Of a stretch of DNA of 64,000 nt, positions 1 to 64,000 are shown piece after piece. The DNA lies in contig CAMYLA010000003.1 of NCBI GenBank assembly GCA_947259095.1, positions 62,001-126,000 of the forward strand, given 5' to 3'. The stretch is from an uncultured Acidimicrobiaceae bacterium (GTDB taxonomy: Bacteria > Actinomycetota > Acidimicrobiia > Acidimicrobiales > SZUA-35). A program made the translations under genes and the position numbers. The notes beneath the pieces were generated by a model. That model did no database searches. It was not told where the DNA came from and worked only from the letters and a program-made list of their open reading frames with translations. Each line of letters starts with the position of its first letter. Position 1 is the stretch's first letter.

Positions 1-1
1 C

Positions 2-403
2 GACGGGAAGCGGCTGGCCAGGCACCATCGAGCGCTGTCCCAGATCGACAAAGCGGAGCAGGACGCGGCCCGCTCGGCTCACCGGGTCCGGGAACTCGAG
101 GAGCAGCTGCAGTCACGCTCCACCGGACCACAGATCACCACTGCCGACGAGGTGCTGGCTCTCGTCAGCCCGATTGCCGAGCAGGTCCTGCTCGATGTCG
201 GTGGCTCGCTACCGATCGTCGTCGTCGGCGACATGGCCGGGCTCGTCGCGGCCGAAGTCGAGGCGATGATGGGTGCGCTGGAGGAGGTTGCCGAGCAGGT
301 CCAGGTGATCCTGGTCACCGGCCACGGTGGCATCACCGACTGGGTGCTCGGGGCCGGACTGGAACGGGCGTCGGTGGCCGCCGAGGCCCCGGCCCCGCTG
401 TAG
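2..403 (+). CDS. C-terminal fragment of a coiled-coil protein, possibly ATPase-like
   Basis: The left edge of the window cuts this gene. An open frame runs from base 2 to a TAG at 401-403 and gives the last 133 residues. The first ~45 visible residues are charged and helix-forming (RVRELEEQLQ), typical of a coiled coil. The rest contains a hydrophobic strand ending in D (LPIVVVGDMAGL) and a second strand (VQVILVTGHGG), an arrangement like the Walker B/D-loop end of SMC- or RecN-like ATPases. No Walker A is visible because the N-terminal part lies outside the window, so the ATPase idea is inference only. A 183-bp gap separates it from the glucokinase gene. Confidence 0.5.
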   Translation, partial: DGKRLARHHRALSQIDKAEQDAARSAHRVRELEEQLQSRSTGPQITTADEVLALVSPIAEQVLLDVGGSLPIVVVGDMAGLVAAEVEAMMGALEEVAEQVQVILVTGHGGITDWVLGAGLERASVAAEAPAPL

Positions 404-586
404 CAATCGCCCTCCCTGGTCGGAGGCCCCCGGTCGGTGGCCCGTGGCCGGTCTGGTCCGGGTCGGTGCCGATACGCTGATCGTTCGACGGCCGGGTCGC
501 TGACTGCTTCCAGACCGCTTGCCGACGGCGTGGCCGGCCTCGCAGTGTCGGTCCGATCCGAGCCGGTGGGCAAGCGAGGGTGAGAG

Positions 587-1597
587 ATGAAGGTCTGGAG
601 GTCCAGGGTCGGCAACGCCGATACGGCAACCGCTCCACGGCAGGGTTCGAGTTTCGTCGGCGTCGACGTCGGCGGGACGAAGATCCTCGGGGTCATCACC
701 GACGGTCTCGGCGCCATCGAACAGGATCGTGAGCTGCAGCCCACCCCCGAGGCCCCCGATCTGCTGGCCCCGGCGATCGTCGAGGTGGTTCGAACCCTGC
801 TCGAACGTAACCCCCGGGGGGTTGGCATCGGCGTCGGGGTGCCTGGCCTGGTCGACCACGCCGGGGTACTGCACTACGGGCCAAACGTCCAGGGTGTGCT
901 CGGCCTCGACATCGCCGGCCGGCTCAACGAGGTGTTCGATCTGCCGGCGGTGGCGGAGAACGACGGGTACCTGACCGCGGTGACCGAGCATCGTCTGGGC
1001 GCGGCCCGCGGCCATGACCACGCCATCATCATCACCCAGGGCACCGGCATCGGCGGTGGCCTGATCGTGGGCGGCCAGGTGCTGCGGGGGGCCAACGGTT
1101 TCGCCGGCGAGCCGGGTCATATGCTGATCGACCGTTTTGGTCACCGCTGCGCTTGTGGCCGGACCGGATGCTGGGAATCGGTTTCCTCCGGCGCCGGGCT
1201 GGCCAACATCGCCCGCGACCTGGTGGGTGAGGGTCGCGGTTCCAGGATCCTGGAGGCGGCCGGCGGTGATCCGACCGCCATTCGCGGTGAGCATGTGTCG
1301 GCCGCCGCCGCCCTCGACGATCCCGATGCGGCCGAGATCCTGGATCGTTTCTCCTGGTGGGTGGCACAGGGGATCGGCAGCCTGATCGCCCTGCTCGATC
1401 CCAGCATCGTCGTTCTCGGCGGTGGCCTGTCTGCCATCAGCGAGGAGTTCATCGACGGGGTCTCCGGCAAGGTCACCGATGCGGTGGTCGGCGGCCTCTA
1501 CCGCCCGGTGGTGCCCATCGTGGCGGCCGACTTCGGCGCCGAGGCCGGTGCCCTCGGGGCCGCCCTCCGGGCCAGGGACTTCGTCATCAACGGGTGA
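587..1597 (+). CDS. glk: ROK-family glucokinase
   Basis: Sugar kinase of the ROK family, most likely cytosolic glucokinase making glucose 6-phosphate. The 336-residue product has the N-terminal phosphate-binding motif DVGGTK (around residue 27), a ROK signature with the catalytic Asp in ENDGY, the glycine-rich TQGTGIGGG, and the full zinc-binding motif CACGRTGCWE preceded by EPGHM. Length is normal for the family (300-340). The ATG at 587 follows a purine-rich GAGGGTGAGAG; about 20 residues precede the first conserved strand, so a later start is possible. ROK proteins also include fructokinases, N-acetylmannosamine kinases and repressors; the absence of an N-terminal HTH rules out a repressor. 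The glycolytic genes pfkA, glpK and galK lie within 6 kb. Confidence 0.85.
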   Translation: MKVWRSRVGNADTATAPRQGSSFVGVDVGGTKILGVITDGLGAIEQDRELQPTPEAPDLLAPAIVEVVRTLLERNPRGVGIGVGVPGLVDHAGVLHYGPNVQGVLGLDIAGRLNEVFDLPAVAENDGYLTAVTEHRLGAARGHDHAIIITQGTGIGGGLIVGGQVLRGANGFAGEPGHMLIDRFGHRCACGRTGCWESVSSGAGLANIARDLVGEGRGSRILEAAGGDPTAIRGEHVSAAAALDDPDAAEILDRFSWWVAQGIGSLIALLDPSIVVLGGGLSAISEEFIDGVSGKVTDAVVGGLYRPVVPIVAADFGAEAGALGAALRARDFVING

Positions 1598-1644
1598 GTC
1601 CCGGGCTTCGGCCGGGCTGAGCTCGAGGAACACCCAAACCGTCG

Positions 1645-1712
1645 GCTCAATCGCAGTTGGCGATCGTAGGAAATCGCAGTGGGCGATTCGCCGAGGGCCA
1701 CAGTTGGCGACC
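1645..1712 (+). repeat. Three imperfect 14-bp direct repeats upstream of the aminotransferase
   Basis: The motif TCGCAGTTGGCGAT at 1651-1664 recurs as TCGCAGTGGGCGAT at 1674-1687 and, more diverged, as CACAGTTGGCGACC from about 1699. The spacing is 23-25 bp, roughly two helical turns. The repeats lie in the 198-bp gap between the glucokinase stop and the aminotransferase start, so they could be an operator for the downstream gene. No bound regulator is known. Confidence 0.45.
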
Positions 1713-1795
1713 GACCGGGGACCGTGGCGAGGATCGGCCCGGACCGCTTGTCGGGCTCCCGCTCGACCCCGGCACGGGCCAGTAGGATCTCAGCC

Positions 1796-2971
1796 ATGGA
1801 CTTCCGGCGAATCGACCACCTCCCGCCCTACGTGTTCTCGATCATCAACGACCTGAAGATGGACGCCCGGCGGGGCGGAGCCGACGTGATCGACTGCGGC
1901 TTCGGCAACCCGGACCTGCCGTCGCCGGACATCGCCGCCGACAAGCTGGCCGAGGCGGCGAAGTTGGGTCGCAACCACCGCTACTCGGCCAGCCGGGGGA
2001 TCCCCAAGCTTCGCCAGGCCGCAGCCGACCTCTATGCTCGGCGGTTCGGCGTCGCCCTCGATCCCGAGACCGAGGTGTTGAACGTCATCGGCGCCAAGGA
2101 GGGTTTCACCCACCTGATGTGGGTGCTGCTGCAGCCGGGCGATGCCTGCCTGGTGCCCGCCCCGTCGTACCCCATCCACCTGTGGGGGCCGATCTTCGCC
2201 GGTGCGGCCATCCGTGAGGTCGCCCTGGCCGAGGGTGAGGAGTTCGTGGTCAACCTGGAACGGGCCTATGAGTATTCGTGGCCGAAGCCCCGGGCCCTCG
2301 TCATCTCGTTCCCCCACAATCCGACCACGGTCTGCGTCGATCTGGCGTTCTTCGAGCGGGTCGTGGCCTTCGCCAAGGAGCGGGACATCGTGGTGGTCCA
2401 CGACAATGCCTACGCCGACCTCGGTTTCGACGGCTACGATCCGCCATCGATTCTCCAGGTCCCCGGGGCAAAGGACTGCTGCGTTGAGCTGTATTCGATG
2501 ACCAAGTCGTTCTCCATGGCCGGCTGGCGGGTCGCATTCCTGCTCGGGAATCCCGAGGTCATCGCCGCGCTGGCGAAGCTGAAGAGCTACCTCGACTACG
2601 GCACCTTTCAGCCGATCCAGATCGCCGCCACCGTGACCATGAACGAGGCGTCGGAGCATCCAAAGCTGGTCAGGGACATCTACCAGAGCAGGCGCAACGT
2701 GTTGTGCGACGGCCTGGACCGGCTCGGCTGGCCCATCGAGCGGCCGCGGGGAACGATGTTCGCCTGGGCCAGGATCCCCGAGCAGTACCAGGACATGGAC
2801 TCCCTCGAGTTCAGTTCGTTCCTGGTCAAGGAGGCCAACGTCGCAACCTCGCCCGGCGTCGGCTTCGGGCCGGGCGGCGAAGGCCACGTCCGGTTCGCCC
2901 TCATCGAGAACGAACAGCGGCTCCAGCAGGGTGTCCGCAACCTGCGCCGGGCCCTCGTCCGGCTGCACTGA
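1796..2971 (+). CDS. alaC: AlaC-like PLP aminotransferase (glutamate-pyruvate type)
   Basis: Class I/II pyridoxal-phosphate aminotransferase of 391 residues. It closely follows E. coli AlaC as I recall it: the N-terminal RIDHLPPYVF, the NHRYSASRGIP loop, KEGFTHLM, SYPIHLWGP, and the lysine that carries PLP in YSMTKSFSMAGWR, followed by KSYLDYGTFQPIQ and the substrate-binding Arg in GHVRFALIENEQR. The probable reaction is alanine formation from pyruvate and glutamate; LL-diaminopimelate aminotransferase relatives look similar. The ATG at 1796 is chosen because it begins exactly at the conserved N-terminus; the frame is open for 39 more codons upstream, but those are Arg/Pro/Ser-rich and not family-like. 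Confidence 0.85.
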   Translation: MDFRRIDHLPPYVFSIINDLKMDARRGGADVIDCGFGNPDLPSPDIAADKLAEAAKLGRNHRYSASRGIPKLRQAAADLYARRFGVALDPETEVLNVIGAKEGFTHLMWVLLQPGDACLVPAPSYPIHLWGPIFAGAAIREVALAEGEEFVVNLERAYEYSWPKPRALVISFPHNPTTVCVDLAFFERVVAFAKERDIVVVHDNAYADLGFDGYDPPSILQVPGAKDCCVELYSMTKSFSMAGWRVAFLLGNPEVIAALAKLKSYLDYGTFQPIQIAATVTMNEASEHPKLVRDIYQSRRNVLCDGLDRLGWPIERPRGTMFAWARIPEQYQDMDSLEFSSFLVKEANVATSPGVGFGPGGEGHVRFALIENEQRLQQGVRNLRRALVRLH

Positions 2972-2988
2972 CAAACACCCGGCCCGGA

Positions 2989-3579
2989 TCAGCCCTGGAG
3001 GCCCCGAAGGCAGACCCGGACAGCGGTCTCGACCATCTCCGGATCCACGTCGCCGTTGGCCAACGCATATTCCTGAGCCAGCGAATCGATCACCGCCCGC
3101 ACCGCCAGGGCCATCATCACCGGGTTGCCGTCCATGATCTGGCCGAGGTCGGCGGCCTGTTCGATCAGCCGGGCGCTGTCGGCGATCACGATGTCACGTC
3201 CTCGCCGGAGCGGCTCGGCGAATTGCTCCTCGGACCAACCGAACATCACCAGCCGGATGATTTCGGGGTTGTTGGCCGACCAGCCCAGCGAAGCCCGGAT
3301 CCCCGCCTCCAGTCGCGCCAGCGGATCATCAGCGTGGGCGATGGCCGCCGCTTGGGTGGTTCGAAGGTCTCGCAGCGACTCTCGCAGGATCTCGATGAGC
3401 AACTCGTCCTTCGACTCGAAGTACCAGTAGAAGACCCCCTTGCCGACGCCGACCCCGTCGACGATGTCGGCCACGGAGGTGTGATGGAAACCGTTGCTGG
3501 CGAATTGCGCTGTCGCATAGGCCAGCAGTCTCTTGCGCCGTTCCTGCCCTCGGCGGGTCAGCCGACGTTTCTCAGCCAT
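2989..3579 (-). CDS. TetR-family transcriptional regulator
   Basis: A 196-residue one-component repressor. Residues ~15-60 form the TetR helix-turn-helix: LLAYATAQFASNGFHHTSV, ADIVDGVGVGKGVFYWYFESKDEL. The remaining ~135 residues are the helical ligand-binding and dimerisation domain, whose ligand cannot be read from sequence. A perfect inverted repeat lies 20 bp upstream of its ATG at 3600-3617 and is a good candidate for autoregulation. It sits downstream of glpK on the same strand, separated by 62 bp, so it may respond to a metabolite and affect glpK or itself. Confidence 0.85.
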   Translation of the reverse strand: MAEKRRLTRRGQERRKRLLAYATAQFASNGFHHTSVADIVDGVGVGKGVFYWYFESKDELLIEILRESLRDLRTTQAAAIAHADDPLARLEAGIRASLGWSANNPEIIRLVMFGWSEEQFAEPLRRGRDIVIADSARLIEQAADLGQIMDGNPVMMALAVRAVIDSLAQEYALANGDVDPEMVETAVRVCLRGLQG

Positions 3580-3599
3580 CGATCCAACGCTAGAAAGCG

Positions 3600-3617
3600 C
3601 TTGACCCGCTGGTCAAG
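3600..3617. promoter_or_regulatory. Candidate TetR operator (18-bp inverted repeat)
   Basis: Perfect 7-bp arms CTTGACC and GGTCAAG surround a 4-bp spacer (CGCT). The site is centred ~30 bp upstream of the tetR start codon, between glpK and tetR. Size and symmetry fit a TetR dimer site. The TTGACC in the left arm could also overlap a -35 element. Confidence 0.55.
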
Positions 3618-3641
3618 AACGGCGGCACCGTCCCACGCCGA

Positions 3642-5120
3642 TCAGGGTCCGGCCCAGCCCCGGGAACGGTCGACGGCCTCGAGCCAGCGACCGTGGAGCC
3701 GGTCGGCGGTCGTACGGTCGGGATCGGGTTCGAAGATCTTGTCGATCTCCCAACCTGCGCTGACCGAGGCCGGGCTCTGCCAGAACGACTCGGCCAGCCC
3801 CGCCAGGTAGGCCGCACCGAGTGCGGTGGTCTCCTGGCTCCGGGGCCGACTGACCGTGACGCCGAGCTGGTCGGCCTGGAACTGGAGCAACAGGTCCATC
3901 ACCGATGCCCCGCCGTCGACCCGGACCTCGGCCAGGGTCTGCCCCGACGCCGCGGTCATGGCGTCGACCACGTCCCGGGTCTGATAGGCCATGGCCTCGA
4001 CCACGGCCCTGGCCAGCTCGGCGCGACCGGTGCCACGGGTCAACCCGACGATGGCCCCCCTGGCGTAGGGATCCCACCAGGGGCTGCCGAGGCCGGCGAA
4101 CGCCGGGACGACGTACACGTCGCCGGTGTCGGGCACCGATGCCGCCAGCGGACCGATCTCCGCCGCATCCTCGATCAGGTCCAACCCGTCTCGCAGCCAC
4201 TGGATCGCCGCCCCGGTGACGAAGATCGCACCCTCGTAGGCGTAGGACGCCGGCTGATCGGCGCCGAGGGTCCAAGCCACCGTGGTCAACAGGCCCTCAA
4301 CCGGTTCCGGGCAGACCTGGCCGACGTTCATCAGGACGAAGCTGCCGGTGCCATAGGTGTTCTTTGTCATCCCCGGCTCGAAGCAGGCCTGGCCGAACAA
4401 CGCCGCCTGTTGATCGCCGGCGACGCCGCTGATGGGGATGCCGGGCCCCAGGGCGGTGGTGCCGGCGGTGACCCCGAATCGACCGCTGCTGGGCGAGACC
4501 TCGGGCAGCGCCTCGATCGGCACCCCGAGCAAGGAGCACATCTCCTTCGACCATTGCAGCGACCGGATGTCGAACAGCATCGTTCGTGAGGCGTTGGACG
4601 GCTCGGTCACATGCACCGCTCCGTCGGTCAGTTTCCAGATGAGCCAGCTGTCGATCGTACCGAGCGCCAGATGCTCGTCGGCCGCAACGCCGCCCCGCTC
4701 GAGCAGCCAGGCGAACTTGGTGCCGGAGAAGTAGGGGTCGAGAACCAGCCCGCTTGTCCTGCGCACCAGCTCGAGGTTGCCGTCGGCCTCGAGCCGATCG
4801 CAGACCTCGGCGGTACGGCGATCCTGCCACACGATGGCCCGGTGGAGCGGCTGACCGGTCCGTCGGTCCCAGGCCGCAACCGTTTCGCGCTGGTTGGTGA
4901 TGCCGATGGCCACCACCGGCTCGTCGAGCTCGGCCACCAGCTCGGCGATCACGGTCTGGATCCCGGACCAGATCTCGTCCAGATCGTGCTCAACCCAGCC
5001 GGGTTGCGGGAAGTGTTGGGTGAACTCCCGGTACTTGATCCGCTCGATCGAACCAGATGCGGTTACTGCCATTGCCCGTACGCCGGTCGTGCCGGCGTCG
5101 AGTGCCACGACGAAAGCCAT
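3642..5120 (-). CDS. glpK: Glycerol kinase
   Basis: Phosphorylates glycerol to sn-glycerol 3-phosphate with ATP; FGGY family, cytosolic. The 492-residue protein begins MAFVVALDAGTTGVRAM (phosphate loop 1). It also has QHFPQPGWVEHD near residue 45, ITNQRETVAAWDR, the FGGY adenosine-binding GLGSPWWDPYARGAIVGLTR and the DGGASVMDLLLQFQAD loop. Length matches E. coli GlpK (502). The ATG at 5120 is chosen because it starts the DAGTT strand; the frame is open further upstream, but that part would run into the divergent pfkA gene. glpK and pfkA are transcribed apart from a 99-bp shared promoter region. A TetR gene follows it. No glycerol channel or GlpD is present in the window. Confidence 0.92.
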   Translation of the reverse strand: MAFVVALDAGTTGVRAMAVTASGSIERIKYREFTQHFPQPGWVEHDLDEIWSGIQTVIAELVAELDEPVVAIGITNQRETVAAWDRRTGQPLHRAIVWQDRRTAEVCDRLEADGNLELVRRTSGLVLDPYFSGTKFAWLLERGGVAADEHLALGTIDSWLIWKLTDGAVHVTEPSNASRTMLFDIRSLQWSKEMCSLLGVPIEALPEVSPSSGRFGVTAGTTALGPGIPISGVAGDQQAALFGQACFEPGMTKNTYGTGSFVLMNVGQVCPEPVEGLLTTVAWTLGADQPASYAYEGAIFVTGAAIQWLRDGLDLIEDAAEIGPLAASVPDTGDVYVVPAFAGLGSPWWDPYARGAIVGLTRGTGRAELARAVVEAMAYQTRDVVDAMTAASGQTLAEVRVDGGASVMDLLLQFQADQLGVTVSRPRSQETTALGAAYLAGLAESFWQSPASVSAGWEIDKIFEPDPDRTTADRLHGRWLEAVDRSRGWAGP

Positions 5121-5219
5121 GGCCGACACGATACAAGTGGGTGAGACGTTCATCGATGGTTCGCCGCAGCGATGGCCGGTCCTCTCCGACCGCCGATCGC
5201 CGCCAGCTATCCTGTGCCG

Positions 5220-6248
5220 ATGCGAATCGCAGTACTCACCGGAGGTGGCGACTGTCCGGGTCTCAATGCGGTCATCCGGGCCGTGGTGCGCAAGGGCGAA
5301 CGCCACTACACCGACACCGTCCTCGGCAGTCGGGATGGCTGGCGAGGGCTGCTGGATCGCGACCTCGTCCGGCTCTCGGTCGCCGACCTGCGGGGCACCC
5401 TGCACCGGGGTGGCACGGTGATCGGCACCACCAGGATCAACCCGTTCACCGTCGAAGAGGGCGTCAACCGGGTATTCGACACCGTGGCTGCGGAGCGGAT
5501 CGATGCGGTGATCGCCATCGGTGGCGAGGGAACACTGTCGTGCACCAACGAGCTCCACAAGCTAGGCCTGCCGGTGGTCGGGGTACCGAAGACGATCGAC
5601 AACGACATCGGCGTCACCGAGCGGACCTTCGGCTTCGATACTGCGGTGACCATCGCCACCGAGGCCATCGACCGGCTGCACACCACCGCCGAGAGCCACA
5701 ACCGGGTCATGGTGGTCGAGGTGATGGGTCGCCACGTCGGCCACATCGCCACCTGGGCCGGCATCGCCGGCGGGGCCACGAGAACCCTGATCCCCGAGGT
5801 GCCGTTCGACATCGACGAAGTCTGCCACTCGTTGACCCGCCGGCACCTGGCCGGACGCTACGCCTCGATCGTGGTGGTGGCCGAGGGGGCGAAGCCGGCG
5901 CCGGGCACCATGGACATCCCGGACGAAACCTTCGATGAATACGGCCATGTCCGCCTCGGCGGCATCGCCGACCGGGTTGCCGACGAGATCGAGGAGCGCA
6001 CCGGCTTCGAGACCAGGGTCACGGTGCTGGGTCACGTTCAGCGGGGTGGCACGCCAACCGCCCTCGATCGGGTCCTGTCCAGCCGGTTCGGCATCGCCGC
6101 CATCGATGCAGTCCACGACGGGCTCTACGGCTCGATGGTTGCTCTCAAGGACGACCACATCATCACCGTGCCCCTCGAAGAGGCGGTCAAGGACCTCAAG
6201 TTCGTCCAGCCCGAGCTGTGGAGCGTGGCCCGCCAGTTCTTCTCCTGA
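5220..6248 (+). CDS. pfkA: 6-phosphofructokinase (actinomycete group; ATP or PPi donor uncertain)
   Basis: Phosphorylates fructose 6-phosphate to the 1,6-bisphosphate. The 342-residue sequence has GGGDCPGLNAVIRAVV at residues 8-23, GGEGT at 101-105, PKTIDND at 123-129, the substrate loop MGRHVGH and the C-terminal GHVQRGGTPTALDR. Residue numbering coincides with E. coli PfkA: position 104 is Gly (as in ATP enzymes), whereas position 124 is Lys (as in pyrophosphate-dependent ones). Gly104/Lys124 is known for the actinomycete group III that contains both ATP- and PPi-using members, so the donor cannot be decided here. The ATG at 5220 begins the conserved MRIAVLTGG; no strong ribosome site is seen. 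Confidence 0.9.
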   Translation: MRIAVLTGGGDCPGLNAVIRAVVRKGERHYTDTVLGSRDGWRGLLDRDLVRLSVADLRGTLHRGGTVIGTTRINPFTVEEGVNRVFDTVAAERIDAVIAIGGEGTLSCTNELHKLGLPVVGVPKTIDNDIGVTERTFGFDTAVTIATEAIDRLHTTAESHNRVMVVEVMGRHVGHIATWAGIAGGATRTLIPEVPFDIDEVCHSLTRRHLAGRYASIVVVAEGAKPAPGTMDIPDETFDEYGHVRLGGIADRVADEIEERTGFETRVTVLGHVQRGGTPTALDRVLSSRFGIAAIDAVHDGLYGSMVALKDDHIITVPLEEAVKDLKFVQPELWSVARQFFS

Positions 6249-6308
6249 GATCCGCCCTCCCGAGGCCGGTCCCCGGCATCGGCGGCCGGCCCTCTAGCCT
6301 GACCGGTC

Positions 6309-7328
6309 ATGGCAACCGTCTTCGCCCCCGGGCGGGTCAACATCATCGGCGAGCACACCGACTACACCGGTGGGCTGGTCCTGCCGATGGCCCTGGAGCT
6401 CGGCATCACGTTCTCCGGCACCACCGGTGGTGACCGGCTGGCGTTGACATCGGAGGGCCATCATCCGGTCGACCTGGGCTTGGATGCCGTCGATGAGGCC
6501 ACGCCCCTGGCTGCCATAGAGCCGTCCTGGGTGCGTTTCCTGGTGGCGGTGGCCCGCAGGCTTGGGGTTTCGCCTGCGGTGGAGGGTTCGCTGCGTTCCA
6601 CGCTCCCTCTTGGCGGGACCGGGCTGTCGTCCAGCACGGCCCTGACCTGCGCCGCCCTGCTGCAGTACGGTGCCGAAGGCGCCCCCCTGGCCTTGGCCCA
6701 GGTTGCTCGCCAGGCCGAGATCGATGCCACCGGCGTCGAGATCGGGCTGATGGATCAGGCCGCATGTCTGGCCTGCACTCCCGACCACGCCCTGCTGATG
6801 GACTGCGGCGACCTGTCGGTCAGCCACGTGCCGATGCCGCCCTCGATGGAGGTGCTGGTGGTCCACTCCGGCCAGGCACGGCAGTTGGCCGACTCGGCCT
6901 ACAACGATCGCCGCCAAGCATGCGCCGACATCGAGGCCATGATCGGTCCCCTGCGTCAGGCCGACCTGGGGGTCCTGGCTCGTCTCGAGGATCCGATCCA
7001 TCGACGGCGGGCCCGCCACGTCATAACCGAGAACCGGCGGGTCCTGGACATGGTCGAGGCTTTCGCGGCCGACGACCCGGCGGCGGCCGGGCGGATCCTG
7101 GCCGAGGGCCACGCCAGCCTGGCCGAGGACTACGAGGTCTCCATCCCGCTGGTCGACGAGTTGGTGGAGCGGCTCGACAAGACCGAGGGCGTCTACGGCG
7201 CCCGGATGACCGGGGGAGGGTTCGGAGGCTCCGTCGTCGCCCTGTGCCGACCGGGCACCGACCTCGACGTCGACACCTGGTGGACTCGGGCCAGACCCGG
7301 TGGCGGGGCCAGGATCGTCCCGGCGTAG
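6309..7328 (+). CDS. galK: Galactokinase-like GHMP kinase
   Basis: GHMP-fold sugar kinase of 339 residues, most likely ATP:galactose 1-phosphotransferase. It shows the galactokinase signature FAPGRVNIIGEHTDYTGGLVLP at residues 5-26, the ATP-binding motif 2 as LPLGGTGLSSSTAL, the catalytic Asp region IGLMDQAACL, and motif 3 GARMTGGGFGGSVVAL near the C-terminus. It is about 40 residues shorter than E. coli GalK because the signature begins almost at the start codon; no upstream in-frame start with a better site was seen. It lies 60 bp after pfkA. No galT or galE is adjacent, so a related sugar as substrate remains possible. Confidence 0.8.
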   Translation: MATVFAPGRVNIIGEHTDYTGGLVLPMALELGITFSGTTGGDRLALTSEGHHPVDLGLDAVDEATPLAAIEPSWVRFLVAVARRLGVSPAVEGSLRSTLPLGGTGLSSSTALTCAALLQYGAEGAPLALAQVARQAEIDATGVEIGLMDQAACLACTPDHALLMDCGDLSVSHVPMPPSMEVLVVHSGQARQLADSAYNDRRQACADIEAMIGPLRQADLGVLARLEDPIHRRRARHVITENRRVLDMVEAFAADDPAAAGRILAEGHASLAEDYEVSIPLVDELVERLDKTEGVYGARMTGGGFGGSVVALCRPGTDLDVDTWWTRARPGGGARIVPA

Positions 7329-7331
7329 GAG

Positions 7332-8105
7332 CTACGACTCCTCGATGGTCCGTCCGGGAGCGGTCGGTGAGAGCCGCGGATTCGGCACCGTGGTCGACGA
7401 GTTTGTGGCTTCGGCCTCGGCCTCGGCGTCGAGTTGGGCCTGACGTTCCTCCGCCCCGGTGACGCAGCCGCCGAAGTCATCGGCAACCGCCGGTCCGATG
7501 ATCGGTTGGGCGGCGTTGTCGCTGAGCGGAATGGCCTCCTCACCGTCGTAGATCTCGACCCCGACCACACCCTCCAGCTCGAGGTCCAGGACCGTGCAGA
7601 CGATCTGGCTGACGATCAAACGCCCGTCTGCCGCCGCCTCCTCGACCTGCTGACGAAGACCGGCCTCCGGGTCGACGACGATCCGCTGGGCCCCGGCTTC
7701 CAGGTCCAACTCGTCGAATCGGGCCGCCAGCCCGGCCGGTACGAAGGTCTGGAGAATGGCCGGGCCCTCGAACTGCTCGATCTCCTCCGCCGCCGGGCCG
7801 CCCTCCAGGGCGTTCAGCACATCGTTTTGCGTTGCATTGTTTGCGAAGTCGCGGACCACGAATTCCAGCTTGTTGTCCGCGCCCACAAAAAACAGGTTCA
7901 CCGGCGTGCTGTCGGGAGCGCCGGGATCGGCAACCTGCATCGTGGTTGAGGTGGTTCCATCGAGCAGTTCGAGATGGTCGCCTTGGGCCAGCACCTCGAC
8001 CTCGCCGCTGACCGGGATGCCACACGACGTGGCGATCGTTGAGCAACACAGCAAGACGGCACCGGCGACCAGGGTCGCTCCGGAGAATCGTCGGCCGGGC
8101 CTCAT
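7332..8105 (-). CDS. Minimal LpqB-like lipoprotein with GerMN domain
   Basis: A 257-residue exported lipoprotein. Residues 1-28 form a signal peptide (RRFSG then ATLVAGAVLLCC) with a lipobox ending ATSC followed by GIPVSG. The body resembles the GerMN (sporulation/spore germination) domain: VNLFFVGADNKLEFVVRDF, then ALEGGPAAEEIEQ and DGRLIVSQIVCTVL. The tail is Glu/Ala-rich. Its ATG overlaps the sensor kinase stop by 4 bp (ATGA), giving the actinobacterial order MtrA-MtrB-LpqB. Classical LpqB has ~580 residues with a C-terminal beta-propeller; that part is absent here, so this would be a minimal version. In mycobacteria LpqB interacts with the MtrB sensor; a similar accessory role is inferred. 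Confidence 0.72.
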   Translation of the reverse strand: MRPGRRFSGATLVAGAVLLCCSTIATSCGIPVSGEVEVLAQGDHLELLDGTTSTTMQVADPGAPDSTPVNLFFVGADNKLEFVVRDFANNATQNDVLNALEGGPAAEEIEQFEGPAILQTFVPAGLAARFDELDLEAGAQRIVVDPEAGLRQQVEEAAADGRLIVSQIVCTVLDLELEGVVGVEIYDGEEAIPLSDNAAQPIIGPAVADDFGGCVTGAEERQAQLDAEAEAEATNSSTTVPNPRLSPTAPGRTIEES

Positions 8106-9556
8106 ACCGCCATTTCTTCCATCGCGTCGGCGTCCTCGCCGACGGGCAGCTCGACCACGAAGCGAGCGCCGGGCTTCCCATCGACACGGTCGGTGACCCA
8201 CACCCGGCCGCCGTGGAGGCGGACGTGTTCGGCCACCAGCGACAGCCCGAGCCCGACCCCGGTGTCGGTGCCGCGGCGGCCGGCATCGGTGCTGGTGCGG
8301 TTGAAACGCTCGAAGACCCGTCTGCGGTCCTCCGAGGGCACGCCGGGTCCGTTGTCCTCGACCACGATCTGGGCGCAATCGCCGATCTGGCGAAACGAGA
8401 TGCCGGTGGCCCCACCGCCATATTTCCTGGCGTTGTCGATCAGGTTGGTCATGACCTGGGCCAAACGCCGCTTGTCGGCGGTGATCACGAGATTGCGGTC
8501 CCGGTTGGGGTGGACGATCTCGATCTCCGGGCTACGGGAGGCGGCGATCACGTTGACCAGGAATTCGGTCAGGCCGAAACTGCTGGCCTCGGCCTCGACC
8601 GCTCCGGCGTCCATCCTGGAGATCTCCAGCAGATCCTCGACCAGGTTCTCGAATCGGGTCAGGTCCTCCCGGAGCAGGTCCACCGCCTTCTGGGCGACGT
8701 CGGGCAGGGACGCCTTGCGTCGCTCCAGCACCTCAACCGATGCGGTGAGGGTCATCAGCGGCGAGCGGAGCTCATGGCTGACGTCGGAGGTGAACCGTTC
8801 GTCCCGCTCGATCCTGGCGCTGAGGGCATCGACCATGGCGTTGAACGATGAGCTGAGCACGGCGAGGTCGGGGTCGGTCTGGAGATCCAGCCTGGTCTTG
8901 AAGTCGCCGGCGGCGATGGCCTTGGCCGCATTGGAGATCCTGGTCACCGGTGCCAGCGCCCGTCTGGCCGAGTAGTACCCGAGACCCGCGCCGGCCAGGC
9001 CCCCCACCGCCGCCGCCAGAACCAGGATCAACCGCAGGTCGCTGAGCGTGGATTCCAGGTCACCGAGGCTGAGCACCTCGTAATACTTGGCGTCGAGATC
9101 GTTGAGGCTGACCCCGATCACGAACCGGGTGTCGCCGCCGTCCTCGTCGGGGGCCTTGAACCGGGTCTGGGCCAGCCGATTGGAAATGACCGCCTCCCGC
9201 AGCTCGAGCGGCAGGTCTTTGTCGGTCAGCGGGGCGCCGATCTGGTCGCCCTCGGGCGAGATCAGCAGTGGTCGGCTGCCGTTGGTTCGACGGACCCTCT
9301 GCTCGATGATGTCGCGGTAGATGTTGGCCTTCGCCTCGGCGTCGGTCTCGGGGGTTACGGTCTCCAGGCCCCGGCGGACCTGGTTGGCGTTCGAGAAGAA
9401 CTGGGACTGGGCCCGACCCTCCTCGACCGAGAGCAGCCGGTTCTGGGCGATCGTGTAGCTGGACACGGCAACGACCGCCGACAGGAACACGGCCCCGATG
9501 GCGTAGGCCAGGGTGACTCTGGCGAAGAGGCCCTGCCACCAACGTCGCTTGGCCAC
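8102..9556 (-). CDS. MtrB-like sensor histidine kinase
   Basis: Membrane sensor kinase of 484 residues. Order of parts: an N-terminal TM (VTLAYAIGAVFLSAVVAVSS), an extracytoplasmic sensor of ~130 residues, a second TM (ILVLAAAVGGLAGAGLGYYS), HAMP, the H-box VSHELRSPLMTLTASVEVL, the N-box MTNLIDNARKYGG, the G1 box DNGPGVP and the G2 box GVGLGLSLVAEH. The GTG at 9556 is preferred because AGGAGCGGAGG lies just before it; an alternative TTG at 9613 would overlap the regulator stop (TTGA) and add 19 residues. Encoded between its response regulator and a GerMN lipoprotein, as in mtrAB-lpqB, which in actinobacteria couples cell-wall state to division and growth. Confidence 0.85.
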   Translation of the reverse strand: MAKRRWWQGLFARVTLAYAIGAVFLSAVVAVSSYTIAQNRLLSVEEGRAQSQFFSNANQVRRGLETVTPETDAEAKANIYRDIIEQRVRRTNGSRPLLISPEGDQIGAPLTDKDLPLELREAVISNRLAQTRFKAPDEDGGDTRFVIGVSLNDLDAKYYEVLSLGDLESTLSDLRLILVLAAAVGGLAGAGLGYYSARRALAPVTRISNAAKAIAAGDFKTRLDLQTDPDLAVLSSSFNAMVDALSARIERDERFTSDVSHELRSPLMTLTASVEVLERRKASLPDVAQKAVDLLREDLTRFENLVEDLLEISRMDAGAVEAEASSFGLTEFLVNVIAASRSPEIEIVHPNRDRNLVITADKRRLAQVMTNLIDNARKYGGGATGISFRQIGDCAQIVVEDNGPGVPSEDRRRVFERFNRTSTDAGRRGTDTGVGLGLSLVAEHVRLHGGRVWVTDRVDGKPGARFVVELPVGEDADAMEEMAV

Positions 9557-9609
9557 CGAACCTCCGCTCCTACTTTTGCTCAACGCTCCATCGCCGGGCG
9601 GGCGCAGCC

Positions 9610-10302
9610 TCAAGGCTGCAGCTTGTATCCCAGGCCCCGCGAGGTGACGACGTAGCGGGGGCTGGCCGGATCACTCTCTACTTTAGTTCGCAGCCGCCGC
9701 ACATGGACGTCGACCAAGCGGCCGTCGCCGAAGTAGTCGTAGCCCCAGACCCGTTCCAGGAGCACTTCCCGGCTGAAGACTTTTCCGGGCTGGGAAGCCA
9801 ACTCGACCAGGAGCTTGAACTCCGTCTTGGTCAGGTGGAGCTCCTCGTCGTTCTTCTTGACCATGCCTTCCTCGGGGCTGATCTCCAGCTCGCCGACCTT
9901 GATCTTCTGCAGGTCCCCCGGCTCGGAGGCTCGGGCCCGCCGCAGCATGGCCCGGATCCTGGCCGACAGCTCCTTCGGGGCGAACGGCTTTGTCAGGTAG
10001 TCGTCGGCCCCGGCTTCCAAACCGGCGACCACGTCGTGGGTGTCGGCCCTGGCGGTGACCATGATGATCGGCACGTCGCTGCCCCGTCTGATCGACCGGC
10101 ACACTTCGAAGCCGTCGATGCCGGGCAGCATGATGTCTATCAGCACCACGTCGGCCGGTGCGTCGTTGAACGAGTCGAGCGCAGCCTCTCCGGTGCCGGC
10201 CTCGACAACGTCCCAACCCTCTTCTTCCAGGGCCATCGTGACGGCCTGGCGGATGCGTTCGTCGTCTTCGACGGTCAGTATTCGTGTTCCCACGCTATGC
10301 AT
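9610..10302 (-). CDS. MtrA-like OmpR-family response regulator
   Basis: A 230-residue two-component regulator. The receiver domain (residues ~6-118) has the acidic pair VEDDERI, the phospho-acceptor Asp in VLIDIMLPGIDGFEV, Thr in IIMVTARAD and Lys in DDYLTKPFAPKEL. The winged-helix DNA-binding domain follows, with LTKTEFKLLVELASQPGKV, FSREVLLERVWGYDYFGDGR and LVDVHVRRLRTKVESDP. The C-terminal half resembles mycobacterial MtrA. It heads a three-gene unit (regulator, kinase, lipoprotein). The ATG at 10302 is used; a GTG three codons in is equally plausible. Confidence 0.85.
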   Translation of the reverse strand: MHSVGTRILTVEDDERIRQAVTMALEEEGWDVVEAGTGEAALDSFNDAPADVVLIDIMLPGIDGFEVCRSIRRGSDVPIIMVTARADTHDVVAGLEAGADDYLTKPFAPKELSARIRAMLRRARASEPGDLQKIKVGELEISPEEGMVKKNDEELHLTKTEFKLLVELASQPGKVFSREVLLERVWGYDYFGDGRLVDVHVRRLRTKVESDPASPRYVVTSRGLGYKLQP

Positions 10303-10398
10303 GGTGCCCGATACCGACCGATCTTGCAGCCATATGTCGAGAAAGTCTGAAAAATGCCCTCGGCAAGACGGTGGTCGGGGCGGCGGTCCCAGCCCGGT

Positions 10399-11202
10399 TC
10401 AGGCCACCACCCGGTCGGCGTCGAGCGCCCGCAGCAGCTCGGTCAGCGGGCCGTGGATGCCCGGGGCCGTCGCCACCAGGAATCGAGCGCTGGGAGGGCC
10501 GCCCCGGAGGTCGTCGCAGACGGCGCCGGCTTCGGAGGCGATCAGCCAACCGGCGGCAAAATCCCATGTATTGAGGCCCGCCTCGAAGTAGGCGTCGACC
10601 CTGCCGGAGGCCACTGCGCACAGATCGAGCGCGGCCGACCCGAATCGCCGGATGTCGCGAACCGACGGCAGCATTGCCGCCACGACCTCGGCCTGGACTC
10701 GGCGCCGGTCGGACAGATAGCCGAACCCGGTGGCGATCAGCGCCGACGAAACCTCACGACCGGCGGTGGCGCTGATCGAATGCCCGTTGCAGGTTGCCCC
10801 CGCTCCGGCGGCGGCGGCGTACAGCTCGCCGGCGGCCGGGTTGTAGACCACCCCGGCCACCATCACCCCATCGACCTCGGCGGCAATCGAGATCCCATAG
10901 GCCGGGATGCCGTAGAGGTAGTTGGTGGTGCCGTCGATCGGATCGATGTACCAGACGACGCCGGAGTCGCCGGTGCGGTCGGCGCCCTCTTCGCCGACAA
11001 TCGCATCGCTCGGTCTCGCTTCGAGGATGCCGGCAACGATGATCTCCTCGGCTCGCTGGTCGGCCGCGGTCACCGGGTCGGTCGGCGACGACTTGGTGGT
11101 GGCCGATGCAACCGCGGTGCTCCTCATGTCGGTCACCGTCGTGCCTGCGGTGGTGGCCAGCCGCGTCGCCAGGGTCAACAGGTCGTCCGCCCTGGGGGTC
11201 AT
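10399..11202 (-). CDS. Inositol monophosphatase-family phosphatase
   Basis: Metal-dependent phosphatase of 267 residues. Conserved metal and catalytic motifs are present: the glutamate pair in IVGEEGAD, WYIDPIDGTTNYLYG (DPIDGTxN) and NTWDFAAGWLIASEAG (WDxAAG). Members dephosphorylate inositol 1-phosphate, histidinol phosphate, fructose bisphosphate or PAP, and the substrate cannot be told from these motifs. The start ATG at 11202 overlaps the upstream gene's stop as ATGA, which decides the start over an ATG 14 codons earlier. It therefore probably forms a pair with the small membrane protein. Confidence 0.82.
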   Translation of the reverse strand: MTPRADDLLTLATRLATTAGTTVTDMRSTAVASATTKSSPTDPVTAADQRAEEIIVAGILEARPSDAIVGEEGADRTGDSGVVWYIDPIDGTTNYLYGIPAYGISIAAEVDGVMVAGVVYNPAAGELYAAAAGAGATCNGHSISATAGREVSSALIATGFGYLSDRRRVQAEVVAAMLPSVRDIRRFGSAALDLCAVASGRVDAYFEAGLNTWDFAAGWLIASEAGAVCDDLRGGPPSARFLVATAPGIHGPLTELLRALDADRVVA

Positions 11203-11531
11203 GAGGTCGGCTCTTCGGACTCGGGGTGTTCGACGGCCCGCCACTCATTCATCGCCCGCAAGGTGAGGTTGGCGACCACACCGACGCCGATGGCCCCGGT
11301 GAGGCCACCGATCAAGGCCCCGGTTGCGGCCCAGGTCGAGGTGCCGCCCATCAGATCCCCGATGCCGTAGCCGACCGCCGCCCCCAGCGCCCCGCCGACC
11401 AGGATCGAGAGGAAGGCCAGGAGCCGAGCCGACGATGGGGGAGCGGCATCGATCGGTTCCGGGGCCGCCAGGTCCTGGAAGGGGAGAAGACCGTTGTCGG
11501 GATGTGCGGGCTCGATCTCGTGGTCCACCAC
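11199..11531 (-). CDS. Small glycine-rich two-helix membrane protein
   Basis: A 110-residue protein without a recognised family. After an acidic N-terminus (DHEIEPAHPDNG) come two hydrophobic glycine-rich segments, LLAFLSILVGGALGAAVGYG and ATGALIGGLTGAIGVGVVAN, separated by a short loop; the C-terminus is charged (EWRAVEHPESEEP). The pattern suggests a helical hairpin in the membrane. Two adjacent GTG codons (11531 and 11528) are candidate starts; the site upstream is weak (AATAGG). Its stop overlaps the phosphatase start by 4 bp. Confidence 0.55.
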   Translation of the reverse strand: MVDHEIEPAHPDNGLLPFQDLAAPEPIDAAPPSSARLLAFLSILVGGALGAAVGYGIGDLMGGTSTWAATGALIGGLTGAIGVGVVANLTLRAMNEWRAVEHPESEEPTS

Positions 11532-11624
11532 AACGAGCCTATTGGCCAGGCCCCGATGTCCGCTCCCCGTTGGCCCCTCCCGCCGGGTTACGGGGCGGCA
11601 ATCGCCTCCGGGAGCGGCGATACT

Positions 11625-12203
11625 GTGGAGAGGTCGAGTGAGCGAGGTCGTGGATTGGGCAACAACCGACGCCAGGGGCACGAACCGGTTCTCCCGGCGA
11701 TCGCCGCCGACGGCCTCCGGCACTGGCAGGTGGCCGGCGGTGTCGTGGCCGACGAGCGGGGATTGCTGCTGGTCGAGAACCTCCGTCGCAATGGTGAGGT
11801 TGACTGGAGCACGCCGGGTGGCGTCGTCGACCCCGGGGAGAGCACGGTCCAGGGTCTGACCAGGGAGGTTCATGAGGAGACCGGTCTGTCGGTGGCGTCG
11901 TGGACCGGCCCGATCTACCGGGTCGAGGTCATCGCACCCGATGCCGGGTTCTTCCTCCGGGTCGAGGCTCATCGAGCGGCGGCCTTCACCGGGGCGGTGA
12001 CCGTCGACGATCCGGACGGGATCGTGGTCTCCGCCGAGTTCGTCGACATCGGCACCGCCCGCAATCGATTGCTCGGCGCCTCACCATGGGTGGTGGAACC
12101 GCTGTTGGCCCACCTCGAGGACGGCGTCGGCGACGGCCGGGTCTTCCGGTACCTGGTGGAGGGCCGACGGGAGGACCGCAGGGTCACCCGGTCCCATGAC
12201 TGA
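11625..12203 (+). CDS. Nudix hydrolase
   Basis: Hydrolase for nucleoside diphosphates linked to another moiety, about 192 residues. A complete Nudix box (GX5EX7REXXEEXG) is present from [13 protein letters not shown] through [13 protein letters not shown], with the metal-binding REVHEE. The preceding strand [18 protein letters not shown] and following [19 protein letters not shown] complete the fold. The start is uncertain: a GTG at 11625 follows GGGAGCGG, and a TTG at 11655 is possible. The 3' end overlaps dinB by 8 bp, so both are probably co-transcribed; a role in cleaning damaged nucleotides would fit but is only inferred. Confidence 0.78.
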
Positions 12204-13632
12204 GCACCGGGACCGGCCCCTGCCACCGACCGCTCAGCAGCCGACCATCCTCCACGTCGACATGGACGCCTTCTACGTGTCGGTGGAGATACGGCGGGAC
12301 CCGTCACTGGCCGGCAAGCCGGTGGTCGTCGGGGGGACCGGGAACCGGGGTGTCGTCGCCGCAGCCTCGTACCCGGCCCGGGTCTACGGCATCCGCTCCG
12401 CCATGCCCTCGGCCAGGGCCCGCCAGCTCTGTCCCCAGGCGATCTTCCTTCCCGGTGATCACCAGCTCTACGGCGAGGTCAGCAACCGGATCATGGCCAT
12501 GTTCGGTGACGTCACGCCGTTGGTGGAGCCCCTGTCGCTCGACGAGGCGTTCCTCGACGTCGCCGGGGCGGTCCGGCTGCTCGGCTCCCCGGTGGAGATC
12601 GCCCGCCGGCTCCGGGCCGACATCCTGGAACAGGAGGGACTGACCTGCTCGGTCGGCGTTGCGGCCTCGAAGCTGGTTGCCAAACTGGCATCGGAGGCGG
12701 CGAAGCCCCGAGTGGCCGGTCACCGGGTCGAGCCGGGGCTCGAGGTGAAGCTCGTCGCGGTCGGCACCGAGCAGGAGTTCCTCCGTCCGCTCCCGGTCCG
12801 GGCGATGTGGGGTGTCGGGCCGAAGACGGCGGAGCGGCTGGCCCGGTTCGGGATCACCACCGTTGGCGACCTGGCCGATCTGCCGCCGGACGTGTTGATC
12901 AACGCCATCGGGGAAGCCAACGGCAACCACCTCCACCTGGTGGCCAACGGGATCGACAACCGCCCGGTGGAGCCGAACCGCCGAACCAAGTCGATCAGCC
13001 ACGAGGAGACCTTCAGCCGAGACCTGACCCGCAGGTCCGAACTCCAGCGAGAGCTGGTTCGTATGGCCGAGTCCGTCGCCACCAGACTCCGCAAGGCGGG
13101 CCTGCGGGGGCGGACCGTCAATCTGAAGCTCCGACTTGCCTCCTTCGACACGCTGACCCGAGCCGAAACCCTCCGCCGACCGACCAGTGGCGGCCACGAG
13201 ATCCTGGCCGTTGCCGAACGTCTCCTGGACGGACTGATCAACGAGAAACGGGTGTTGGATCACGGCGTGAGGCTGCTGGGCGTCGGAGCGTCCGGGTTGA
13301 CCGCCGACGTGGCTGACCAGCTCTCGTTCGACGACCTGCTGGGCGGCGCCGGGGCTCCGGAGGGCTCGGGGGGCGACGCCGTTGGCGCGGCCCGTGACGA
13401 CGCTCAGCCATCGGATCGGACCGAGAACGTCGATCGGTCCGGCGAGCGCCAATGGCAGGCCGCCGACAGCGCGGTCGACACCATCCGAGACCGATTCGGC
13501 CCAACGTCGATCGGGATGGCCACCCTGGCCGGCGATGGCCGGCTCGGGCCGAAACCGGTCGGGCAGCAGCAATGGGGACCCGATGCCCCGGATCCTCCGC
13601 CCGATGATCCAGAAGAGCTCGAAGGCGGTTAA
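12196..13632 (+). CDS. dinB: DNA polymerase IV (Y-family translesion polymerase)
   Basis: Error-prone Y-family polymerase of 478 residues. The catalytic carboxylates are in [12 protein letters not shown] (residue ~18) and [11 protein letters not shown]. The steric and finger region [15 protein letters not shown], the HhH thumb ([20 protein letters not shown]) and the little-finger domain ([13 protein letters not shown]) are all in place. A likely sliding-clamp contact, QLSFDDLL, occurs near residue 375. It is followed by about 100 extra residues that look disordered (Gly/Ala/Asp/Pro-rich), which is unusual because the clamp motif normally ends the protein. The start ATG lies inside the Nudix gene end. 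No LexA box was identified. Confidence 0.9.
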
Positions 13633-13822
13633 AGTTGCGTTACCGTTCGACGGATCGCTCAGCCGGAAATTCTTCCAGCGGGCGGCAGAACGGGTCGATG
13701 GAGCAGTGGAGGCTTTGAGCAGGGAATACTCGACGACAGGTCACCGAAACCGTGATTCCCGCCCTCTTTGGGAAGGATTCTCTGGGTACCTGCGTTGTTC
13801 ATGACCACCGAATGCGCGAAAC

Positions 13823-13828
13823 TACACT
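13823..13828 (+). promoter_or_regulatory. Possible -10 element before the DUF3040 gene
   Basis: TACACT lies 42 bp upstream of the ATG, in the 238-bp gap after dinB, and fits the TAnnnT core of a housekeeping -10. No convincing -35 sits 16-18 bp upstream, so support is weak. The ribosome site AAGGAAAAG directly before 13871 is good. Confidence 0.25.
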
Positions 13829-13870
13829 GAAGGCACCGAGGACTGAGCTGTAAGGCTGAAGGAAAAGCGA

Positions 13871-14233
13871 ATGCCACTGTCAGAAGACGAGCAGAGGATT
13901 CTCGCCGAGATCGAGAAGAACCTTCACGAGAGTGATCCTCGTTTGGCTCGCGAAGTCAGCGAGACCACGGTCTACCGCCATGCACTTGGTTCGCTCAAGT
14001 GGTCGGTCATGGGAGCGGTGCTCGGCATCATCGTGATGATCGCCACCCTGCAGATCCACTATCTGCTGGCCTTCTGCGGCTTCCTTTTGATGCTGGCCAG
14101 TGCGATCGGTTTCGAACGGAACCTTCGCCTGATGGGCAAGGCCGGGGTCGACCACTTTTCACGGGCGTTCCGGGCTGCGAACCCCGGGTCCCGCCGAGAA
14201 GGCGATCGGGCCGACGAGCCCGACATCGACTGA
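13871..14233 (+). CDS. DUF3040 family membrane protein
   Basis: A 120-residue protein of the actinobacterial DUF3040 family. It begins with the family's conserved MPLSEDEQRILAEIEKNL, then two closely spaced membrane segments (WSVMGAVLGIIVMIATL and LLAFCGFLLMLASAIGF) and a basic/acidic tail (PGSRREGDRADEPDID). Function is unknown. In many actinobacteria this gene lies between dinB and mraZ; here the order is kept but 9 kb of other genes intervene. The ribosome site AAGGAAAAGCG supports the ATG. Confidence 0.85.
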   Translation: MPLSEDEQRILAEIEKNLHESDPRLAREVSETTVYRHALGSLKWSVMGAVLGIIVMIATLQIHYLLAFCGFLLMLASAIGFERNLRLMGKAGVDHFSRAFRAANPGSRREGDRADEPDID

Positions 14234-14387
14234 TCAACGGCCGAGCGAACCCAACCTTCCTCGTGGCTGGGGCCTCGATAGGGCTGAGCCGGCTGCGCCC
14301 GGAGGTCGGCTCGCCGATGGTCGTGCGTCACCGTCCGGCCGATGGCAGGCCGGGTTCGACAAACCGCCGGCCTGACGTTCCGATGGT

Positions 14388-16730
14388 CTAACGGTCGACG
14401 CCGACCAGTTCACGATCGTCGTCGGCGGGCGGGTCACCGCTGATCGGGATCTGCGTTTCGGTGATCACCCGAGCGCTCGGCTTCAGCAGCCGCCGGGGGT
14501 CGAGCATGCGACGGAGCCGGGCGTAGATCGGCACCCGGTTCTTCATGGAGGTCTCGATCCGGTTTGACAGCTGATCGGCCTGATCGGCCCGGAGGTCGGT
14601 GACCCCGTCGGGGTGGAATCGGGCCACCGTTGCCGCCTCGGCCAGCTGATCGAATTCGTCGGACGGCACCCGCCGGTCGGTGTGCAGGCGGTCGGCGAGC
14701 TCGGTTCTGGTTTCGGCCGGCTGCCGCTCGATCCGATACCCGAGCTCCAGCGCCTCGACCGCCTCGGCCCAGGCCGTTTCCACCCGGCGGGCCGGGGTGT
14801 CGGCCTTGTTGCGGCGGGCTCGACGGCGAAGCTCACGGACGAGCGGCACACCGCCAACGTAGGCTCCGATCAGCGCCAGGACCCCGACCAGCCGCCACGG
14901 CACTTCGAAGCCCGACGATCCGCCCTCGGTCACCGAATCGGCGAGCAACGGGTCGGTGAAATCCTCGAAGTCCGGTTCGATCGGGGCGCCGCCGGCCACG
15001 CTGGGGTCGACGGTGGTGGTCGTCGTCGGTTCGCCGGGGTTGTCTGGCTGGACCTCGGAGTCCTGGGTGGCGGGGGCGCCGGTGTAGCTGACCGCCCCGG
15101 GAAGGCCACGACCGGGCGTCGGCTCGAATGCCACCCAACCCAGGTCATCGAAGTAGACCTCGGGCCAGGCGTGGGTGTGTCGACCGGTGACCTTGTAGAT
15201 CGTCTTGCCGCTCTCCTCGTCGAGCCCAATCGGGTCTCCCCAGGTGAAGCCGGTGGCCACCCTGGCCGGTACCCCGAGGGACCGGGCCATCAGCGCGAAG
15301 GTGCCTGCGAACTGCTGGCAGAAGCCCTGCCGCTCGGCCAGGAACTGCTCGATCGGATCCCCCTCGCGAGGCCCCAGTTGCACGTTGTAGTCGTAGCCTC
15401 GGAAGTGGTCCTGGAGGGCCCGCATCTTGTCGTAGCGGGTCGGCTCGTTCTGCGTGATCTGGATCGCCTGCTGCTGGACCTGTGGGGTCAGATCGGCCGG
15501 CAACGACAGGTACCGATCAGCGATATCGGACGGCACCGCCTCGGACCCGGCCTGCAATTGTTCGGCCGAGAACGCAGGCACGTTCGACTTCAGCGAGTAT
15601 TCCACACCGTCGGAGTCGGGGACGTCGTTGGCCACGGTCAGGGAACTGTTCTCGGCATTCCAGGTGACCTCGGCGGTGGCGGCGAGGATCTCGGACGGGG
15701 CGAAGGCCGCCGGCAACCAGATCGCAGCCAGGGCGCTGATGGAGTAGTCCTGGTCGACCTCGCTGATCTCGCCGCTGAACTCTCGTTGACCGGGCAGCTT
15801 GCCGGTCTCAGGCGAGAAGTCGCCCGCCACCTTCCAGATGTCGTCCTCGTAGGTGTCGAGACCGGCGATCCGCCAGTACGTCGGCTTGTCGGCAGCGACG
15901 GTGAACAACTCCTGGGAGGTCTGGCTGACCAGCCGGGACCTGATGTTGACGTAGGGGCTGACGACCACCCGTGTTGGGTCGCCCTGCTCGTTGAAGCTGT
16001 AGACCGGGTCCGCTCCCGCTCCCGGCAGCCGGCCACCGACCACGGCACCGGCCAAAACTGCGACGGCGGCCACCACGGCCCCGGCGGCGCCGATGCTGAC
16101 CGGCCCTCGACGGTGATCGTTGGCCAACCACACCCCCCGCTGCAACAGATTGGCCGAACGCTGGCCAACCGCCCAGGCCGCCACTGCGGCCCCGAACACC
16201 ACGGCGGACAACACCTGGTAGCCGCCGGCGCTGACCGGGGGAATCGAAGTGAAGATGAACAGCAGACCGCTCGGTAACACCGGCTCGAAGGCGAGGCGGA
16301 GCCGCATCGCTCCCCAGTCGGTGAGGAAGGCCATGATCCAGGCACCGACCATCGATGCCGCGACGAAGGGCTGGAGGGCCGGAACCGGGGTTTTCAGTTC
16401 CTGGAAGTTGATGACCAGATCATCCAGCAGGAGCTGGAGCTGGTCGATGGTGGCCGACGTCGGGATGATGACGAACCGGGCCGTCCCGGGGGCGTAACGG
16501 TTGACGATCAGGGCCCCGAGAAGGACCAGCGAAATCAGGGCCGACAGGATCAGGGGCACCCGCAGCCGGCGGGCCATGACCGCAACCGCCGACGACAACA
16601 GGGCGGCCCCGATGATCGGCAGCACGGTGGAGAACTCGATGAACACCCGACCGAAGCCGATACAGGCCGCCGGAACCAGCATGGCGGCGATCAGTTCGAG
16701 CCAGACCGGGGGCTGCGGATCCTGGGTCAT
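14388..16730 (-). CDS. TgpA-like membrane transglutaminase/protease
   Basis: A 780-residue membrane protein. The N-terminal ~220 residues hold about six hydrophobic helices (TgpA N-terminal domain), followed by an extracellular segment. The transglutaminase core has the catalytic Cys in GFCQQFAGTFALMARSLGVP and His in TGRHTHAWPEVYFDD, followed by GWVAFEPTPG. A last helix (LVGVLALIGAYVGGVP) leads to a cytosolic DUF4129-like tail (RRVETAWAEAVEALEL). It ends the MoxR-DUF58-TgpA operon, with 10 bp between DUF58 and this gene. The family is thought to act on cell-envelope proteins; its substrate is unknown. Such operons often neighbour the dcw cluster in actinobacteria. Confidence 0.85.
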   Translation of the reverse strand: MTQDPQPPVWLELIAAMLVPAACIGFGRVFIEFSTVLPIIGAALLSSAVAVMARRLRVPLILSALISLVLLGALIVNRYAPGTARFVIIPTSATIDQLQLLLDDLVINFQELKTPVPALQPFVAASMVGAWIMAFLTDWGAMRLRLAFEPVLPSGLLFIFTSIPPVSAGGYQVLSAVVFGAAVAAWAVGQRSANLLQRGVWLANDHRRGPVSIGAAGAVVAAVAVLAGAVVGGRLPGAGADPVYSFNEQGDPTRVVVSPYVNIRSRLVSQTSQELFTVAADKPTYWRIAGLDTYEDDIWKVAGDFSPETGKLPGQREFSGEISEVDQDYSISALAAIWLPAAFAPSEILAATAEVTWNAENSSLTVANDVPDSDGVEYSLKSNVPAFSAEQLQAGSEAVPSDIADRYLSLPADLTPQVQQQAIQITQNEPTRYDKMRALQDHFRGYDYNVQLGPREGDPIEQFLAERQGFCQQFAGTFALMARSLGVPARVATGFTWGDPIGLDEESGKTIYKVTGRHTHAWPEVYFDDLGWVAFEPTPGRGLPGAVSYTGAPATQDSEVQPDNPGEPTTTTTVDPSVAGGAPIEPDFEDFTDPLLADSVTEGGSSGFEVPWRLVGVLALIGAYVGGVPLVRELRRRARRNKADTPARRVETAWAEAVEALELGYRIERQPAETRTELADRLHTDRRVPSDEFDQLAEAATVARFHPDGVTDLRADQADQLSNRIETSMKNRVPIYARLRRMLDPRRLLKPSARVITETQIPISGDPPADDDRELVGVDR

Positions 16731-16740
16731 CGTCGACGCC

Positions 16741-17907
16741 TCATGTGCCTGCGCTCCCCTTGGTGGAGGTGACGGCGACCCGCCATTCGCCGGCCAGATC
16801 CGTGGCCTCATCATAGGTAATGGCCCACGGCCACGTCTGGTCAGGAGTCCTCACGCAGCTGATCACCACCACCAGGCCGAAGGTGCGGCGGGCCCTGGCC
16901 ACGACCGGCTCGACCGATTCATGGAGTGAGCCGGTGACCACGACCAGCGTGCCGCCGCGGCTGATCCGGTTCAGCTCCTCCATACTTCGAATCAACGATG
17001 CACTCTGGGTGGTGTCGATCAGGGCCAACTGCTCGTCGACCGCATCGAGCTCCGATCTGGTCCGGAGGTCGCTCACCGCCGGACCGGCGGTGGTGAGGAA
17101 TCGCAGTGCGTCGCCGCCCCGGAAACCGCTGTGGAGGGCGCTGAGGGCAGCGGACACCGCTCGCTCGAAGCCCTCCTCGTCGTAGCCCTCGGCCCGCCGA
17201 TCGAGGAGCACCGTGACCCGGCCGGTCTTCGGCCGCTCCTCCTGGCGGACCACGAGGTCGTCGAGATGGGCCGAGGCCCGCCAGTTGACCCGCTTCAGCT
17301 CGTCGCCGACCACATAGGGCCGGAGAGCGAAGAACTCGTCACCGGAGTTGGCGATGGCCCGGATCGGTTGCTGGTCTGCGGTCGGATCGTGGCCGGCGAT
17401 GGCGATCAGGGGCATCAGATCGATCAGCCGGGGATGGACCATCAGGTTCGTCACCTCGGCGGCCCGGATCCGGCTCCTTGTCAAACCGAGCGGGTCACCG
17501 AGCGACAGATCGAGGGGGCCGATCCGCAACCTCCCCCGCCGATTGGTCGGCAGCCGGTAAGCGATCCTCGCCTCCTTGCCGCTGGCCAGTGGGGCCAGCA
17601 GCACCGATGCCCCTCGCCCTCCCTGGACCTGATCGTGGGCCGACAGGACCGGCGTCCGGCGGCCGGCCCGGTTCCGCAGCGTCAGGTCGATCCTGGCCGG
17701 GGTCCCGGCCCGCAGTCTGGCCGGCGTCGCCACCCGGCTGATCGACAAGTCGAGCCTGGTGCTGGCGGTGTAGATCGCGGCCAGTACCAAAGCGATCAGG
17801 GCCATGGCGGCCAGCAGGTAGAGCTCGAGGATGCCGAGCAGCCTCCCGGCGAACACCAGCCCGATACCGATGACCAGCAGGCCGAGCCCGGCGCGGGTGG
17901 GGCGCAT
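16741..17907 (-). CDS. DUF58 domain protein
   Basis: A 388-residue protein with two N-terminal membrane helices (GLGLLVIGIGLVFAGRLLG and ELYLLAAMALIALVLAAIY). A beta-rich segment follows, then the DUF58 signature FFALRPYVVGDELKRVNWRA ahead of RQEERPKTGRVTVLLDRRA, which begins a von Willebrand A-like fold. It is partnered with an upstream MoxR ATPase (34-bp gap) and a downstream transglutaminase. MoxR/DUF58 pairs are thought to act as chaperone and effector for envelope or metal-enzyme assembly; the client here is unknown. Confidence 0.85.
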   Translation of the reverse strand: MRPTRAGLGLLVIGIGLVFAGRLLGILELYLLAAMALIALVLAAIYTASTRLDLSISRVATPARLRAGTPARIDLTLRNRAGRRTPVLSAHDQVQGGRGASVLLAPLASGKEARIAYRLPTNRRGRLRIGPLDLSLGDPLGLTRSRIRAAEVTNLMVHPRLIDLMPLIAIAGHDPTADQQPIRAIANSGDEFFALRPYVVGDELKRVNWRASAHLDDLVVRQEERPKTGRVTVLLDRRAEGYDEEGFERAVSAALSALHSGFRGGDALRFLTTAGPAVSDLRTRSELDAVDEQLALIDTTQSASLIRSMEELNRISRGGTLVVVTGSLHESVEPVVARARRTFGLVVVISCVRTPDQTWPWAITYDEATDLAGEWRVAVTSTKGSAGT

Positions 17908-17941
17908 CAGGAGCCGGGCCGCCGGGCCCGTTCGTCCACCG

Positions 17942-18925
<984 letters not shown>

Positions 18926-19051
18926 TTCCTGGGTACCTCCGCACATAGGTTTCTTCTGCCGAGGCTATCGGTCATGGGACTGTTCGGTGATTCGGGCGGG
19001 TCGAGTTTGCTGGGGCACTCCAACGTCCGATCGCTGCGGCTACTGTCTCCG

Positions 19052-20002
19052 ATGATGGAACTGGCGCTGGCAATCGACGTCGGTGGGACGAAGCTCGCCG
19101 CCGGGATAGTCGACGGGGACGGGCGTCTGCTGGAGCGGGCCAGCGTGGCTGTCAACGATAGCCCGGTCGGGCCCGGGAAGCCCCACCGGGGCGGGGCGGA
19201 CAGGCCGGACGGGAGCGGCCCCGGTCGGCCCGAGGCCGCCGCCGAAGCGCTGTTGGCCAGGATCACCGGTCTGGTGGCCCGCTACCAGCCATTCGATCGT
19301 TTCAGTTGCTGCGGCATCGGTTGTGCCGGGCCCATGACCCCGGGGGGCGCGCTGGTCTCGCCGCTCAACATCCCGGCGTTCCGATCCTTTCCGCTGGCGG
19401 CGAGGTTGGCGGAGGAGACCGGACTGGTCTGTCGGGTCGAAAACGACGCCAAGGCCCTGGCGTTGGCCGAAGGTTGGGTCGGCGCTGCGGTCGGGGTGGA
19501 GGACTACCTCGCAATGGTGGTGTCGACAGGCATCGGTGGCGGGATCGTGTCGAACGGTCGGCTGTTGCAGGGCGGGACCGGAAACGCCGGTCACATCGGC
19601 CAGATGATCGTCGCCGCCCCCGGGCGGGCCATCCCGTCCCATGTTGCCGGCAGCCTGGAGGCCGAGGCATCGGGGACCGCCATCGCCATCCACAGCGGCC
19701 ATGTGGCAGAGGAGGCCCCGACCGCAGTCGTGGCCGAAGCCGGGACGTTCGTCGGCAGGGCCGCCGGTTCGGTGGCCAATCTGCTCGACCTGAAGCTGGT
19801 GTTGGTGGCCGGGTCTGTGGCCCTCGGGCTTGGGGAGCCGTTCTTCGCCGCGGCACAGGCCGAGATGGACCGTATCTGTGCGCTGGATTTCACCAGCGGT
19901 GCCAGGATCGAGCCGGCGGGATGCGGCGACGAGGGCCCGCTGATCGGCGCCGCCGCCGTGGGGTTCCGGGCCATCGGTCGGGTGGTGGGGCCGGCCGGGT
20001 GA
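19052..20002 (+). CDS. ROK-family protein lacking the zinc motif
   Basis: A 316-residue ROK sugar-kinase homologue. The ATP-binding motif is intact (AIDVGGTKLAAGIVDGDGRL), as are CGIGCAGPM, the catalytic ENDAKALALAEGWVG and STGIGGGIVSNGRLLQG. After the conserved GNAGHIGQM, however, the usual CxCGxxGCxE zinc loop is replaced by VAAPGRAIPSHVAGSLEAEA, without a single cysteine. Some ROK kinases are known without zinc, so it may still be active; glucokinase, fructokinase or NanK-type activity are all possible. The first of two adjacent ATGs (19052) is given. Contrast with the first gene of this family at 587, which keeps the motif. Confidence 0.75.
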   Translation: MMELALAIDVGGTKLAAGIVDGDGRLLERASVAVNDSPVGPGKPHRGGADRPDGSGPGRPEAAAEALLARITGLVARYQPFDRFSCCGIGCAGPMTPGGALVSPLNIPAFRSFPLAARLAEETGLVCRVENDAKALALAEGWVGAAVGVEDYLAMVVSTGIGGGIVSNGRLLQGGTGNAGHIGQMIVAAPGRAIPSHVAGSLEAEASGTAIAIHSGHVAEEAPTAVVAEAGTFVGRAAGSVANLLDLKLVLVAGSVALGLGEPFFAAAQAEMDRICALDFTSGARIEPAGCGDEGPLIGAAAVGFRAIGRVVGPAG

Positions 20003-20044
20003 ACGGCGATCGTGTCGGTACCAGTGGCGCTCGTCGAGGCCGGA

Positions 20045-20383
20045 TCAGCCGGGCCAGGCCTTGCGCCATTCGAGCCAGGTGATCAGATCGTCGACGTCGA
20101 ATGGCGAATCGGGACCGAATCGGCCATCACCGCCGTAGGCCGTTGCCAGGCGGAACCGCAACCATCGGCCATCGGGCAGGGGGAGAAACGGTGGCCGACG
20201 CCACCAGCCGGTCGGCGCCAGCGACAGCCCGGCCCGGAGTGCGGTGGCCCACAGGTCGGGCCGCCGTACCAGCGCCGACGCGATGGCCGCCACCGGCAGG
20301 CCGAGATCGCCGACGGTGCCGGAAACACCTTTGTGGCCGGGCTCCCGGGCCCTCGGTGCGTCGACCGGCGATCCGGCGGTCAC
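20045..20383 (-). CDS. Conserved hypothetical protein
   Basis: A 112-residue protein. Its C-terminal half is aromatic- and arginine-rich (APTGWWRRPPFLPLPDG, RWLRFRLATAYGGDG, DVDDLITWLEWRKAW). I associate this pattern with a small uncharacterised actinobacterial family, recalled rather than checked. No membrane segment or catalytic motif is seen. A GTG at 20383 shares one base with the acyl-CoA dehydrogenase stop (TAGTG), which suggests translational coupling and decides the start over an ATG seven codons upstream. It converges with the ROK gene, leaving 42 bp. Confidence 0.65.
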   Translation of the reverse strand: MTAGSPVDAPRAREPGHKGVSGTVGDLGLPVAAIASALVRRPDLWATALRAGLSLAPTGWWRRPPFLPLPDGRWLRFRLATAYGGDGRFGPDSPFDVDDLITWLEWRKAWPG

Positions 20384-21630
20384 TACTTCGGGACGTCCTT
20401 CCATGGTCCGCCGTCGGCCCGGGGCTCCTTCGGCAGGCCGAGCACCATCTCGCCGATGATGTTGCGTTGGACCTGGCTGGTGCCGGCATAGATCGTGCCG
20501 GCCCTGGCGTTGAGGAAGGTACCGATCCAGCTGCCGGAGTCATTGGGGGCGCCGGGGGAGTCGGTGGCGAACGCACTCGACGGGAACTTGCCCTCGATGT
20601 GCATGCCGTTGGCCCCGAGCAGGTCGACCGACAGTTCGGTGACCTGCTTGTGGTACTCGGACCAGTAGAGCTTGAAGATCGAGGCGTCGGGGCCGGGGTG
20701 CTCACCGGACAGGAACTTCGTGAGGGTCCGCATACCCAGGTAGCGCATGATCTCGACCTTGGAGTGACACCACACCAGGCGCTGCCTGACCAGCGGATCA
20801 TCGGTGCGGCCCAGCTCCTTGGCCAGTGCGGTCAAGCGATCGAGCTCGCCCCGGAACGCCACCGGTGTTGTGGCCGCTGCTTCGCCCCGCTCATAGCCCA
20901 GCAGCGTCATGGCGACGGCCCAGCCGCCGTTGACCTCGCCGATCACGTTCTCCTTCGGCGTCCTGGCTTCGGTGAAGAACACCTCGTTGAACTCCGACTC
21001 GCCGCTGATCATCTTGATCGGGCGGACCTCGACACCCTCCTGGTCCATCGGACACAGCAGGAAGGTGATGCCTCGATGCTTGGCCACCTCGGGCTCTGTC
21101 CGGGTCAGGACGAAGATCCAGTTGGCAAGGTGACCGGCCGAGGTCCAGATCTTCTGGCCGTTGATGATCCATTCGTCGCCGTCGAGGCTGGCCCGGCAGC
21201 CCAGGTTGCCGAGATCCGAACCGGCGTTTGGTTCGGAATAGCCCTGGCACCAGATGTCCTCGCCGGAGATGATCCGGGGCAGGAAGTGTTTCTTCTGCTC
21301 CTCGGTGCCCCAGTGGATGATGGTGTTGCCGACCATCTGGATGCTGAAGGCATCGTTGCTGCCTCCGGTGGGGACACCGGCCTTCTGGAACTCCTCGGCC
21401 ATGATGACCGACTCCAGGGCGCTGAGGCCCGCACCACCGTATTCGGTCGGCCAGGTGGCGGCCAGCAGCGTGTTGTCACGGAGAATGTTCCGCCATTCCC
21501 GGGTGAAGGCCATGGCGGACGCCGAATCGAGAGCGCCGAGGCCGGTCCAGTCGTTGGGAAGATGTTCGGCCAGGAAGGCCTGGATCTTCTCCCGGAAGGC
21601 GTTTGCCTCAGCGGTATAGGTCGGTTGCAC
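20383..21630 (-). CDS. Acyl-CoA dehydrogenase
   Basis: FAD-dependent acyl-CoA dehydrogenase of 415 residues, acting in fatty-acid, steroid or branched-chain degradation. Seen: WPTEYGGAGLSALE, the FAD-binding GYSEPNAGSDLGNLGC and INGQKIWTSAGHLANW, DQEGVEVRPIKMISG, and the C-terminal GTIYAGTSQVQRNIIGE. The position of the catalytic base and the substrate class cannot be fixed; the sequence resembles the FadE-type enzymes common in actinobacteria. A GTG start at 21630 has GAGGA seven nt upstream. The next gene downstream overlaps its stop by one base. Confidence 0.88.
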   Translation of the reverse strand: MQPTYTAEANAFREKIQAFLAEHLPNDWTGLGALDSASAMAFTREWRNILRDNTLLAATWPTEYGGAGLSALESVIMAEEFQKAGVPTGGSNDAFSIQMVGNTIIHWGTEEQKKHFLPRIISGEDIWCQGYSEPNAGSDLGNLGCRASLDGDEWIINGQKIWTSAGHLANWIFVLTRTEPEVAKHRGITFLLCPMDQEGVEVRPIKMISGESEFNEVFFTEARTPKENVIGEVNGGWAVAMTLLGYERGEAAATTPVAFRGELDRLTALAKELGRTDDPLVRQRLVWCHSKVEIMRYLGMRTLTKFLSGEHPGPDASIFKLYWSEYHKQVTELSVDLLGANGMHIEGKFPSSAFATDSPGAPNDSGSWIGTFLNARAGTIYAGTSQVQRNIIGEMVLGLPKEPRADGGPWKDVPK

Positions 21631-21795
21631 GGCTCGTCCTCGATCGGGGGTTGCGGGGGATCTACCTCGGTCAACCGTAGACCAGCGGCGGTGCTCCGGC
21701 GAACCCCGACGGACCCCGAGAACGTCGGCCGACACGGCGATCGAGGTCGGCGCCGGCCGCTTCGGCCGCCGCCGTCGCCCCGGGCGCTCCGACCG

Positions 21796-22296
21796 TCAGG
21801 CCGCGTGCTGCTCGAGGTAGGGGGTCCAGGCGTCTGGCACCGTCCCGGCCGCCACCTTCACCCAGACGTACTGCGTCGGTGCGGCAGGGCGGCTGCGGAG
21901 CCGGAGTGCGCAGTCCTTGAGAAGCCGATCGCTCTTGTAGGTGTTGCATCGGCGGCAGCAGGCAACCACATTGTCCCAGATGTGTTCGCCGCCACGGGAA
22001 CGGGGCAGCACATGATCGATGCTCTCGGCGGTCTTGCCACAGTACTGGCATTTCCCCTGGTCCCGGGCGAAGACCGCCCGCCGGCTGAGCGGTGCGGTCC
22101 GCTTGTAGGGGACCTTGACGAAGTACCGCAGTCTGACGACCGACGGAACCGCAACCTCCAGCCGCGATGAGACGAGCTTGGAGCCGGTCTCGGCCAGCAC
22201 ATCGACCTTCTCCGCCAGGGCGAGGATCACCGCCCGTCGACCGGACACCACCCCGATTGGCTCATAGGTGGCATTCAACACAAGAGCCCGTGACAT
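21796..22296 (-). CDS. HNH endonuclease family protein
   Basis: A 166-residue protein. The N-terminal part (SRALVLNATYEPIGVVSGRR) is typical of a family of stand-alone HNH proteins widespread in actinobacteria. The HNH core is complete: CQYCGKTAESIDHVLPRSRG, then NVVACCRRCNTYKSD with both CxxC zinc pairs and His in IDHVLP. The biological role of these chromosomal HNH proteins is not established. An ATG six codons upstream is also possible; I used the start that matches the family's MSRALVL beginning. Confidence 0.85.
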   Translation of the reverse strand: MSRALVLNATYEPIGVVSGRRAVILALAEKVDVLAETGSKLVSSRLEVAVPSVVRLRYFVKVPYKRTAPLSRRAVFARDQGKCQYCGKTAESIDHVLPRSRGGEHIWDNVVACCRRCNTYKSDRLLKDCALRLRSRPAAPTQYVWVKVAAGTVPDAWTPYLEQHAA

Positions 22297-22424
22297 TGGG
22301 CCAATGTAGTGCATGGGGGCCGATCGATGAGAAGCCGTTTCCTCCGATGGCGGACCCGGTCTCGGTCGGCCCGTTCCCCCGGGCCATGGCGCCGGCCACG
22401 GCGGTCCCGGGCGTTGCACCTGGT

Positions 22425-23210
22425 TCAGGCCGGGGGCAGCGTTGCGACGAATCGCTCGGCAAGGGTCGCAGGGTCCGGTCGGGCGACACCGGGGGGAAAG
22501 CCCGCAGCCACCTGTGCGGGGTCGAAGGCGGCCGGGTTGCGGTAGCGGACCGGGTCGAGGGCGGCCATGCGGTCGGGGTTGACGTAGCGGGCCAGCCGTT
22601 CCGCCGGCCAGTCCCCGAGCACCAGGGTCTGGATCCGCAGCCAGGTCCTGGTTCGCCGCTGGGACAGGCCAACGACCTTCGATCCGCCCACCGATACCTC
22701 GCCGTGGCCCAGGTCGGCGAAACACCACACCGATCCCGGTCTCGAGGCCCGGCCCGACGCTGTCGCCGGGGCTGATCGGCGATGCACGATCGGCCCTGGT
22801 CGAGCGGCAACCGGCGGCCGCTGATCGGCCTCGGCGCCGCTGCCGGCGGCGGGCCGATCTGCGTCGAGCAGGGGTGTGAGGGTGGACGCCCAGTGCTCTC
22901 CGACCCAGTGGAAGGCCCTACCGACGTCGTGGTGCCAGTGTCGGGAACTTTGGGGGACGATGAGGTCGATCCAGCAGTCGGTGGCGGGATCGAGGTAGAC
23001 GAGGCCGCCACCGGAGCGACGTCGGCACACCTCGACCCCGTCGGCCTGCGCCCGCACATCGTCGACGAGCGCGTCGGGCTGGGTGCTGCCGAGCACCAGT
23101 GCCGGTCCGCCCAGCCGTCGGATCCAGATCTGGGCCGAGGTATCGGCCGGCGGGACGAGCCGGTGGAAGGTGTCGGCCGGTCCCTCGGTGATCGACACCT
23201 GCCACGACAT
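22425..23210 (-). CDS. Lipoate-protein ligase A-like protein
   Basis: A 261-residue member of the biotin/lipoate ligase superfamily. It carries VEVCRRRSGGGLVYLDP, matching the RRxSGGG substrate-binding motif of LplA, and GGSKVVGLSQRRTR, which resembles the lysine-containing KIxGxAQRR motif. Between them lies a 40-residue Pro/Ala/Arg-rich insert (around residues 125-165), so two halves of the domain are separated by a flexible linker. Lipoylation, or a related octanoyl or biotin transfer, is likely but the substrate is not shown. It is divergent from mraZ. A periodic CCCAC array lies 84 bp upstream of its start. Confidence 0.7.
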   Translation of the reverse strand: MSWQVSITEGPADTFHRLVPPADTSAQIWIRRLGGPALVLGSTQPDALVDDVRAQADGVEVCRRRSGGGLVYLDPATDCWIDLIVPQSSRHWHHDVGRAFHWVGEHWASTLTPLLDADRPAAGSGAEADQRPPVAARPGPIVHRRSAPATASGRASRPGSVWCFADLGHGEVSVGGSKVVGLSQRRTRTWLRIQTLVLGDWPAERLARYVNPDRMAALDPVRYRNPAAFDPAQVAAGFPPGVARPDPATLAERFVATLPPA

Positions 23211-23293
23211 GGGTTTTGCTGCTCCGTTTCCGCCGGTCGGCCGGCTCCCTGCAACCGGTCTAGCGTCCGGACGGCCAAAATCTGCCGATCCGC

Positions 23294-23328
23294 CCCACCG
23301 CCCCCCACCACGCCCCACCACCACCCAG
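23294..23328 (-). promoter_or_regulatory. Candidate MraZ-binding array facing the lplA-like gene
   Basis: On the minus strand GTGGG occurs at 23318-23314, 23308-23304 and 23298-23294, preceded by CTGGG at 23328-23324. The spacing is exactly 10 bp throughout, i.e. (TGGG-N6) four times. The known E. coli MraZ site is three TGGG-N5 type repeats with 10-bp period. Low-complexity G-rich sequence is an alternative explanation. Confidence 0.5.
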
Positions 23329-23480
23329 GCTGTGCTCGGTCGATCGTCTGAGGCTCCCAGATGCGGTGATTTCAGGCGGTTATCGCGGTCGCAGGCCCGA
23401 TGACACAGGTGTAATTTCGAACGGTCGTACGCGCAGACAGCGCGTGAAAAACCGCGGATTGTCGCCAAAAGGGTTGCGTG

Positions 23481-23515
23481 GTGGGGCGAAGTGGGTTAAT
23501 TTGTCACGCAGTGGG
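23481..23515 (+). promoter_or_regulatory. mraZ: Candidate MraZ-binding array upstream of mraZ
   Basis: GTGGG occurs at 23481, 23491 and 23511 on the plus strand; the position expected at 23501 is degenerate (TTGTC) and could instead serve as a -35. Ten-bp spacing places the boxes on one face of the helix. It begins ~120 bp before the mraZ start, as expected for MraZ autorepression of the dcw promoter. Confidence 0.55.
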
Positions 23516-23603
23516 GCGATATCCCATAGAACAGCCCTTCAGAACAGCAAGAAGAGAACTCAATCCCAGCAGTCGTCGAGCGAAGGAGAAATGAGGTGAA
23601 ACG

Positions 23604-24029
23604 GTGTTTGTCGGCCAATACGAGCATGCTCTCGACGACAAGGGCCGGGTTGTCCTCCCTTCGCCGTTTCGAGCGTTCGTGGCCGACCGCGGCTACATCA
23701 CCCAACTCGATGGGTGTCTTGGTCTTTGGAGTGCCGACGAGTTTCGAGTCGTCGCTGAGAAGTGGAAGGCGGAATCGGCAGCATCACGCATCTCGATGAG
23801 GGTCTTCCGCAAGCTGATGAACAGCGTGCGGGAGGTGAAACTCGACTCGGCCGGACGGATCACGCTTCCCCGTGAACTGCTCGACCAACTCGGTTTCCAA
23901 TCGCAGGTGGTGGTCAGTGGGCTCTTCGACCGGGTGGAAATCTGGCCGGCAGAGACCTACGAGCGTGACCTCGGCACCGAGGATGCAGCTGAAGAACTGG
24001 CGGAGGCGGTAGCCCGTCTCGGGCTCTGA
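23604..24029 (+). CDS. mraZ: Transcriptional regulator MraZ
   Basis: First gene of the division and cell-wall cluster; a 141-residue DNA-binding protein with two AbrB-like swapped-hairpin domains. The first has MFVGQYEHALDDKGRVVLP (the DxKGR motif) and the second VKLDSAGRITLPRELLDQLG (DxxGR). MraZ forms a ring and represses its own cluster by binding direct repeats upstream. A GTG start is used, 6 nt after an in-frame-independent ATGAGGTGA; no ATG fits the conserved N-terminus. Its final codons and stop lie in one copy of a tandem hairpin repeat (24008-24053). A 253-bp gap follows before rsmH. Confidence 0.95.
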   Translation: MFVGQYEHALDDKGRVVLPSPFRAFVADRGYITQLDGCLGLWSADEFRVVAEKWKAESAASRISMRVFRKLMNSVREVKLDSAGRITLPRELLDQLGFQSQVVVSGLFDRVEIWPAETYERDLGTEDAAEELAEAVARLGL

Positions 24030-24053
24030 TAGGTAGCCCGTCTCGGGCTCTGA
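24008..24053. repeat. Tandem 22-bp hairpin repeat across the mraZ stop codon
   Basis: Two identical 22-bp copies (24008-24029 and 24032-24053), 24 bp apart, both end in TGA; the first TGA is the mraZ stop. Each holds a perfect hairpin, AGCCCG-TCT-CGGGCT (24011-24025, 24035-24049). The second is followed by CTGACAAAAAC. Possible roles are RNA processing, attenuation or transcript stabilisation between mraZ and rsmH. Confidence 0.7.
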
Positions 24054-24282
24054 CAAAAACAACGATCTAACGAATTCCCCACCGGAACAGAAAGGAGCGT
24101 GGGCGAAACCGAATCTGACAAATCGTTCATCGATTACCCCCCGGAATGTGGAGAGGGGTGCTTCTGCCCCACGACTCCGCCCGCTACTCCTCTTAGTGCC
24201 AACCGGGAGATACAACCTGGCGCACGTCGCAGTCCGGGGGGTTATCGATGGCCGATTCGTAGCTTTGACAGCCCGTCGAGCG

Positions 24283-25263
24283 ATGGTTGACTCTCCGCCC
24301 GGCTCGGGACCCGAACCGAGTGCTGATCACTCGACTCCCTCGGGAGCTGCGCCTTCGTTCCAGCATCGACCGGTCATGGTCGACGATGTGGCCGACCTGG
24401 CCACGCCACTGCCGGCCGGCACCTTCCTCGACGCAACCGTCGGTGGTGGGGGCCACGCCGAGGCGGTCCTCGGCGCCAACGACGGCCTCGAGCTGCTCGG
24501 CGTCGATCGGGATCCCAGCGCCCTGGCCGCCACCGCGGCACGACTGGAGCGCTTCGCCGATCGGGTCACACTCCATCGAGGCCGCTTCGACCAACTCCAA
24601 GACGTCGCAGGCGCAGCTGCCCTGAGCGGCTTTCTGTTCGATCTCGGTGTCAGCTCTCCGCAACTGGACCTGGCCGATCGGGGCTTCAGCTTCCGCAATG
24701 ACGGCCCGCTCGACATGCGGATGGATCCCGACGCCCGGTTGACCGCCGACGACATCGTCAACCAGTACGACCAGCGGGAGTTGGCGGAGTTGATTCGACG
24801 CAATTCCGACGAGCGTTTCGCAGCCAGGATCGCAGCCGACATCGTTGCCGCCCGGCCGCTGGCCACGACGGCACAGCTGGCCGAGGTGGTTGTCACCGCC
24901 ATCCCGGCCCCGGCCCGACGCCGAGGTGGCCATCCGGCGAAGCGGACTTTCCAGGCGATCAGGATCGAAGTCAACGACGAGCTTCGCATCCTCGGTCCTG
25001 CCTTGGACTACGTGCTCGACGCATTGGTGCCCGGAGGACGGGGCATCGTCATCACCTACCACTCCGGCGAGGACCGGATAACGAAAGATGCCTTCCGTCG
25101 GCGGACCCTGGTTGAACACCCACCGGGACTCCCGGTCGAACAACCGGAACCGGACTACCGGATCGTCAGGCCGATGGCCCGGCGACCGACCGACGAGGAG
25201 GTTGCCAGCAACCCGAGAGCGGCCAGCGCACGGCTCCGCTCCATCGAACGAGTCGCAGCGTGA
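24283..25263 (+). CDS. rsmH: 16S rRNA (cytosine-1402-N4)-methyltransferase
   Basis: S-adenosylmethionine-dependent enzyme that methylates N4 of C1402 in 16S rRNA (formerly MraW). The 326-residue protein has FQHRPVMVDDVADL near residue 25, the SAM-binding LDATVGGGGHAEAVLG, LLGVDRDPSAL, FDLGVSSPQLDLADRGFSFR and DMRMD, then AIRIEVNDEL and GGRGIVITYHSGEDR. The ATG at 24283 gives a normal ~25-residue lead; no strong ribosome site is seen and an upstream GTG or TTG cannot be excluded. It follows mraZ by 253 bp, so transcription may be modulated in the gap. Confidence 0.93.
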   Translation: MVDSPPGSGPEPSADHSTPSGAAPSFQHRPVMVDDVADLATPLPAGTFLDATVGGGGHAEAVLGANDGLELLGVDRDPSALAATAARLERFADRVTLHRGRFDQLQDVAGAAALSGFLFDLGVSSPQLDLADRGFSFRNDGPLDMRMDPDARLTADDIVNQYDQRELAELIRRNSDERFAARIAADIVAARPLATTAQLAEVVVTAIPAPARRRGGHPAKRTFQAIRIEVNDELRILGPALDYVLDALVPGGRGIVITYHSGEDRITKDAFRRRTLVEHPPGLPVEQPEPDYRIVRPMARRPTDEEVASNPRAASARLRSIERVAA

Positions 25264-25294
25264 GCCGCCGACCGGAAGCCAGCAGGAGCGCAAC

Positions 25295-26188
25295 ATGACC
25301 GCCGCCGTTTTGGATAGAAGCCGCAACAGCCGGGCCCAGCAACCCAGACGCGCCGGTGGCGGTTCATCGTCGTCGGCGCGAGCGGCCACGGCCCGGGCCG
25401 ATGCCCCAAGGACCGACCGTCGGGCCGCAGCCAGGCGACCAAAGCTCAAGGTCCTGGACCAGCGGGCCGCAAGGCAGCGGGCCCGCAGGCGAAACGCCCT
25501 ACTGCTGTTGTTCATCGTCGTGCTCATCGGCTTCTTCGGCGTTGCCTTCGTCCACGCCGAACTGGTCGCCGGTCAGCAGGACCTCGATGCGGTGAGAGCA
25601 GAGATTGCCGAGGCCGAGGCCCGCAAGGCCAACCTGTCGCGGGTCGCCGAGGAGGCGTCGTCGCCCCAGGCCATCGTGGCCAAGGCCGAGGATCTGGGGA
25701 TGGTCCGGGCCTACCAGCCGGTCTATCTCCAGGCCACGGCGCCGCTCCGGGACATGGCCGAGGTGGTACCCCCGCCATCGCCGGTTGCTTCCAACACGCT
25801 GCAGCTGGCAACGTCGGTCCCCGGTCTGTCGGCCGGTATCTCGGCCGAGGCCCCCGTGATTTCACCGGCCGCCGATGCCGATGTCGCTGTCGATACCGAT
25901 GTCGCTGCCATTGCCGTCCCGGGATCGGCAACCTCGGCGGTGGCGACGACCACACCGCCCGCCACAACACCCCCCGCCAACCCCGAACCGGCCGGTGCCG
26001 TCGCCGGATCGACGGCCCCGGTGGAGTCACCGGCCACAGCGGTCGAGGCCTCGACGCTCGGTGGGGTGTCGGTGGCATCCCCGGCCGACCCGACCGCGGC
26101 ATCTGGAACCGGGCAGGGCGAGGTCAGCATCGCAGGAAGTCGAGCGGTCACCACAGGATCGGTGGGGGCGGGGGCCGGGAGCGGATGA
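25295..26188 (+). CDS. ftsL: FtsL-like divisome protein with long C-terminal tail
   Basis: Position between rsmH and ftsI, a basic cytoplasmic N-terminus (~70 residues, Arg/Ala-rich), one membrane helix (NALLLLFIVVLIGFFGVAFV) and a following coiled coil (LVAGQQDLDAVRAEIAEAEA) identify it as FtsL, the bitopic partner of FtsB/FtsQ that activates FtsW-FtsI. At 297 residues it is about three times longer than E. coli FtsL (121), because of a ~160-residue Ala/Val/Thr/Pro-rich tail predicted to be disordered outside the cell. AGGAG lies 8 nt before the ATG. The end overlaps ftsI as ATGA. Sequence identity of FtsL proteins is low, so the call rests on architecture and location. Confidence 0.75.
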   Translation: MTAAVLDRSRNSRAQQPRRAGGGSSSSARAATARADAPRTDRRAAARRPKLKVLDQRAARQRARRRNALLLLFIVVLIGFFGVAFVHAELVAGQQDLDAVRAEIAEAEARKANLSRVAEEASSPQAIVAKAEDLGMVRAYQPVYLQATAPLRDMAEVVPPPSPVASNTLQLATSVPGLSAGISAEAPVISPAADADVAVDTDVAAIAVPGSATSAVATTTPPATTPPANPEPAGAVAGSTAPVESPATAVEASTLGGVSVASPADPTAASGTGQGEVSIAGSRAVTTGSVGAGAGSG

Positions 26189-28275
26189 CGAGACGGCGCG
26201 CCTCTTCGAGAGACGCCAGGCGTCGGGCGGTTCGGCGAACGGTATTTCGACGGACAACCAAGCCTCGCGATCCTCGAAACAGGCTCGTCGTGCTTCTTGT
26301 CATCTTCGCCATGATCGGGGCGGGGTTCGTTGCCCTGTTGGTCGATCTCCAGGCCATCCGGTCCGAGGATCTCCGGTCCCTCGGCGAGGATCAGCGCGTC
26401 CGGACCAGGGAGCTGGCCGGCTTTCGGGGCCGCATCGTGGATCGGGGCGGGTTCGTGCTCGCCGCCTCCACTCCCAGCCACCGCATCGAGGCCGACCCCA
26501 CCATGGTCGTCGACCCCGCCGCCACCGCAGCGCTGCTGGCGCCCCTGCTCGGGATCGATGTCGGGTCGCTGACCGACGAGCTTCGTCCGGAGACCGACAA
26601 CGATCGTTACACCCTGCTGGCGAGGACCATCCCCGAAAAGGTGGTCACCGGCATTCAGGACCTGCGACGCTCGGCGTCCACCGGCCAGCAGATGGTCGGC
26701 ATCTTCATCCGCCCGGAGGAGGATCGCATCTATCCGGCGTCGGACCTGGCGGTTCCGATCGTCGGTCGGGTCGACCCTGACGAACGCGGGATCTACGGCG
26801 TCGAGAGCCAGTACGACGACATCATGACAGGGATACCGGGCGAAGAGGAGTTCGAACGCAGCCGGTTCGGCAGCATCAGCGTCACCGATTGGAAGGTCAA
26901 CCCGGCCACCGCAGGCTACGACGTGATCCTGGCACTCGACCACCGAATCCAGTTCGTTGCCGAGGAGGCGCTGAAGGAACAGTGCGAGGCCACCGGCGCC
27001 AGAGGCGCAACAACCGTCATCACCGACCCCGGTTCCGGTGAGATCCTGGCCATGGCCGGGGTCTCCCGCGATGAGGAGTCCGGCCGCTGTGAGGTACCGA
27101 AACACAACTCGGCCCTGGTGTGGGCCTTCGAGCCCGGGTCGGTGTTGAAGCCGATCACCATGGCGGCGGCGATCGAGGAGCTGGGATACACCGGGGAGAC
27201 GATGATCGACGTTCCACCGAGGGTCACGATCGGTGGGCGATCGTTCGAGGACCATCCGGCCCATCCCGGGGCCCCCTATCCGTTGGACCAGATCCTGGCC
27301 GATTCGATGAACGTCGGTACGGTCATGGTGGCCCAGAATCTGGGCCCGACCCAGGTCCACGCCTATCTGAGCCGCTTCGGTTTCGGTCAGCCCACCGGCA
27401 TTGGCTTCGAGGGTGAGAGCAGCGGCGTGCTCCGGCCGACCGAGGACTGGTACGGGAGCGATGCCGCCTCCATCCCCATCGGCTATGGGATCACGGTCAA
27501 CGCCACCCAACTGGCTGCGGCCTACAACGTGGTGGCCAATGGCGGCCACTACCGCAGCCCGATCCTGGTCCGGTCGCTGCTCGCCCCCGACGGGACCCAA
27601 CACCCGGTCGACCCCGGCCCCGGCAAACCTGTCCTCACCGAGGCGTCGGCCGCCGAGCTGACCGAACTGCTGGTCGGAGTGGTCGAAAACGGCACCGGGC
27701 GGGCCGCGGCCATCCCCGGCTATCGGGTTGCCGGGAAGACCGGTACCGCCTGGAAGGCGTTCGAGGACGAAGCCGGCAAGCTCACCTACGGTGGCGCCGG
27801 GGAACGGCGCTACGTCTCGACCTTCGCCGGCTTTGCGCCGGCCGACGACCCGAAACTGTCGATGGTGGTGGTGATCGACGAGCCGACGACGGCGTTCTAT
27901 GCCTCGTCGGTGGCGGCACCGGTGTTCGGCGAGGTCGCCGAGTATGCCCTGCGGATCCTTGCGGTCGCCCCCGATCAGCCCGACCTTCGGCCCGGGACCC
28001 GGGTCAGAGGCACGCCGGCACCGGCCGGCGACCCAGACGAGGCGGCACCGGCCGCCACACCATCGAATGGACCGCCAGATCCGGTCGGCGTCGAACCGTC
28101 GACCGGTCTCCCCACCGTCGGCGATGGCGAAGCGGCCATGGGCGAGGGGGAGGACACAATCGGCGTCGAGGCGGCGGACGATGCCGGTCAGGGGCCCCGG
28201 CTCGAGGGCGGCACGGCCGCTGCTGGTGGTGATGCCACCGATGGTGGCCAACGATCGACGAAGATTGACCGATGA
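26185..28275 (+). CDS. ftsI: Class B penicillin-binding protein / FtsI (PBP3)
   Basis: Septal peptidoglycan transpeptidase of 696 residues. The N-terminus is basic, then a membrane anchor (RLVVLLVIFAMIGAGFVALL). The PBP dimerisation domain has RGRIVDRGG-like FRGRIVDRGGFVLA. The transpeptidase domain has all three motifs: the serine motif EPGSVLKPIT, SMN in DSMNVGTVMVAQ, and KTGT in VAGKTGTAWK. A ~100-residue Pro/Ala/Gly/Glu-rich tail follows the catalytic domain; there are no PASTA repeats. It is the target of beta-lactams and partner of FtsW. It overlaps ftsL and murE by 4 bp each. Confidence 0.93.
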   Translation: MTRRRASSRDARRRAVRRTVFRRTTKPRDPRNRLVVLLVIFAMIGAGFVALLVDLQAIRSEDLRSLGEDQRVRTRELAGFRGRIVDRGGFVLAASTPSHRIEADPTMVVDPAATAALLAPLLGIDVGSLTDELRPETDNDRYTLLARTIPEKVVTGIQDLRRSASTGQQMVGIFIRPEEDRIYPASDLAVPIVGRVDPDERGIYGVESQYDDIMTGIPGEEEFERSRFGSISVTDWKVNPATAGYDVILALDHRIQFVAEEALKEQCEATGARGATTVITDPGSGEILAMAGVSRDEESGRCEVPKHNSALVWAFEPGSVLKPITMAAAIEELGYTGETMIDVPPRVTIGGRSFEDHPAHPGAPYPLDQILADSMNVGTVMVAQNLGPTQVHAYLSRFGFGQPTGIGFEGESSGVLRPTEDWYGSDAASIPIGYGITVNATQLAAAYNVVANGGHYRSPILVRSLLAPDGTQHPVDPGPGKPVLTEASAAELTELLVGVVENGTGRAAAIPGYRVAGKTGTAWKAFEDEAGKLTYGGAGERRYVSTFAGFAPADDPKLSMVVVIDEPTTAFYASSVAAPVFGEVAEYALRILAVAPDQPDLRPGTRVRGTPAPAGDPDEAAPAATPSNGPPDPVGVEPSTGLPTVGDGEAAMGEGEDTIGVEAADDAGQGPRLEGGTAAAGGDATDGGQRSTKIDR

Positions 28276-29699
28276 GCACCACCATCTCCCAGGTCGTCGA
28301 TCGGGTGAGCGGCCGACTCGTCGGCCCCGCCACCGGCCGACGTGCGGCCGACGACATCGCCGCGTCCGAGCTGGTCGACGCCGGCCACGATTCGCGATCG
28401 GTCGAGCCGGGATGGCTGTTCTGCTGTGTGCCGGGAGCGACTGCCGACGGTCACGACTTCGCCGCCGATGCGCTGGAGCTGGGGGCCACAGCGCTGCTGG
28501 TCGACCGTGCGCTGCCCCTCGACGTGCCCCAGGTCCTGGTCGACGACGTCCGGGCGGCAATGGGCCCGGCCGCAGCGTCGGTCCACGGCGACCCGTCGAG
28601 CCGGTTGACCGTTGTCGGGGTGACCGGGACCAACGGCAAGAGCTCCATCGTGCAGCTCCTGGCCGACATCTGGGCTCAGGTCGGCACCCGGTCCGAGATC
28701 ATCGGCACGCTCGTCGGGACCAGGACCACCCCGGAGGCAACCGACCTGCAACGACGTTTCAGCCAGGCCGTCGACGGTGGGGTGTTGGCGATGGCCATCG
28801 AGGTGTCGTCCCACGCCCTGGCGCTCCATCGGGTCGACGGGACCAGGTTCGCCGCTGCGGTGTTCTCCAACCTCGGTCGCGATCATCTCGACTTCCACGG
28901 CACCATCGAGAGCTACTTCTTGGCCAAGGCCGAGTTGTTCCGCCCGGCCCTGAGCGCTGCCGGGGTGGTCAACCGGGACGATGCCCACGGCCGGCGGCTG
29001 CTGGAGGCGGCGTCGATCCCGATGACCGGCTACGGCCTCAGCGATGCCGTCGACCTGCGATTCGAGGGGGCGGTGAGCCGCTTCGATTGGCAGGACCACC
29101 CGGTCGTCCTGCAATTGGCCGGGTCGCACAACGTTTTGAACGCGCTGGCCGCTGCAACCTGTGCCGAGCTGCTAGGAATGGAGGCGGTGGACATCGCTGA
29201 CGCGCTCTGCGCAACGTCGCCGGTGAGGGGTCGATTCGAAGCGGTGGACGCCGGCCAGCCCTTCCACGTTGCGGTCGACTACGCCCATACGCCCGATGCG
29301 CTGGCCGCCGCGCTCCTGGCCGCTCGTCAGGTGGTCGGGGCGGGTCGAGTGCTGGTGGTTTTCGGCTGCGGCGGCGATCGGGACGTACAGAAGCGAGCGG
29401 AGATGGGTCGAGTGGCAGAACAGGGTGCGGACGTGGTGGTGATCACCTCCGACAACCCCCGGTCGGAGGATCCCCGGTCCATCATCGATGCCATCCTGAT
29501 CGGGGTCGGCTCGGTCGACGATGTTGTGGTCGAGCCGGACCGGGGCCGAGCCATCGCCGCCGCCATCGGCTCGGCCCGGCCGGGCGACATGGTCCTGATC
29601 GCCGGCAAGGGTCACGAGGCCTACCAGATCATCGGTGACGAGACGATCGAGTTCGACGATCGCCAGGCGGTCCTGCGGGCGCTGGGAGTCGCTGCGTGA
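28272..29699 (+). CDS. murE: UDP-MurNAc-L-Ala-D-Glu:meso-diaminopimelate ligase
   Basis: Adds the third amino acid to the peptidoglycan stem peptide in the cytoplasm, using ATP. The 475-residue protein has the P-loop VTGTNGKSSIVQLLADIW, the carbamylated-lysine region EVSSHALALHRVDG, VDYAHTPDALAAAL and the specificity motif SDNPRSEDP. DNPR is the signature of meso-diaminopimelate-adding enzymes, so the cell wall is predicted to be of the A1-gamma (meso-DAP) type. It overlaps ftsI (ATGA) and mraY (GTGA). murF, which normally follows murE, is absent. Confidence 0.93.
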   Translation: MSTTISQVVDRVSGRLVGPATGRRAADDIAASELVDAGHDSRSVEPGWLFCCVPGATADGHDFAADALELGATALLVDRALPLDVPQVLVDDVRAAMGPAAASVHGDPSSRLTVVGVTGTNGKSSIVQLLADIWAQVGTRSEIIGTLVGTRTTPEATDLQRRFSQAVDGGVLAMAIEVSSHALALHRVDGTRFAAAVFSNLGRDHLDFHGTIESYFLAKAELFRPALSAAGVVNRDDAHGRRLLEAASIPMTGYGLSDAVDLRFEGAVSRFDWQDHPVVLQLAGSHNVLNALAAATCAELLGMEAVDIADALCATSPVRGRFEAVDAGQPFHVAVDYAHTPDALAAALLAARQVVGAGRVLVVFGCGGDRDVQKRAEMGRVAEQGADVVVITSDNPRSEDPRSIIDAILIGVGSVDDVVVEPDRGRAIAAAIGSARPGDMVLIAGKGHEAYQIIGDETIEFDDRQAVLRALGVAA

Positions 29700-30772
29700 T
29701 CCGACTCCTGATGGCGGCGGCCATCTCCTTCGCACTGTCGGCACTGCTCACCCAGTTGCTGATCGACTTCCTGCGCCGATCTGAGATCGGCCAGCCGATC
29801 AGGGAGGACGGCCCCCAGGGTCACATTGTCAAGTCCGGCACACCGACCATGGGCGGCGTCGGCATCGTGCTCGGCGCGCTCGGGGGCTACCTGCTCAGCG
29901 ACCTGATCCTCACCTTGACCACCGACCGCGAGGGCATCATCACCCGAAGCGGGCTCCTGGTCATGGGATCGATCTGCGCCGCCGGTCTCGTCGGCTTCAT
30001 CGATGACTGGATCAAGGTTTCCCGAGAGCGGAATTTGGGGCTGAATGCCAAGCTGAAAACGGCGGGCTTGCTCGGCATCGCCCTGGCGTTCGCGGTGCTG
30101 GCCGTCCGTTTCACCACCATCCCGACCGAGTTGGCGTTCACCCGCCACGGATTCCTCGGCATCGAGATGGGAGCGGTCGGCTGGACGATCTGGGCGGTGC
30201 TGCTGATCTACGCCACCTCGAACGCAGTCAACCTGACCGATGGGCTCGACGGACTGGCCGCAGGGTCCGGGATCTTCTCGTTTGCCGCCTACACCCTGAT
30301 CGGGTTCTGGATCTTTCGCCAGGCCAGCGACGGCGACAACTTCAACGACATCTACGATGTGCCCCACCCGCTGGATCTCAGCGTGGTGGCGGTGGCGATG
30401 CTGGCGGCCTGTGCCGGTTTCCTGTGGTTCAACGCCGCACCGGCCGACATCTTCATGGGCGATACCGGCTCGCTGGCCATCGGCACCGGGCTGGCCACGC
30501 TGGCGCTGACCACCAATACCCATCTGCTACTGCCCATCATCGGCGGCATCTACGTCATTGAGACGCTGTCGGTGATCCTCCAGGTCGGTATCTTCAAGGT
30601 GACCGGGGGGAAGCGGCTGTTCCGGATGGCGCCGATCCATCACCACTTCGAGCTGTGCGGCTGGAAGGAGACCAAGGTCATCATCCGGTTCTGGCTGATC
30701 GGCGGTGGTCTGACGCTGCTGGCCCTCGGCATCTTCTACGCCGACTATGTCAATACGGTCGGTGCCCAGTGA
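29696..30772 (+). CDS. mraY: Phospho-N-acetylmuramoyl-pentapeptide transferase
   Basis: Integral membrane enzyme that attaches phospho-MurNAc-pentapeptide to undecaprenyl phosphate, forming lipid I. The 358 residues form about ten helices. Motifs: IREDGPQGHIVKSGTPTMGG near residue 37, GLVGFIDDWIKV (catalytic aspartates), NAVNLTDGLDGLAAG, FMGDTGSLAIG and the histidine cluster APIHHHFELCGWKE. The GTG start overlaps the murE stop (GTGA). The last codons and stop lie in the first copy of a 32-bp tandem duplication shared with the murD start. Confidence 0.95.
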   Translation: MIRLLMAAAISFALSALLTQLLIDFLRRSEIGQPIREDGPQGHIVKSGTPTMGGVGIVLGALGGYLLSDLILTLTTDREGIITRSGLLVMGSICAAGLVGFIDDWIKVSRERNLGLNAKLKTAGLLGIALAFAVLAVRFTTIPTELAFTRHGFLGIEMGAVGWTIWAVLLIYATSNAVNLTDGLDGLAAGSGIFSFAAYTLIGFWIFRQASDGDNFNDIYDVPHPLDLSVVAVAMLAACAGFLWFNAAPADIFMGDTGSLAIGTGLATLALTTNTHLLLPIIGGIYVIETLSVILQVGIFKVTGGKRLFRMAPIHHHFELCGWKETKVIIRFWLIGGGLTLLALGIFYADYVNTVGAQ

Positions 30773-30818
30773 CCGGCCCCGGTGAAACGGTCGGTGCCCA
30801 GTGACCGGCCCCGGTGAA
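30755..30818 (+). repeat. Perfect 32-bp tandem duplication at the mraY/murD junction
   Basis: Copies at 30755-30786 and 30787-30818 are identical and begin ACGGTCGGTGCC. Each contains a GTGA start/stop overlap. In copy 1 the TGA is the mraY stop; in copy 2 the GTG is the murD start. The duplication is coding or start-region throughout. Confidence 0.95.
30769..30804 (+). CDS. Candidate 11-codon coupling minigene created by the duplication
   Basis: From the GTG of copy 1 (overlapping the mraY stop) the frame encodes 11 residues, VTGPGETVGAQ, and stops at the TGA that overlaps the murD GTG. Ribosomes finishing mraY could reinitiate here and be delivered to murD. Whether it is translated is unknown; the peptide itself is not expected to have a function. 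Confidence 0.4.
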   Translation: MTGPGETVGAQ

Positions 30819-32186
30819 ACGGTCGAGCTCGACCTTTCGGCCCCGCTCATCGTCGGCTTCGGTATCACCGGCCAGGCCGTGGCCATGGCGTTGATGGCCA
30901 GGGGCCATCGGCCGATCGTCACCGAGGACCGCCCCACCGATCGCCACCGCACGGCCGCAGCCGAGCTGTCGCTGGAGCTGGTCGAGGAACCGGACCGGCA
31001 ACGGTTGACCGACCTGGTCGATCGGGCAACCGTGCTGCTGCCGAGTCCCGGCGTGCCAGACCACCATCCGGTGTTCGCCCTCGGCGCGGCCCGGGGCTTG
31101 GCGATGGCCAGCGAGTTCGATCTGGCCCAGACCTGGGACGACCGCCCGGTGGTCGCCATCACCGGAACCAACGGCAAGACGACGGTGACCATGATGGTCG
31201 CCGATGCCCTGAACCGGTCCGGGCGGGCTGCCGAGGCGGTTGGCAACACCGACGTGCCATTCGTGACGTCGATCGACAACCCCGACACCGAGGTCTTCGT
31301 GGTCGAGGCATCGTCGTTCCGCCTTGCCCACAGCGCCAAGTTCCGACCGGAGGTGGCGGCCTGGTTGAACTTCGCCCCCGATCACCTCGACGCCCACGCC
31401 TCGCTCCAGGCCTATGAGGACGCCAAGGCCTCGATCTGGGACAACGTCGAGCCCGGGGGCACGATCGTGGCCAACGCCGACGATCCCGTGGTGGTCGCGC
31501 GGCTGCCCCGGTCGACGCCGACAATGTCGTCGCCCGGTCCCACGATCCAACGGTTCTCGATCACCGGGAAAGCGGAGTGGTGGATCGACGGGTCGGGGCC
31601 TGAAGCCCGCCTGGCCGGTCCCGACGGTCCGTTCCTCGATGCATCGGAGCTGACCAGGAGCCAGCCCCACGACCTCTCAAACGCCTTGGCGGTGGCGGCC
31701 ATCGCCGCCGCCGCGGGGGCCGAGATGTCTGGCATCGAGGCCACATTGCGGACGTTCTCGGGTCTTGCCCATCGCCTCGAGTTCCTCGGCCGGTGGCAAG
31801 ACGTCGGCTGGTACAACGATTCGAAGGCCACGGTGCCCCATGCCACCGTCGCCGCGGTCGGCGGCTTCGAATCGGTGGTGTTGATCGCCGGCGGCAAGAG
31901 CAAGGGCCTGTCGTTCGAGCCCCTGCGGGCGACGGTCCCACCGGTCCGCTCGGTGGTGGCGATCGGCGATTCGGCGGCCGAGATCGAGCAGGTGTTCAGC
32001 GGCTCGGTGCCGGTGGTACGGGCCGGGTCGATGCGAGAGGCGGTCCGGCTGGCCCGTTCGATCGCGGAAGCGGGGGACGCGGTGCTGCTCTCGCCGGCCT
32101 GCGCCTCGTTCGACTGGTATCCCAACTACGTCCAGCGGGGTATCGATTTCAGCGAGCTGGTCCGTTCGGAGGTGGCCACGACATGA
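30801..32186 (+). CDS. murD: UDP-N-acetylmuramoyl-L-alanine:D-glutamate ligase
   Basis: Mur ligase adding D-glutamate to UDP-MurNAc-L-Ala. The 461-residue protein has an N-terminal Rossmann-like UDP-binding domain (LIVGFGITGQAVAMALMARG), the ATP P-loop ITGTNGKTTVTMMVADAL, VVEASSFRL, FAPDHLDAHASL, and the C-terminal GWYNDSKATVPHATVAAV and IAGGKSKGL. The GTG at 30801 lies in the second copy of a 32-bp tandem duplication. The ATGA overlap with ftsW is intact. Confidence 0.93.
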   Translation: MTGPGETVELDLSAPLIVGFGITGQAVAMALMARGHRPIVTEDRPTDRHRTAAAELSLELVEEPDRQRLTDLVDRATVLLPSPGVPDHHPVFALGAARGLAMASEFDLAQTWDDRPVVAITGTNGKTTVTMMVADALNRSGRAAEAVGNTDVPFVTSIDNPDTEVFVVEASSFRLAHSAKFRPEVAAWLNFAPDHLDAHASLQAYEDAKASIWDNVEPGGTIVANADDPVVVARLPRSTPTMSSPGPTIQRFSITGKAEWWIDGSGPEARLAGPDGPFLDASELTRSQPHDLSNALAVAAIAAAAGAEMSGIEATLRTFSGLAHRLEFLGRWQDVGWYNDSKATVPHATVAAVGGFESVVLIAGGKSKGLSFEPLRATVPPVRSVVAIGDSAAEIEQVFSGSVPVVRAGSMREAVRLARSIAEAGDAVLLSPACASFDWYPNYVQRGIDFSELVRSEVATT

Positions 32187-33598
32187 CGACAACCAGATCC
32201 GGTCGAAACGGTCGGGCCACGAAGTCGAAAGCATCGCGGACCCGGTCGTTGCAGCGGCAGGCCCCGGCCTCGACCCGAAAGGCGTCCAAGGGCAACACAT
32301 CCAACCGGAAGACCTCGACCCGCAAGACCTCCAACCGGACGGCCTCGAGCGGTCGTGCCACCACGACGACCCGAACGGCCGAGACCGGGTCCGGCCGCGC
32401 CCGGTCGAACCGGGCCGCCACCCGAACCGCCGGTCGCTCCTCCTCCAAGGCCGCCAAGGGTCGTCGCCGATCCAGGCGCCGAACCTCGCTCAAGGTCACC
32501 GAGGCCGGCGAGCGCTACGCCGCATTCCTCACCGCCACCTTCGTCGGGTTGACCCTGTTCGGGCTGGTGATGGTGTTGTCTGCCTCCTCGGTCTCCAGCA
32601 TCCACCAGTACGACGAATCACCGTTCTTCCAGTTCAAACGGCAGGTGGTGTGGGCCGGGCTCGGCGCGGTGGCGTTCGTGGTGGCCAGCCGCATCGACTA
32701 TCGCCTGACCCGGCGCTTTGCCGGGCCGTTGATGCTGCTCAGCGTCGTACTCCTGGTCCTGTTGCTGATTCCCGGCGTCGGCATCGAACGCAACTACTCC
32801 ACCCGTTGGCTCGGCGTCGGCTCGTTCGTGATCCAACCGTCGGAGCTGGCCAAGCTGGCCATGATCGTGTTCATCGCCGATCTGCTGGCCAGACGGGAAC
32901 GCCGAATGGACCGGCCGGAACTGACGGTTCGGCCAGTCATGTTCATCGTCTACCTCTGCTCGGCCCTCATCATCCTGCAGCCGAAGCTTGGGACGCCGGT
33001 GATCCTCGGCTCGGTGGCCCTCATCGTGTTGTTCGTCGCCGGTGCGAAGCTGAAGAGCCTGTTGCTGTGGGCCACCGTGAGCGTCGGGTCGGTGGCGGTG
33101 TTGGCCCTGGCCACCGGCTATCAGAAGGATCGCATCGACGGCTGGTTGAACCCGTGGGAGAGCCCCCAGGGCATCGGCCTCCAGGCCATCCAGAGCCAGG
33201 TCGGGATCGCCTCCGGGGGACTCTTCGGGGTCGGCCTTGGCGCCTCCCGGGCGAAGTGGGGCTTCCTCCCCTTCGCCCACACCGACTTCATCTTCGCCAT
33301 CGTGGCCGAGGAGGTCGGCCTGATCGGGGCCAGTGCCCTGATCGGGGCGTTCGTCCTGATCGCCTGGTTCGGCATCAAGACCGCCCTTGCCGCCCCGGAT
33401 CGCTACGGCGTGTTGCTGGCGGCGGGCATCACCAGCTGGTTGCTGGTCCAGGCCTTCCTCAACATCGGGATGGTTCTGGGCGTGCTGCCGATCACCGGCG
33501 AGGCGCTGCCATTCGTTTCCGCCGGTGGCTCCAGCCTCGTCACCACCCTGGCCGCAGCCGGGCTGCTGACCAGCGTGGCCAGACGGGCCAGGGCGTGA
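32183..33598 (+). CDS. ftsW: FtsW lipid II polymerase with basic N-terminal extension
   Basis: SEDS-family glycosyltransferase that polymerises septal peptidoglycan with FtsI. The SEDS core (about residues 110-471) has ten hydrophobic segments and the hallmarks RQVVWAGLGAVAF, RWLGVGSFVIQPSELAKLA, LQPKLGTPVILG, AHTDFIFAIVAEEVGLIG and ALPFVSAGGSSLV. Before it lies an unusual ~105-residue segment almost entirely of Arg, Lys, Ser, Thr, Ala (KTSTRKTSNRTASSGRATTT), predicted cytosolic and disordered. Canonical FtsW has at most ~40 residues there. The ATG overlaps the murD stop, so the extension is part of the gene, not a mis-called start. Confidence 0.92.
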   Translation: MTTTRSGRNGRATKSKASRTRSLQRQAPASTRKASKGNTSNRKTSTRKTSNRTASSGRATTTTRTAETGSGRARSNRAATRTAGRSSSKAAKGRRRSRRRTSLKVTEAGERYAAFLTATFVGLTLFGLVMVLSASSVSSIHQYDESPFFQFKRQVVWAGLGAVAFVVASRIDYRLTRRFAGPLMLLSVVLLVLLLIPGVGIERNYSTRWLGVGSFVIQPSELAKLAMIVFIADLLARRERRMDRPELTVRPVMFIVYLCSALIILQPKLGTPVILGSVALIVLFVAGAKLKSLLLWATVSVGSVAVLALATGYQKDRIDGWLNPWESPQGIGLQAIQSQVGIASGGLFGVGLGASRAKWGFLPFAHTDFIFAIVAEEVGLIGASALIGAFVLIAWFGIKTALAAPDRYGVLLAAGITSWLLVQAFLNIGMVLGVLPITGEALPFVSAGGSSLVTTLAAAGLLTSVARRARA

Positions 33599-34854
33599 CG
33601 GGGCCTGGGATGGGGGAGCGGATGAAACCACGAGCATCGACAGCACGATTCGGCTCCGCCGGCCGGGCAGCCCGTCGCGACCCTGCCAACCGTCCGGTCA
33701 TCATCACCGGCGGTGGGACCGCCGGTCACACCAACCCCGGTATTGCGGTGGCCCAGGCGCTGGTCGAGGCCGGTGTGCCCCACCATCTGTTGCACTTCGT
33801 TGGCGGCGCTAGAGGCAACGAGGGAACGCTGGTCGGTGATGCCGGCTTCTCGATCGATCTGCTTCCGGGGCGTGGCATCCAACGCAAGCCGACCCTGGAG
33901 AACGTCGGCGCCGTGGTCGGCCTCCTGGCCGGGTTCGTCAAGGGCTTCGTGATCGTGGCAAAGCGGAAGCCCCGGGCGGTGCTGTGCCTTGGTGGCTATG
34001 CCGCCTTTGCCGCATCGGCGGCGGCGGTGCTGTTGCGGATCCCGCTCGTCATCACCGAGCAGAACGCCAGGGCCAGCGCGGTCAACCGCCTTTTCGCCCG
34101 TTTCGCAACGGTCTGCGCCCTGCCCTTCCCCGACACCGACCTGCCGAAAGGGGTGCTGACCGGCAACCCGATCCGAGCCGACATCCTCGATGCCGTCGAG
34201 GGTGGCGATCGCCCGACCGCTCGCAAGAACCTCATCGACCGGTATCCCGGGCCGCCCGTGGAGCTTGGCGACCGGGTCCTGGTGGCGGTCTGGGCCGGTT
34301 CGCTGGGGGCCACCAGGATAAACGGGGCGGTGCAGGAGCTGGTCGAGCTTTGGTGGGATCGGAGCGACGTTGCCATTTACCAAGTGATCGGGCGCCGTGA
34401 CTGGGAGGAGTTCGGGCCGACGGCCATCGGCTCACCGGCCGACGCCACCACCGACGGTCCACTCCACCTCCGGGTGGCGTACGAGAACCACATGCCAGAC
34501 CTTTTGGTTGCAGCCGATCTGGCCGTCTGTCGGTCCGGTGCTTCGACGGTCACCGAGCTGGCGGTGGCGGGGCTCCCGGCGGTACTGGTGCCCCTGCCGA
34601 TCGCCACCCGGGATCACCAGCTGGCCAACGCCGCCGAGCTGCGAGATGCCGGCGGCGCCATTGTGGTCGGCGATGCCGAGGTGACCGGTCGGCGGCTGGC
34701 CGAACTGCTCGAACCGTTGGTGGTCGACCGCCGGCGGCGCTCGTCGATGGCCGATGCCGCCGCCTCGGTGGCCCGGCCGGACGCCGCCCGGGACGTCGCC
34801 AACCTGGTCTTGGCGGCCGGTCGGGGCGAACGACCCGCTCAGGAGGGTTCATGA
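33595..34854 (+). CDS. murG: UDP-GlcNAc:lipid I N-acetylglucosaminyltransferase
   Basis: Peripheral membrane GT28 enzyme forming lipid II. The 419-residue product shows VIITGGGTAGHTNPGIAVAQ, FVGGARGNEGTLV, KPRAVLCLGGYAAFAASAAA, ITEQNARASAVNRL, LTGNPIRADI, and the donor site DLAVCRSGASTVTELAVAGL with VPLPIATRDHQLANA. The GTG start at 33595 overlaps the ftsW stop (GTGA), in keeping with the operon; ATGs at 33610 and 33622 are alternatives that remove up to 9 residues. It overlaps murC by ATGA. Confidence 0.92.
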   Translation: MTGPGMGERMKPRASTARFGSAGRAARRDPANRPVIITGGGTAGHTNPGIAVAQALVEAGVPHHLLHFVGGARGNEGTLVGDAGFSIDLLPGRGIQRKPTLENVGAVVGLLAGFVKGFVIVAKRKPRAVLCLGGYAAFAASAAAVLLRIPLVITEQNARASAVNRLFARFATVCALPFPDTDLPKGVLTGNPIRADILDAVEGGDRPTARKNLIDRYPGPPVELGDRVLVAVWAGSLGATRINGAVQELVELWWDRSDVAIYQVIGRRDWEEFGPTAIGSPADATTDGPLHLRVAYENHMPDLLVAADLAVCRSGASTVTELAVAGLPAVLVPLPIATRDHQLANAAELRDAGGAIVVGDAEVTGRRLAELLEPLVVDRRRRSSMADAAASVARPDAARDVANLVLAAGRGERPAQEGS

Positions 34855-36227
34855 TCGATCTTCGCCGGCCATTGCGGGTGCACATCGTCGGGATCGGCGG
34901 CGCCGGCATGAGCGCCATCGCCGAGATTCTGGTCGGCACCGGTCACACGGTGTCTGGATCGGACCTCCAGCGGTCGGTGGTTGTTGATCGCCTGGTGGCC
35001 CGGGGGATCGAGGTGTCGGTCGGTCACGCCGCCGAGAACGTTCCGCCGGTGGACCTGGTCACCCACTCGACGGCCATCCCCGAAGACAATCCCGAACTGG
35101 TCGAGGCCAGTCGACGGGGTGTCCCGGTGCTCCGCCGGGCCGACACCCTGGCCGAGATCACCAGGGCGTGGCGGACCGTTGCCGTCGCCGGAACCCACGG
35201 CAAGACCACCACGTCGGCCATGCTGACCGCGGCACTGACCGGCGCCGGCATGGACCCGGCCTACATCGTCGGCGGTGACCTCCGAGATCAGGGGCGGGGA
35301 GCGGCCGTCGGTCGAGGGGAGTTCCTGGTGGTGGAGGCCGACGAGAGCGACGGCACCTTTGTCCGCCTCGACGCCGAAGCGGTCATCGTGACCAACGTCG
35401 AGCCGGATCATCTCGAGCACTACGGCGGTTTCGACAAGCTGCAGGACGCTTTCGTCCGGTTCGTGACCCAGGCCCCCGGGCCCCGGGTCCTGTGCGCCGA
35501 CGACCCGGGCTCGGCCCGCTTGGCCGAGCTGACCGCGGCGTTCGACCCGGTCACCTACGGCACCGCCGCCACCGCAGGGTGGCGGATCGTCGACCCCCTC
35601 CCGACGCCGACCGGGGTCAGCTTCACCGTGTCCGGGCCGGCCGGCGACCACAAGATCCGACTGGCCCAACCGGGCATGCACAACGCCAGGAACGCAACTG
35701 CGGCGCTGGCCGCAGCGGCGTCGCTGGGAGCCGACCCGGTCCGGGTCGCCGATGCCCTGAGCGACTTCGGTGGTGTCGGTCGGCGTTTCGAGCGACGGGG
35801 CGAGGCCGCCGGGGTCACCCTCGTCGACGACTACGCCCACCTCCCGACCGAGGTCGAGGCGGCGCTGTCTGCGGCGAGATCGCTCGGTCCCGATCGCCTG
35901 GTGGCGGCATTCCAGCCTCATCGCTACAGCCGGACCGAGCAGCTTTGGTCGACCTTCGGCGACTCGTTCGCCGAAGCCGACGTGCTCTTCGTCACCGGGA
36001 TCTACTCCTCGGGTGAGGCACCCCGACCCGGGATCAGCAGTGAGCTCATCGTCCAGGTCGTCTCCGAGGCCCACCCCGACGCCGATGTCCGCCACGTCGA
36101 CTCCCTCGACGACCTCGTGCCGGCGATGCTCGACGAGCTTCGTGCGGGCGACCTCTGCATCACGCTCGGCGCCGGCGACCTGACCACCGTGCCGGACCGG
36201 TTGTTCGACGGGCTGGCAAAGCGATGA
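34851..36227 (+). CDS. murC: UDP-N-acetylmuramate:L-alanine ligase
   Basis: First Mur ligase, adding L-alanine to UDP-MurNAc. The 458 residues include HIVGIGGAGMSAIAEILVGT (UDP-binding), the P-loop VAGTHGKTTTSAMLTAAL, VEADESDGTF, TNVEPDHLEHYG, VDDYAHLPTEVEAAL and FQPHRYSRTEQLW. The THGKTTT variant and HRYSR are specific to MurC. No fusion to Ddl or MurB. Overlaps with murG and murB are both ATGA. Confidence 0.95.
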   Translation: MIDLRRPLRVHIVGIGGAGMSAIAEILVGTGHTVSGSDLQRSVVVDRLVARGIEVSVGHAAENVPPVDLVTHSTAIPEDNPELVEASRRGVPVLRRADTLAEITRAWRTVAVAGTHGKTTTSAMLTAALTGAGMDPAYIVGGDLRDQGRGAAVGRGEFLVVEADESDGTFVRLDAEAVIVTNVEPDHLEHYGGFDKLQDAFVRFVTQAPGPRVLCADDPGSARLAELTAAFDPVTYGTAATAGWRIVDPLPTPTGVSFTVSGPAGDHKIRLAQPGMHNARNATAALAAAASLGADPVRVADALSDFGGVGRRFERRGEAAGVTLVDDYAHLPTEVEAALSAARSLGPDRLVAAFQPHRYSRTEQLWSTFGDSFAEADVLFVTGIYSSGEAPRPGISSELIVQVVSEAHPDADVRHVDSLDDLVPAMLDELRAGDLCITLGAGDLTTVPDRLFDGLAKR

Positions 36228-37165
36228 CCGGCCCGCCCTCCACCTCGGCCCTGGATCTGGCCGCCGACATGCTCGGTCCGCTGGCCTCGCCGAATGCGTC
36301 GCTGGCTCCGTTCTGCACCTACCGCGTCGGCGGTCCGGCCCGACTGCTGGTCGAGGCCCGCTCGGTTGGCGATCTGGATCTGGTCCACCGAGCGGTGACC
36401 GCATCCGGGTGTCAGACGCTGGTGGTGGGCAAGGGTTCGAACCTCCTGGTTGCCGACGCCGGCTTTCCCGGCATCGCCGTCCACCTCGGCCCGGGGTTCG
36501 AGCAGATCGACATCGACCACGGGCGGTCGCTGGTCACCGCCGGCGGGGCGGCGCTGCTTCCGGTGGTGGCCAGACGGACGGCGGCGGCGGGTCTGACCGG
36601 TTTCGAGTGGGCGGTCGGGGTGCCGGGATCGATCGGCGGTGCGGTCAGGATGAACGCCGGTGGCCACGGCTCGGACATGGCGGCTGCACTGACCCGGGTC
36701 TCGGTCTTCGACCTGGTCGAGGGTGGTCCGGTCGATTGGACGGTCGATCAGCTCGGGCTGGGCTACCGCCGATCCAACATCGGCCCCGGGCACATCGTGG
36801 TGTCCGCCGATCTGGCCCTGGAGCCAGGCGACACCGAACGGTCGAACGCCGAGATCGCCGAGATCGTGCGGTGGCGCCGCAGCCACCAGCCCGGCGGCCA
36901 AAATGCGGGCAGCGTGTTCGCCAACCCTCCCGGCGACTCCGCCGGTCGCCTCATCGACAGCCTCGGCCTCAAGGGTTTCCGGATCGGCACCGCCGAGGTG
37001 TCGACGAAACACGCCAACTTCGTCCAGGCCGACCCCGACGGCTCGGCCGACGACATCCATGCCTTGATACGGGAGGTCCGGTTGCGGGTGGCGGCCGCCT
37101 CGGGGATCGAACTCAGTGTGGAGAATCGTCTGATCGGCTTCGAGACCGAGGAGGGGACGCAATGA
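36224..37165 (+). CDS. murB: UDP-N-acetylenolpyruvoylglucosamine reductase
   Basis: FAD- and NADPH-dependent reductase making UDP-MurNAc from the enolpyruvyl product of MurA. The 313-residue protein has the FAD-binding YRVGGPARLLVEA and VGKGSNLLVADAGFPG, WAVGVPGSIGGAVRMNAG with the following GGHGSDM, and NAGSVFANPPGD containing the general-acid Ser. A conserved LIDSLGLKGFRIGTAEVS and STKHANFVQ close the domain. The short length suggests a type II MurB. No murA is in the window. Overlaps: ATGA with murC and with ftsQ. Confidence 0.95.
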   Translation: MTGPPSTSALDLAADMLGPLASPNASLAPFCTYRVGGPARLLVEARSVGDLDLVHRAVTASGCQTLVVGKGSNLLVADAGFPGIAVHLGPGFEQIDIDHGRSLVTAGGAALLPVVARRTAAAGLTGFEWAVGVPGSIGGAVRMNAGGHGSDMAAALTRVSVFDLVEGGPVDWTVDQLGLGYRRSNIGPGHIVVSADLALEPGDTERSNAEIAEIVRWRRSHQPGGQNAGSVFANPPGDSAGRLIDSLGLKGFRIGTAEVSTKHANFVQADPDGSADDIHALIREVRLRVAAASGIELSVENRLIGFETEEGTQ

Positions 37166-38037
37166 CCGCAACCCGCAGGCGGGGTGCGACCCGCTCGGCG
37201 CCGTCGAAGGACAGGTTCCGAGCCAGGCGCCTGGCGGCGGAACGCAGCGCCGGCATGAAGCGGTTGCGCGTCGTCCTGGGGCTGACCCTGGTGTCGACCG
37301 CGGCGGTTGCGGTCATCGGGTTCATCAACAGCTCGATGTTCGACGTCGACGAGATCATCGTGGTCGGCAACGACCGTTCCGACCCCCACCTCATCGTCGA
37401 GGCGTCCGGGGTCACCGTCGGCCAGGCGCTGCTGGAGGTCGATCTCGACACCGCGGCCGACGAGATCCAACTCGTGCCCTGGGTGGGCACCGCCTCGGTG
37501 AGGCGAAGCTGGTCCGGCTCCATCGAGATCGAGGTCACCGAGCGGGGGCCCTCGGCCGCGATCTCGGCCGGCGACGGCTACGCCCTGGTCGACGATCACG
37601 GGAGACAGTTGGAGTTGGTGGAGGAGCGCCCCGAAGGCTTCATGGCGGTGTCGGGGATCGAGGGTTCTGGTGTGGCCGGCGAACCGGCGCCATCGGAAGC
37701 CATGCCCGTCGTTGCGTTGCTCGATGCCCTGCCACCCGACGTCGAGAGCCAATTCGACGAGGTGACGATCGAAAACGGTGAGTTGTTTCTCGAGTTGGCG
37801 GTCGGCGGTCGGGCCAACTTCGGCGACGGTTCGGACCTCGGGGCGAAACTCCAGTCTTTGGAGACGATGCTGGCCAGGGTCGACCTGACCTGCGTCAACA
37901 CCATCGATGTCCGGGTACCGGCGGCCCCGGTCCTGACCCGGACCGATCAATCGACGGGGCCGAACGACTCGGCCACCGGCCAAACAAGCGAAGGTGAGCC
38001 GAATGAAGAGCCAGACTCCACAGGTTCTGACTGCTAA
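37162..38037 (+). CDS. ftsQ: Cell division protein FtsQ (POTRA domain)
   Basis: Bitopic divisome scaffold, 291 residues. A basic N-terminus (ATRRRGATRSAPSKDRFRAR) precedes one membrane helix (VVLGLTLVSTAAVAVIGFI). The POTRA domain follows: FDVDEIIVVGN, then GVTVGQALLEVDL and VRRSWSGSIEIEVTERGP. The FtsQ beta domain and an acidic tail end the protein. GAGGAGGGGACGC before the ATG is a good ribosome site, and the start overlaps the murB stop. Twelve bp separate it from ftsZ. It is expected to bind FtsB/FtsL. Confidence 0.9.
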   Translation: MTATRRRGATRSAPSKDRFRARRLAAERSAGMKRLRVVLGLTLVSTAAVAVIGFINSSMFDVDEIIVVGNDRSDPHLIVEASGVTVGQALLEVDLDTAADEIQLVPWVGTASVRRSWSGSIEIEVTERGPSAAISAGDGYALVDDHGRQLELVEERPEGFMAVSGIEGSGVAGEPAPSEAMPVVALLDALPPDVESQFDEVTIENGELFLELAVGGRANFGDGSDLGAKLQSLETMLARVDLTCVNTIDVRVPAAPVLTRTDQSTGPNDSATGQTSEGEPNEEPDSTGSDC

Positions 38038-38049
38038 CGTGGGCAACCA

Positions 38050-39150
38050 ATGAACACCCAGAACTATGTGGCCGTAGTCAAAGTGGTTGGTGTGGGCGGC
38101 GGCGGTTGCAACGCGGTCAACCGAATGATCGATGCAGGCCTGCGCGGCGTCGAATTCGTGGCGGTCAACACCGATGCGCAGGCGTTGCTGATGAGCGACG
38201 CCGAAACCAAGATCCACATCGGGCGTGAGCTGACCCGCGGCCTCGGCGCCGGCAGCGACCCGGCGATCGGTCAACAGGCGGCCGAGGAACACAAGGAAGA
38301 GATCAGCGAGGCGCTCATGGGCGCCGACATGGTCTTCATCACCGCCGGCGAAGGTGGCGGCACCGGAACCGGTGCCGCGCCGGTGATCGCCGAGGTCGCA
38401 AAGAGCCAGGGTGCGCTGACCATCGCCGTCATCACCCGCCCCTTCGGCTTCGAGGGGAGGCGCCGTGCCGCCCAGGCCGAGGCCGGGATCAACCGGCTCC
38501 GGGAGAAGGTCGACACCCAGATCGTCATCCCCAACGACCGGCTGCTTTCGATCGCCGACGAGAAGACGTCCATGGTCTCGGCGTTCCGGATGGCCGACGA
38601 GATCCTGCTCCAGGGTGTCTCCGGCATCGCCGATCTGATCACCACTCCCGGCCTGATCAACACCGACTTCGCAGACGTGAAGATGATCATGCACAACGCC
38701 GGTAGCGCCCTGATGGGCATCGGTCGGGCCGGAGGCGAGAACCGGGCCCTTCAGGCATCCCGGGCCGCCATCGCCAGCCCGCTGCTGGAGGCATCGATCG
38801 AGGGCGCCAGAGGCATCCTGCTGACCATCGCCGGGTCGAGCGAACTGGGCCTGTTCGAGGTGAGCGAGGCGGCGGAGATCATCCACGACGTTGCCCACCC
38901 CGACGCCAACATCATTTTTGGCACCGTCGTCGACGAGAACCTCGAGAACGAGATCCAGGTCACCGTCATCGCCGCCGGCTTCGACCACTTCGACGACGAC
39001 CGGGTCGATCTCGATCTCACCCGCGAGCCGTCGTACGTCGCTCCCAAGGAGCGGGTCAGCGAGGAGCGGTCCGACCCGACGGTCGACCTGTTCGGCGATG
39101 AAAGCGACGACCTCGACGACGACTTCGACGTGCCGTCGTTCTTGAAGTAG
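38050..39150 (+). CDS. ftsZ: Cell division GTPase FtsZ
   Basis: Tubulin homologue that forms the division ring. The 366-residue protein has [25 protein letters not shown], the tubulin signature [30 protein letters not shown] and the T7 loop [11 protein letters not shown]. The linker is short and acidic ([11 protein letters not shown]) and the extreme C-terminus is DVPSFLK, the conserved peptide that binds SepF and other partners. No ftsA is nearby, and sepF lies 1.6 kb downstream, so SepF probably anchors the ring. The upstream GTGGGCAACCA offers a weak ribosome site. Confidence 0.97.
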
Positions 39151-39246
39151 CGCCGATTTTGCCACCGTCGCACCGGTGCCGGGACGACGGACCGGGGGCT
39201 ACGGTGGGAGCCGTGACCTCGATCGGCCCCAACCCCGGTTCCGGCA

Positions 39247-39951
39247 GTGGCTGACCGCAGGCGGGTGACCCTCAACGACGACCTCGAGGCCGCGGTCTGC
39301 TTCACCGACACCTCGGACGGAGACTTCCGGGTCAGCAGCCCCGGCCCGGGTCTGGACGAGCGGCGGCGCAGCATCGTCGATCGGCCCTGGTCCTGGGTAC
39401 GCCAGGTTCACGAGGCGACCATCGTCGAGGTCACCCGGCCCGGCCAGCACGCCGGGGTCGAGGCCGATGGGCTGGTGACGGCGGCCCTCGGCTGCCCGAT
39501 TGCGGTCACCACCGCTGATTGTGCGCCGGTTGTGCTGCTGGCCGAGCGCGGGGTGGCCGTGGTCCACGCCGGGTGGCGCGGCTTGGCCGGCGGCGTCATC
39601 GGCGTTGCCGCCGAGCGGCTGAGCGAGATCGGTGGTGCGCCGGTGGCCTCGCTGTTGGGGCCATGCATCGGCCCCGGAGCCTACGAGTTCGGCGCCGCCG
39701 AGCTGGAGTTGGTGGCCGATCGGCTCGGCCCGGGGGTCGATGGCCGGACCGTCGCTGGCCGCCCCGCGCTCGACGTACCCGCCGCAGTGGCCTCGGCCTG
39801 CCGGTTGGCCGGTTGGCCGGCCCCGGAGCGGCCGGCCTGCACCAGCGACCCCCGCTGGTTCAGCCATCGAACCAGGGCCGATGATCATCGCCAGACCGCA
39901 GTGGCCTGGTTGGCCGCCCCGGGTCGGCCCCAGGAGGGACCGGGATCGTGA
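39247..39951 (+). CDS. pgeF: Laccase-domain purine nucleoside phosphorylase family protein (PgeF/YfiH)
   Basis: A 234-residue member of the YfiH (multicopper polyphenol oxidase / PgeF) family. Zinc-binding signatures are present: VRQVHEATIV, TTADCAPVVLLAERG, VVHAGWRGLAGGVIG and LGPCIGPGAYEFG. Family members act on adenosine and related nucleosides or edit cytoplasmic peptidoglycan precursors; either fits its place just after ftsZ. A GTG start at 39247 has no strong ribosome site. It overlaps yggS as GTGA. Confidence 0.88.
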   Translation: MADRRRVTLNDDLEAAVCFTDTSDGDFRVSSPGPGLDERRRSIVDRPWSWVRQVHEATIVEVTRPGQHAGVEADGLVTAALGCPIAVTTADCAPVVLLAERGVAVVHAGWRGLAGGVIGVAAERLSEIGGAPVASLLGPCIGPGAYEFGAAELELVADRLGPGVDGRTVAGRPALDVPAAVASACRLAGWPAPERPACTSDPRWFSHRTRADDHRQTAVAWLAAPGRPQEGPGS

Positions 39952-40637
39952 CCGAGCTGCCCAACGACGGGATCGACGTCGCCCTGGTGGCCCGCCGATT
40001 GGCCGAGGTGTGGCGGCGGATCGAGGCCGCCGGCGGCAGCCGCGAGGGGGTCACCCTCGTTGCGGTCACCAAGACCTTCCCCATCGGCTATGTCGAGTCT
40101 GCGATCGGGGCCGGACTGGTCGACCTGGGGGAGAACTACGCCCAGGAGCTCGTGGCCAAGGCAGATCAGGCCAGCGCGGCCGGCCTGGAGCCGAGGTGGC
40201 ACTTCATCGGCGGCCTGCAGCGCAACAAGGTCAAGCTGCTGGCCGGGCGGGTCGAGCTGTGGCAGACGGTCGACCGGGCGCCTCTGGTGGACGCAATCGC
40301 CAAACGGGACCCCGGGGCCAGGATTCTGATCCAGGTCAATACAACCGACGAGGACCAGAAGTCCGGCTGCGACCCCCAGCATGCCCAGGAGCTGACCGAG
40401 CGGGGCCGGTCGGCCGGGTTGGTGGTGGAGGGGCTCATGACCGTCGGCCCCACCGGGGGCGGCGATCCGCGGCCCGGGTTCGAGCGGTTGCGGGGCCTGG
40501 CCCAGCGTTGCGGGGTCGAACAGCTGTCGATGGGCATGAGCGCCGATTTTGAGCTGGCGGTGTCCGAGGGCGCCACCATCGTCAGGATCGGATCGGCGCT
40601 GTTCGGTCCGAGAGTGGCCAGGTCCGGATCGTGGTGA
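39948..40637 (+). CDS. yggS: PLP homeostasis protein YggS
   Basis: Pyridoxal phosphate-binding protein (COG0325) of 229 residues with a single TIM-barrel domain. The PLP lysine is in VTLVAVTKTFP; GENYAQELVAKAD, WHFIGGLQRNKVK, VNTTDEDQKSGC, GLMTVGP, SMGMSADFELAV and VRIGSALFG are all conserved. It controls free PLP levels rather than catalysing a racemase reaction. In many Gram-positive bacteria this gene lies between pgeF/ftsZ and sepF, as here. Confidence 0.92.
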   Translation: MTELPNDGIDVALVARRLAEVWRRIEAAGGSREGVTLVAVTKTFPIGYVESAIGAGLVDLGENYAQELVAKADQASAAGLEPRWHFIGGLQRNKVKLLAGRVELWQTVDRAPLVDAIAKRDPGARILIQVNTTDEDQKSGCDPQHAQELTERGRSAGLVVEGLMTVGPTGGGDPRPGFERLRGLAQRCGVEQLSMGMSADFELAVSEGATIVRIGSALFGPRVARSGSW

Positions 40638-40727
40638 GGGCCACCGGCGGAGAGACGGCCGAACGGGGCCGACCATGGCCCACGATCAGCCCTTTCGCCA
40701 CTAAACTTCGCCGTCAAGGAGAGTCGG

Positions 40728-41612
40728 ATGTCGTTCCTGCGTGCGCTTAGGGCCTATGTCGGCCTCGGTCCTGACGAGGACATCGAGGACCGATACCTGT
40801 ATGAGCTGAACTCGCGCCGTCGCGAGCTGGACCTCGACGAGCTGGAGGCGGACTCGGCCATGTCCATGGAGCAAGACGACCTGCGGCAGGAGCTCGATTC
40901 CGACGATGTCGTGGTCGTGACACCGGGCTCCGGCGGACGGGCAGGCTCCCGCCGGGTCGGCTCCGGGACTCATTCCGTCGGCCGCCACGATCAGGCCCCG
41001 GATCTGGACCTGCGGTTCGACACCGGCGATCGATTCGACTTCGACGAACTCGATCCGATCGACCGGACACCGGGCCCCGGCGCCCCATTCGGCACCATCG
41101 ACGGCGGCACCGAGACCGTTCCCCCGCCGCCCGGTCCCCGGGCCACCGCCGCACGTCGGACTCCACAGGCCGACGACGAGATCCTCGACTTTCTCGACGA
41201 CGACTCGTTCGCCGAGTATGTTCCGGCCCGGCGGGCCCCGGTCGATACAGATGGGGCAGGGCGCCCCGGCCCGGCCGAACGGGCGTCGGAAGCGAAACCG
41301 AAGGCGGAGGAGGCGGTTGTGCGCTCATTGGATTCGATGCGGGCCAAACCCCGGACGTTGGTCCCGGAGTCGTTCGCCGATGCCAAACTGGTGGCCGACG
41401 AGTTCAAGCGGGACATCCCGGTGCTGCTCAACCTGCAGGGTCTCGAACGGGACTTGGCCCGGCGACTGATCGACTTCGCCAGCGGCATCTGCTACGCCCT
41501 CGACGGCAGCATGGAGAAAATCGCATCGCAGGTGTTTCTGCTCATCCCCGACGGCGTCGAGGTGTCAGACGAGGACCGACGTCGGATTGAGGAGAGGGGA
41601 TACGCTAGGTAG
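40728..41612 (+). CDS. sepF: Cell division protein SepF with long acidic linker
   Basis: Membrane anchor and bundler for FtsZ. The first ~14 residues (MSFLRALRAYVGLG) form the expected amphipathic membrane-binding helix. The globular DUF552 domain occupies the last ~90 residues: VPESFADAKLVADEFKRD, VLLNLQGLERDLARRLIDFA, SGICYALDGSMEKIASQVFL. Between them lies ~180 residues of Asp/Gly/Pro/Arg-rich sequence, making it 294 residues against 150-220 for most. AAGGAGAG lies 5 nt before the ATG. A TAAACT (40702-40707) is a possible -10 for a local promoter. Confidence 0.9.
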   Translation: MSFLRALRAYVGLGPDEDIEDRYLYELNSRRRELDLDELEADSAMSMEQDDLRQELDSDDVVVVTPGSGGRAGSRRVGSGTHSVGRHDQAPDLDLRFDTGDRFDFDELDPIDRTPGPGAPFGTIDGGTETVPPPPGPRATAARRTPQADDEILDFLDDDSFAEYVPARRAPVDTDGAGRPGPAERASEAKPKAEEAVVRSLDSMRAKPRTLVPESFADAKLVADEFKRDIPVLLNLQGLERDLARRLIDFASGICYALDGSMEKIASQVFLLIPDGVEVSDEDRRRIEERGYAR

Positions 41613-41615
41613 GCC

Positions 41616-41876
41616 ATGCGCTACGTCTGCATCCTGATCCTCGCCTTCCAGTTCGTTTTCCTGCTGCGCATGGTGCTCTCCTTCTTTCCGATCAGGGAGG
41701 GGACGGTCCCCGCCACGGTGCGGGAACTGGCCATGGCCGCCACCGAACCGGTGGTGTTTCCGCTTCGGCGATCGCTGCCGCCACTGCCCGGCGCGATGGC
41801 CGGATTCGGCGTCGCCGAGTTGGTGGTTCTGATCGGTCTGCAGATCATCGGGGCCATCGTTTGCGGACTGGCCTGA
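41616..41876 (+). CDS. yggT: YggT family membrane protein
   Basis: An 86-residue protein with two membrane segments (VCILILAFQFVFLLRMVLSF and GVAELVVLIGLQIIGAIVC) joined by a loop with the family motif EPVVFPLRRSLPP. YggT proteins are linked with division-site or osmotic functions, not biochemically resolved. The start lies 3 bp after the sepF stop, so it is co-transcribed. Confidence 0.85.
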   Translation: MRYVCILILAFQFVFLLRMVLSFFPIREGTVPATVRELAMAATEPVVFPLRRSLPPLPGAMAGFGVAELVVLIGLQIIGAIVCGLA

Positions 41877-41937
41877 CACCTTTCTTGAAGCATCGAGATC
41901 CAGTGGGCGACCAGTCCACGATGGGTTAACCTGAGGT

Positions 41938-43179
41938 ATGCCTTTGCAAAGCGACAAGTTGCGGTTGCTCCGCAGAATCCCCGACATCCGGTTCGAAGAG
42001 GAGACCCGCGGCTACAGCAAGGATCAGGTCGATCGCGTCCTGGCCAACCTGGCCCCCTTGGCCGATGAGATCGAGCGGCTGCAGGCGCGGCTGTCGGAGT
42101 CGGAAACCAGGGCCGCCTCGGCCGAGGCCCGTCTCGTCGAGGCCAGGAGCCCGTCGCAGGCCAGCGGTGCGCCCGGGATGCCACCGGCTCCCCAACCGGA
42201 TTTCGACGAGACCCTCCGCAACACGCTGGTCTCGGCCCAACGCCAGGCCGACACCACGATCCGCGAGTCAAAGGAAGAGGCGGAGCGGCTGCGAACCGAA
42301 GCGGAGTTCCAGTCCAACGCCCTGCTGGCCGACGCCAGGGACCAGTCCTCGGAGATGACAACCGAGGCCGTCGCCTACCGCGAGCGGCTGATGGCCGAGG
42401 CTGCGGCCGAGCGGTCGAAGATGCTGGAAGAAGCCCGGGACGAAGCCCAGAACCGGGTGCAATCGGTGGAGAAGGAACTGGCCGAGGCCCACGAGGCCGA
42501 GCGGACCAAGCTGGTGAACCAGATCAGCGGACTCCAGGACACCCACAAGCTCCTCCAGGACGACGTCATTCGATTCGAGCAGCATCTGAAGTCGCGCTCG
42601 GCGGACGTCAGGGCGGCCCTCGAGGAGATCACCGCCGTCCTCGACGACCCCGATCGCCTTCGCTCCAGGGACGGCATCGAACCGGCCGACATCGACGACT
42701 TCGAGGCGGCAGACTACCCACCGATCGCGGTTGAGGTGGTGGCGCTCAACGATCTAGAGGCCGAGGCCCAGATGGCCGCCGAGGCAACCGCACGGCCCGG
42801 CGAGGTCATCAATGCCGCCGAGCTCGAGGACCTCGCTCCCGACGAGGAGCACGAGGAGGAAGAGGACTTCGAGAGCTACGACTCGGTCGAGGACTTCGAC
42901 CCGGACGAGAGCCCCGAAGCCGAGGGCTACGTGCTCGACGATCCCCAGGTCGGGGTGGAGACCCAGACGGTCCCGCTCCCAAAGACCGACGACCGCCCGG
43001 GATTCCCAAACGGCGGTGAGGGCCCGCCGCCGCCGATGGGCGAGCAGGGCGATCCGTTCCTGGACGAGTTGCGACGGGTCACCACCGAAGACCCCCAGAA
43101 CGGCGACCCCATCGGTGACTTCCTGGACGACAAGCAGGATCGGGGCAACGGCGGCGGCTGGTTTGGCCGGCGCAAGTAG
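41938..43179 (+). CDS. divIVA: DivIVA-family protein (Wag31-like) with acidic tail
   Basis: Coiled-coil polarity and growth-site organiser, 413 residues. The N-terminal region fits the lipid-binding domain: IPDIRFEEETRGYSKDQVD followed by RVLANLAPLADEIERLQARL. A Pro-rich gap (residues ~72-90) separates this from a long coiled coil (~residues 95-215) rich in Glu, Ala and Arg. The C-terminal ~200 residues are strongly acidic and end in GWFGRRK. In actinobacteria this protein recruits wall synthesis. It follows yggT and closes the division cluster. GAGGT precedes the ATG. Confidence 0.85.
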   Translation: MPLQSDKLRLLRRIPDIRFEEETRGYSKDQVDRVLANLAPLADEIERLQARLSESETRAASAEARLVEARSPSQASGAPGMPPAPQPDFDETLRNTLVSAQRQADTTIRESKEEAERLRTEAEFQSNALLADARDQSSEMTTEAVAYRERLMAEAAAERSKMLEEARDEAQNRVQSVEKELAEAHEAERTKLVNQISGLQDTHKLLQDDVIRFEQHLKSRSADVRAALEEITAVLDDPDRLRSRDGIEPADIDDFEAADYPPIAVEVVALNDLEAEAQMAAEATARPGEVINAAELEDLAPDEEHEEEEDFESYDSVEDFDPDESPEAEGYVLDDPQVGVETQTVPLPKTDDRPGFPNGGEGPPPPMGEQGDPFLDELRRVTTEDPQNGDPIGDFLDDKQDRGNGGGWFGRRK

Positions 43180-43220
43180 CTGCCGTTCCTGCCGTTCCTG
43201 GAGTTCCTGCCGTTCCTCGC

Positions 43221-43322
43221 GGTGCTCGTCACTAACCGAGTTTCGCCTGCGGCGAAACTCGCGGCTGGCTGCCGGTGCTCGTCACTAACCGAGATTTCGC
43301 CTGCGGCGAAACTCGCGGCTGG
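43221..43322. repeat. Duplicated 48-bp element with a strong hairpin between divIVA and ileS
   Basis: Two near-identical copies (43221-43268 and 43274-43322, the second with one extra A) start GGTGCTCGTCACTAACCGAG. Each contains an inverted repeat: GAGTTTCGCC-TGC-GGCGAAACTC (43238-43260) in copy 1 and the same with one bulge in copy 2 (43291-43314). A preceding run repeats CTGCCGTTC. Lying between converging genes, the hairpins could terminate transcription in both directions, although no T-tract follows. Confidence 0.75.
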
Positions 43323-43346
43323 TCGGGTTCGGGTCGCGGAGGAGCT

Positions 43347-46300
43347 TCAGCTTCGGGCGGCTGCGACGGCGAAATCGAAGCTGATGTCGTGCTCGCCGAT
43401 CCGAGCGGTGACCGGCAGTTCGTCTCCCGGTGACACTTCGGTGGCCAACACCTGACTCTTGATCCAGTCGAAGTGCGACCGCAGGCTGGTGTCCAACGGG
43501 TCGGGAAGCCCGAGCTTGAGCTCGATCCGATCGGTCACCTGGAGGTCGCGATCCTTCCGCTCCTGTTGGACCAGCCGGACCAGATCGCGGGCATGGCCCT
43601 CCGCCTCCAACTCGGGGGTAACGTCGGTGTCGAGCACCACCACCGCCCGGTTGCCCGGCAGCGGTGCGGCGGCAACCCCGTCCAGGGGCACCAGGCCGAG
43701 GTCGAATTCGTCGGTCGACAGGACGTGCCCGGCCACGGTGACCGTGCCGTCGTCGTTTGCCGACCAGTCCCCGGCCTTGGCCGCCTTGATCACCGTCTGG
43801 ACCTCGCCGCCCAGCTTGGGCCCGAGCACCCGGCCGTTCGGCTGGAGCCGGAACGAGCCGAACGCGTCGACGTCGGTGGTGAGGTCGATGGCTTTGACGT
43901 TGATCTCGTCGGCCAGCAGCTCGGTGAACGGTTCGATGAGCTCCGCGTCGGCCCCGGCGATGGTGGCCCTGGCCAACGGCAACCTGATCCGGAGTCCCCG
44001 CTCGTCCCGCAGTGACAGGGCTGCCGATGCGGCTTCCCTCAGCCGGTCCATGCGCAGCACCAAATCGGGGTCGGCCGGGAACTGGGCCGGATCGGGCCAG
44101 TCCTGCAGGTGCACACTGTCGGCCGCCGAGTCGGCTCCGGTCAGGCCGGTCCAGACCTCCTCGGCCAGGAACGGCAGCAGGGGGGCCGAGACCTTGGCCA
44201 GCGTCAACAGCACCGTAGACAGGGTGTCGAGCGCCTCGGCGTCGACTGCGCCGGCCATACCATTCTCGTTGGTGTTCCAAAACCGCTCCCGACTGCGACG
44301 GATGTACCAGTTCGTCAGCGCGTCGAGGAAGCCCTGGACCGCGGCCGAGGCGCCGGCCAGGTCGTAGGCGTCCAGTTGTTCGGTGGCCGCGTCCACGAGG
44401 TCGTGGGTCTTGGCCAGGATGTAGCGATCCAGCAGGTTCGACGAGTCGGTCCGCCACGACGCCCGGTAGTCATCGGCATTGGCGTAGAGGGTGAAGACTC
44501 GATAGGCGCTCCAGATCGGGTTGAGGACCTGTCGGACCACATCACGAACGTCCGAGCCGTCCCGGTCGATGCGGAGGTCGAGCCCTCGTAGGATCGGCGA
44601 ACTCATGAGATACCAGCGGAGGGCGTCGGAGCCGAGCGTTTCGAAGATCTCCAGCGGATCGGGGTAGTTGCGCAGCTTCTTGGACAGTTTGAGACCCTCG
44701 GCGTCGAGCACGACGCCGTGGCAGATCACATTGGCGAACGCCGGCTTGTCGAACAGCGCCACCGACAGCACATGCATGGTGTAGAACCAGCCCCGGGTCT
44801 GGGCGATGTACTCGACGATGAAATCGGCCGGGTTGTGCTTCTCGAAGAACTCGACGTTCTCGAACGGGTAGTGGTGCTGGGCGTATGGCATCGAGCCGGA
44901 CTCGAACCAGCAGTCCAGTACCTCGGGGACCCGCCGCATCGTCGACTGTCCGGTGGGATCGTCGGGATTGGGGCGGACCAACTCGTCGATGAACGGTCGA
45001 TGAAGGTTGGCCGGGCGCACGCCGAAGTCGGCCTCGATCTCGTCGAGACTGCCGTAGACGTCTATCCGGGGGTAGTTGGGGTCGTCGCTGCGCCAGATCG
45101 GGATGGGCGAGCCCCAGAAGCGGTTGCGGCTGATCGACCAGTCCCTGGCGCCCTCCAACCACTTGCCGAACTGCCCGTCGCGAACATGCTCGGGGATCCA
45201 GTTGATCTGCTGGTTGGCCGCCAGGAGGCGGTCGGTGAGATCGGTGACCCTGACGTACCAGGAGTTGATGGCCCGGTAGATGATCGGCGTGTCGGTTCGC
45301 CAGCAGTGGGGGTAATTGTGATCATAGGTCTCGTGGCGGAGCACGACGCCGCGATCTTTCAGGTGCTTGATCACCTCCGGGTTGGCATCGAACACGTTCA
45401 TGCCGGCGAACTCGGCGATCTCGTCGGTGAAGCGTCCCTCGTCGTCCACCGGCACCACCAGCGAGATGCCGGCCGCCTCGCCGAGCCGCTGATCGTCCTC
45501 ACCGAACCCGGGGGCGATATGGACCACGCCGGTTCCCTCGCCGGTCTCGACGAAGTCGCCGGCGAGGACCCGGAACGAGTTCGCATGGCCGTCGAAGTAA
45601 CGGAACAGGGGCTCATAGGTCCGTTCGACCAGCTCCTGGCCGGTGAAGCGGCCGACCCGTTCCACGTTGCCATCGTTGTCGCCGAGTTCGCGGGCATAGC
45701 GATCGACGGCCGCCTCGGCGAGCACCACCAGGTCTCCGTCGGGGGCCTTCACCACCGCATATTCGACGTCCGGCCCGACCGCAAGGGCAAGGTTGGACGG
45801 CAGGGTCCACGGGGTGGTGGTCCAGGCCAGGATCTTCAGTGGGCCGGCGTCGCCGGGGCGCGCCTCGAGCGTGAACGCCACCGTCAGTGCCGGATCCTGA
45901 CGGGGACGGGTGGCGTCATCGAGCCGAATCTCGAAATTGGCAAGCGGGGTCTCGGCTCCCCAGGAATAGGGCATGACCCGATAGGCCTCGTAGACCAGGC
46001 CCTTGTCCCACAGCTGCTTGAAGGCCCACATCACCGACTCCATGAAGTCGATGTCCATGGTCTTGTAGTCGTTCTCGAAGTCGACCCATCTGGCCTGGCG
46101 GGTGACGTAGCGCTCCCACTCCTTGGTGTAGCGGAGGACCGACGTCTCGCACTGTTTGTTGAACTTGTCGATGCCGTAGTCGAGGATGGCTCGCCGGCCT
46201 GCGACGCCGAGTTCCTTCTCGGTCTCCATTTCGGCGGGCAGACCGTGACAGTCCCAGCCGAATCGGCGCTCCACCCGTTTGCCCCGCATCGTCTGGTAGC

Positions 46301-46541
46301 GGGGGATGACGTCCTTCACGTAGCCGGTCAGCAGGTGCCCGTAGTGGGGTAGGCCGTTGGCGAACGGCGGACCGTCGTTGAAGACATACTGGGCCCCGCC
46401 GGCCGACTCCGGTGGCCGGGCTTCGATCGAAGCCTCGAAGGTCTCGTCCTTGGACCAGCGATCGAGGATCTCCCGCTCCATGGCCGGAAAATCCGATCGC
46501 GGTGGCACGTCTGGATACTTGGTCGACCTCCGGGGGATCAT
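43347..46541 (-). CDS. ileS: Isoleucyl-tRNA synthetase (eukaryotic-like type)
   Basis: Class I synthetase of 1064 residues. The HIGH motif is seen in GLPHYGHLLTGYVKDV, and KMSKS as LKLSKKLRNYPDP. Also present: GWDCHGLPAEMETEKELGV, DYKTMDIDFMESVMWAFKQL, the CP1 editing domain (TTPWTLPSNLALAVG, DDQRLGEAAGISLVVPVDDE) and the C-terminal anticodon-binding region. These features match the long, eukaryote-like type found in mycobacteria, a type known to be naturally less sensitive to mupirocin. The upstream leader on the minus strand has a strong hairpin (46580-46617) but no T-box core was found. Confidence 0.95.
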   Translation of the reverse strand: MIPRRSTKYPDVPPRSDFPAMEREILDRWSKDETFEASIEARPPESAGGAQYVFNDGPPFANGLPHYGHLLTGYVKDVIPRYQTMRGKRVERRFGWDCHGLPAEMETEKELGVAGRRAILDYGIDKFNKQCETSVLRYTKEWERYVTRQARWVDFENDYKTMDIDFMESVMWAFKQLWDKGLVYEAYRVMPYSWGAETPLANFEIRLDDATRPRQDPALTVAFTLEARPGDAGPLKILAWTTTPWTLPSNLALAVGPDVEYAVVKAPDGDLVVLAEAAVDRYARELGDNDGNVERVGRFTGQELVERTYEPLFRYFDGHANSFRVLAGDFVETGEGTGVVHIAPGFGEDDQRLGEAAGISLVVPVDDEGRFTDEIAEFAGMNVFDANPEVIKHLKDRGVVLRHETYDHNYPHCWRTDTPIIYRAINSWYVRVTDLTDRLLAANQQINWIPEHVRDGQFGKWLEGARDWSISRNRFWGSPIPIWRSDDPNYPRIDVYGSLDEIEADFGVRPANLHRPFIDELVRPNPDDPTGQSTMRRVPEVLDCWFESGSMPYAQHHYPFENVEFFEKHNPADFIVEYIAQTRGWFYTMHVLSVALFDKPAFANVICHGVVLDAEGLKLSKKLRNYPDPLEIFETLGSDALRWYLMSSPILRGLDLRIDRDGSDVRDVVRQVLNPIWSAYRVFTLYANADDYRASWRTDSSNLLDRYILAKTHDLVDAATEQLDAYDLAGASAAVQGFLDALTNWYIRRSRERFWNTNENGMAGAVDAEALDTLSTVLLTLAKVSAPLLPFLAEEVWTGLTGADSAADSVHLQDWPDPAQFPADPDLVLRMDRLREAASAALSLRDERGLRIRLPLARATIAGADAELIEPFTELLADEINVKAIDLTTDVDAFGSFRLQPNGRVLGPKLGGEVQTVIKAAKAGDWSANDDGTVTVAGHVLSTDEFDLGLVPLDGVAAAPLPGNRAVVVLDTDVTPELEAEGHARDLVRLVQQERKDRDLQVTDRIELKLGLPDPLDTSLRSHFDWIKSQVLATEVSPGDELPVTARIGEHDISFDFAVAAARS

Positions 46542-46579
46542 GAGGTCACCCTATCTCCGACCACGCTTGAGCGACGGCC

Positions 46580-46617
46580 ATTTCCGGGGCCCCGGACCCC
46601 GGCGCAGGCCCGGAAAT
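46580..46617 (-). promoter_or_regulatory. Leader hairpin upstream of ileS
   Basis: Perfect 9-bp arms ATTTCCGGG (46580-46588) and CCCGGAAAT (46609-46617), extended by two inner pairs, lie 39-76 nt before the ileS ATG. They could act in cis on ileS translation. The conserved T-box TGGNACCGCG was looked for on the minus strand in 46542-46808 and not found. Confidence 0.4.
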
Positions 46618-46703
46618 TGGGGGTCCGACAGCGATTTCGATGGCGGATTTCTGGTCTCCGGGAACAAACAGGCGGCGATTTCCGTTAGATCGAAACGTGG
46701 TCG

Positions 46704-46733
46704 TTGGTGGAGGCGGCTCGGAACCTCTACACT
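46704..46733 (+). promoter_or_regulatory. Possible promoter for the DksA-like gene
   Basis: TTGGTG at 46704-46709 and TACACT at 46728-46733, with an 18-bp spacer, form a weak housekeeping-type promoter 76 bp before the GTG start. The 267-bp gap must also hold the divergent ileS promoter. Confidence 0.3.
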
Positions 46734-46808
46734 ACGCCGACCTTTCGCCCAGCAATCCGAGGGGCCCTGTTCAGCCGTAAGGCAGCAAAGGCACGGTGAA
46801 GTCGAAGA

Positions 46809-47513
46809 GTGTCAGCGAAAAAGAAGGCCGGTAAGAAGGCCCCGACGAAAAAGGCGGCGGCCAAGAAGGCGTCCGCAAAATCGACAACCACCAGGAAAGC
46901 CGCGGCCAAGGCTCCAGCCAAGAAGACCACGAGCAAACAGACCACCAAGAAACAGACAACCAAGAAACAGACAACCAGCAAGACGGCCAAGAAAGCGACG
47001 GCCTCCACGGCCAAGTCGGCTCCGGCCAAGAAAGCGGCAGCCGGCTCGGCTGCGACAAAAGCGGCTCCGGCCAAGAAAGTGAAGATGCGCGCCGATTCAA
47101 AACCCACCCCACCCGAGGAACGAACGATCCCCGCCAAGTACAAGTACCTGCACGACGAAAAATGGCTGCAGGGCCAGCGGGAATCACTGCTCCGGGAACG
47201 GGCCAGCTACACCACCAGCGCCGACCGGCTGGCGGCCGAGGCGGCCGCCCTGATGGCCGATCGCGAACCGGGCGACGTCCAGTTCGACGAGGAGTCGGGC
47301 GAAGGAGACACGATCGCCGTCGAACGCGATCGGGATCTCGCCCTGTCGGCTGCGGCCCGGCAGTCGGTGTCGGAGATCGACGCCGCACTTGCCCGCCTCG
47401 ATGCCAACACCTATGGAATGTGCATCGCCGGCGACGACATCATCCCCCGAGAGCGGCTCGAGGCCATTCCGGAGGCCGCAGTATGCGTCATGCACAAGAC
47501 GCTGATGTTCTGA
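46809..47513 (+). CDS. DksA/TraR-like protein with Lys/Ala-rich tail
   Basis: A 234-residue two-part protein. The first ~95 residues are Lys/Ala/Thr repeats (KKAAAKKASAKSTTTRKAAA), similar to histone H1-like tails that bind nucleic acid. The rest is a DksA/TraR-type coiled coil (LLRERASYTTSADRLAAEAA) ending in a zinc-finger-like LDANTYGMCIAGDDI and AAVCVMHKTLMF. The finger keeps only two of the usual four cysteines, at positions that normally read CxxC, so metal binding is doubtful. DksA homologues bind RNA polymerase; related fusions occur in actinobacteria. The GTG start is tentative. Its 3' end overlaps lspA by 31 bp. Confidence 0.75.
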   Translation: MSAKKKAGKKAPTKKAAAKKASAKSTTTRKAAAKAPAKKTTSKQTTKKQTTKKQTTSKTAKKATASTAKSAPAKKAAAGSAATKAAPAKKVKMRADSKPTPPEERTIPAKYKYLHDEKWLQGQRESLLRERASYTTSADRLAAEAAALMADREPGDVQFDEESGEGDTIAVERDRDLALSAAARQSVSEIDAALARLDANTYGMCIAGDDIIPRERLEAIPEAAVCVMHKTLMF

Positions 47514-48175
47514 GCACCGGAGCCGTCCCGAACATCAGGAGATCACTCCGTTTGGCCGTCCCCATCGCGGTGGTGGTGGCGTTCGTCGACCAGTTGACGA
47601 AGCGGTGGGCCCTCGACACCCTCGAACCCGGCTCGTGTGCCAACCCCGATGCCTGCATCGATCTTTTCGCAGGGGCCCGGTTCCACCTGGTGTTCAACAC
47701 CGGTGCTGCCTTCACCAGCGGCAGCGGCTACGGCCCGGTGCTGGCGGTGCTGGCCATGGTGATGGCCGCGGTGCTGCTGTTCCTGGCCTCCAGACGGACC
47801 GACCGGTTCGGCATCGTCCTGTTCGGTCTGATCGTCGGTGGTGCCATCGGAAACCTGATCGACCGGGTGTTCCGGGCCGACGACGGCCTGTTCTCCGGTG
47901 CGGTCGTTGACTTCATCGACCTCGGTTGGTGGCCGGTGTTCAACATCGCCGACTCGGCGATCGTGGTCGGCGTCGCCGCCTTCGTGGTATTGAGCTTCTT
48001 GGGTCACGACGATGCCACCGGTCAGGCCGTTCGGCCCACCGAGACTTCCACCGAGCTCGACGGCGACGCCCTCGGTGACTCGGGTCGGGCCCTCGGTGAC
48101 TCGGGTCGGGCCCTCGGTGACTCGGGTCGGGCCCTCGGTGACTCGGGTCGCCCACTCGGTGACCTGGTCGAGTGA
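47483..48175 (+). CDS. lspA: Signal peptidase II with VNTR-encoded tail
   Basis: Aspartic membrane protease that cleaves signal peptides from diacylglyceryl prolipoproteins. The 230-residue protein has four hydrophobic segments and the five family boxes: DQLTKRWALD, VFNTGAAFTSGSG, GGAIGNLIDRVFR (catalytic Asp), VVDFIDLG and WPVFNIADSAIVVGV (second Asp). The usual length is ~160-200; here a C-terminal tail with four tandem ALGDSGR units adds ~45 residues. The ATG at 47483 has GGAGG 7 nt upstream and lies inside the previous gene. Its stop overlaps the pseudouridine synthase GTG. Confidence 0.9.
   Translation: MRHAQDADVLSTGAVPNIRRSLRLAVPIAVVVAFVDQLTKRWALDTLEPGSCANPDACIDLFAGARFHLVFNTGAAFTSGSGYGPVLAVLAMVMAAVLLFLASRRTDRFGIVLFGLIVGGAIGNLIDRVFRADDGLFSGAVVDFIDLGWWPVFNIADSAIVVGVAAFVVLSFLGHDDATGQAVRPTETSTELDGDALGDSGRALGDSGRALGDSGRALGDSGRPLGDLVE
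48068..48170 (+). repeat. 21-bp tandem repeat inside lspA
   Basis: Four exact or near-exact units beginning GCCCTCGGTGACTCGGG at 48068, 48089, 48110 and 48131, plus a diverged partial unit from 48152. The unit length is a multiple of 3, so copy changes keep the frame and alter only the number of LGDSGRA repeats in the cytosolic tail. Confidence 0.9.
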
Positions 48176-49107
48176 GCGACCCGACCATCATCTCGGAGTC
48201 GATACCCGAGGCGTTGCGTGGCGAGCGGATCGATCGCATCGTCGCCTTCGTCGCCGACGTCTCCCGGCGGGATGCGGTCGCCCTGATCACATCGGGAGGG
48301 GTGCTGCTCGACGGCCAACGGCCTGATAAACCATCGTTGCGGGTCGATGCCGGCTCGGTGGTGACGATCGAGGTGCCGGAGCCGTCACCGGGTCTGCTGC
48401 CGGATCCCGATGTGGAGTTGGCGCTGGTCCACGTCGACGACCAGGTGATCGTCGTCGACAAACCCTCCGACCTGGTGGTCCATCCGGGATCGGGGGTCAA
48501 GGACTCGACGCTGGCCAACGGGCTGCTGGCCCGGTTTCCGGACATCGCCGGTGTCGGTGAGCCGCTGCGCCCCGGAATCGTCCATCGCCTCGATCGGGGC
48601 ACGTCCGGGGTACTGATGGTGGCCAGGACTGATGCGGCCTATGACAGTCTCGTCGCCCAGCTGGCGGCCAGGACGGTCTCCCGGGTCTACCGGGTGCTGG
48701 TGGGTGGCCTGGTCGAGGCCGAGGCAGGGTTGGTCGACGCCCCGTTGGGGCGATCGCTTCGCGACCCGACCCGGCGGGCGGTGGTGGCCGACGGCAAGGA
48801 CGCCAGGACCCGTTACGAGGTGCTGGAGCGGTTCGGCGACCACGACTGCACCCTGTTGGCCTGCCGGCTGGAGACCGGCCGAACCCATCAGATCCGGGCC
48901 CACCTGTCGGCAATCGAGCACCCGGTCATCGGTGACGAACGATACGGAGGGGAACGGCTGGAAGGCTTGAACCGGCCGTTCCTCCATGCCGCCCACCTCG
49001 GCTTCGATCACCCTGCCACCGGCCAGCGGATGGGGTTCGATTCGCCGCTGCCCAAGGAGCTGGAGGCGGTACTCAGTCGGCTGTCGGATCGGCCGCGGGC
49101 CGGATGA
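48172..49107 (+). CDS. rluD: RluD-family ribosomal RNA pseudouridine synthase
   Basis: A 311-residue RluA/RluD-type enzyme. An N-terminal S4 RNA-binding domain (RIDRIVAFVADVSRRDAVAL) is followed by the catalytic motif PGIVHRLDRGTSGVLMVART with the nucleophilic Asp. IEVTKPSDLVVHP-like VVDKPSDLVVHPG and the C-terminal ETGRTHQIRAHLSAIEHPV with DERYGG complete it. The exact uridine target (probably helix 69 of 23S rRNA) is by family. The GTG start overlaps the lspA stop as GTGA; lspA-rluD is a common bacterial pair. The 3' end overlaps the convergent nitroreductase gene by 35 bp. Confidence 0.9.
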   Translation: MSDPTIISESIPEALRGERIDRIVAFVADVSRRDAVALITSGGVLLDGQRPDKPSLRVDAGSVVTIEVPEPSPGLLPDPDVELALVHVDDQVIVVDKPSDLVVHPGSGVKDSTLANGLLARFPDIAGVGEPLRPGIVHRLDRGTSGVLMVARTDAAYDSLVAQLAARTVSRVYRVLVGGLVEAEAGLVDAPLGRSLRDPTRRAVVADGKDARTRYEVLERFGDHDCTLLACRLETGRTHQIRAHLSAIEHPVIGDERYGGERLEGLNRPFLHAAHLGFDHPATGQRMGFDSPLPKELEAVLSRLSDRPRAG

Positions 49108-49699
49108 TCACCTGATCGATGGGCGGTCGCGGCCTGCCGGCCGAGCGGCCCGGCTCATCGTCGACCGGGTGTCCGATGGCCACCGTGGCTGCCAGCCGGA
49201 GCCGGTCCGGGAGATCGAACGCGGCCCTGATGGCCGGCTCGTGATCGAAGGGTCCGAACAGGCAGGCGCCGAGGCCGGCGTCGGCCACCAGCAACAGCAG
49301 GTTCTGGATCACCGCCCCGACGTCGACCCACCAGTAGGGCACGGGCCACCGGTCGACCGAGTGGCCTCGGCCGGCGGCCACCTTGTCAGGCTCGGAGTAG
49401 CGGCTCAGATACAGGTCGGGGTCGGTGGTGACCAGGATCAGTGCCGGCGCCCGCAGCAGCCCCTGCCAGCGGAACGTCGCCCGCCTCGAGGCCGGGCCGT
49501 CGTCTGGCAGGGTGGTGTCCCAGTAGTGGTCGACCAGGTCCGGCCGGTCGAGCACCACGAACCCTGCGGCCTGGGTGTTCCCCGCCGATGGTGCCCGCCG
49601 GGCCAGGTCGAGCAGGCGGTCCAGTGTTTCGGCTTCGACGGGGGCGTCGCTGAAGGTCCTGATCATGCGGCGGGCGCCGATGGCGGCCCTCAGCTCCAT
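49073..49699 (-). CDS. Nitroreductase-family flavoprotein
   Basis: A 208-residue FMN-dependent oxidoreductase. It begins MELRAAIGARRMIRTFSDAP, with the FMN-binding Arg pair and LLDLARRAPSAGNTQAAGF. Later comes DVGAVIQNLLLLVADAGLGA, the dimer helix of the family, and ACLFGPFDH. F420-dependent and FMN-dependent members cannot be told apart here; the substrate is unknown. It converges with rluD and overlaps it by 35 bp. The Rrf2 regulator gene lies 82 bp upstream on the same strand. Confidence 0.8.
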   Translation of the reverse strand: MELRAAIGARRMIRTFSDAPVEAETLDRLLDLARRAPSAGNTQAAGFVVLDRPDLVDHYWDTTLPDDGPASRRATFRWQGLLRAPALILVTTDPDLYLSRYSEPDKVAAGRGHSVDRWPVPYWWVDVGAVIQNLLLLVADAGLGACLFGPFDHEPAIRAAFDLPDRLRLAATVAIGHPVDDEPGRSAGRPRPPIDQVIIRPAADPTAD

Positions 49700-49781
49700 C
49701 GAGGGCCATCTCCTGTGAGTCCGACCACTGAGGCGGTGGCCGACGGGGCGGCGGTTCCCGGAGGTCGCCGGCCGACGGCGG

Positions 49782-50219
49782 TCAGCCGGGCCACGGACGG
49801 TTGCCGGCGGCCATGGCTGCGATGTCGGCGAGGGTGAAGTTCTCCAGCTGCTCCCGCATCTTGTTGCCGACGGTGTGCCAGATCGAGAGCAACACACACT
49901 GCCCCTCGTGGTCGCAGGCGCCGTCGGTGTGGGGTTCGCCGAAATCACCGAGGGCGATCGGGCCGTCGACCGCTCGAACGATCTCGGCCAGGTTTATCTC
50001 GCAGGGAGGCCTGGCCAACACGTACCCGCCGCCAACCCCACGCTTCGACTTGACCAGCCCGGCGCCCTTGAGAGCCAGCAGAATCTGTTCCAGGTAGGGC
50101 TGGGGGAGTCCGGTTCGCTCTGCGATGTCGCGGACCGTCGTCGGCCCGCTGCCGGCTCCGTGGAGCGCCAACGACAGCAGGGCCCGGCTGGCGTAGTCGC
50201 CGCGGGTGGAAACTCTCAC
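49782..50219 (-). CDS. Rrf2-family transcriptional regulator
   Basis: A 145-residue winged-helix regulator. The family start RVSTRGDYASRALLSLALHG is followed by the recognition region IAERTGLPQPYLEQILLALK and the wing KSKRGVGGGYVLARPP. Iron-sulfur relatives (IscR, NsrR) use three cysteines; here only CDHEGQC (C-x5-C) and an earlier PPCEI are present, while the position matching IscR Cys92 is not Cys. A different cluster ligation or redox-independent function is possible. A palindrome lies in the divergent region at 50405-50419. Confidence 0.82.
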   Translation of the reverse strand: MRVSTRGDYASRALLSLALHGAGSGPTTVRDIAERTGLPQPYLEQILLALKGAGLVKSKRGVGGGYVLARPPCEINLAEIVRAVDGPIALGDFGEPHTDGACDHEGQCVLLSIWHTVGNKMREQLENFTLADIAAMAAGNRPWPG

Positions 50220-50404
50220 CGGTCGATCACGACCATGATGCTCGGGGTTGTTGTCACTGGATCACTCGCTCGATCGCTCGGCGGCCCGCCGAGAAGCCGG
50301 TTCCCGGTGCCTGGCGACAACCGGGCCGGGTGCCGGTTGGACTGCGCGAGCTCGTCTCGTTATACAGTAGCGCTGCCGGGCCGTCTGCGACGTTTCCGGT
50401 AGAT

Positions 50405-50419
50405 TGTCGGACTCCGACA
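50405..50419. promoter_or_regulatory. 15-bp palindrome between rrf2 and the phosphodiesterase-like gene
   Basis: TGTCGGA and TCCGACA flank a single C, 75 bp before the plus-strand start and 186 bp before rrf2. It is a candidate operator. No link to the Rrf2 protein is shown. Confidence 0.35.
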
Positions 50420-50493
50420 GCGTCGGTTGCCGCCGCCGCACGGCGGCCTAGCCTGGAGGTAGTGCTTTGTTGTCGACCGACCGGGCAGGAGCG

Positions 50494-51591
50494 ATGATGG
50501 AGCAACCGATACCCCCCGCATTCGGGCACGGCTGCATCACCGACTTGATGCCGGCACTTCTGGGGGAATCGGGTGAGAGCCCGGCCCTGCCCGTCGGGTT
50601 CGGCCGGGGGCCACGGGTCCTGCTGGTACTGGACGGCCTCGGCTGGGACCAGCTGCAAGATCACCGCGACATCGCCCCGACATTGTCGCGGTTCGAGGGC
50701 GGACCGATCACCACCGTGGCACCGTCGACGACCGCAGCGGCGCTGCCGTCGATCACGACGTCGCTGTCGCCGGGCGAACACGGTCTCATCGGCTACCGGA
50801 TCGTCGTCGACGACTCGGTGCTCAATTGCCTGCGATGGGGCACCCCGGATCGGCCCGATGCCCGCAAGACGATCCCGCCGATCACGCTGCAGCCATACGA
50901 GCCCTTCCTCGGCACCGCGCTCCCGCTCGTCACCAAGGCCGAGTTCCGGCGATCCGGTTTCTCCGAGGCCCACCTCCGTGGCGGCCGTCTCGTCGGCTAT
51001 CGAACGACCGCGGTGCTGGTCCACGAGGTGGCAAGGTTGATCCGGGAAGGGGAGTCCGCGGTCTACGCCTACTACGACGGCGTCGACAAGGTGGCCCACG
51101 AATACGGGTTGGGTTCGGAGTACCGGGCGGAGCTGGCCTTCGTCGATCGACTGGTGGCCGACGTGCTCGAGACGGTCCCGACCGGCACCACGGTGATCGT
51201 CACCGCCGACCACGGCCAGGTGGATTGTGGCGCCGGTCTGCTCCCCATCCACCCCGACGTACTGGCCAGTACGTCATTGCTGTCCGGCGAGGCCCGGTTC
51301 CGGTGGTTGCATGCGGCGGGCGGCGCCGGCGCCGAACTGCTGGCCGCGGCGTCGGAACACCATGGCCACCATGCATGGGTCCGAAGCCTGGAACAGATGC
51401 TCGACGAGCACTGGTTCGGCCACAAGGTGTCCGATGACGTCCAGTCCCGGCTCGGCGACGTCGCCCTGTTGCCATTCGAGGACACCGGCTTCGAGGACCC
51501 TGACGACACCGGCCCGATGGAACTGATCGGCCGTCACGGCTCGTTGACCGCGGCCGAGATGTACGTCCCCTGTATCGCAGCAACCGCCTGA
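50494..51591 (+). CDS. Alkaline-phosphatase-superfamily nucleotide pyrophosphatase/phosphodiesterase-like protein
   Basis: A 365-residue member of the alkaline phosphatase superfamily. Candidate metal ligands and nucleophile are: Asp in LLVLDGLGWD, Thr in VAPSTTAAALPSITTSL, AYYDGVDKVAHEYG, VTADHGQVDCG and the last His in IGRHGSLTAAEMYVP. No signal peptide is visible, so it is probably cytosolic. The substrate (nucleotide, phosphonate or phosphodiester) is undetermined. AGGAG lies 2-5 nt before two adjacent ATGs (50494, 50497). A TTG further upstream is less likely. Confidence 0.78.
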   Translation: MMEQPIPPAFGHGCITDLMPALLGESGESPALPVGFGRGPRVLLVLDGLGWDQLQDHRDIAPTLSRFEGGPITTVAPSTTAAALPSITTSLSPGEHGLIGYRIVVDDSVLNCLRWGTPDRPDARKTIPPITLQPYEPFLGTALPLVTKAEFRRSGFSEAHLRGGRLVGYRTTAVLVHEVARLIREGESAVYAYYDGVDKVAHEYGLGSEYRAELAFVDRLVADVLETVPTGTTVIVTADHGQVDCGAGLLPIHPDVLASTSLLSGEARFRWLHAAGGAGAELLAAASEHHGHHAWVRSLEQMLDEHWFGHKVSDDVQSRLGDVALLPFEDTGFEDPDDTGPMELIGRHGSLTAAEMYVPCIAATA

Positions 51592-51711
51592 GCCGTCGCC
51601 CGGCATCCGGTCCACGGTCGCCTCCCTTCCCGGGGCCTGCGACCGCAGCGCCTCCGGCCACGGCGCAGGCCGGGGTAGCCGCCATCCGGTCCTGGAGATA
51701 GAACGGTAGCT

Positions 51712-52197
51712 ATGAGTGATCAGCCAACGCCGGAAACGCCAGAGATCGTCGATGAGCCGGCGTCAACCTCGGAGAGCGAGGGCGAGACCACCGGCACGGT
51801 GTCCGAGCCGGCCAAGGTGATGCGGATCGGCACGATGATTCGCCAGCTCTTGGAAGAGGTCAAGGCGACCGAACTCGACGAGCCGGGACGAGATCGACTC
51901 AAGGAGATCTACGAAACGTCGGTCGATGAACTGTCGCAGGCCCTGTCGCCCGACCTGCGGGCCGAACTGGAGCGGCTGGCGCTACCGTTCGACGAGCACG
52001 ACATCCCGTCCGGCCCTGAGCTCAGGGTGGCCCAGGCGCAGTTGGTCGGCTGGCTCGAAGGGCTGTTCCACGGCATCCAGGCCACCCTCTTCGCCCAGCA
52101 GAATGCAGCTCGGCAGCAGTTGGAGCAGATCCAGCAGACCCAGGCCCTGCCGCCCGGTCAACGGCCACCGTCGCAACCGGGCGGCGTCTACCTGTAG
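51712..52197 (+). CDS. bpa: Bacterial proteasome activator Bpa/PafE
   Basis: ATP-independent ring activator of the 20S proteasome, found in actinobacteria. The 161-residue sequence shares with mycobacterial PafE the core SEPAKVMRIGTMIRQLLEEV, the LPFDEHDIPSGPELRVAQAQ segment and LVGWLEGLFHGIQATLFAQQ. The N-terminus is acidic and the C-terminus ends in GVYL; mycobacterial Bpa ends GQYL, where the Tyr inserts into the proteasome alpha-ring pocket. So a proteasome is predicted elsewhere in the genome; prcA/prcB are not in the window. It is preceded by a 120-bp gap. Confidence 0.92.
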   Translation: MSDQPTPETPEIVDEPASTSESEGETTGTVSEPAKVMRIGTMIRQLLEEVKATELDEPGRDRLKEIYETSVDELSQALSPDLRAELERLALPFDEHDIPSGPELRVAQAQLVGWLEGLFHGIQATLFAQQNAARQQLEQIQQTQALPPGQRPPSQPGGVYL

Positions 52198-52538
52198 TCG
52201 TGGTTCAAGCAGTGGCGGTGGTCCCCGGGCGTCAGCCGTCGCCGATTCGCTCAACGGCGCGGGGCCGACCGTGGGGCCGTCGTGCACATGTCGGGTTCCC
52301 GGCTGGGCGGCTGCCAGACCGGCATCGACAGGGTCGGCCAGGCTGCGATCTCGTCATCGTGGGTGTCCTGGGCCCGGTCCTCCGACCCAAGACATCATCT
52401 CGGTTTGATTAATGACGCCACGGCGGCGAAAATGGGCAACGGGGACAACGGTGGCGGCTCAGCCCGCCCCGAGCCGTTTCGAAGAACTGAAGACACATGG
52501 AAGCCGGGCGGCGCAACGAACGCAGGGGGCGTTGTAGG
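52198..52538. other. Intergenic region after bpa, no recognised feature
   Basis: This 341-bp gap has no credible gene; open frames in it look like GC-rich noise. TTGATT at 52406-52411 followed 18 bp later by AAAATG is a poor promoter candidate. No terminator hairpin with a T-run is visible. Confidence 0.5.
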
Positions 52539-53192
52539 GTGAAAATCGAGGTAACGACCAAGGACTGTGCGGCCCTGGACGATGTCGAGCTGTCCGACAT
52601 GGCCGACCTGACGGCGGAAACCGTTGGCTGGGAGGTGGGTCGTCTCGGCAAGGAGGCCGACGAGTGGGTGCTCGTCAGCCAGGCGGCCGAGAGCGGCAAG
52701 CTCACGGGGTTCATGTTCGCCACCCTGGAGCGGATCGGCGGCACGCCGGCCATGGTGATCGGCTTGGCGTCGGTGACCCGGGGGCGGTCGAGCTCGACCA
52801 CCATGCGGGCGCTGATGCACGAGCAGTACCACCGGGCGCTGATGGCCTTCCCCGACGAGGACGTGCTGGTCTCGGTCCGCCTGCTGCGACCCGGTGGGCT
52901 CGAGGCGCTGGCCAAGCTGCACGACGTCCGGCCCTGCCCCGGTACCAGGGTGAATGGTGAGGAACGGGCCTGGGGGCGTCGACTGGGCAAGCGGTACGGC
53001 GCAGTGAAGTTCGATGATCGCACGATGATCGCCAGGGGCGACGGCGAGGAGTTGTTCGTTGACCACGAGCCCTCGTCGCCCACCGAACCCGGCGCAGCCT
53101 GTTTCGAGAACTGCGACCGCAACGCCGGCGACTACGTGATCGCCTGGGGCTGGGCCATGGCCGAGTTCCTGGAGAAGTTCGCCGCAGAGTGA
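52539..53192 (+). CDS. Conserved hypothetical protein, possibly GNAT-like
   Basis: A 217-residue cytosolic protein without a clear family. The middle part (VSQAAESGKLTGFMFATLER, PAMVIGLASVTRG) alternates strands and a helix in a way that recalls GNAT acetyltransferases. The typical acetyl-CoA loop (Q/RxxGxG/A) is not seen, so this is only a guess. The tail has CFENCDRNAGDYVIAWGWAM. The GTG at 52539 is used; an ATG at 52497 would add 14 Arg-rich residues. The codon pattern looks like a real gene. Confidence 0.5.
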   Translation: MKIEVTTKDCAALDDVELSDMADLTAETVGWEVGRLGKEADEWVLVSQAAESGKLTGFMFATLERIGGTPAMVIGLASVTRGRSSSTTMRALMHEQYHRALMAFPDEDVLVSVRLLRPGGLEALAKLHDVRPCPGTRVNGEERAWGRRLGKRYGAVKFDDRTMIARGDGEELFVDHEPSSPTEPGAACFENCDRNAGDYVIAWGWAMAEFLEKFAAE

Positions 53193-53536
53193 CCTGATCG
53201 GCGTTGGTGTTGGGGCGCCCCGCACCTCGGCGAACTCGAGCAATGTTGGAGCGTTGCCCCGAGTCTGCTGGAGAAGTTCGCCGCCCCGAGGAGGTCGATC
53301 ACTTGGCCTTGACCGGTTGAGTGAGTACGATCGGATTACGGAATCACATCGGTGTTATTTGTCCACAACGTGTGGACAACCGTTGTCGATCGAGACACGG
53401 CTCATCCTGGCAGTGCCAGGGAGCGGGTCGGGCGGTCGGCATCGGTGAGCTTCGGCATGGTTGTGGCCCCGGTTGTCTCCAGTCGTCGTCGGTCGGCCCT
53501 CTGTGGGCCCGCCCACAAAAGGAAAGTACCTCAGGC
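53193..53536 (+). promoter_or_regulatory. Upstream region of dnaE with three palindromes
   Basis: The 344-bp gap contains the DnaA-box pair (53359-53379), a second palindrome CCTGGCA-G-TGCCAGG (53406-53420) and a third TGTGGGC-CC-GCCCACA (53502-53517) directly before the ribosome site AAAAGGAAAG. A 17-bp segment near 53268 repeats the 3' end of the previous gene. No gene is credible in it. Confidence 0.6.
53359..53379. promoter_or_regulatory. Inverted pair of DnaA boxes upstream of dnaE
   Basis: TTGTCCACA (53359-53367) and its exact complement-inverse TGTGGACAA (53371-53379) are separated by ACG. TTGTCCACA is the preferred DnaA box of high-GC actinobacteria. The pair lies 158 bp before the dnaE start and could make dnaE expression DnaA-responsive. 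Confidence 0.7.
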
Positions 53537-56500
53537 GTGAGTTCGTCGTTCGCCCACCTCCATGTCCACACCGAGTACTCGATGCTGGATGGTGCCTCGC
53601 GTCTTGACGAACTGGTGGCCAAGGCGGCATCCGACGGCATGCCCGGCCTTGGCATCACCGACCACGGCAACATGTACGGGGTCCTGGATTTCTACCGGAC
53701 CTGCAAAGACCACGACATCAAACCGATCATCGGCTGTGAGCTGTACCAGGCGGACGACAGCCGCCACGAACGCCCCAGCCGCCGCGGCCGGCTCGACGAC
53801 TCCGGCGGAAGCACCGACGGCGGCAAGAAGCTCTACTACCACATGATCGCCCTGGCTGAGAACAACACCGGCTACAAGAACCTGATCCAGCTCTCCAGCA
53901 GGGCCTTCATGGAGGGCTACTACTACAAGCCCCGGGTCGACTGGGAGGTCCTGTCCGATCACAGCGAAGGGGTGATCGCCACCACCGGGTGTCTCGGCGG
54001 CCACGTACTGCAGTCGCTGATGAACGGCAACGAGGCCGACGCCCTGAAGAAGGCGGCCAGGATGCAGGACATCTTCGGCCGCGACAACCTCTTCGTCGAG
54101 ATCCAGGACCACGGAATCCCGGCCCAGCACGAGACCAATCCCAAGTTGCTGGAGATCGCCAAGAAGATCAATGCCCCGATCCTGGTCACCAACGACTCCC
54201 ACTACACCCACCAGCATGACCACACCGCCCACGACGCCCTGCTGTGTGTGCAAACCGGCTCATTGATGAGCGACCCCGACCGTTTCAAGTTCCAAGGGGA
54301 TCAGCACTACCTCAAGTCGGCCCAGGAGATGCGCCATCAGTGGGCCGAACTCCCCGAAGCCTGCGACAACAGCCTGTGGATCGCCGAACGGGCCAACGTG
54401 GAGATCGAATTCGGCAAGCCCCAACTGCCGGACTTCCCGATACCTCCGGAGTTCAACGACAATGCAGACGACTACCTGCTCCACCTGACCATGGAGGGCG
54501 CCAGGAAGCGGTGGGGGGCGAATCTCAACGATGAGATCACCGATCGGTTGGTGTTCGAGCTCGAGGTCATCAAGAACATGGGGTTCAGCTCCTACTTCCT
54601 GATCACCTGGGATCTGATCCGCCATGCCCGCGACGCCAACATCCGGGTCGGCCCGGGCCGCGGGTCGGCTGCAGGGTGTGCCGTGGCCTACTGCCTGTGG
54701 ATCACCGACCTCGACCCGATTGAGTACGACCTGCTGTTCGAGCGGTTCCTCAACCCGTCGCGGATCTCCATGCCCGACATCGACATGGACTTCGACTCCC
54801 GCTATCGGGACGAGATGATCCGCTACGCCGCCGAGCGCTACGGGCGGGACCGGGTGGCCCAGATCGTGACCTTCTCACAAATCAAGGCCCGGGCCGCAGT
54901 GCGCGACGCGGCCCGGGTGCTCGGTTACCCCTACGTCGTCGGCGACAAGGTGGCCAAGGCCATGCCGCCGCTGGTGATGGGTCGGGACACCCCGCTCAAG
55001 TACTGCTTCGAACAGAACGACAAATATGCCGACGGCTACAATGCCGCAGCAGAACTGCGCTCGATGGTCGACGGCGACAACGACGTCGCCGAGGTGGTCC
55101 GGGTGGCCAGGGGGCTCGAGGGCATGCGGCGCCAAGACGGCATCCACGCCGCCGCGGTGGTGATCACCAAGGAACCGCTGACCACCTACCTGCCGATCCA
55201 GCGAAAGCCGGAGTCGGGCAAGGACATCGAGGATGCTCCCGTCGTCACCCAGTACGAGATGCACGGGGTCGAGGATCTCGGCCTGCTCAAGATGGACTTC
55301 CTGGGACTGCGGAACCTCGATGTCATCTCCGACACCCTGGCCCTGATCGAGCAGGTCATCGGGGAGACGGTCGACATAGACGACGTGGCTCTCGATGACG
55401 AGCCGACATACGAGCTGTTGCGCGAGGGCCGATCGATCGGGGTCTTCCAACTGGAGTCCGGCCCGATGCGGGCGTTGATGCGGTCGATGGCCCCCACGGA
55501 GTTCGAGGACGTTGCGGCCCTGGTGGCGCTCTACCGACCGGGGCCGATGGCGGCCAACATGCACAACGACTACGCCGACCGCAAGAACGGCCGACAAAAA
55601 GCCGATCCGTTCCACCCCGACGCGGCCGAGATCCTCGGTGGCACCTATGGTCTCTGCATCTATCAGGAGGAGTTGATGCAGCTGGCCCAGAAGTTCGCAG
55701 GCTACGACCTGGCCCAAGCCGACAACCTCCGCAAGGCGATGGGCAAGAAGATCCGGGAGAAGATCCAGGCCGAACGCTCCACCTTCGTCGACGGCTGCGA
55801 CGCCCAGGGTTATGGCCGCGAACTGGGCGAAGAGCTGTTCGACACCATGGAGCCGTTCGCAGACTACGCCTTCAACAAGAGCCACTCCTACGGCTACGGC
55901 TTCGTCAGCTATCAAACCGCCTACCTCAAGGCCAACTACCCGGCCGAGTACCTCGCCTGCCTCCTGACCAGCGTCAAGTCGAACCTCGACAAGGCCGGCA
56001 TCTACCTCAACGAATGCCGGCAGCTCGGTATCCGGGTGCTCGTGCCCGATGTGAACCGCTCGGAGATGGACTTCACCTCCATCCCCGACCCCGACGATCT
56101 CGAGGCGACCTACAACTCGATCCCATTCGGCATGTCAGCGGTCCGGAACGTCGGTGAGGGCCTGGTCGAGCTGATCATCAAGGAGCGGACCGAGAACGGC
56201 CCCTTCGAGAGCTTCATCGATTTCTGCGAACGGGTCGACTACCAGGTGCTCAACAAGCGAACCCTCGAGTCGCTGATCAAGGCCGGTGCGTTCGACTCCC
56301 TGGGTCACCCCCGCAAGGGTCTGCTGCTGGCGTTCGAGGCCATCATCGACCAGACGGTGGCTGCCCGCCGCCAGCACGACATGGGGGTGCAGACCCTCTT
56401 CGGGTCGATGGACGACGGTGATGGGGGAGAGGCTCCGGCGTTCGACGATCGACCGAAGATCGGGACCGAGGAGTTCGACAAGTCCCAACGGTTGGCCTTC

Positions 56501-57151
56501 GAGAAGGAGATGCTGGGGCTGTACGTCTCGGATCACCCGCTGATGGGGATCGAAGCGGCATTGAAGCGGAAGGCCGAGGACACCATCGCCGACCTGGTCG
56601 ACGTTGAGGAAGGCCAGACGGTGGCGATCGGTGGGGTGGTCACCGGGCTGCAGCGCAAATGGACCCGAAAGGGTGACCTGATGGCGGTGCTGGTCCTGGA
56701 GGACCTGACCGACTCGCTGGAGACGATGGTCTTCCCCCGTACCTTCGCCGACTACGGCCACCTGCTTGAGGATGATCGCATCGTCATCGTCCGAGGCCGG
56801 GTCGACCGTCGCGACGACCAACCGAAACTCATGGCCCAATCGATCGAGGTGCTCGACGCCGATCTGCTGGGGGCGGCGCCGCCGCTGCGGCTGGAGATCC
56901 GGCCCAACCAGTTGTCGGACTCGCTGATCGAACAGCTGAAGGTCATCCTGGCCGAGCATCGCGGCGAATCGCCGGTCTACATCCATCTCAGCGAGGACAA
57001 GGCGATCAGGCTGTCCGACACCTACTGTGTCGACGCATCCAACGGCCTGGTGCCCGAACTGCGGGTTCTCCTGGGCGAGCAGGCCATCATGGCCACCGTG
57101 CAGGCCGGACCGGCCACGACGGCCGGGCCGCCGGGCTTCAATCGGCCCTAG
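53537..57151 (+). CDS. dnaE: DNA polymerase III alpha subunit (DnaE1)
   Basis: Replicative polymerase of 1204 residues. The PHP domain starts at once (FAHLHVHTEYSMLDGASR, GITDHGNMYG). The polymerase domain has GPGRGSAAGCAVAYCLWITD, the catalytic aspartates in MPDIDMDFDSRYRDE, LKMDFLGLRNLDVI and FQLESGPMRALMR. Tandem HhH (YNSIPFGMSAVRNVGEGLVE) and OB-fold (VAIGGVVTGLQRKWTRKGD) domains close it. A canonical beta-clamp peptide was not pinned down. The GTG at 53537 is chosen because the PHP motif starts four residues later. An inverted DnaA-box pair and two more palindromes lie upstream. Confidence 0.95.
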   Translation: MSSSFAHLHVHTEYSMLDGASRLDELVAKAASDGMPGLGITDHGNMYGVLDFYRTCKDHDIKPIIGCELYQADDSRHERPSRRGRLDDSGGSTDGGKKLYYHMIALAENNTGYKNLIQLSSRAFMEGYYYKPRVDWEVLSDHSEGVIATTGCLGGHVLQSLMNGNEADALKKAARMQDIFGRDNLFVEIQDHGIPAQHETNPKLLEIAKKINAPILVTNDSHYTHQHDHTAHDALLCVQTGSLMSDPDRFKFQGDQHYLKSAQEMRHQWAELPEACDNSLWIAERANVEIEFGKPQLPDFPIPPEFNDNADDYLLHLTMEGARKRWGANLNDEITDRLVFELEVIKNMGFSSYFLITWDLIRHARDANIRVGPGRGSAAGCAVAYCLWITDLDPIEYDLLFERFLNPSRISMPDIDMDFDSRYRDEMIRYAAERYGRDRVAQIVTFSQIKARAAVRDAARVLGYPYVVGDKVAKAMPPLVMGRDTPLKYCFEQNDKYADGYNAAAELRSMVDGDNDVAEVVRVARGLEGMRRQDGIHAAAVVITKEPLTTYLPIQRKPESGKDIEDAPVVTQYEMHGVEDLGLLKMDFLGLRNLDVISDTLALIEQVIGETVDIDDVALDDEPTYELLREGRSIGVFQLESGPMRALMRSMAPTEFEDVAALVALYRPGPMAANMHNDYADRKNGRQKADPFHPDAAEILGGTYGLCIYQEELMQLAQKFAGYDLAQADNLRKAMGKKIREKIQAERSTFVDGCDAQGYGRELGEELFDTMEPFADYAFNKSHSYGYGFVSYQTAYLKANYPAEYLACLLTSVKSNLDKAGIYLNECRQLGIRVLVPDVNRSEMDFTSIPDPDDLEATYNSIPFGMSAVRNVGEGLVELIIKERTENGPFESFIDFCERVDYQVLNKRTLESLIKAGAFDSLGHPRKGLLLAFEAIIDQTVAARRQHDMGVQTLFGSMDDGDGGEAPAFDDRPKIGTEEFDKSQRLAFEKEMLGLYVSDHPLMGIEAALKRKAEDTIADLVDVEEGQTVAIGGVVTGLQRKWTRKGDLMAVLVLEDLTDSLETMVFPRTFADYGHLLEDDRIVIVRGRVDRRDDQPKLMAQSIEVLDADLLGAAPPLRLEIRPNQLSDSLIEQLKVILAEHRGESPVYIHLSEDKAIRLSDTYCVDASNGLVPELRVLLGEQAIMATVQAGPATTAGPPGFNRP

Positions 57152-57223
57152 GTGGTCTGTCGCCACCTCGCAGGCGGAGGTCACGGCCGACGCCAATCGA
57201 TGCCGGTCGGTCGCTGTCGGCGG

Positions 57224-58177
57224 CTAGCGATGGGAGAGCCGGACCCCGGCCGCACCGAGGAGGATGCCGACCGGCTGCAGCGCATAGGCCAGGCTGTAGC
57301 GAAGCTGCGGCGATTCGCCTCGGCGCAGCCTGCCGATGGGATGACCGGCGGCCTGGATCGTGCGCTTCACGGCCCGCGCCGCCAACCTCAGGCGGCCGGC
57401 CCGGCCGGCCCGGAGGCTGGTGACGGCCTCGGTGTTCCCGTGCCACAGGCAGCGCCAGAGCTGGTAGCGGTAGGTGGCCCGGTCGGGCGACTGCAGCTCC
57501 CAGTTCACCGCATGGCGGCTGTAGTGGGCTCGGAGACCGGCGTCGAGTGCGCCGCGGTAGAACACCATGTCCTCGCCGCCGGTGGCGCCGAGATCGGTCG
57601 AGAAGCGAACGGCCGGATGCTCGACGAGGAAGTTGGTTCGGATCATGGAGTTGGCGGTCTGCAGGTCGGTGGCCGGCGCCCCGTCCTGCTTCACCGGCGT
57701 TCCCCACAACTCGGCGAAGGGCTGGTTGTGGAGCCATGTCGGTGCGCCGTCCGAGAAACGGGGGTACACGGGCGCGGTAACCGCGTCGGCGCCGGTCCTG
57801 CGCTGGACCTCGACCAGTTCGGTCAGCCATTCCGGCACGACGATCTGGTCGTCGTCGACCATGGCGACCCAGTCGGCCAGTGCCATCGCAGACTGCAGCC
57901 CCGCGTTGCGGGCGGTGGCGATGTTCCCCGCACCGATGTGGACATAGTGCAGCCCGAGGGGGAAGCGGTGGGTGGAGCGCTCCACCACCTCCTTGGCCGA
58001 ACCGTCGGCGTTGTCGTCGACCACGACCACACCGAGCTCGATCTCCGGTCGGGCCGCATCGGCCGCCACCTCGAGGGAATCGATCATCCGGGCCAGCGGG
58101 AGGTTACGGCGGTATGTACATACATACACCGCCACCGTGGTGGTGGCTAAGCTTGCCTCTGGCGTGTCTGAGGGCAC
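57224..58177 (-). CDS. GT2-family glycosyltransferase
   Basis: A 317-residue GT-A fold enzyme. The nucleotide-sugar-binding start VAVYVCTYRRNLPLARMI is followed by GVVVVDDNADGSAKEV, NIATARNAGLQSAMALAD, the metal-binding WVAMVDDDQIVVP and a later ATGGEDMVFYRGALDAG that matches the acceptor-site GGEDxxF/D motif. The C-terminus is basic with hydrophobic patches, so it may be membrane-associated. Sugar and acceptor are unknown. The GTG at 58177 lacks a good ribosome site. It converges with dnaE, and its start faces the next glycosyltransferase. Confidence 0.82.
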   Translation of the reverse strand: MPSDTPEASLATTTVAVYVCTYRRNLPLARMIDSLEVAADAARPEIELGVVVVDDNADGSAKEVVERSTHRFPLGLHYVHIGAGNIATARNAGLQSAMALADWVAMVDDDQIVVPEWLTELVEVQRRTGADAVTAPVYPRFSDGAPTWLHNQPFAELWGTPVKQDGAPATDLQTANSMIRTNFLVEHPAVRFSTDLGATGGEDMVFYRGALDAGLRAHYSRHAVNWELQSPDRATYRYQLWRCLWHGNTEAVTSLRAGRAGRLRLAARAVKRTIQAAGHPIGRLRRGESPQLRYSLAYALQPVGILLGAAGVRLSHR

Positions 58178-58293
58178 TCGGTAGCTTACGAACGGCACAG
58201 GGCAAAAAGAACAAGCGCACGGACAAAGACAAACGACGGTGTGGTGGGTCCGTGAGCCGACGGACGTTACTGGAGGGGACGCAGGTTTCGGAT

Positions 58294-59370
58294 ATGGCGT
58301 GGCACGTATTGTCCAGCACCTATTTCGATTTCGACCGCTTCGCCCGGGAGAGCAAGGCTGACTCGTTGCCTCACCACCTGTTGCCACAGATCGCCGAGCG
58401 GCTTGACGCCGAGGTACACCAACCTGACGATGCCGAGCCCTCGGCGGTCGATCGTTTGGGAGCCGTGGTCTACGCCGGCCCGGAACACTGGCGGCTCGCC
58501 AGACGAGTCTATGGTGTCCTCGGCGACGGCGATTCGGTGTACACCGCCGGCTGCGACTCCGGCATCCCGCTGGCCCTGCTGTGCGGGTTGCGGCGGCGCC
58601 CGATCTCTTTTGCCATCGCCTTCGCCGACCCCACTCGCCGAAGGTCGAGGATGCTGATCGAGGTCCTGTTGCGGCTGTCGGTCCGGCTCACCGCCATCGT
58701 CACCACCGAGGATCAGGAACGAAAGGTCCGGGAGGCGTTCGGGGACCGGTTGGCTGCGGTCCACGCCATCGAAGGCCAGACCGACTGCAACTTTTTCCGG
58801 CCGCCGGACGAATCGGCGCACAACGAGCCGGCCGTCGTCGCCGGTTGCGGTGTCGAGCAGCGGGACTACGTGACGATGGCTGCGGCGCTGGAAGGTCTTC
58901 CGATCGCGGCCACCGTGTGCTTCGTTTCACCAAACCGCACCTCGAAGACCCGCTTCACCATGCCGGATCCGGTACCGGCAAACATGGACTTCCGCCATCT
59001 CGAGTTCCTCGAGCTGCGGCGCCTGTACCAGGAGGCGGACCTGGTGGTCCTGCCATTGCTCGAAAATCGCTACTCCGCCGGGCTGACCACCCTCTTCGAG
59101 GCCATCGCCTGCGGGGCTCCGGTGGTGGTGACGGCATCGCCAGGAACGATCCAGACCCTGATCGACGACGAGTTGGTCCTCGGTGTGCCGGTCGGAGACC
59201 CGACGGCGATGCAGGCTGCGGTCCGCCGAATTCTCGACGACAAACCTGCGGCGGCTCGGCGATCGGCGGCGGCCAGGGCCCGGATCCTGGAGCGCTTCTC
59301 CGCCGCCAGTTTCCTCGACCGGCTGGAGCGGGTCCTCACCGAGCACGCCTATCCGGTGACCCAGACCTGA
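58294..59370 (+). CDS. GT4-like glycosyltransferase
   Basis: A 358-residue GT-B type protein. The C-terminal Rossmann domain is clear: VVAGCGVEQRDYVTMAAALE, DFRHLEFLELRRLYQEADLV, LPLLENRYSAGLTTLFEAIA, CGAPVVVTASPGTIQTLIDD, the donor-binding E-x7-E area. The N-terminal domain is weaker (VYTAGCDSGIPLALLCGLRR). Divergent from the GT2 gene with 116 bp between starts. The ATG at 58294 is used; an upstream GTG near 58249 is possible. It belongs to the surface-glycan cluster. Confidence 0.75.
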   Translation: MAWHVLSSTYFDFDRFARESKADSLPHHLLPQIAERLDAEVHQPDDAEPSAVDRLGAVVYAGPEHWRLARRVYGVLGDGDSVYTAGCDSGIPLALLCGLRRRPISFAIAFADPTRRRSRMLIEVLLRLSVRLTAIVTTEDQERKVREAFGDRLAAVHAIEGQTDCNFFRPPDESAHNEPAVVAGCGVEQRDYVTMAAALEGLPIAATVCFVSPNRTSKTRFTMPDPVPANMDFRHLEFLELRRLYQEADLVVLPLLENRYSAGLTTLFEAIACGAPVVVTASPGTIQTLIDDELVLGVPVGDPTAMQAAVRRILDDKPAAARRSAAARARILERFSAASFLDRLERVLTEHAYPVTQT

Positions 59371-59394
59371 GCTCGAAGCCGGCGGGCCGGCACT

Positions 59395-59445
59395 CGACGG
59401 TCCCGACGGTGGTGGTGGTCCCGACGGTCCCGACGGTGGTGGTGG
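59395..59445 (+). repeat. Two 24-bp GGT-rich direct repeats between glycosyltransferase and flippase
   Basis: CGACGGTCCCGACGGTGGTG begins both copies (59395-59418, 59422-59445), period 27 bp. They lie in the 166-bp gap before the flippase gene. Function is not evident. Confidence 0.7.
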
Positions 59446-59536
59446 CGCTGCTAAACTCGACCAACGATGTGGCATCGCCGGGCAGGGAGCAGGGCAAGTT
59501 GAACATGGTGATCCAAACCGCTCCGGCCGCGCCTTC

Positions 59537-60928
59537 ATGTCGCTAGCCGGTCCACCGGTCACGGGTGATGACGAAGAGGTCGGCGATGCTCCGGTTGTGC
59601 TTGAACCCGGGCTGTTCGGGCGTCTCACCCCGGCCAACGCACGCAGGATGTGGGGTTCATTCGACGGTCTGGCCACCGACACCCTGTGGTCGGCCGCCCT
59701 CGATTTCCTGGCAGTCGTTGCGGCCCTGGTCTCGTTTGCGTTGATCACCAAATCGCTTCCGTTGGCAAGCTACGGCGCCTTCGCCGGTCTCTACGGGCTG
59801 GCCACCACCTTCAGCGCCATCACCTACTCGGGGCCCGGTCTGGCACTGATCCAGCGCCGCCTCCGCTTCAATCAGGACCTGGACGAGATCCAGGCCTCGT
59901 TCCTGTCGTTGACCGTCATTGCCGGGCTGGCGTCCTCGGTGGTGGCTGTCGGTCTCGCCCTGCTGGTGATCGACCTGACCTTTGCCGAGATCTTCCTGGT
60001 CACCGCCAGCGAGCTGTTCGCCAATTCGATCATCCTCGTCTGCAGTTGGCTGGTCCAGGCGGCGAACGGCTTCCCGTCGATGATCAGGGTGCGAATGTTC
60101 TCCGTCGTGTTGAAACTGGTGGCGGTCCCGGCGCTGTACTTCGCCGGTGCGTTGACCATCCTGAACCTCGGGGCGGCCTACCTCACGCTCTACTCCGGGT
60201 TCGCCCTGTGGCTGATCCTGTTCTACCTGCCTCGAATCGGCTACACCATTCGCTTCCGCCGGCCGCCGGTTGATGCCGTCCGCTCCAGCTCGGTCTTCGC
60301 CTTGCCGCTGGCGGCCAGCCAGGTCCAACTCGACGGCGACAAGGTGGCGCTGAACGCCTTCAACCTCCAGGCCGATGCCGGCCTGTACGCCGCGGCCTAC
60401 CGGGTGGTGCTGCTGGGCTCACTGCCGCTCCGGGTCGTCGGTCAGGCCGCATTCCATCGGTTCCTCCCCCAGGGCGAGGACGATCATCCCGGCTATCACC
60501 TCCGGCGAGCGGCCAAGCTCACCGCCTTCATGTTCGGGTTGGGGGTGGCGGTGTCGATCGGCATCTACCTGCTGCTCTATGTCGGCGAACCGCTGCTCGA
60601 CCTGTTGATCCAGGAGGAGTACGCCGAGGCCAAGACCATCATCCCGTGGCTGGTGCTGTTCATCCCGCTCCTGGCCATCAGCGGGACGCCTACCAACGGG
60701 CTGCTCGGCCTGGGACGGACCAGGGAGCGGGCCGCCGTCTACCTCTCATCGGCACTGGTGTCGGTGGTGTTGTACATCCTGTTGATCCCCGGCAACGGCT
60801 GGGAGGGGGCGGTGGCGGCAACGCTGATCAGCGAGGCATACCTGGCGGTTGTCAGCTGGGCGGCCATGATCCACTATCAGCGGATCGCCGACGGCGAGCA
60901 CCGGGACCGCCAGCCCGTCGGGGCCTGA
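59537..60928 (+). CDS. Wzx-like polysaccharide flippase (MATE/MOP superfamily)
   Basis: A 463-residue integral membrane protein with about 12-14 helices, e.g. LDFLAVVAALVSFALITKSL, VTASELFANSIILVCSWLVQ, LTIVIAGLASSV-like stretches and GLGVAVSIGIYLLLYVG. It has the conserved early motif GLATTFSAITYSGPGLALIQ. Homologues move lipid-linked oligosaccharides across the membrane. The surrounding glycosyltransferases support a role in surface-polysaccharide export. No Wzy polymerase is visible in the window. The ATG has no strong ribosome site. Confidence 0.8.
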   Translation: MSLAGPPVTGDDEEVGDAPVVLEPGLFGRLTPANARRMWGSFDGLATDTLWSAALDFLAVVAALVSFALITKSLPLASYGAFAGLYGLATTFSAITYSGPGLALIQRRLRFNQDLDEIQASFLSLTVIAGLASSVVAVGLALLVIDLTFAEIFLVTASELFANSIILVCSWLVQAANGFPSMIRVRMFSVVLKLVAVPALYFAGALTILNLGAAYLTLYSGFALWLILFYLPRIGYTIRFRRPPVDAVRSSSVFALPLAASQVQLDGDKVALNAFNLQADAGLYAAAYRVVLLGSLPLRVVGQAAFHRFLPQGEDDHPGYHLRRAAKLTAFMFGLGVAVSIGIYLLLYVGEPLLDLLIQEEYAEAKTIIPWLVLFIPLLAISGTPTNGLLGLGRTRERAAVYLSSALVSVVLYILLIPGNGWEGAVAATLISEAYLAVVSWAAMIHYQRIADGEHRDRQPVGA

Positions 60929-61071
60929 GCCCTCGGAGATCGAGAGGTCGGCCCATATCGAAGCACGGCGGAATATGGCCGGTTATGCTTTCGGCGTCGT
61001 GGCGATTCGGGGCTTGGAGTCGCAGAGGGCTCCCTTGTCTACCCCGGGGCGGGCAATTGGAGGGTGCGTTG

Positions 61072-62076
61072 ATGGATTGGGTAGTGGCGTCGCCATACTT
61101 CGAAACCGTGGACGATCGCTGGATCAGCGACGCCGCCGGATCCGGAGAACACAGCTTCACCCTCATCCCGCGTCTCGGGTCCGACCGGAACTGGCATCAG
61201 TCGAGCGCCAAGGCCGGCGTCGGCGAATGGCTGAACAGGCTGCGGCAGGCCCGCTCGGCGTTCGAGCACCGGGGCCGTGGTGTCATCACCGTCTTCCCCC
61301 AGCTGGCCGCCGCCGCCGGTGCGTGGAAGATCGCGGAGCGCAGTGATCGGCCGCTGGTTGCGTGGCTGTTCAACACCGAGGGCCTGAACTCCTCGCTCAA
61401 GAGCTCGATCGCCCGGGTCCCGCTCGGTCAGGTCGATCGGTTCGTCGTGCACTCCACCGCCGAGATATCGGGCTACGCCGACCTGCTTCGTCTCCCGGCG
61501 TACAAGTTCGACTATGTGCCCTTGCAGTACGGGGGAGACGTCGAACACGAGGCCCCGGAGGGCCAGGATCGGCCGTACGTCTTCGCCACCGGATCCGGCT
61601 ATCGCGACTACGAGACGTTCTTCACCGCCGTTTCCAAGCTGGGCTTCCGGACGTTGGTGCTGGCCTCGGAGCGGGCCCTTGCCGGTCTGACGATCCCGCC
61701 AAACGTGGAGATCCTGGATCAGCTCAGCCGCCCCGAGATCCGCAGGCTGGTTCGTCATGCCAGGGTCAACGTGGTGCCGTTGAACGATCAGGCGCTGACC
61801 GCCGGTCTGGTCACCATCGTCGAGACCTACCGCCACGGCCGGTCGCTGGTCACCACCAAACGATCGGGCCTGGAGGACTACTGCGTCCATGGCAAGAACG
61901 CCTTGTGTGCCGAGCTCTTCGACCCGAAGTCGATGGCGGAGCTGATCGATTGGATGTGGTCCGACCACGCCACGCGGGCCCAACTCGATGCCAGGGCGCT
62001 CCAGTTCGCCGACGACAACTGCACCGACGAGGCCGCGGCCCGGCACCTGGTCCGGGTGCTCGACGCCGTGACCTAG
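61072..62076 (+). CDS. Glycosyltransferase-like protein
   Basis: A 334-residue GT-B-like protein. The N-terminus (DWVVASPYFETVDDRWISDA) is unusual; the C-terminal half has ATGSGYRDYETFFTAVSKLG, VEILDQLSRPEIRRLVRHAR, VVPLNDQALTAGLVTIVETY and a donor-site GLEDYCVHGKNALCAELF, typical of GT4-like enzymes. GGAGG lies 8 nt before the ATG. The stop TAG shares four bases (CTAG, 62073-62076) with the stop of the convergent gene. Confidence 0.72.
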   Translation: MDWVVASPYFETVDDRWISDAAGSGEHSFTLIPRLGSDRNWHQSSAKAGVGEWLNRLRQARSAFEHRGRGVITVFPQLAAAAGAWKIAERSDRPLVAWLFNTEGLNSSLKSSIARVPLGQVDRFVVHSTAEISGYADLLRLPAYKFDYVPLQYGGDVEHEAPEGQDRPYVFATGSGYRDYETFFTAVSKLGFRTLVLASERALAGLTIPPNVEILDQLSRPEIRRLVRHARVNVVPLNDQALTAGLVTIVETYRHGRSLVTTKRSGLEDYCVHGKNALCAELFDPKSMAELIDWMWSDHATRAQLDARALQFADDNCTDEAAARHLVRVLDAVT

Positions 62077-63368
62077 TGGTCTATCGCCGTCTCCGGGAGC
62101 CGAGCCTCGGGTTGCCAGTCGGCCGGTAGCGGCGGTCGTGTCGGGCTGGGCAACCCGGCGTGGAAATTGGTGAACAGCGCCCCCAGCCTGCGGGCTTCTG
62201 CCGCCGAATCGAAGTCGGCCACCACCTTGTGCCTGCCGGCCCGGCCCATCCGCTGCCGAAGCTCGGCGTCGCCGAGCAGGCGATGGATGCGGTCCGCCAG
62301 CTGGTCCGGATCGCCCGGCCGGACCAGGAAGCCGGTCACGTCGTCCTCGACCAGCTCGGCCATGCCGCCGACGAAGGTGGCAACCACCGGCAGCTCGCTA
62401 CCCAGCGCCTCCATGACCACGACCGGCACCCCTTCGGCGTAGCTTGGCAGAACGAAGATGTCGGCATCGCCAAGCAGTTCCACCACCTCGCTCTGGGACT
62501 TCGAGCCGACGAAGGAGACTCGATCGGCGAGGCCGAGGTCGGCTGCTCGTCGCTCCAGTGCCAGGCGGTCCGGGCCGTCGCCGACGATGGTCAACCCCAG
62601 CCCTGGACCACGACCTTCCAGCTGGACCAGGGCCTGGAACAGATCGCCGAGGCCCTTCTGCTCAACCACCCGGCCAACGAAGATCAACCGCCGGGGATCG
62701 TCGCGGTGGATGATCGGCGTCAGCTTGTCCGGCTCGACTCCGCAATGGATCAAGTGGAGGCGGTCCCTGGTCTCGGGGGCGGCGAAGATCGCAGCCTGGC
62801 TCCTTGTGAAGTGGCTGATGCAGGCGCAGAACGCGGCGCGGTTCAGCTTCTCGTCCAGTCGCCAGGTGTGGGCTTCGAAGAAGATCCCGGAGCCATGGAG
62901 GGTGAAGCTGTACGGCACACCGGCGAGCTCGGCCGCCAGCATCGCCACCGTGCAACTCGAATCGCCGAAGTGGTTGTGGATGTGGTGCAGCCCCCGGGTC
63001 CGGATCTGGTTTGCCAACAGCAGCGCTTCGGCAAAATAGATCAACTGGTACACCGTGCCTCGAAGGCCCGGTCGCCTGGTCCGCCAGGCCAGTCCGAAGG
63101 CCCGAACGAAGCGCCTCGGGTTGCCTGCCAGCATGGCCAGCTTCGCCTCGAGCAGTGCCTTGGGTCGTGCCAGTTCCAGCAGGTAGGTGGTGGTGGCCTG
63201 CCCGTGCCGCTGCTCGGGCCCGGTGAGGTGCTCGGGACCGGGCCGCCGGACCGAGAAGGTTTCGACCGTGAACCCGTCGGCTCGTAGCGCCGCCACCTCC
63301 CGTTGGATGAACGTGTCGGTGGCCCGTGGATACTCGCCGGTCAGGTAGGCGATCCGCAGGTCGCTCAA
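62073..63368 (-). CDS. GT4 glycosyltransferase
   Basis: A 431-residue GT-B enzyme. The start LRIAYLTGEYPRATDTFIQR is typical of exopolysaccharide glycosyltransferases. The acceptor side has IHNHFGDSSCTVAMLAAELA and SFTLHGSGIFFEAHTW, and the donor side LIFVGRVVEQKGLGDLFQAL, VGDGPDRLALE and VLPSYAEGVPVVVMEALGSE. The TTG start at 63368 overlaps the upstream epimerase stop (TTGA) and has GGAGG 7 nt before, so the two are coupled. Its 3' end shares CTAG with the convergent gene. Confidence 0.88.
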   Translation of the reverse strand: MSDLRIAYLTGEYPRATDTFIQREVAALRADGFTVETFSVRRPGPEHLTGPEQRHGQATTTYLLELARPKALLEAKLAMLAGNPRRFVRAFGLAWRTRRPGLRGTVYQLIYFAEALLLANQIRTRGLHHIHNHFGDSSCTVAMLAAELAGVPYSFTLHGSGIFFEAHTWRLDEKLNRAAFCACISHFTRSQAAIFAAPETRDRLHLIHCGVEPDKLTPIIHRDDPRRLIFVGRVVEQKGLGDLFQALVQLEGRGPGLGLTIVGDGPDRLALERRAADLGLADRVSFVGSKSQSEVVELLGDADIFVLPSYAEGVPVVVMEALGSELPVVATFVGGMAELVEDDVTGFLVRPGDPDQLADRIHRLLGDAELRQRMGRAGRHKVVADFDSAAEARRLGALFTNFHAGLPSPTRPPLPADWQPEARLPETAIDH

Positions 63369-64000
63369 CCGACCGCCTCCATCATGTGCTGGGCTTCGAT
63401 GCTCCGGTCGATGGCCGTGGCGAGATCGTGGCGAGGGGTCCAGCCCAGCAGATCCTTGGCCAACCGGTTCGTGTAGTGCAGCGGCTTGAACCTCGCATGC
63501 AGCCGGTCCGCAACGACGATGCCGGGGAACTTGGCCCTGCCGCCGAGGGCGACGTCGTTGGCCTTCTGCAGGGCGCCGGCCGCGGTCCGAATGACCGGCC
63601 ACGGAATGGGGATCGACGGTGGCGTATCCATCCTGGCCGAGACCAGGTCCGCATAGACCCGTTGGGTCGGCAGATCGTCGTCGACGAGGTTGATCGTCTG
63701 GCCGTCGAGCGGCGAATCCGGCACCAGCAGTCCTTCGGCCGCCAGCACCATGGCCTCGGCGCAGTTCTCGACGTAGGTCAGCGGCAGCGTGGCCTTGGCG
63801 CCGATGCGGAGGAACCGGGAGCCGAAGTCGGCGCCGAGCAGGGCGTGCCACAGGTTGTCCGGGCCGTAGATCATGCCCGGTCGGAGGATCACGAGGTGGT
63901 GACTGTCGGTGGCAGCGGCGAAATCGCGGTACAACGCCTCCTGGATCAGCTTGGTCCTGGCGTACTCGTCGCGCCGTTCCGGCGAGGTGTCGAGCGGTGC
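63365..64000 (-). CDS. NAD-dependent sugar epimerase/dehydratase, 5' end outside window
   Basis: C-terminal 211 residues of an extended short-chain dehydrogenase; the start lies beyond the window edge. The catalytic YxxxK is visible as EYARTKLIQEALYRDF, then VILRPGMIYGPDN, TLPLTYVENCAEAMVLAAEG and the C-terminal NRLAKDLLGWTPRHDLATAI. Sugar nucleotides are the usual substrates. Its stop overlaps the TTG start of the glycosyltransferase. The N-terminal GxxGxxG NAD site would be outside the window. Confidence 0.85.
   Translation of the reverse strand, partial: APLDTSPERRDEYARTKLIQEALYRDFAAATDSHHLVILRPGMIYGPDNLWHALLGADFGSRFLRIGAKATLPLTYVENCAEAMVLAAEGLLVPDSPLDGQTINLVDDDLPTQRVYADLVSARMDTPPSIPIPWPVIRTAAGALQKANDVALGGRAKFPGIVVADRLHARFKPLHYTNRLAKDLLGWTPRHDLATAIDRSIEAQHMMEAVG

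Follow-up and report, generated by a model that had tools for sequence, protein, structure and literature searches.

The region between mraZ and a divergently transcribed lipoate-ligase-like gene appears to be a divergent control region with two MraZ operators, accompanied by a LexA-type box. It lies in the window, the whole stretch of 64,000 nucleotides that was analysed here from an uncultured Acidimicrobiaceae bacterium. On the mraZ side, an MraZ multimer would occupy four GTG-type boxes that follow each other in 10-bp register over the -35/-10 spacer, the -10 element and the start site; from this array, MraZ would repress mraZ and the dcw genes behind it, an autoregulatory arrangement. MraZ most likely also binds an array on the opposite strand, upstream of the ligase-like gene, and would reduce transcription from the gene's promoter by covering or crowding it. 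An SOS-type box placed 62-64 bp from mraZ box 1, give or take one helical turn, would probably allow LexA to act on the same promoter complex. As a whole, this explanation, in which binding, the sign of regulation and the promoters are predicted from the observed sequences, their conservation, their spacing and their gene context, has in our estimate a probability of about 0.55.

The mraZ gene (23604-24029, plus strand, 141 aa, GTG start at 23604) heads the dcw cluster. Its product matches Pfam MraZ (5.2e-24; 84.5 bits against a cut-off of 23) and the MraZ structure 1n0e in the PDB (4.7e-14). Two DXXXR motifs are the hallmark of the MraZ family, and the translation contains both, as DDKGR and DSAGR. 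The alignment to the NCBIfam MraZ equivalog TIGR00242 covers residues 1-137 and reaches 86.4 bits, below the cut-off of 98.35. The dcw gene that follows is rsmH (mraW; 24283-25263, plus strand; Pfam Methyltransf_5, 1.1e-95), for which the start ATG 24283 was chosen; its longest frame begins at GTG 24148, and the Methyltransf_5 match starts at residue 71 of that frame. On the other side lies the ligase-like gene (22425-23210, minus strand), with a probable ATG start at 23210. Its protein matches the LplA-B catalytic domain (LplA-B_cat, Pfam PF21948, 8e-11; 42.7 bits, cut-off 27) over residues 36-96 only, and it scored 18.3 bits against the cut-off of 280 for the NCBIfam lipoyltrans equivalog. 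Because the LplA/B domain is partial and the score falls far below the NCBIfam lipoate-ligase cut-off, we use the name lipoate-ligase-like only. A search of solved structures gave no match for this protein, and a second, stronger match to the LplA-B_cat family is present elsewhere in the window's genome. Given the two start codons, the intergenic region spans 393 bp, the length reported in the first-pass annotation. Downstream of the ligase-like gene, an HNH endonuclease gene was also observed (21799-22302, minus strand; Pfam HNH_5, 6.4e-14).

The 20 named loci with the closest MraZ proteins come from uncultured MAGs of the Acidimicrobiales or Acidimicrobiia, one of them named as an "uncultured actinobacterium". 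MraZ was present in 39 of 41 genomes and in 37 of 39 family genomes, the window's own being counted in both. Of the 39 family genomes, 35 had a readable ligase-mraZ region: 24 lie outside the window's genus and 11 are among the 12 within it, including the window's own. The four left out were two genomes with no MraZ match (G045 and G051), one in which a contig end breaks the region (G002) and one with no ligase match in its 672 bp upstream of mraZ (G052). In all 35 readable family genomes the ligase-like gene is divergent from mraZ, and the ligase proteins of ten relatives share 47-63% identity with the window's over the matched part. In other families, the gene was found in 9 of the 13 genomes examined, each time upstream of and co-directional with mraZ. 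The ligase-like gene adjoins mraZ in several families of the order, co-directional in those (L081-L083, L086-L089, L027 and L028) and inverted in the window's family.

On the plus strand, GTGGG is found at 23481-23485, 23491-23495 and 23511-23515, with TTGTC at 23501-23505 as a degenerate box, in agreement with the first-pass annotation. The four 10-bp units of this array (23481-23520), GTGGGGCGAA GTGGGTTAAT TTGTCACGCA GTGGGGCGAT, run through a predicted mraZ promoter at 23474-23502 on the same strand, which consists of the -35 hexamer TTGCGT (23474-23479), a 17-bp spacer and the -10 hexamer TAATTT (23497-23502). Boxes 1 and 2 occupy the spacer and extend into the -10, box 3 coincides with the last bases of the -10 and with the inferred start site, and the last box lies in the first transcribed bases. 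We aligned the 30 family genomes that carry the SOS-type box, and at least 90% of them keep the promoter TTG and TA. Their consensus consists of TTGc, a spacer of mostly 17 bp and TA...T, followed by four gap-free units in 10-bp register. Box 1 is mostly GTGGGGcgaA and box 4 is GTGGG, while box 2 reads GTGGG in the genus and mostly GTGTC elsewhere; box 3 has a TG core, written as TTGTC or TTGGC in the genus and mostly as GTGTC elsewhere. Examples of deviating boxes are GGGGG at box 1 in several genus members, box 2 of G016, and box 4 of G014, G024 and G049. Since the TG core is kept at the -10/start site across the family, box 3 of the window would be a local form of a conserved box. Direct GTG/TGGG repeats with a 10-bp period are a feature of both arrays, and only the plus array, with its predicted promoter, also sits at the mraZ promoter over the start region. 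The earlier proposal of MraZ autoregulation is well supported by position and by conservation in the 30 aligned genomes, and so is the reading of the plus array as an ordinary MraZ-type autoregulatory operator within the predicted mraZ promoter. At and just after the last MraZ box, the mraZ leader also contains a TGGG...CCCA inverted repeat (23511-23527, plus strand) that is present in most of the 30 aligned genomes; it may fold into a 5'-terminal hairpin of the mRNA, or it may be an oppositely oriented box.

The minus-strand boxes likewise stand as first described, with CTGGG at 23328-23324 followed by GTGGG at 23318-23314, 23308-23304 and 23298-23294, spaced exactly 10 bp apart. The units of this array (23289-23328, minus strand) are CTGGGTGGTG GTGGGGCGTG GTGGGGGGCG GTGGGGCGGA. 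Within the window, TGGGN6TGGGN6TGGG occurs with zero mismatch only here (two overlapping matches), and when up to two mismatches were allowed it was matched 9 times against 14.3 expected, with no window-wide excess. The triple GTGGGN5GTGGGN5GTGGG has one copy in the 6.39-Mb genome, which is the minus array (reversed control, 1). The pair GTGGGN5GTGGG occurs 25 times in the whole genome, against 31 in the reversed control, with three of the 25 in the mraZ-ligase intergenic region. Set against their reversed controls, these counts indicate a motif that is concentrated at the mraZ-ligase region without genome-wide enrichment. A wider MraZ regulon was considered and rejected, as the pair shows no genome-wide excess. 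Comparison of the ligase-mraZ region with Rfam gave no match at the gathering score.

Conservation among relatives argues that the minus array is not a chance occurrence. In all 11 readable regions of the genus, TGGG pairs at exactly 10 bp are found on the ligase-sense strand. They number 17, against a shuffle mean of 0.11 and a maximum of 2 in 500 rounds, and 10 bp is the one clear peak among spacings of 4-35 on this strand, the runners-up having 4 pairs. The conserved core of the array in the genus is GTGGGGCGAAGTGGG. In the alignment of the 11 genomes, the 20-bp core carries 1.48 bits per position and its 40-bp flanks 0.33 and 0.43. The core figure is inflated, since the best TGGG pair, picked by its similarity to GTGGGGCGAAGTGGG, served to anchor each row and thereby fixed the TGGG positions in advance. 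The exact triple was found in the window's genome only (1 of 25) and in none of the 24 other genomes searched. On these counts the minus array exceeds chance, and the putative second operator is real at the level of the genus; its conserved minimum there is a pair of boxes, which is expanded to four in the window's genome. The same alignment bears on whether the array is a functionless by-product, left over or copied from the mraZ operator when the ligase gene turned divergent. Such an origin would fit the co-directional gene order in other families, as opposed to the divergent order in the 35 family genomes, and the pair is missing from many family genomes. Nevertheless, the core is conserved across the 11 genus genomes between flanks that are near random and beside ligase proteins of such limited identity, and a functionless relic is disfavoured by this core conservation; we hold it to be very unlikely.

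Outside the genus, the minus pair is patchy. It was detected in 7 of the 24 family genomes (9 pairs; shuffle mean 0.21, maximum 3), and in three of these, G013, G023 and G049, it lies near the ligase-like gene. The other four carry it away from the ligase promoter: in G050 it is 979 bp from the ligase gene, in G047 and G048 it is by the mraZ leader, and in G022 a small plus-strand reading frame, noted by eye, appears to lie between it and the ligase gene. The remaining 17 have no exact minus pair, and 14 of those 17 show the plus array. In 11 genomes of other families, the DNA upstream of the ligase-like gene (15 loci, one with only 268 bp available) contained no exact pair; allowing one mismatch gave a sense match there in 4 of the 11, and loose matches of this kind accordingly carry little meaning. 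The motif GTGGGGNGAAGTGG was matched 22 times in the 41 genomes, against 8 times in the reversed control. When sorted by hand, 17 of the 22 fell in or beside the ligase-mraZ region (9 intergenic in the ligase sense, 5 in the mraZ sense at the mraZ promoter, and 3 in or at the N-terminal part of the ligase frame) and 5 fell elsewhere. The off-locus matches in G010, G004 and G006 were inspected and rejected as further MraZ sites, as they lie in unrelated places, one in the end of a reading frame and two outside those frames of at least 120 aa that are credible as genes; the other two are in G019 and G026.

We consider it probable that MraZ binds the minus array, while for control of the ligase-like gene by MraZ we judge the chances to be even. 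In favor of control, the array has the strand sense of the ligase-like gene and is built from the same unit as the mraZ operator; the ligase-side pair also adjoins a candidate -10 (GACAAT) at ATG candidates in three genomes, G006, G008 and G010. Against it, the distance from the array to the probable -10 or start of the ligase gene varies, by eye, from about 15 to more than 100 bp, which would be odd for a simple repressor, and the start codons and promoters of the ligase genes are uncertain. In the window, a tentative -10 (TAGACC, 23257-23262, minus strand) was assigned to the gene with low confidence, and the array would stop just upstream of its -35; the similar sequences TAGACCGG and TAGAACCGG are found in G011 and G001. 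The first-pass annotation had suggested that MraZ may also control the divergent gene, and had regarded close relatives that keep the plus array and lack the minus array as evidence to the contrary. Its MraZ-type site beside the divergent gene was borne out throughout the genus, where no such relatives were found, and did not extend to most of the family genomes outside it, which include the 14 that carry the plus array alone. With this patchy distribution, control of the ligase-like gene is plausible but lineage-restricted.

The minus array may alternatively serve as an auxiliary MraZ operator for mraZ itself, through looping or local concentration, rather than as a control site for the ligase gene. 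The genus array is never more than a few hundred bp from mraZ, and the G022 pairs appear by eye to lie on the mraZ side of the small reading frame, off the ligase promoter, both of which would agree with an auxiliary role. This role is quite unlikely in our judgement. The spacing between the arrays varies from 153 to 252 bp and shows no significant helical phasing (p 0.20 and 0.11, with the trio G006, G008 and G010 counted once), and in family genomes outside the genus the plus array is often present without a minus pair. The same lack of significant phasing gives no support to the single looped complex using both arrays that had been put forward in the first-pass annotation. The G-rich minus array could also be read as a G-quadruplex like that proposed for the S. 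aureus mraZ leader. The relevant part of PMC11796246 places that quadruplex downstream of the mraZ promoter in S. aureus and mentions such motifs for other bacteria, and the window resembles it in having a G-rich tract near mraZ. The window's minus array fits four runs of G3+ with loops of 1-7, as do those of G013, G023 and G049, which are three of the seven other genomes examined outside the genus. Within the genus, however, the motif is found on that strand in only 3 of 11 regions, and the window's plus array has none, whereas 10-bp pairs are kept in 11 of 11 and their exact phase would be unnecessary for a quadruplex. The common feature of the window's clade is thus the 10-bp phase and not four G runs, and we regard a quadruplex as highly improbable. 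A second MraZ operator is the reading of the minus array that we retain.

Between the two arrays lies an element that is absent from the first-pass annotation, a LexA/SOS-type box (CGAACGGTCGTACG, 23418-23431) that departs from CGAACN4GTTCG at one position and lies 63 bp from mraZ box 1; on its conservation and spacing, this phased box is a new candidate element of the region. In the 36 family genomes whose sequence extends at least 250 bp upstream of mraZ, CGAACN4GTTC occurs within 330 bp of mraZ exactly in 23 and with at most one mismatch in 30, and the six from which it is absent are the readable members of genera g5 and g11. An exact copy was found in one of 13 genomes of other families (G030). 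In 28 of the 30 family genomes with the box, it lies 62, 63 or 64 bp from mraZ box 1, and the two exceptions, at 73 and 53 bp, are each displaced by one helical turn, in opposite directions. Several candidate boxes were present in ten of the 30 rows, and there the best fit to the alignment was picked; the distance of 53 bp in G019 is such a pick, with 61 bp as the alternative. When one hand-picked value was used for each of nine genera, the phasing was significant (p given as 0.0000 for 20,000 random draws), with R of 0.92 at 10 bp and 0.91 at 10.5 bp.

In the window's genome, TCGAACN4GTTCG was matched 37 times, with palindromes counted on both strands, against 5 times for the reversed motif. 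The motif precedes lexA and other SOS-type genes of the same genome: two copies lie before lexA, the sole lexA found there, a DnaE-type polymerase (PHP domain; L112, G000:C55) has its longest open frame beginning 8 nt from another copy, and an HNH frame (L119) is 127 nt from a further one. Ten reading frames near copies of the motif were compared with Pfam, of which four matched (DnaE-type, HNH, LexA and sigma-70 region 2) and six did not. Because of this gene context, we take the motif to be the SOS box of the window's genome, and as the copy upstream of mraZ has one mismatch, binding there may be weak. It is also conceivable, although somewhat unlikely, that the palindrome is the site of a regulator other than LexA. 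Strict phasing to the mraZ array, with its +10/-10 exceptions, would be expected of an activator or co-bound partner more than of a classic SOS repressor, and the window's palindrome copy is imperfect; the recurrence of the motif before lexA and near the DnaE-type polymerase and HNH frames argues for LexA instead. At about -84 from the inferred start site, a repressor whose sole action is to block polymerase would need no fixed phase, and the phase therefore suggests that the factor at the SOS-type box, LexA in the reading we prefer, contacts the promoter complex or MraZ.

A strongly covarying structured RNA was also observed between mraZ and rsmH (24122-24256, plus strand). Across 23 loci, 18 of the family and 5 of other families, it has 37 pairs, 23 of which show changes on both sides, and 93.2% of cells are paired, a level never matched in 500 shuffles; as these 23 loci were selected from 29 because they contain the exact anchor [AT]CTCCGCCCGC, the anchor columns are fixed by choice. 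The window stretch and 6 loci gave no Rfam match at the gathering score and only weak, chance-like matches below it. The RNA may be a divergent relative of the mraW motif RF01746 of Actinomycetales, which appears in the motif listing of PMC2864571.

The published MraZ sites described in the relevant sections of PMC7761207 and PMC8475190 are GTG repeats with a 10-bp period, and the B. cenocepacia site in PMC7761207 consists of four 7-nucleotide repeats separated by 3 nucleotides, which cover the start site and lie downstream of the -10. The window's operators resemble those of E. coli, Burkholderia cenocepacia and Mollicutes in that the mraZ promoter carries GTG direct repeats with a 10-bp register. 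They differ from the B. cenocepacia site, where the boxes are downstream of the -10, in that the boxes also fill the -35/-10 spacer, and from the known operators in general by the second, opposite array beside a divergent metabolic gene. For E. coli, the sections of PMC3265435 on dcw regulation describe three SOS boxes through which LexA represses, and binding of PdhR, a regulator of lipA as well, to DNA upstream of mraZ (1.7-fold in ChIP, weak in vitro). DNA damage and pyruvate or lipoate metabolism are thus themes shared with the window, but the window has one SOS-type box, which stands upstream of the mraZ promoter at a constant helical phase, and the window's link to lipoate is the neighboring ligase-like gene and not PdhR. 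The LexA regulon of Streptomyces venezuelae, as given in the main text of PMC9380542, is similar in having TCGAAC-type palindromes before SOS genes; that main text makes no mention of "mraZ" or "dcw", and it states that the mechanism coupling division to DNA repair in Streptomyces has yet to be identified. In the accessible text of the open literature on MraZ, lipoate, LexA and dcw, we found no description of a double MraZ array combined with an SOS-type box.

MraZ is a widespread regulator of the division cluster whose targets and signal are poorly understood. A second operator kept genus-wide beside a metabolic gene would supply a concrete MraZ output, and a phased SOS-type site at the mraZ promoter would supply a concrete input to an MraZ-controlled promoter. 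In its fullest form, which we think unlikely as a whole, the region would be a three-part switch at the head of the dcw cluster: MraZ at two opposed operators would tie the division genes to the ligase-like gene in the genus, and LexA, helically phased 62-64 bp upstream in most of the family, would cooperate with MraZ or oppose it, and DNA damage would thereby reset division-gene transcription directly. A LexA site at the head of the dcw cluster in another actinobacterial lineage would be a candidate form of the link between DNA repair and division.
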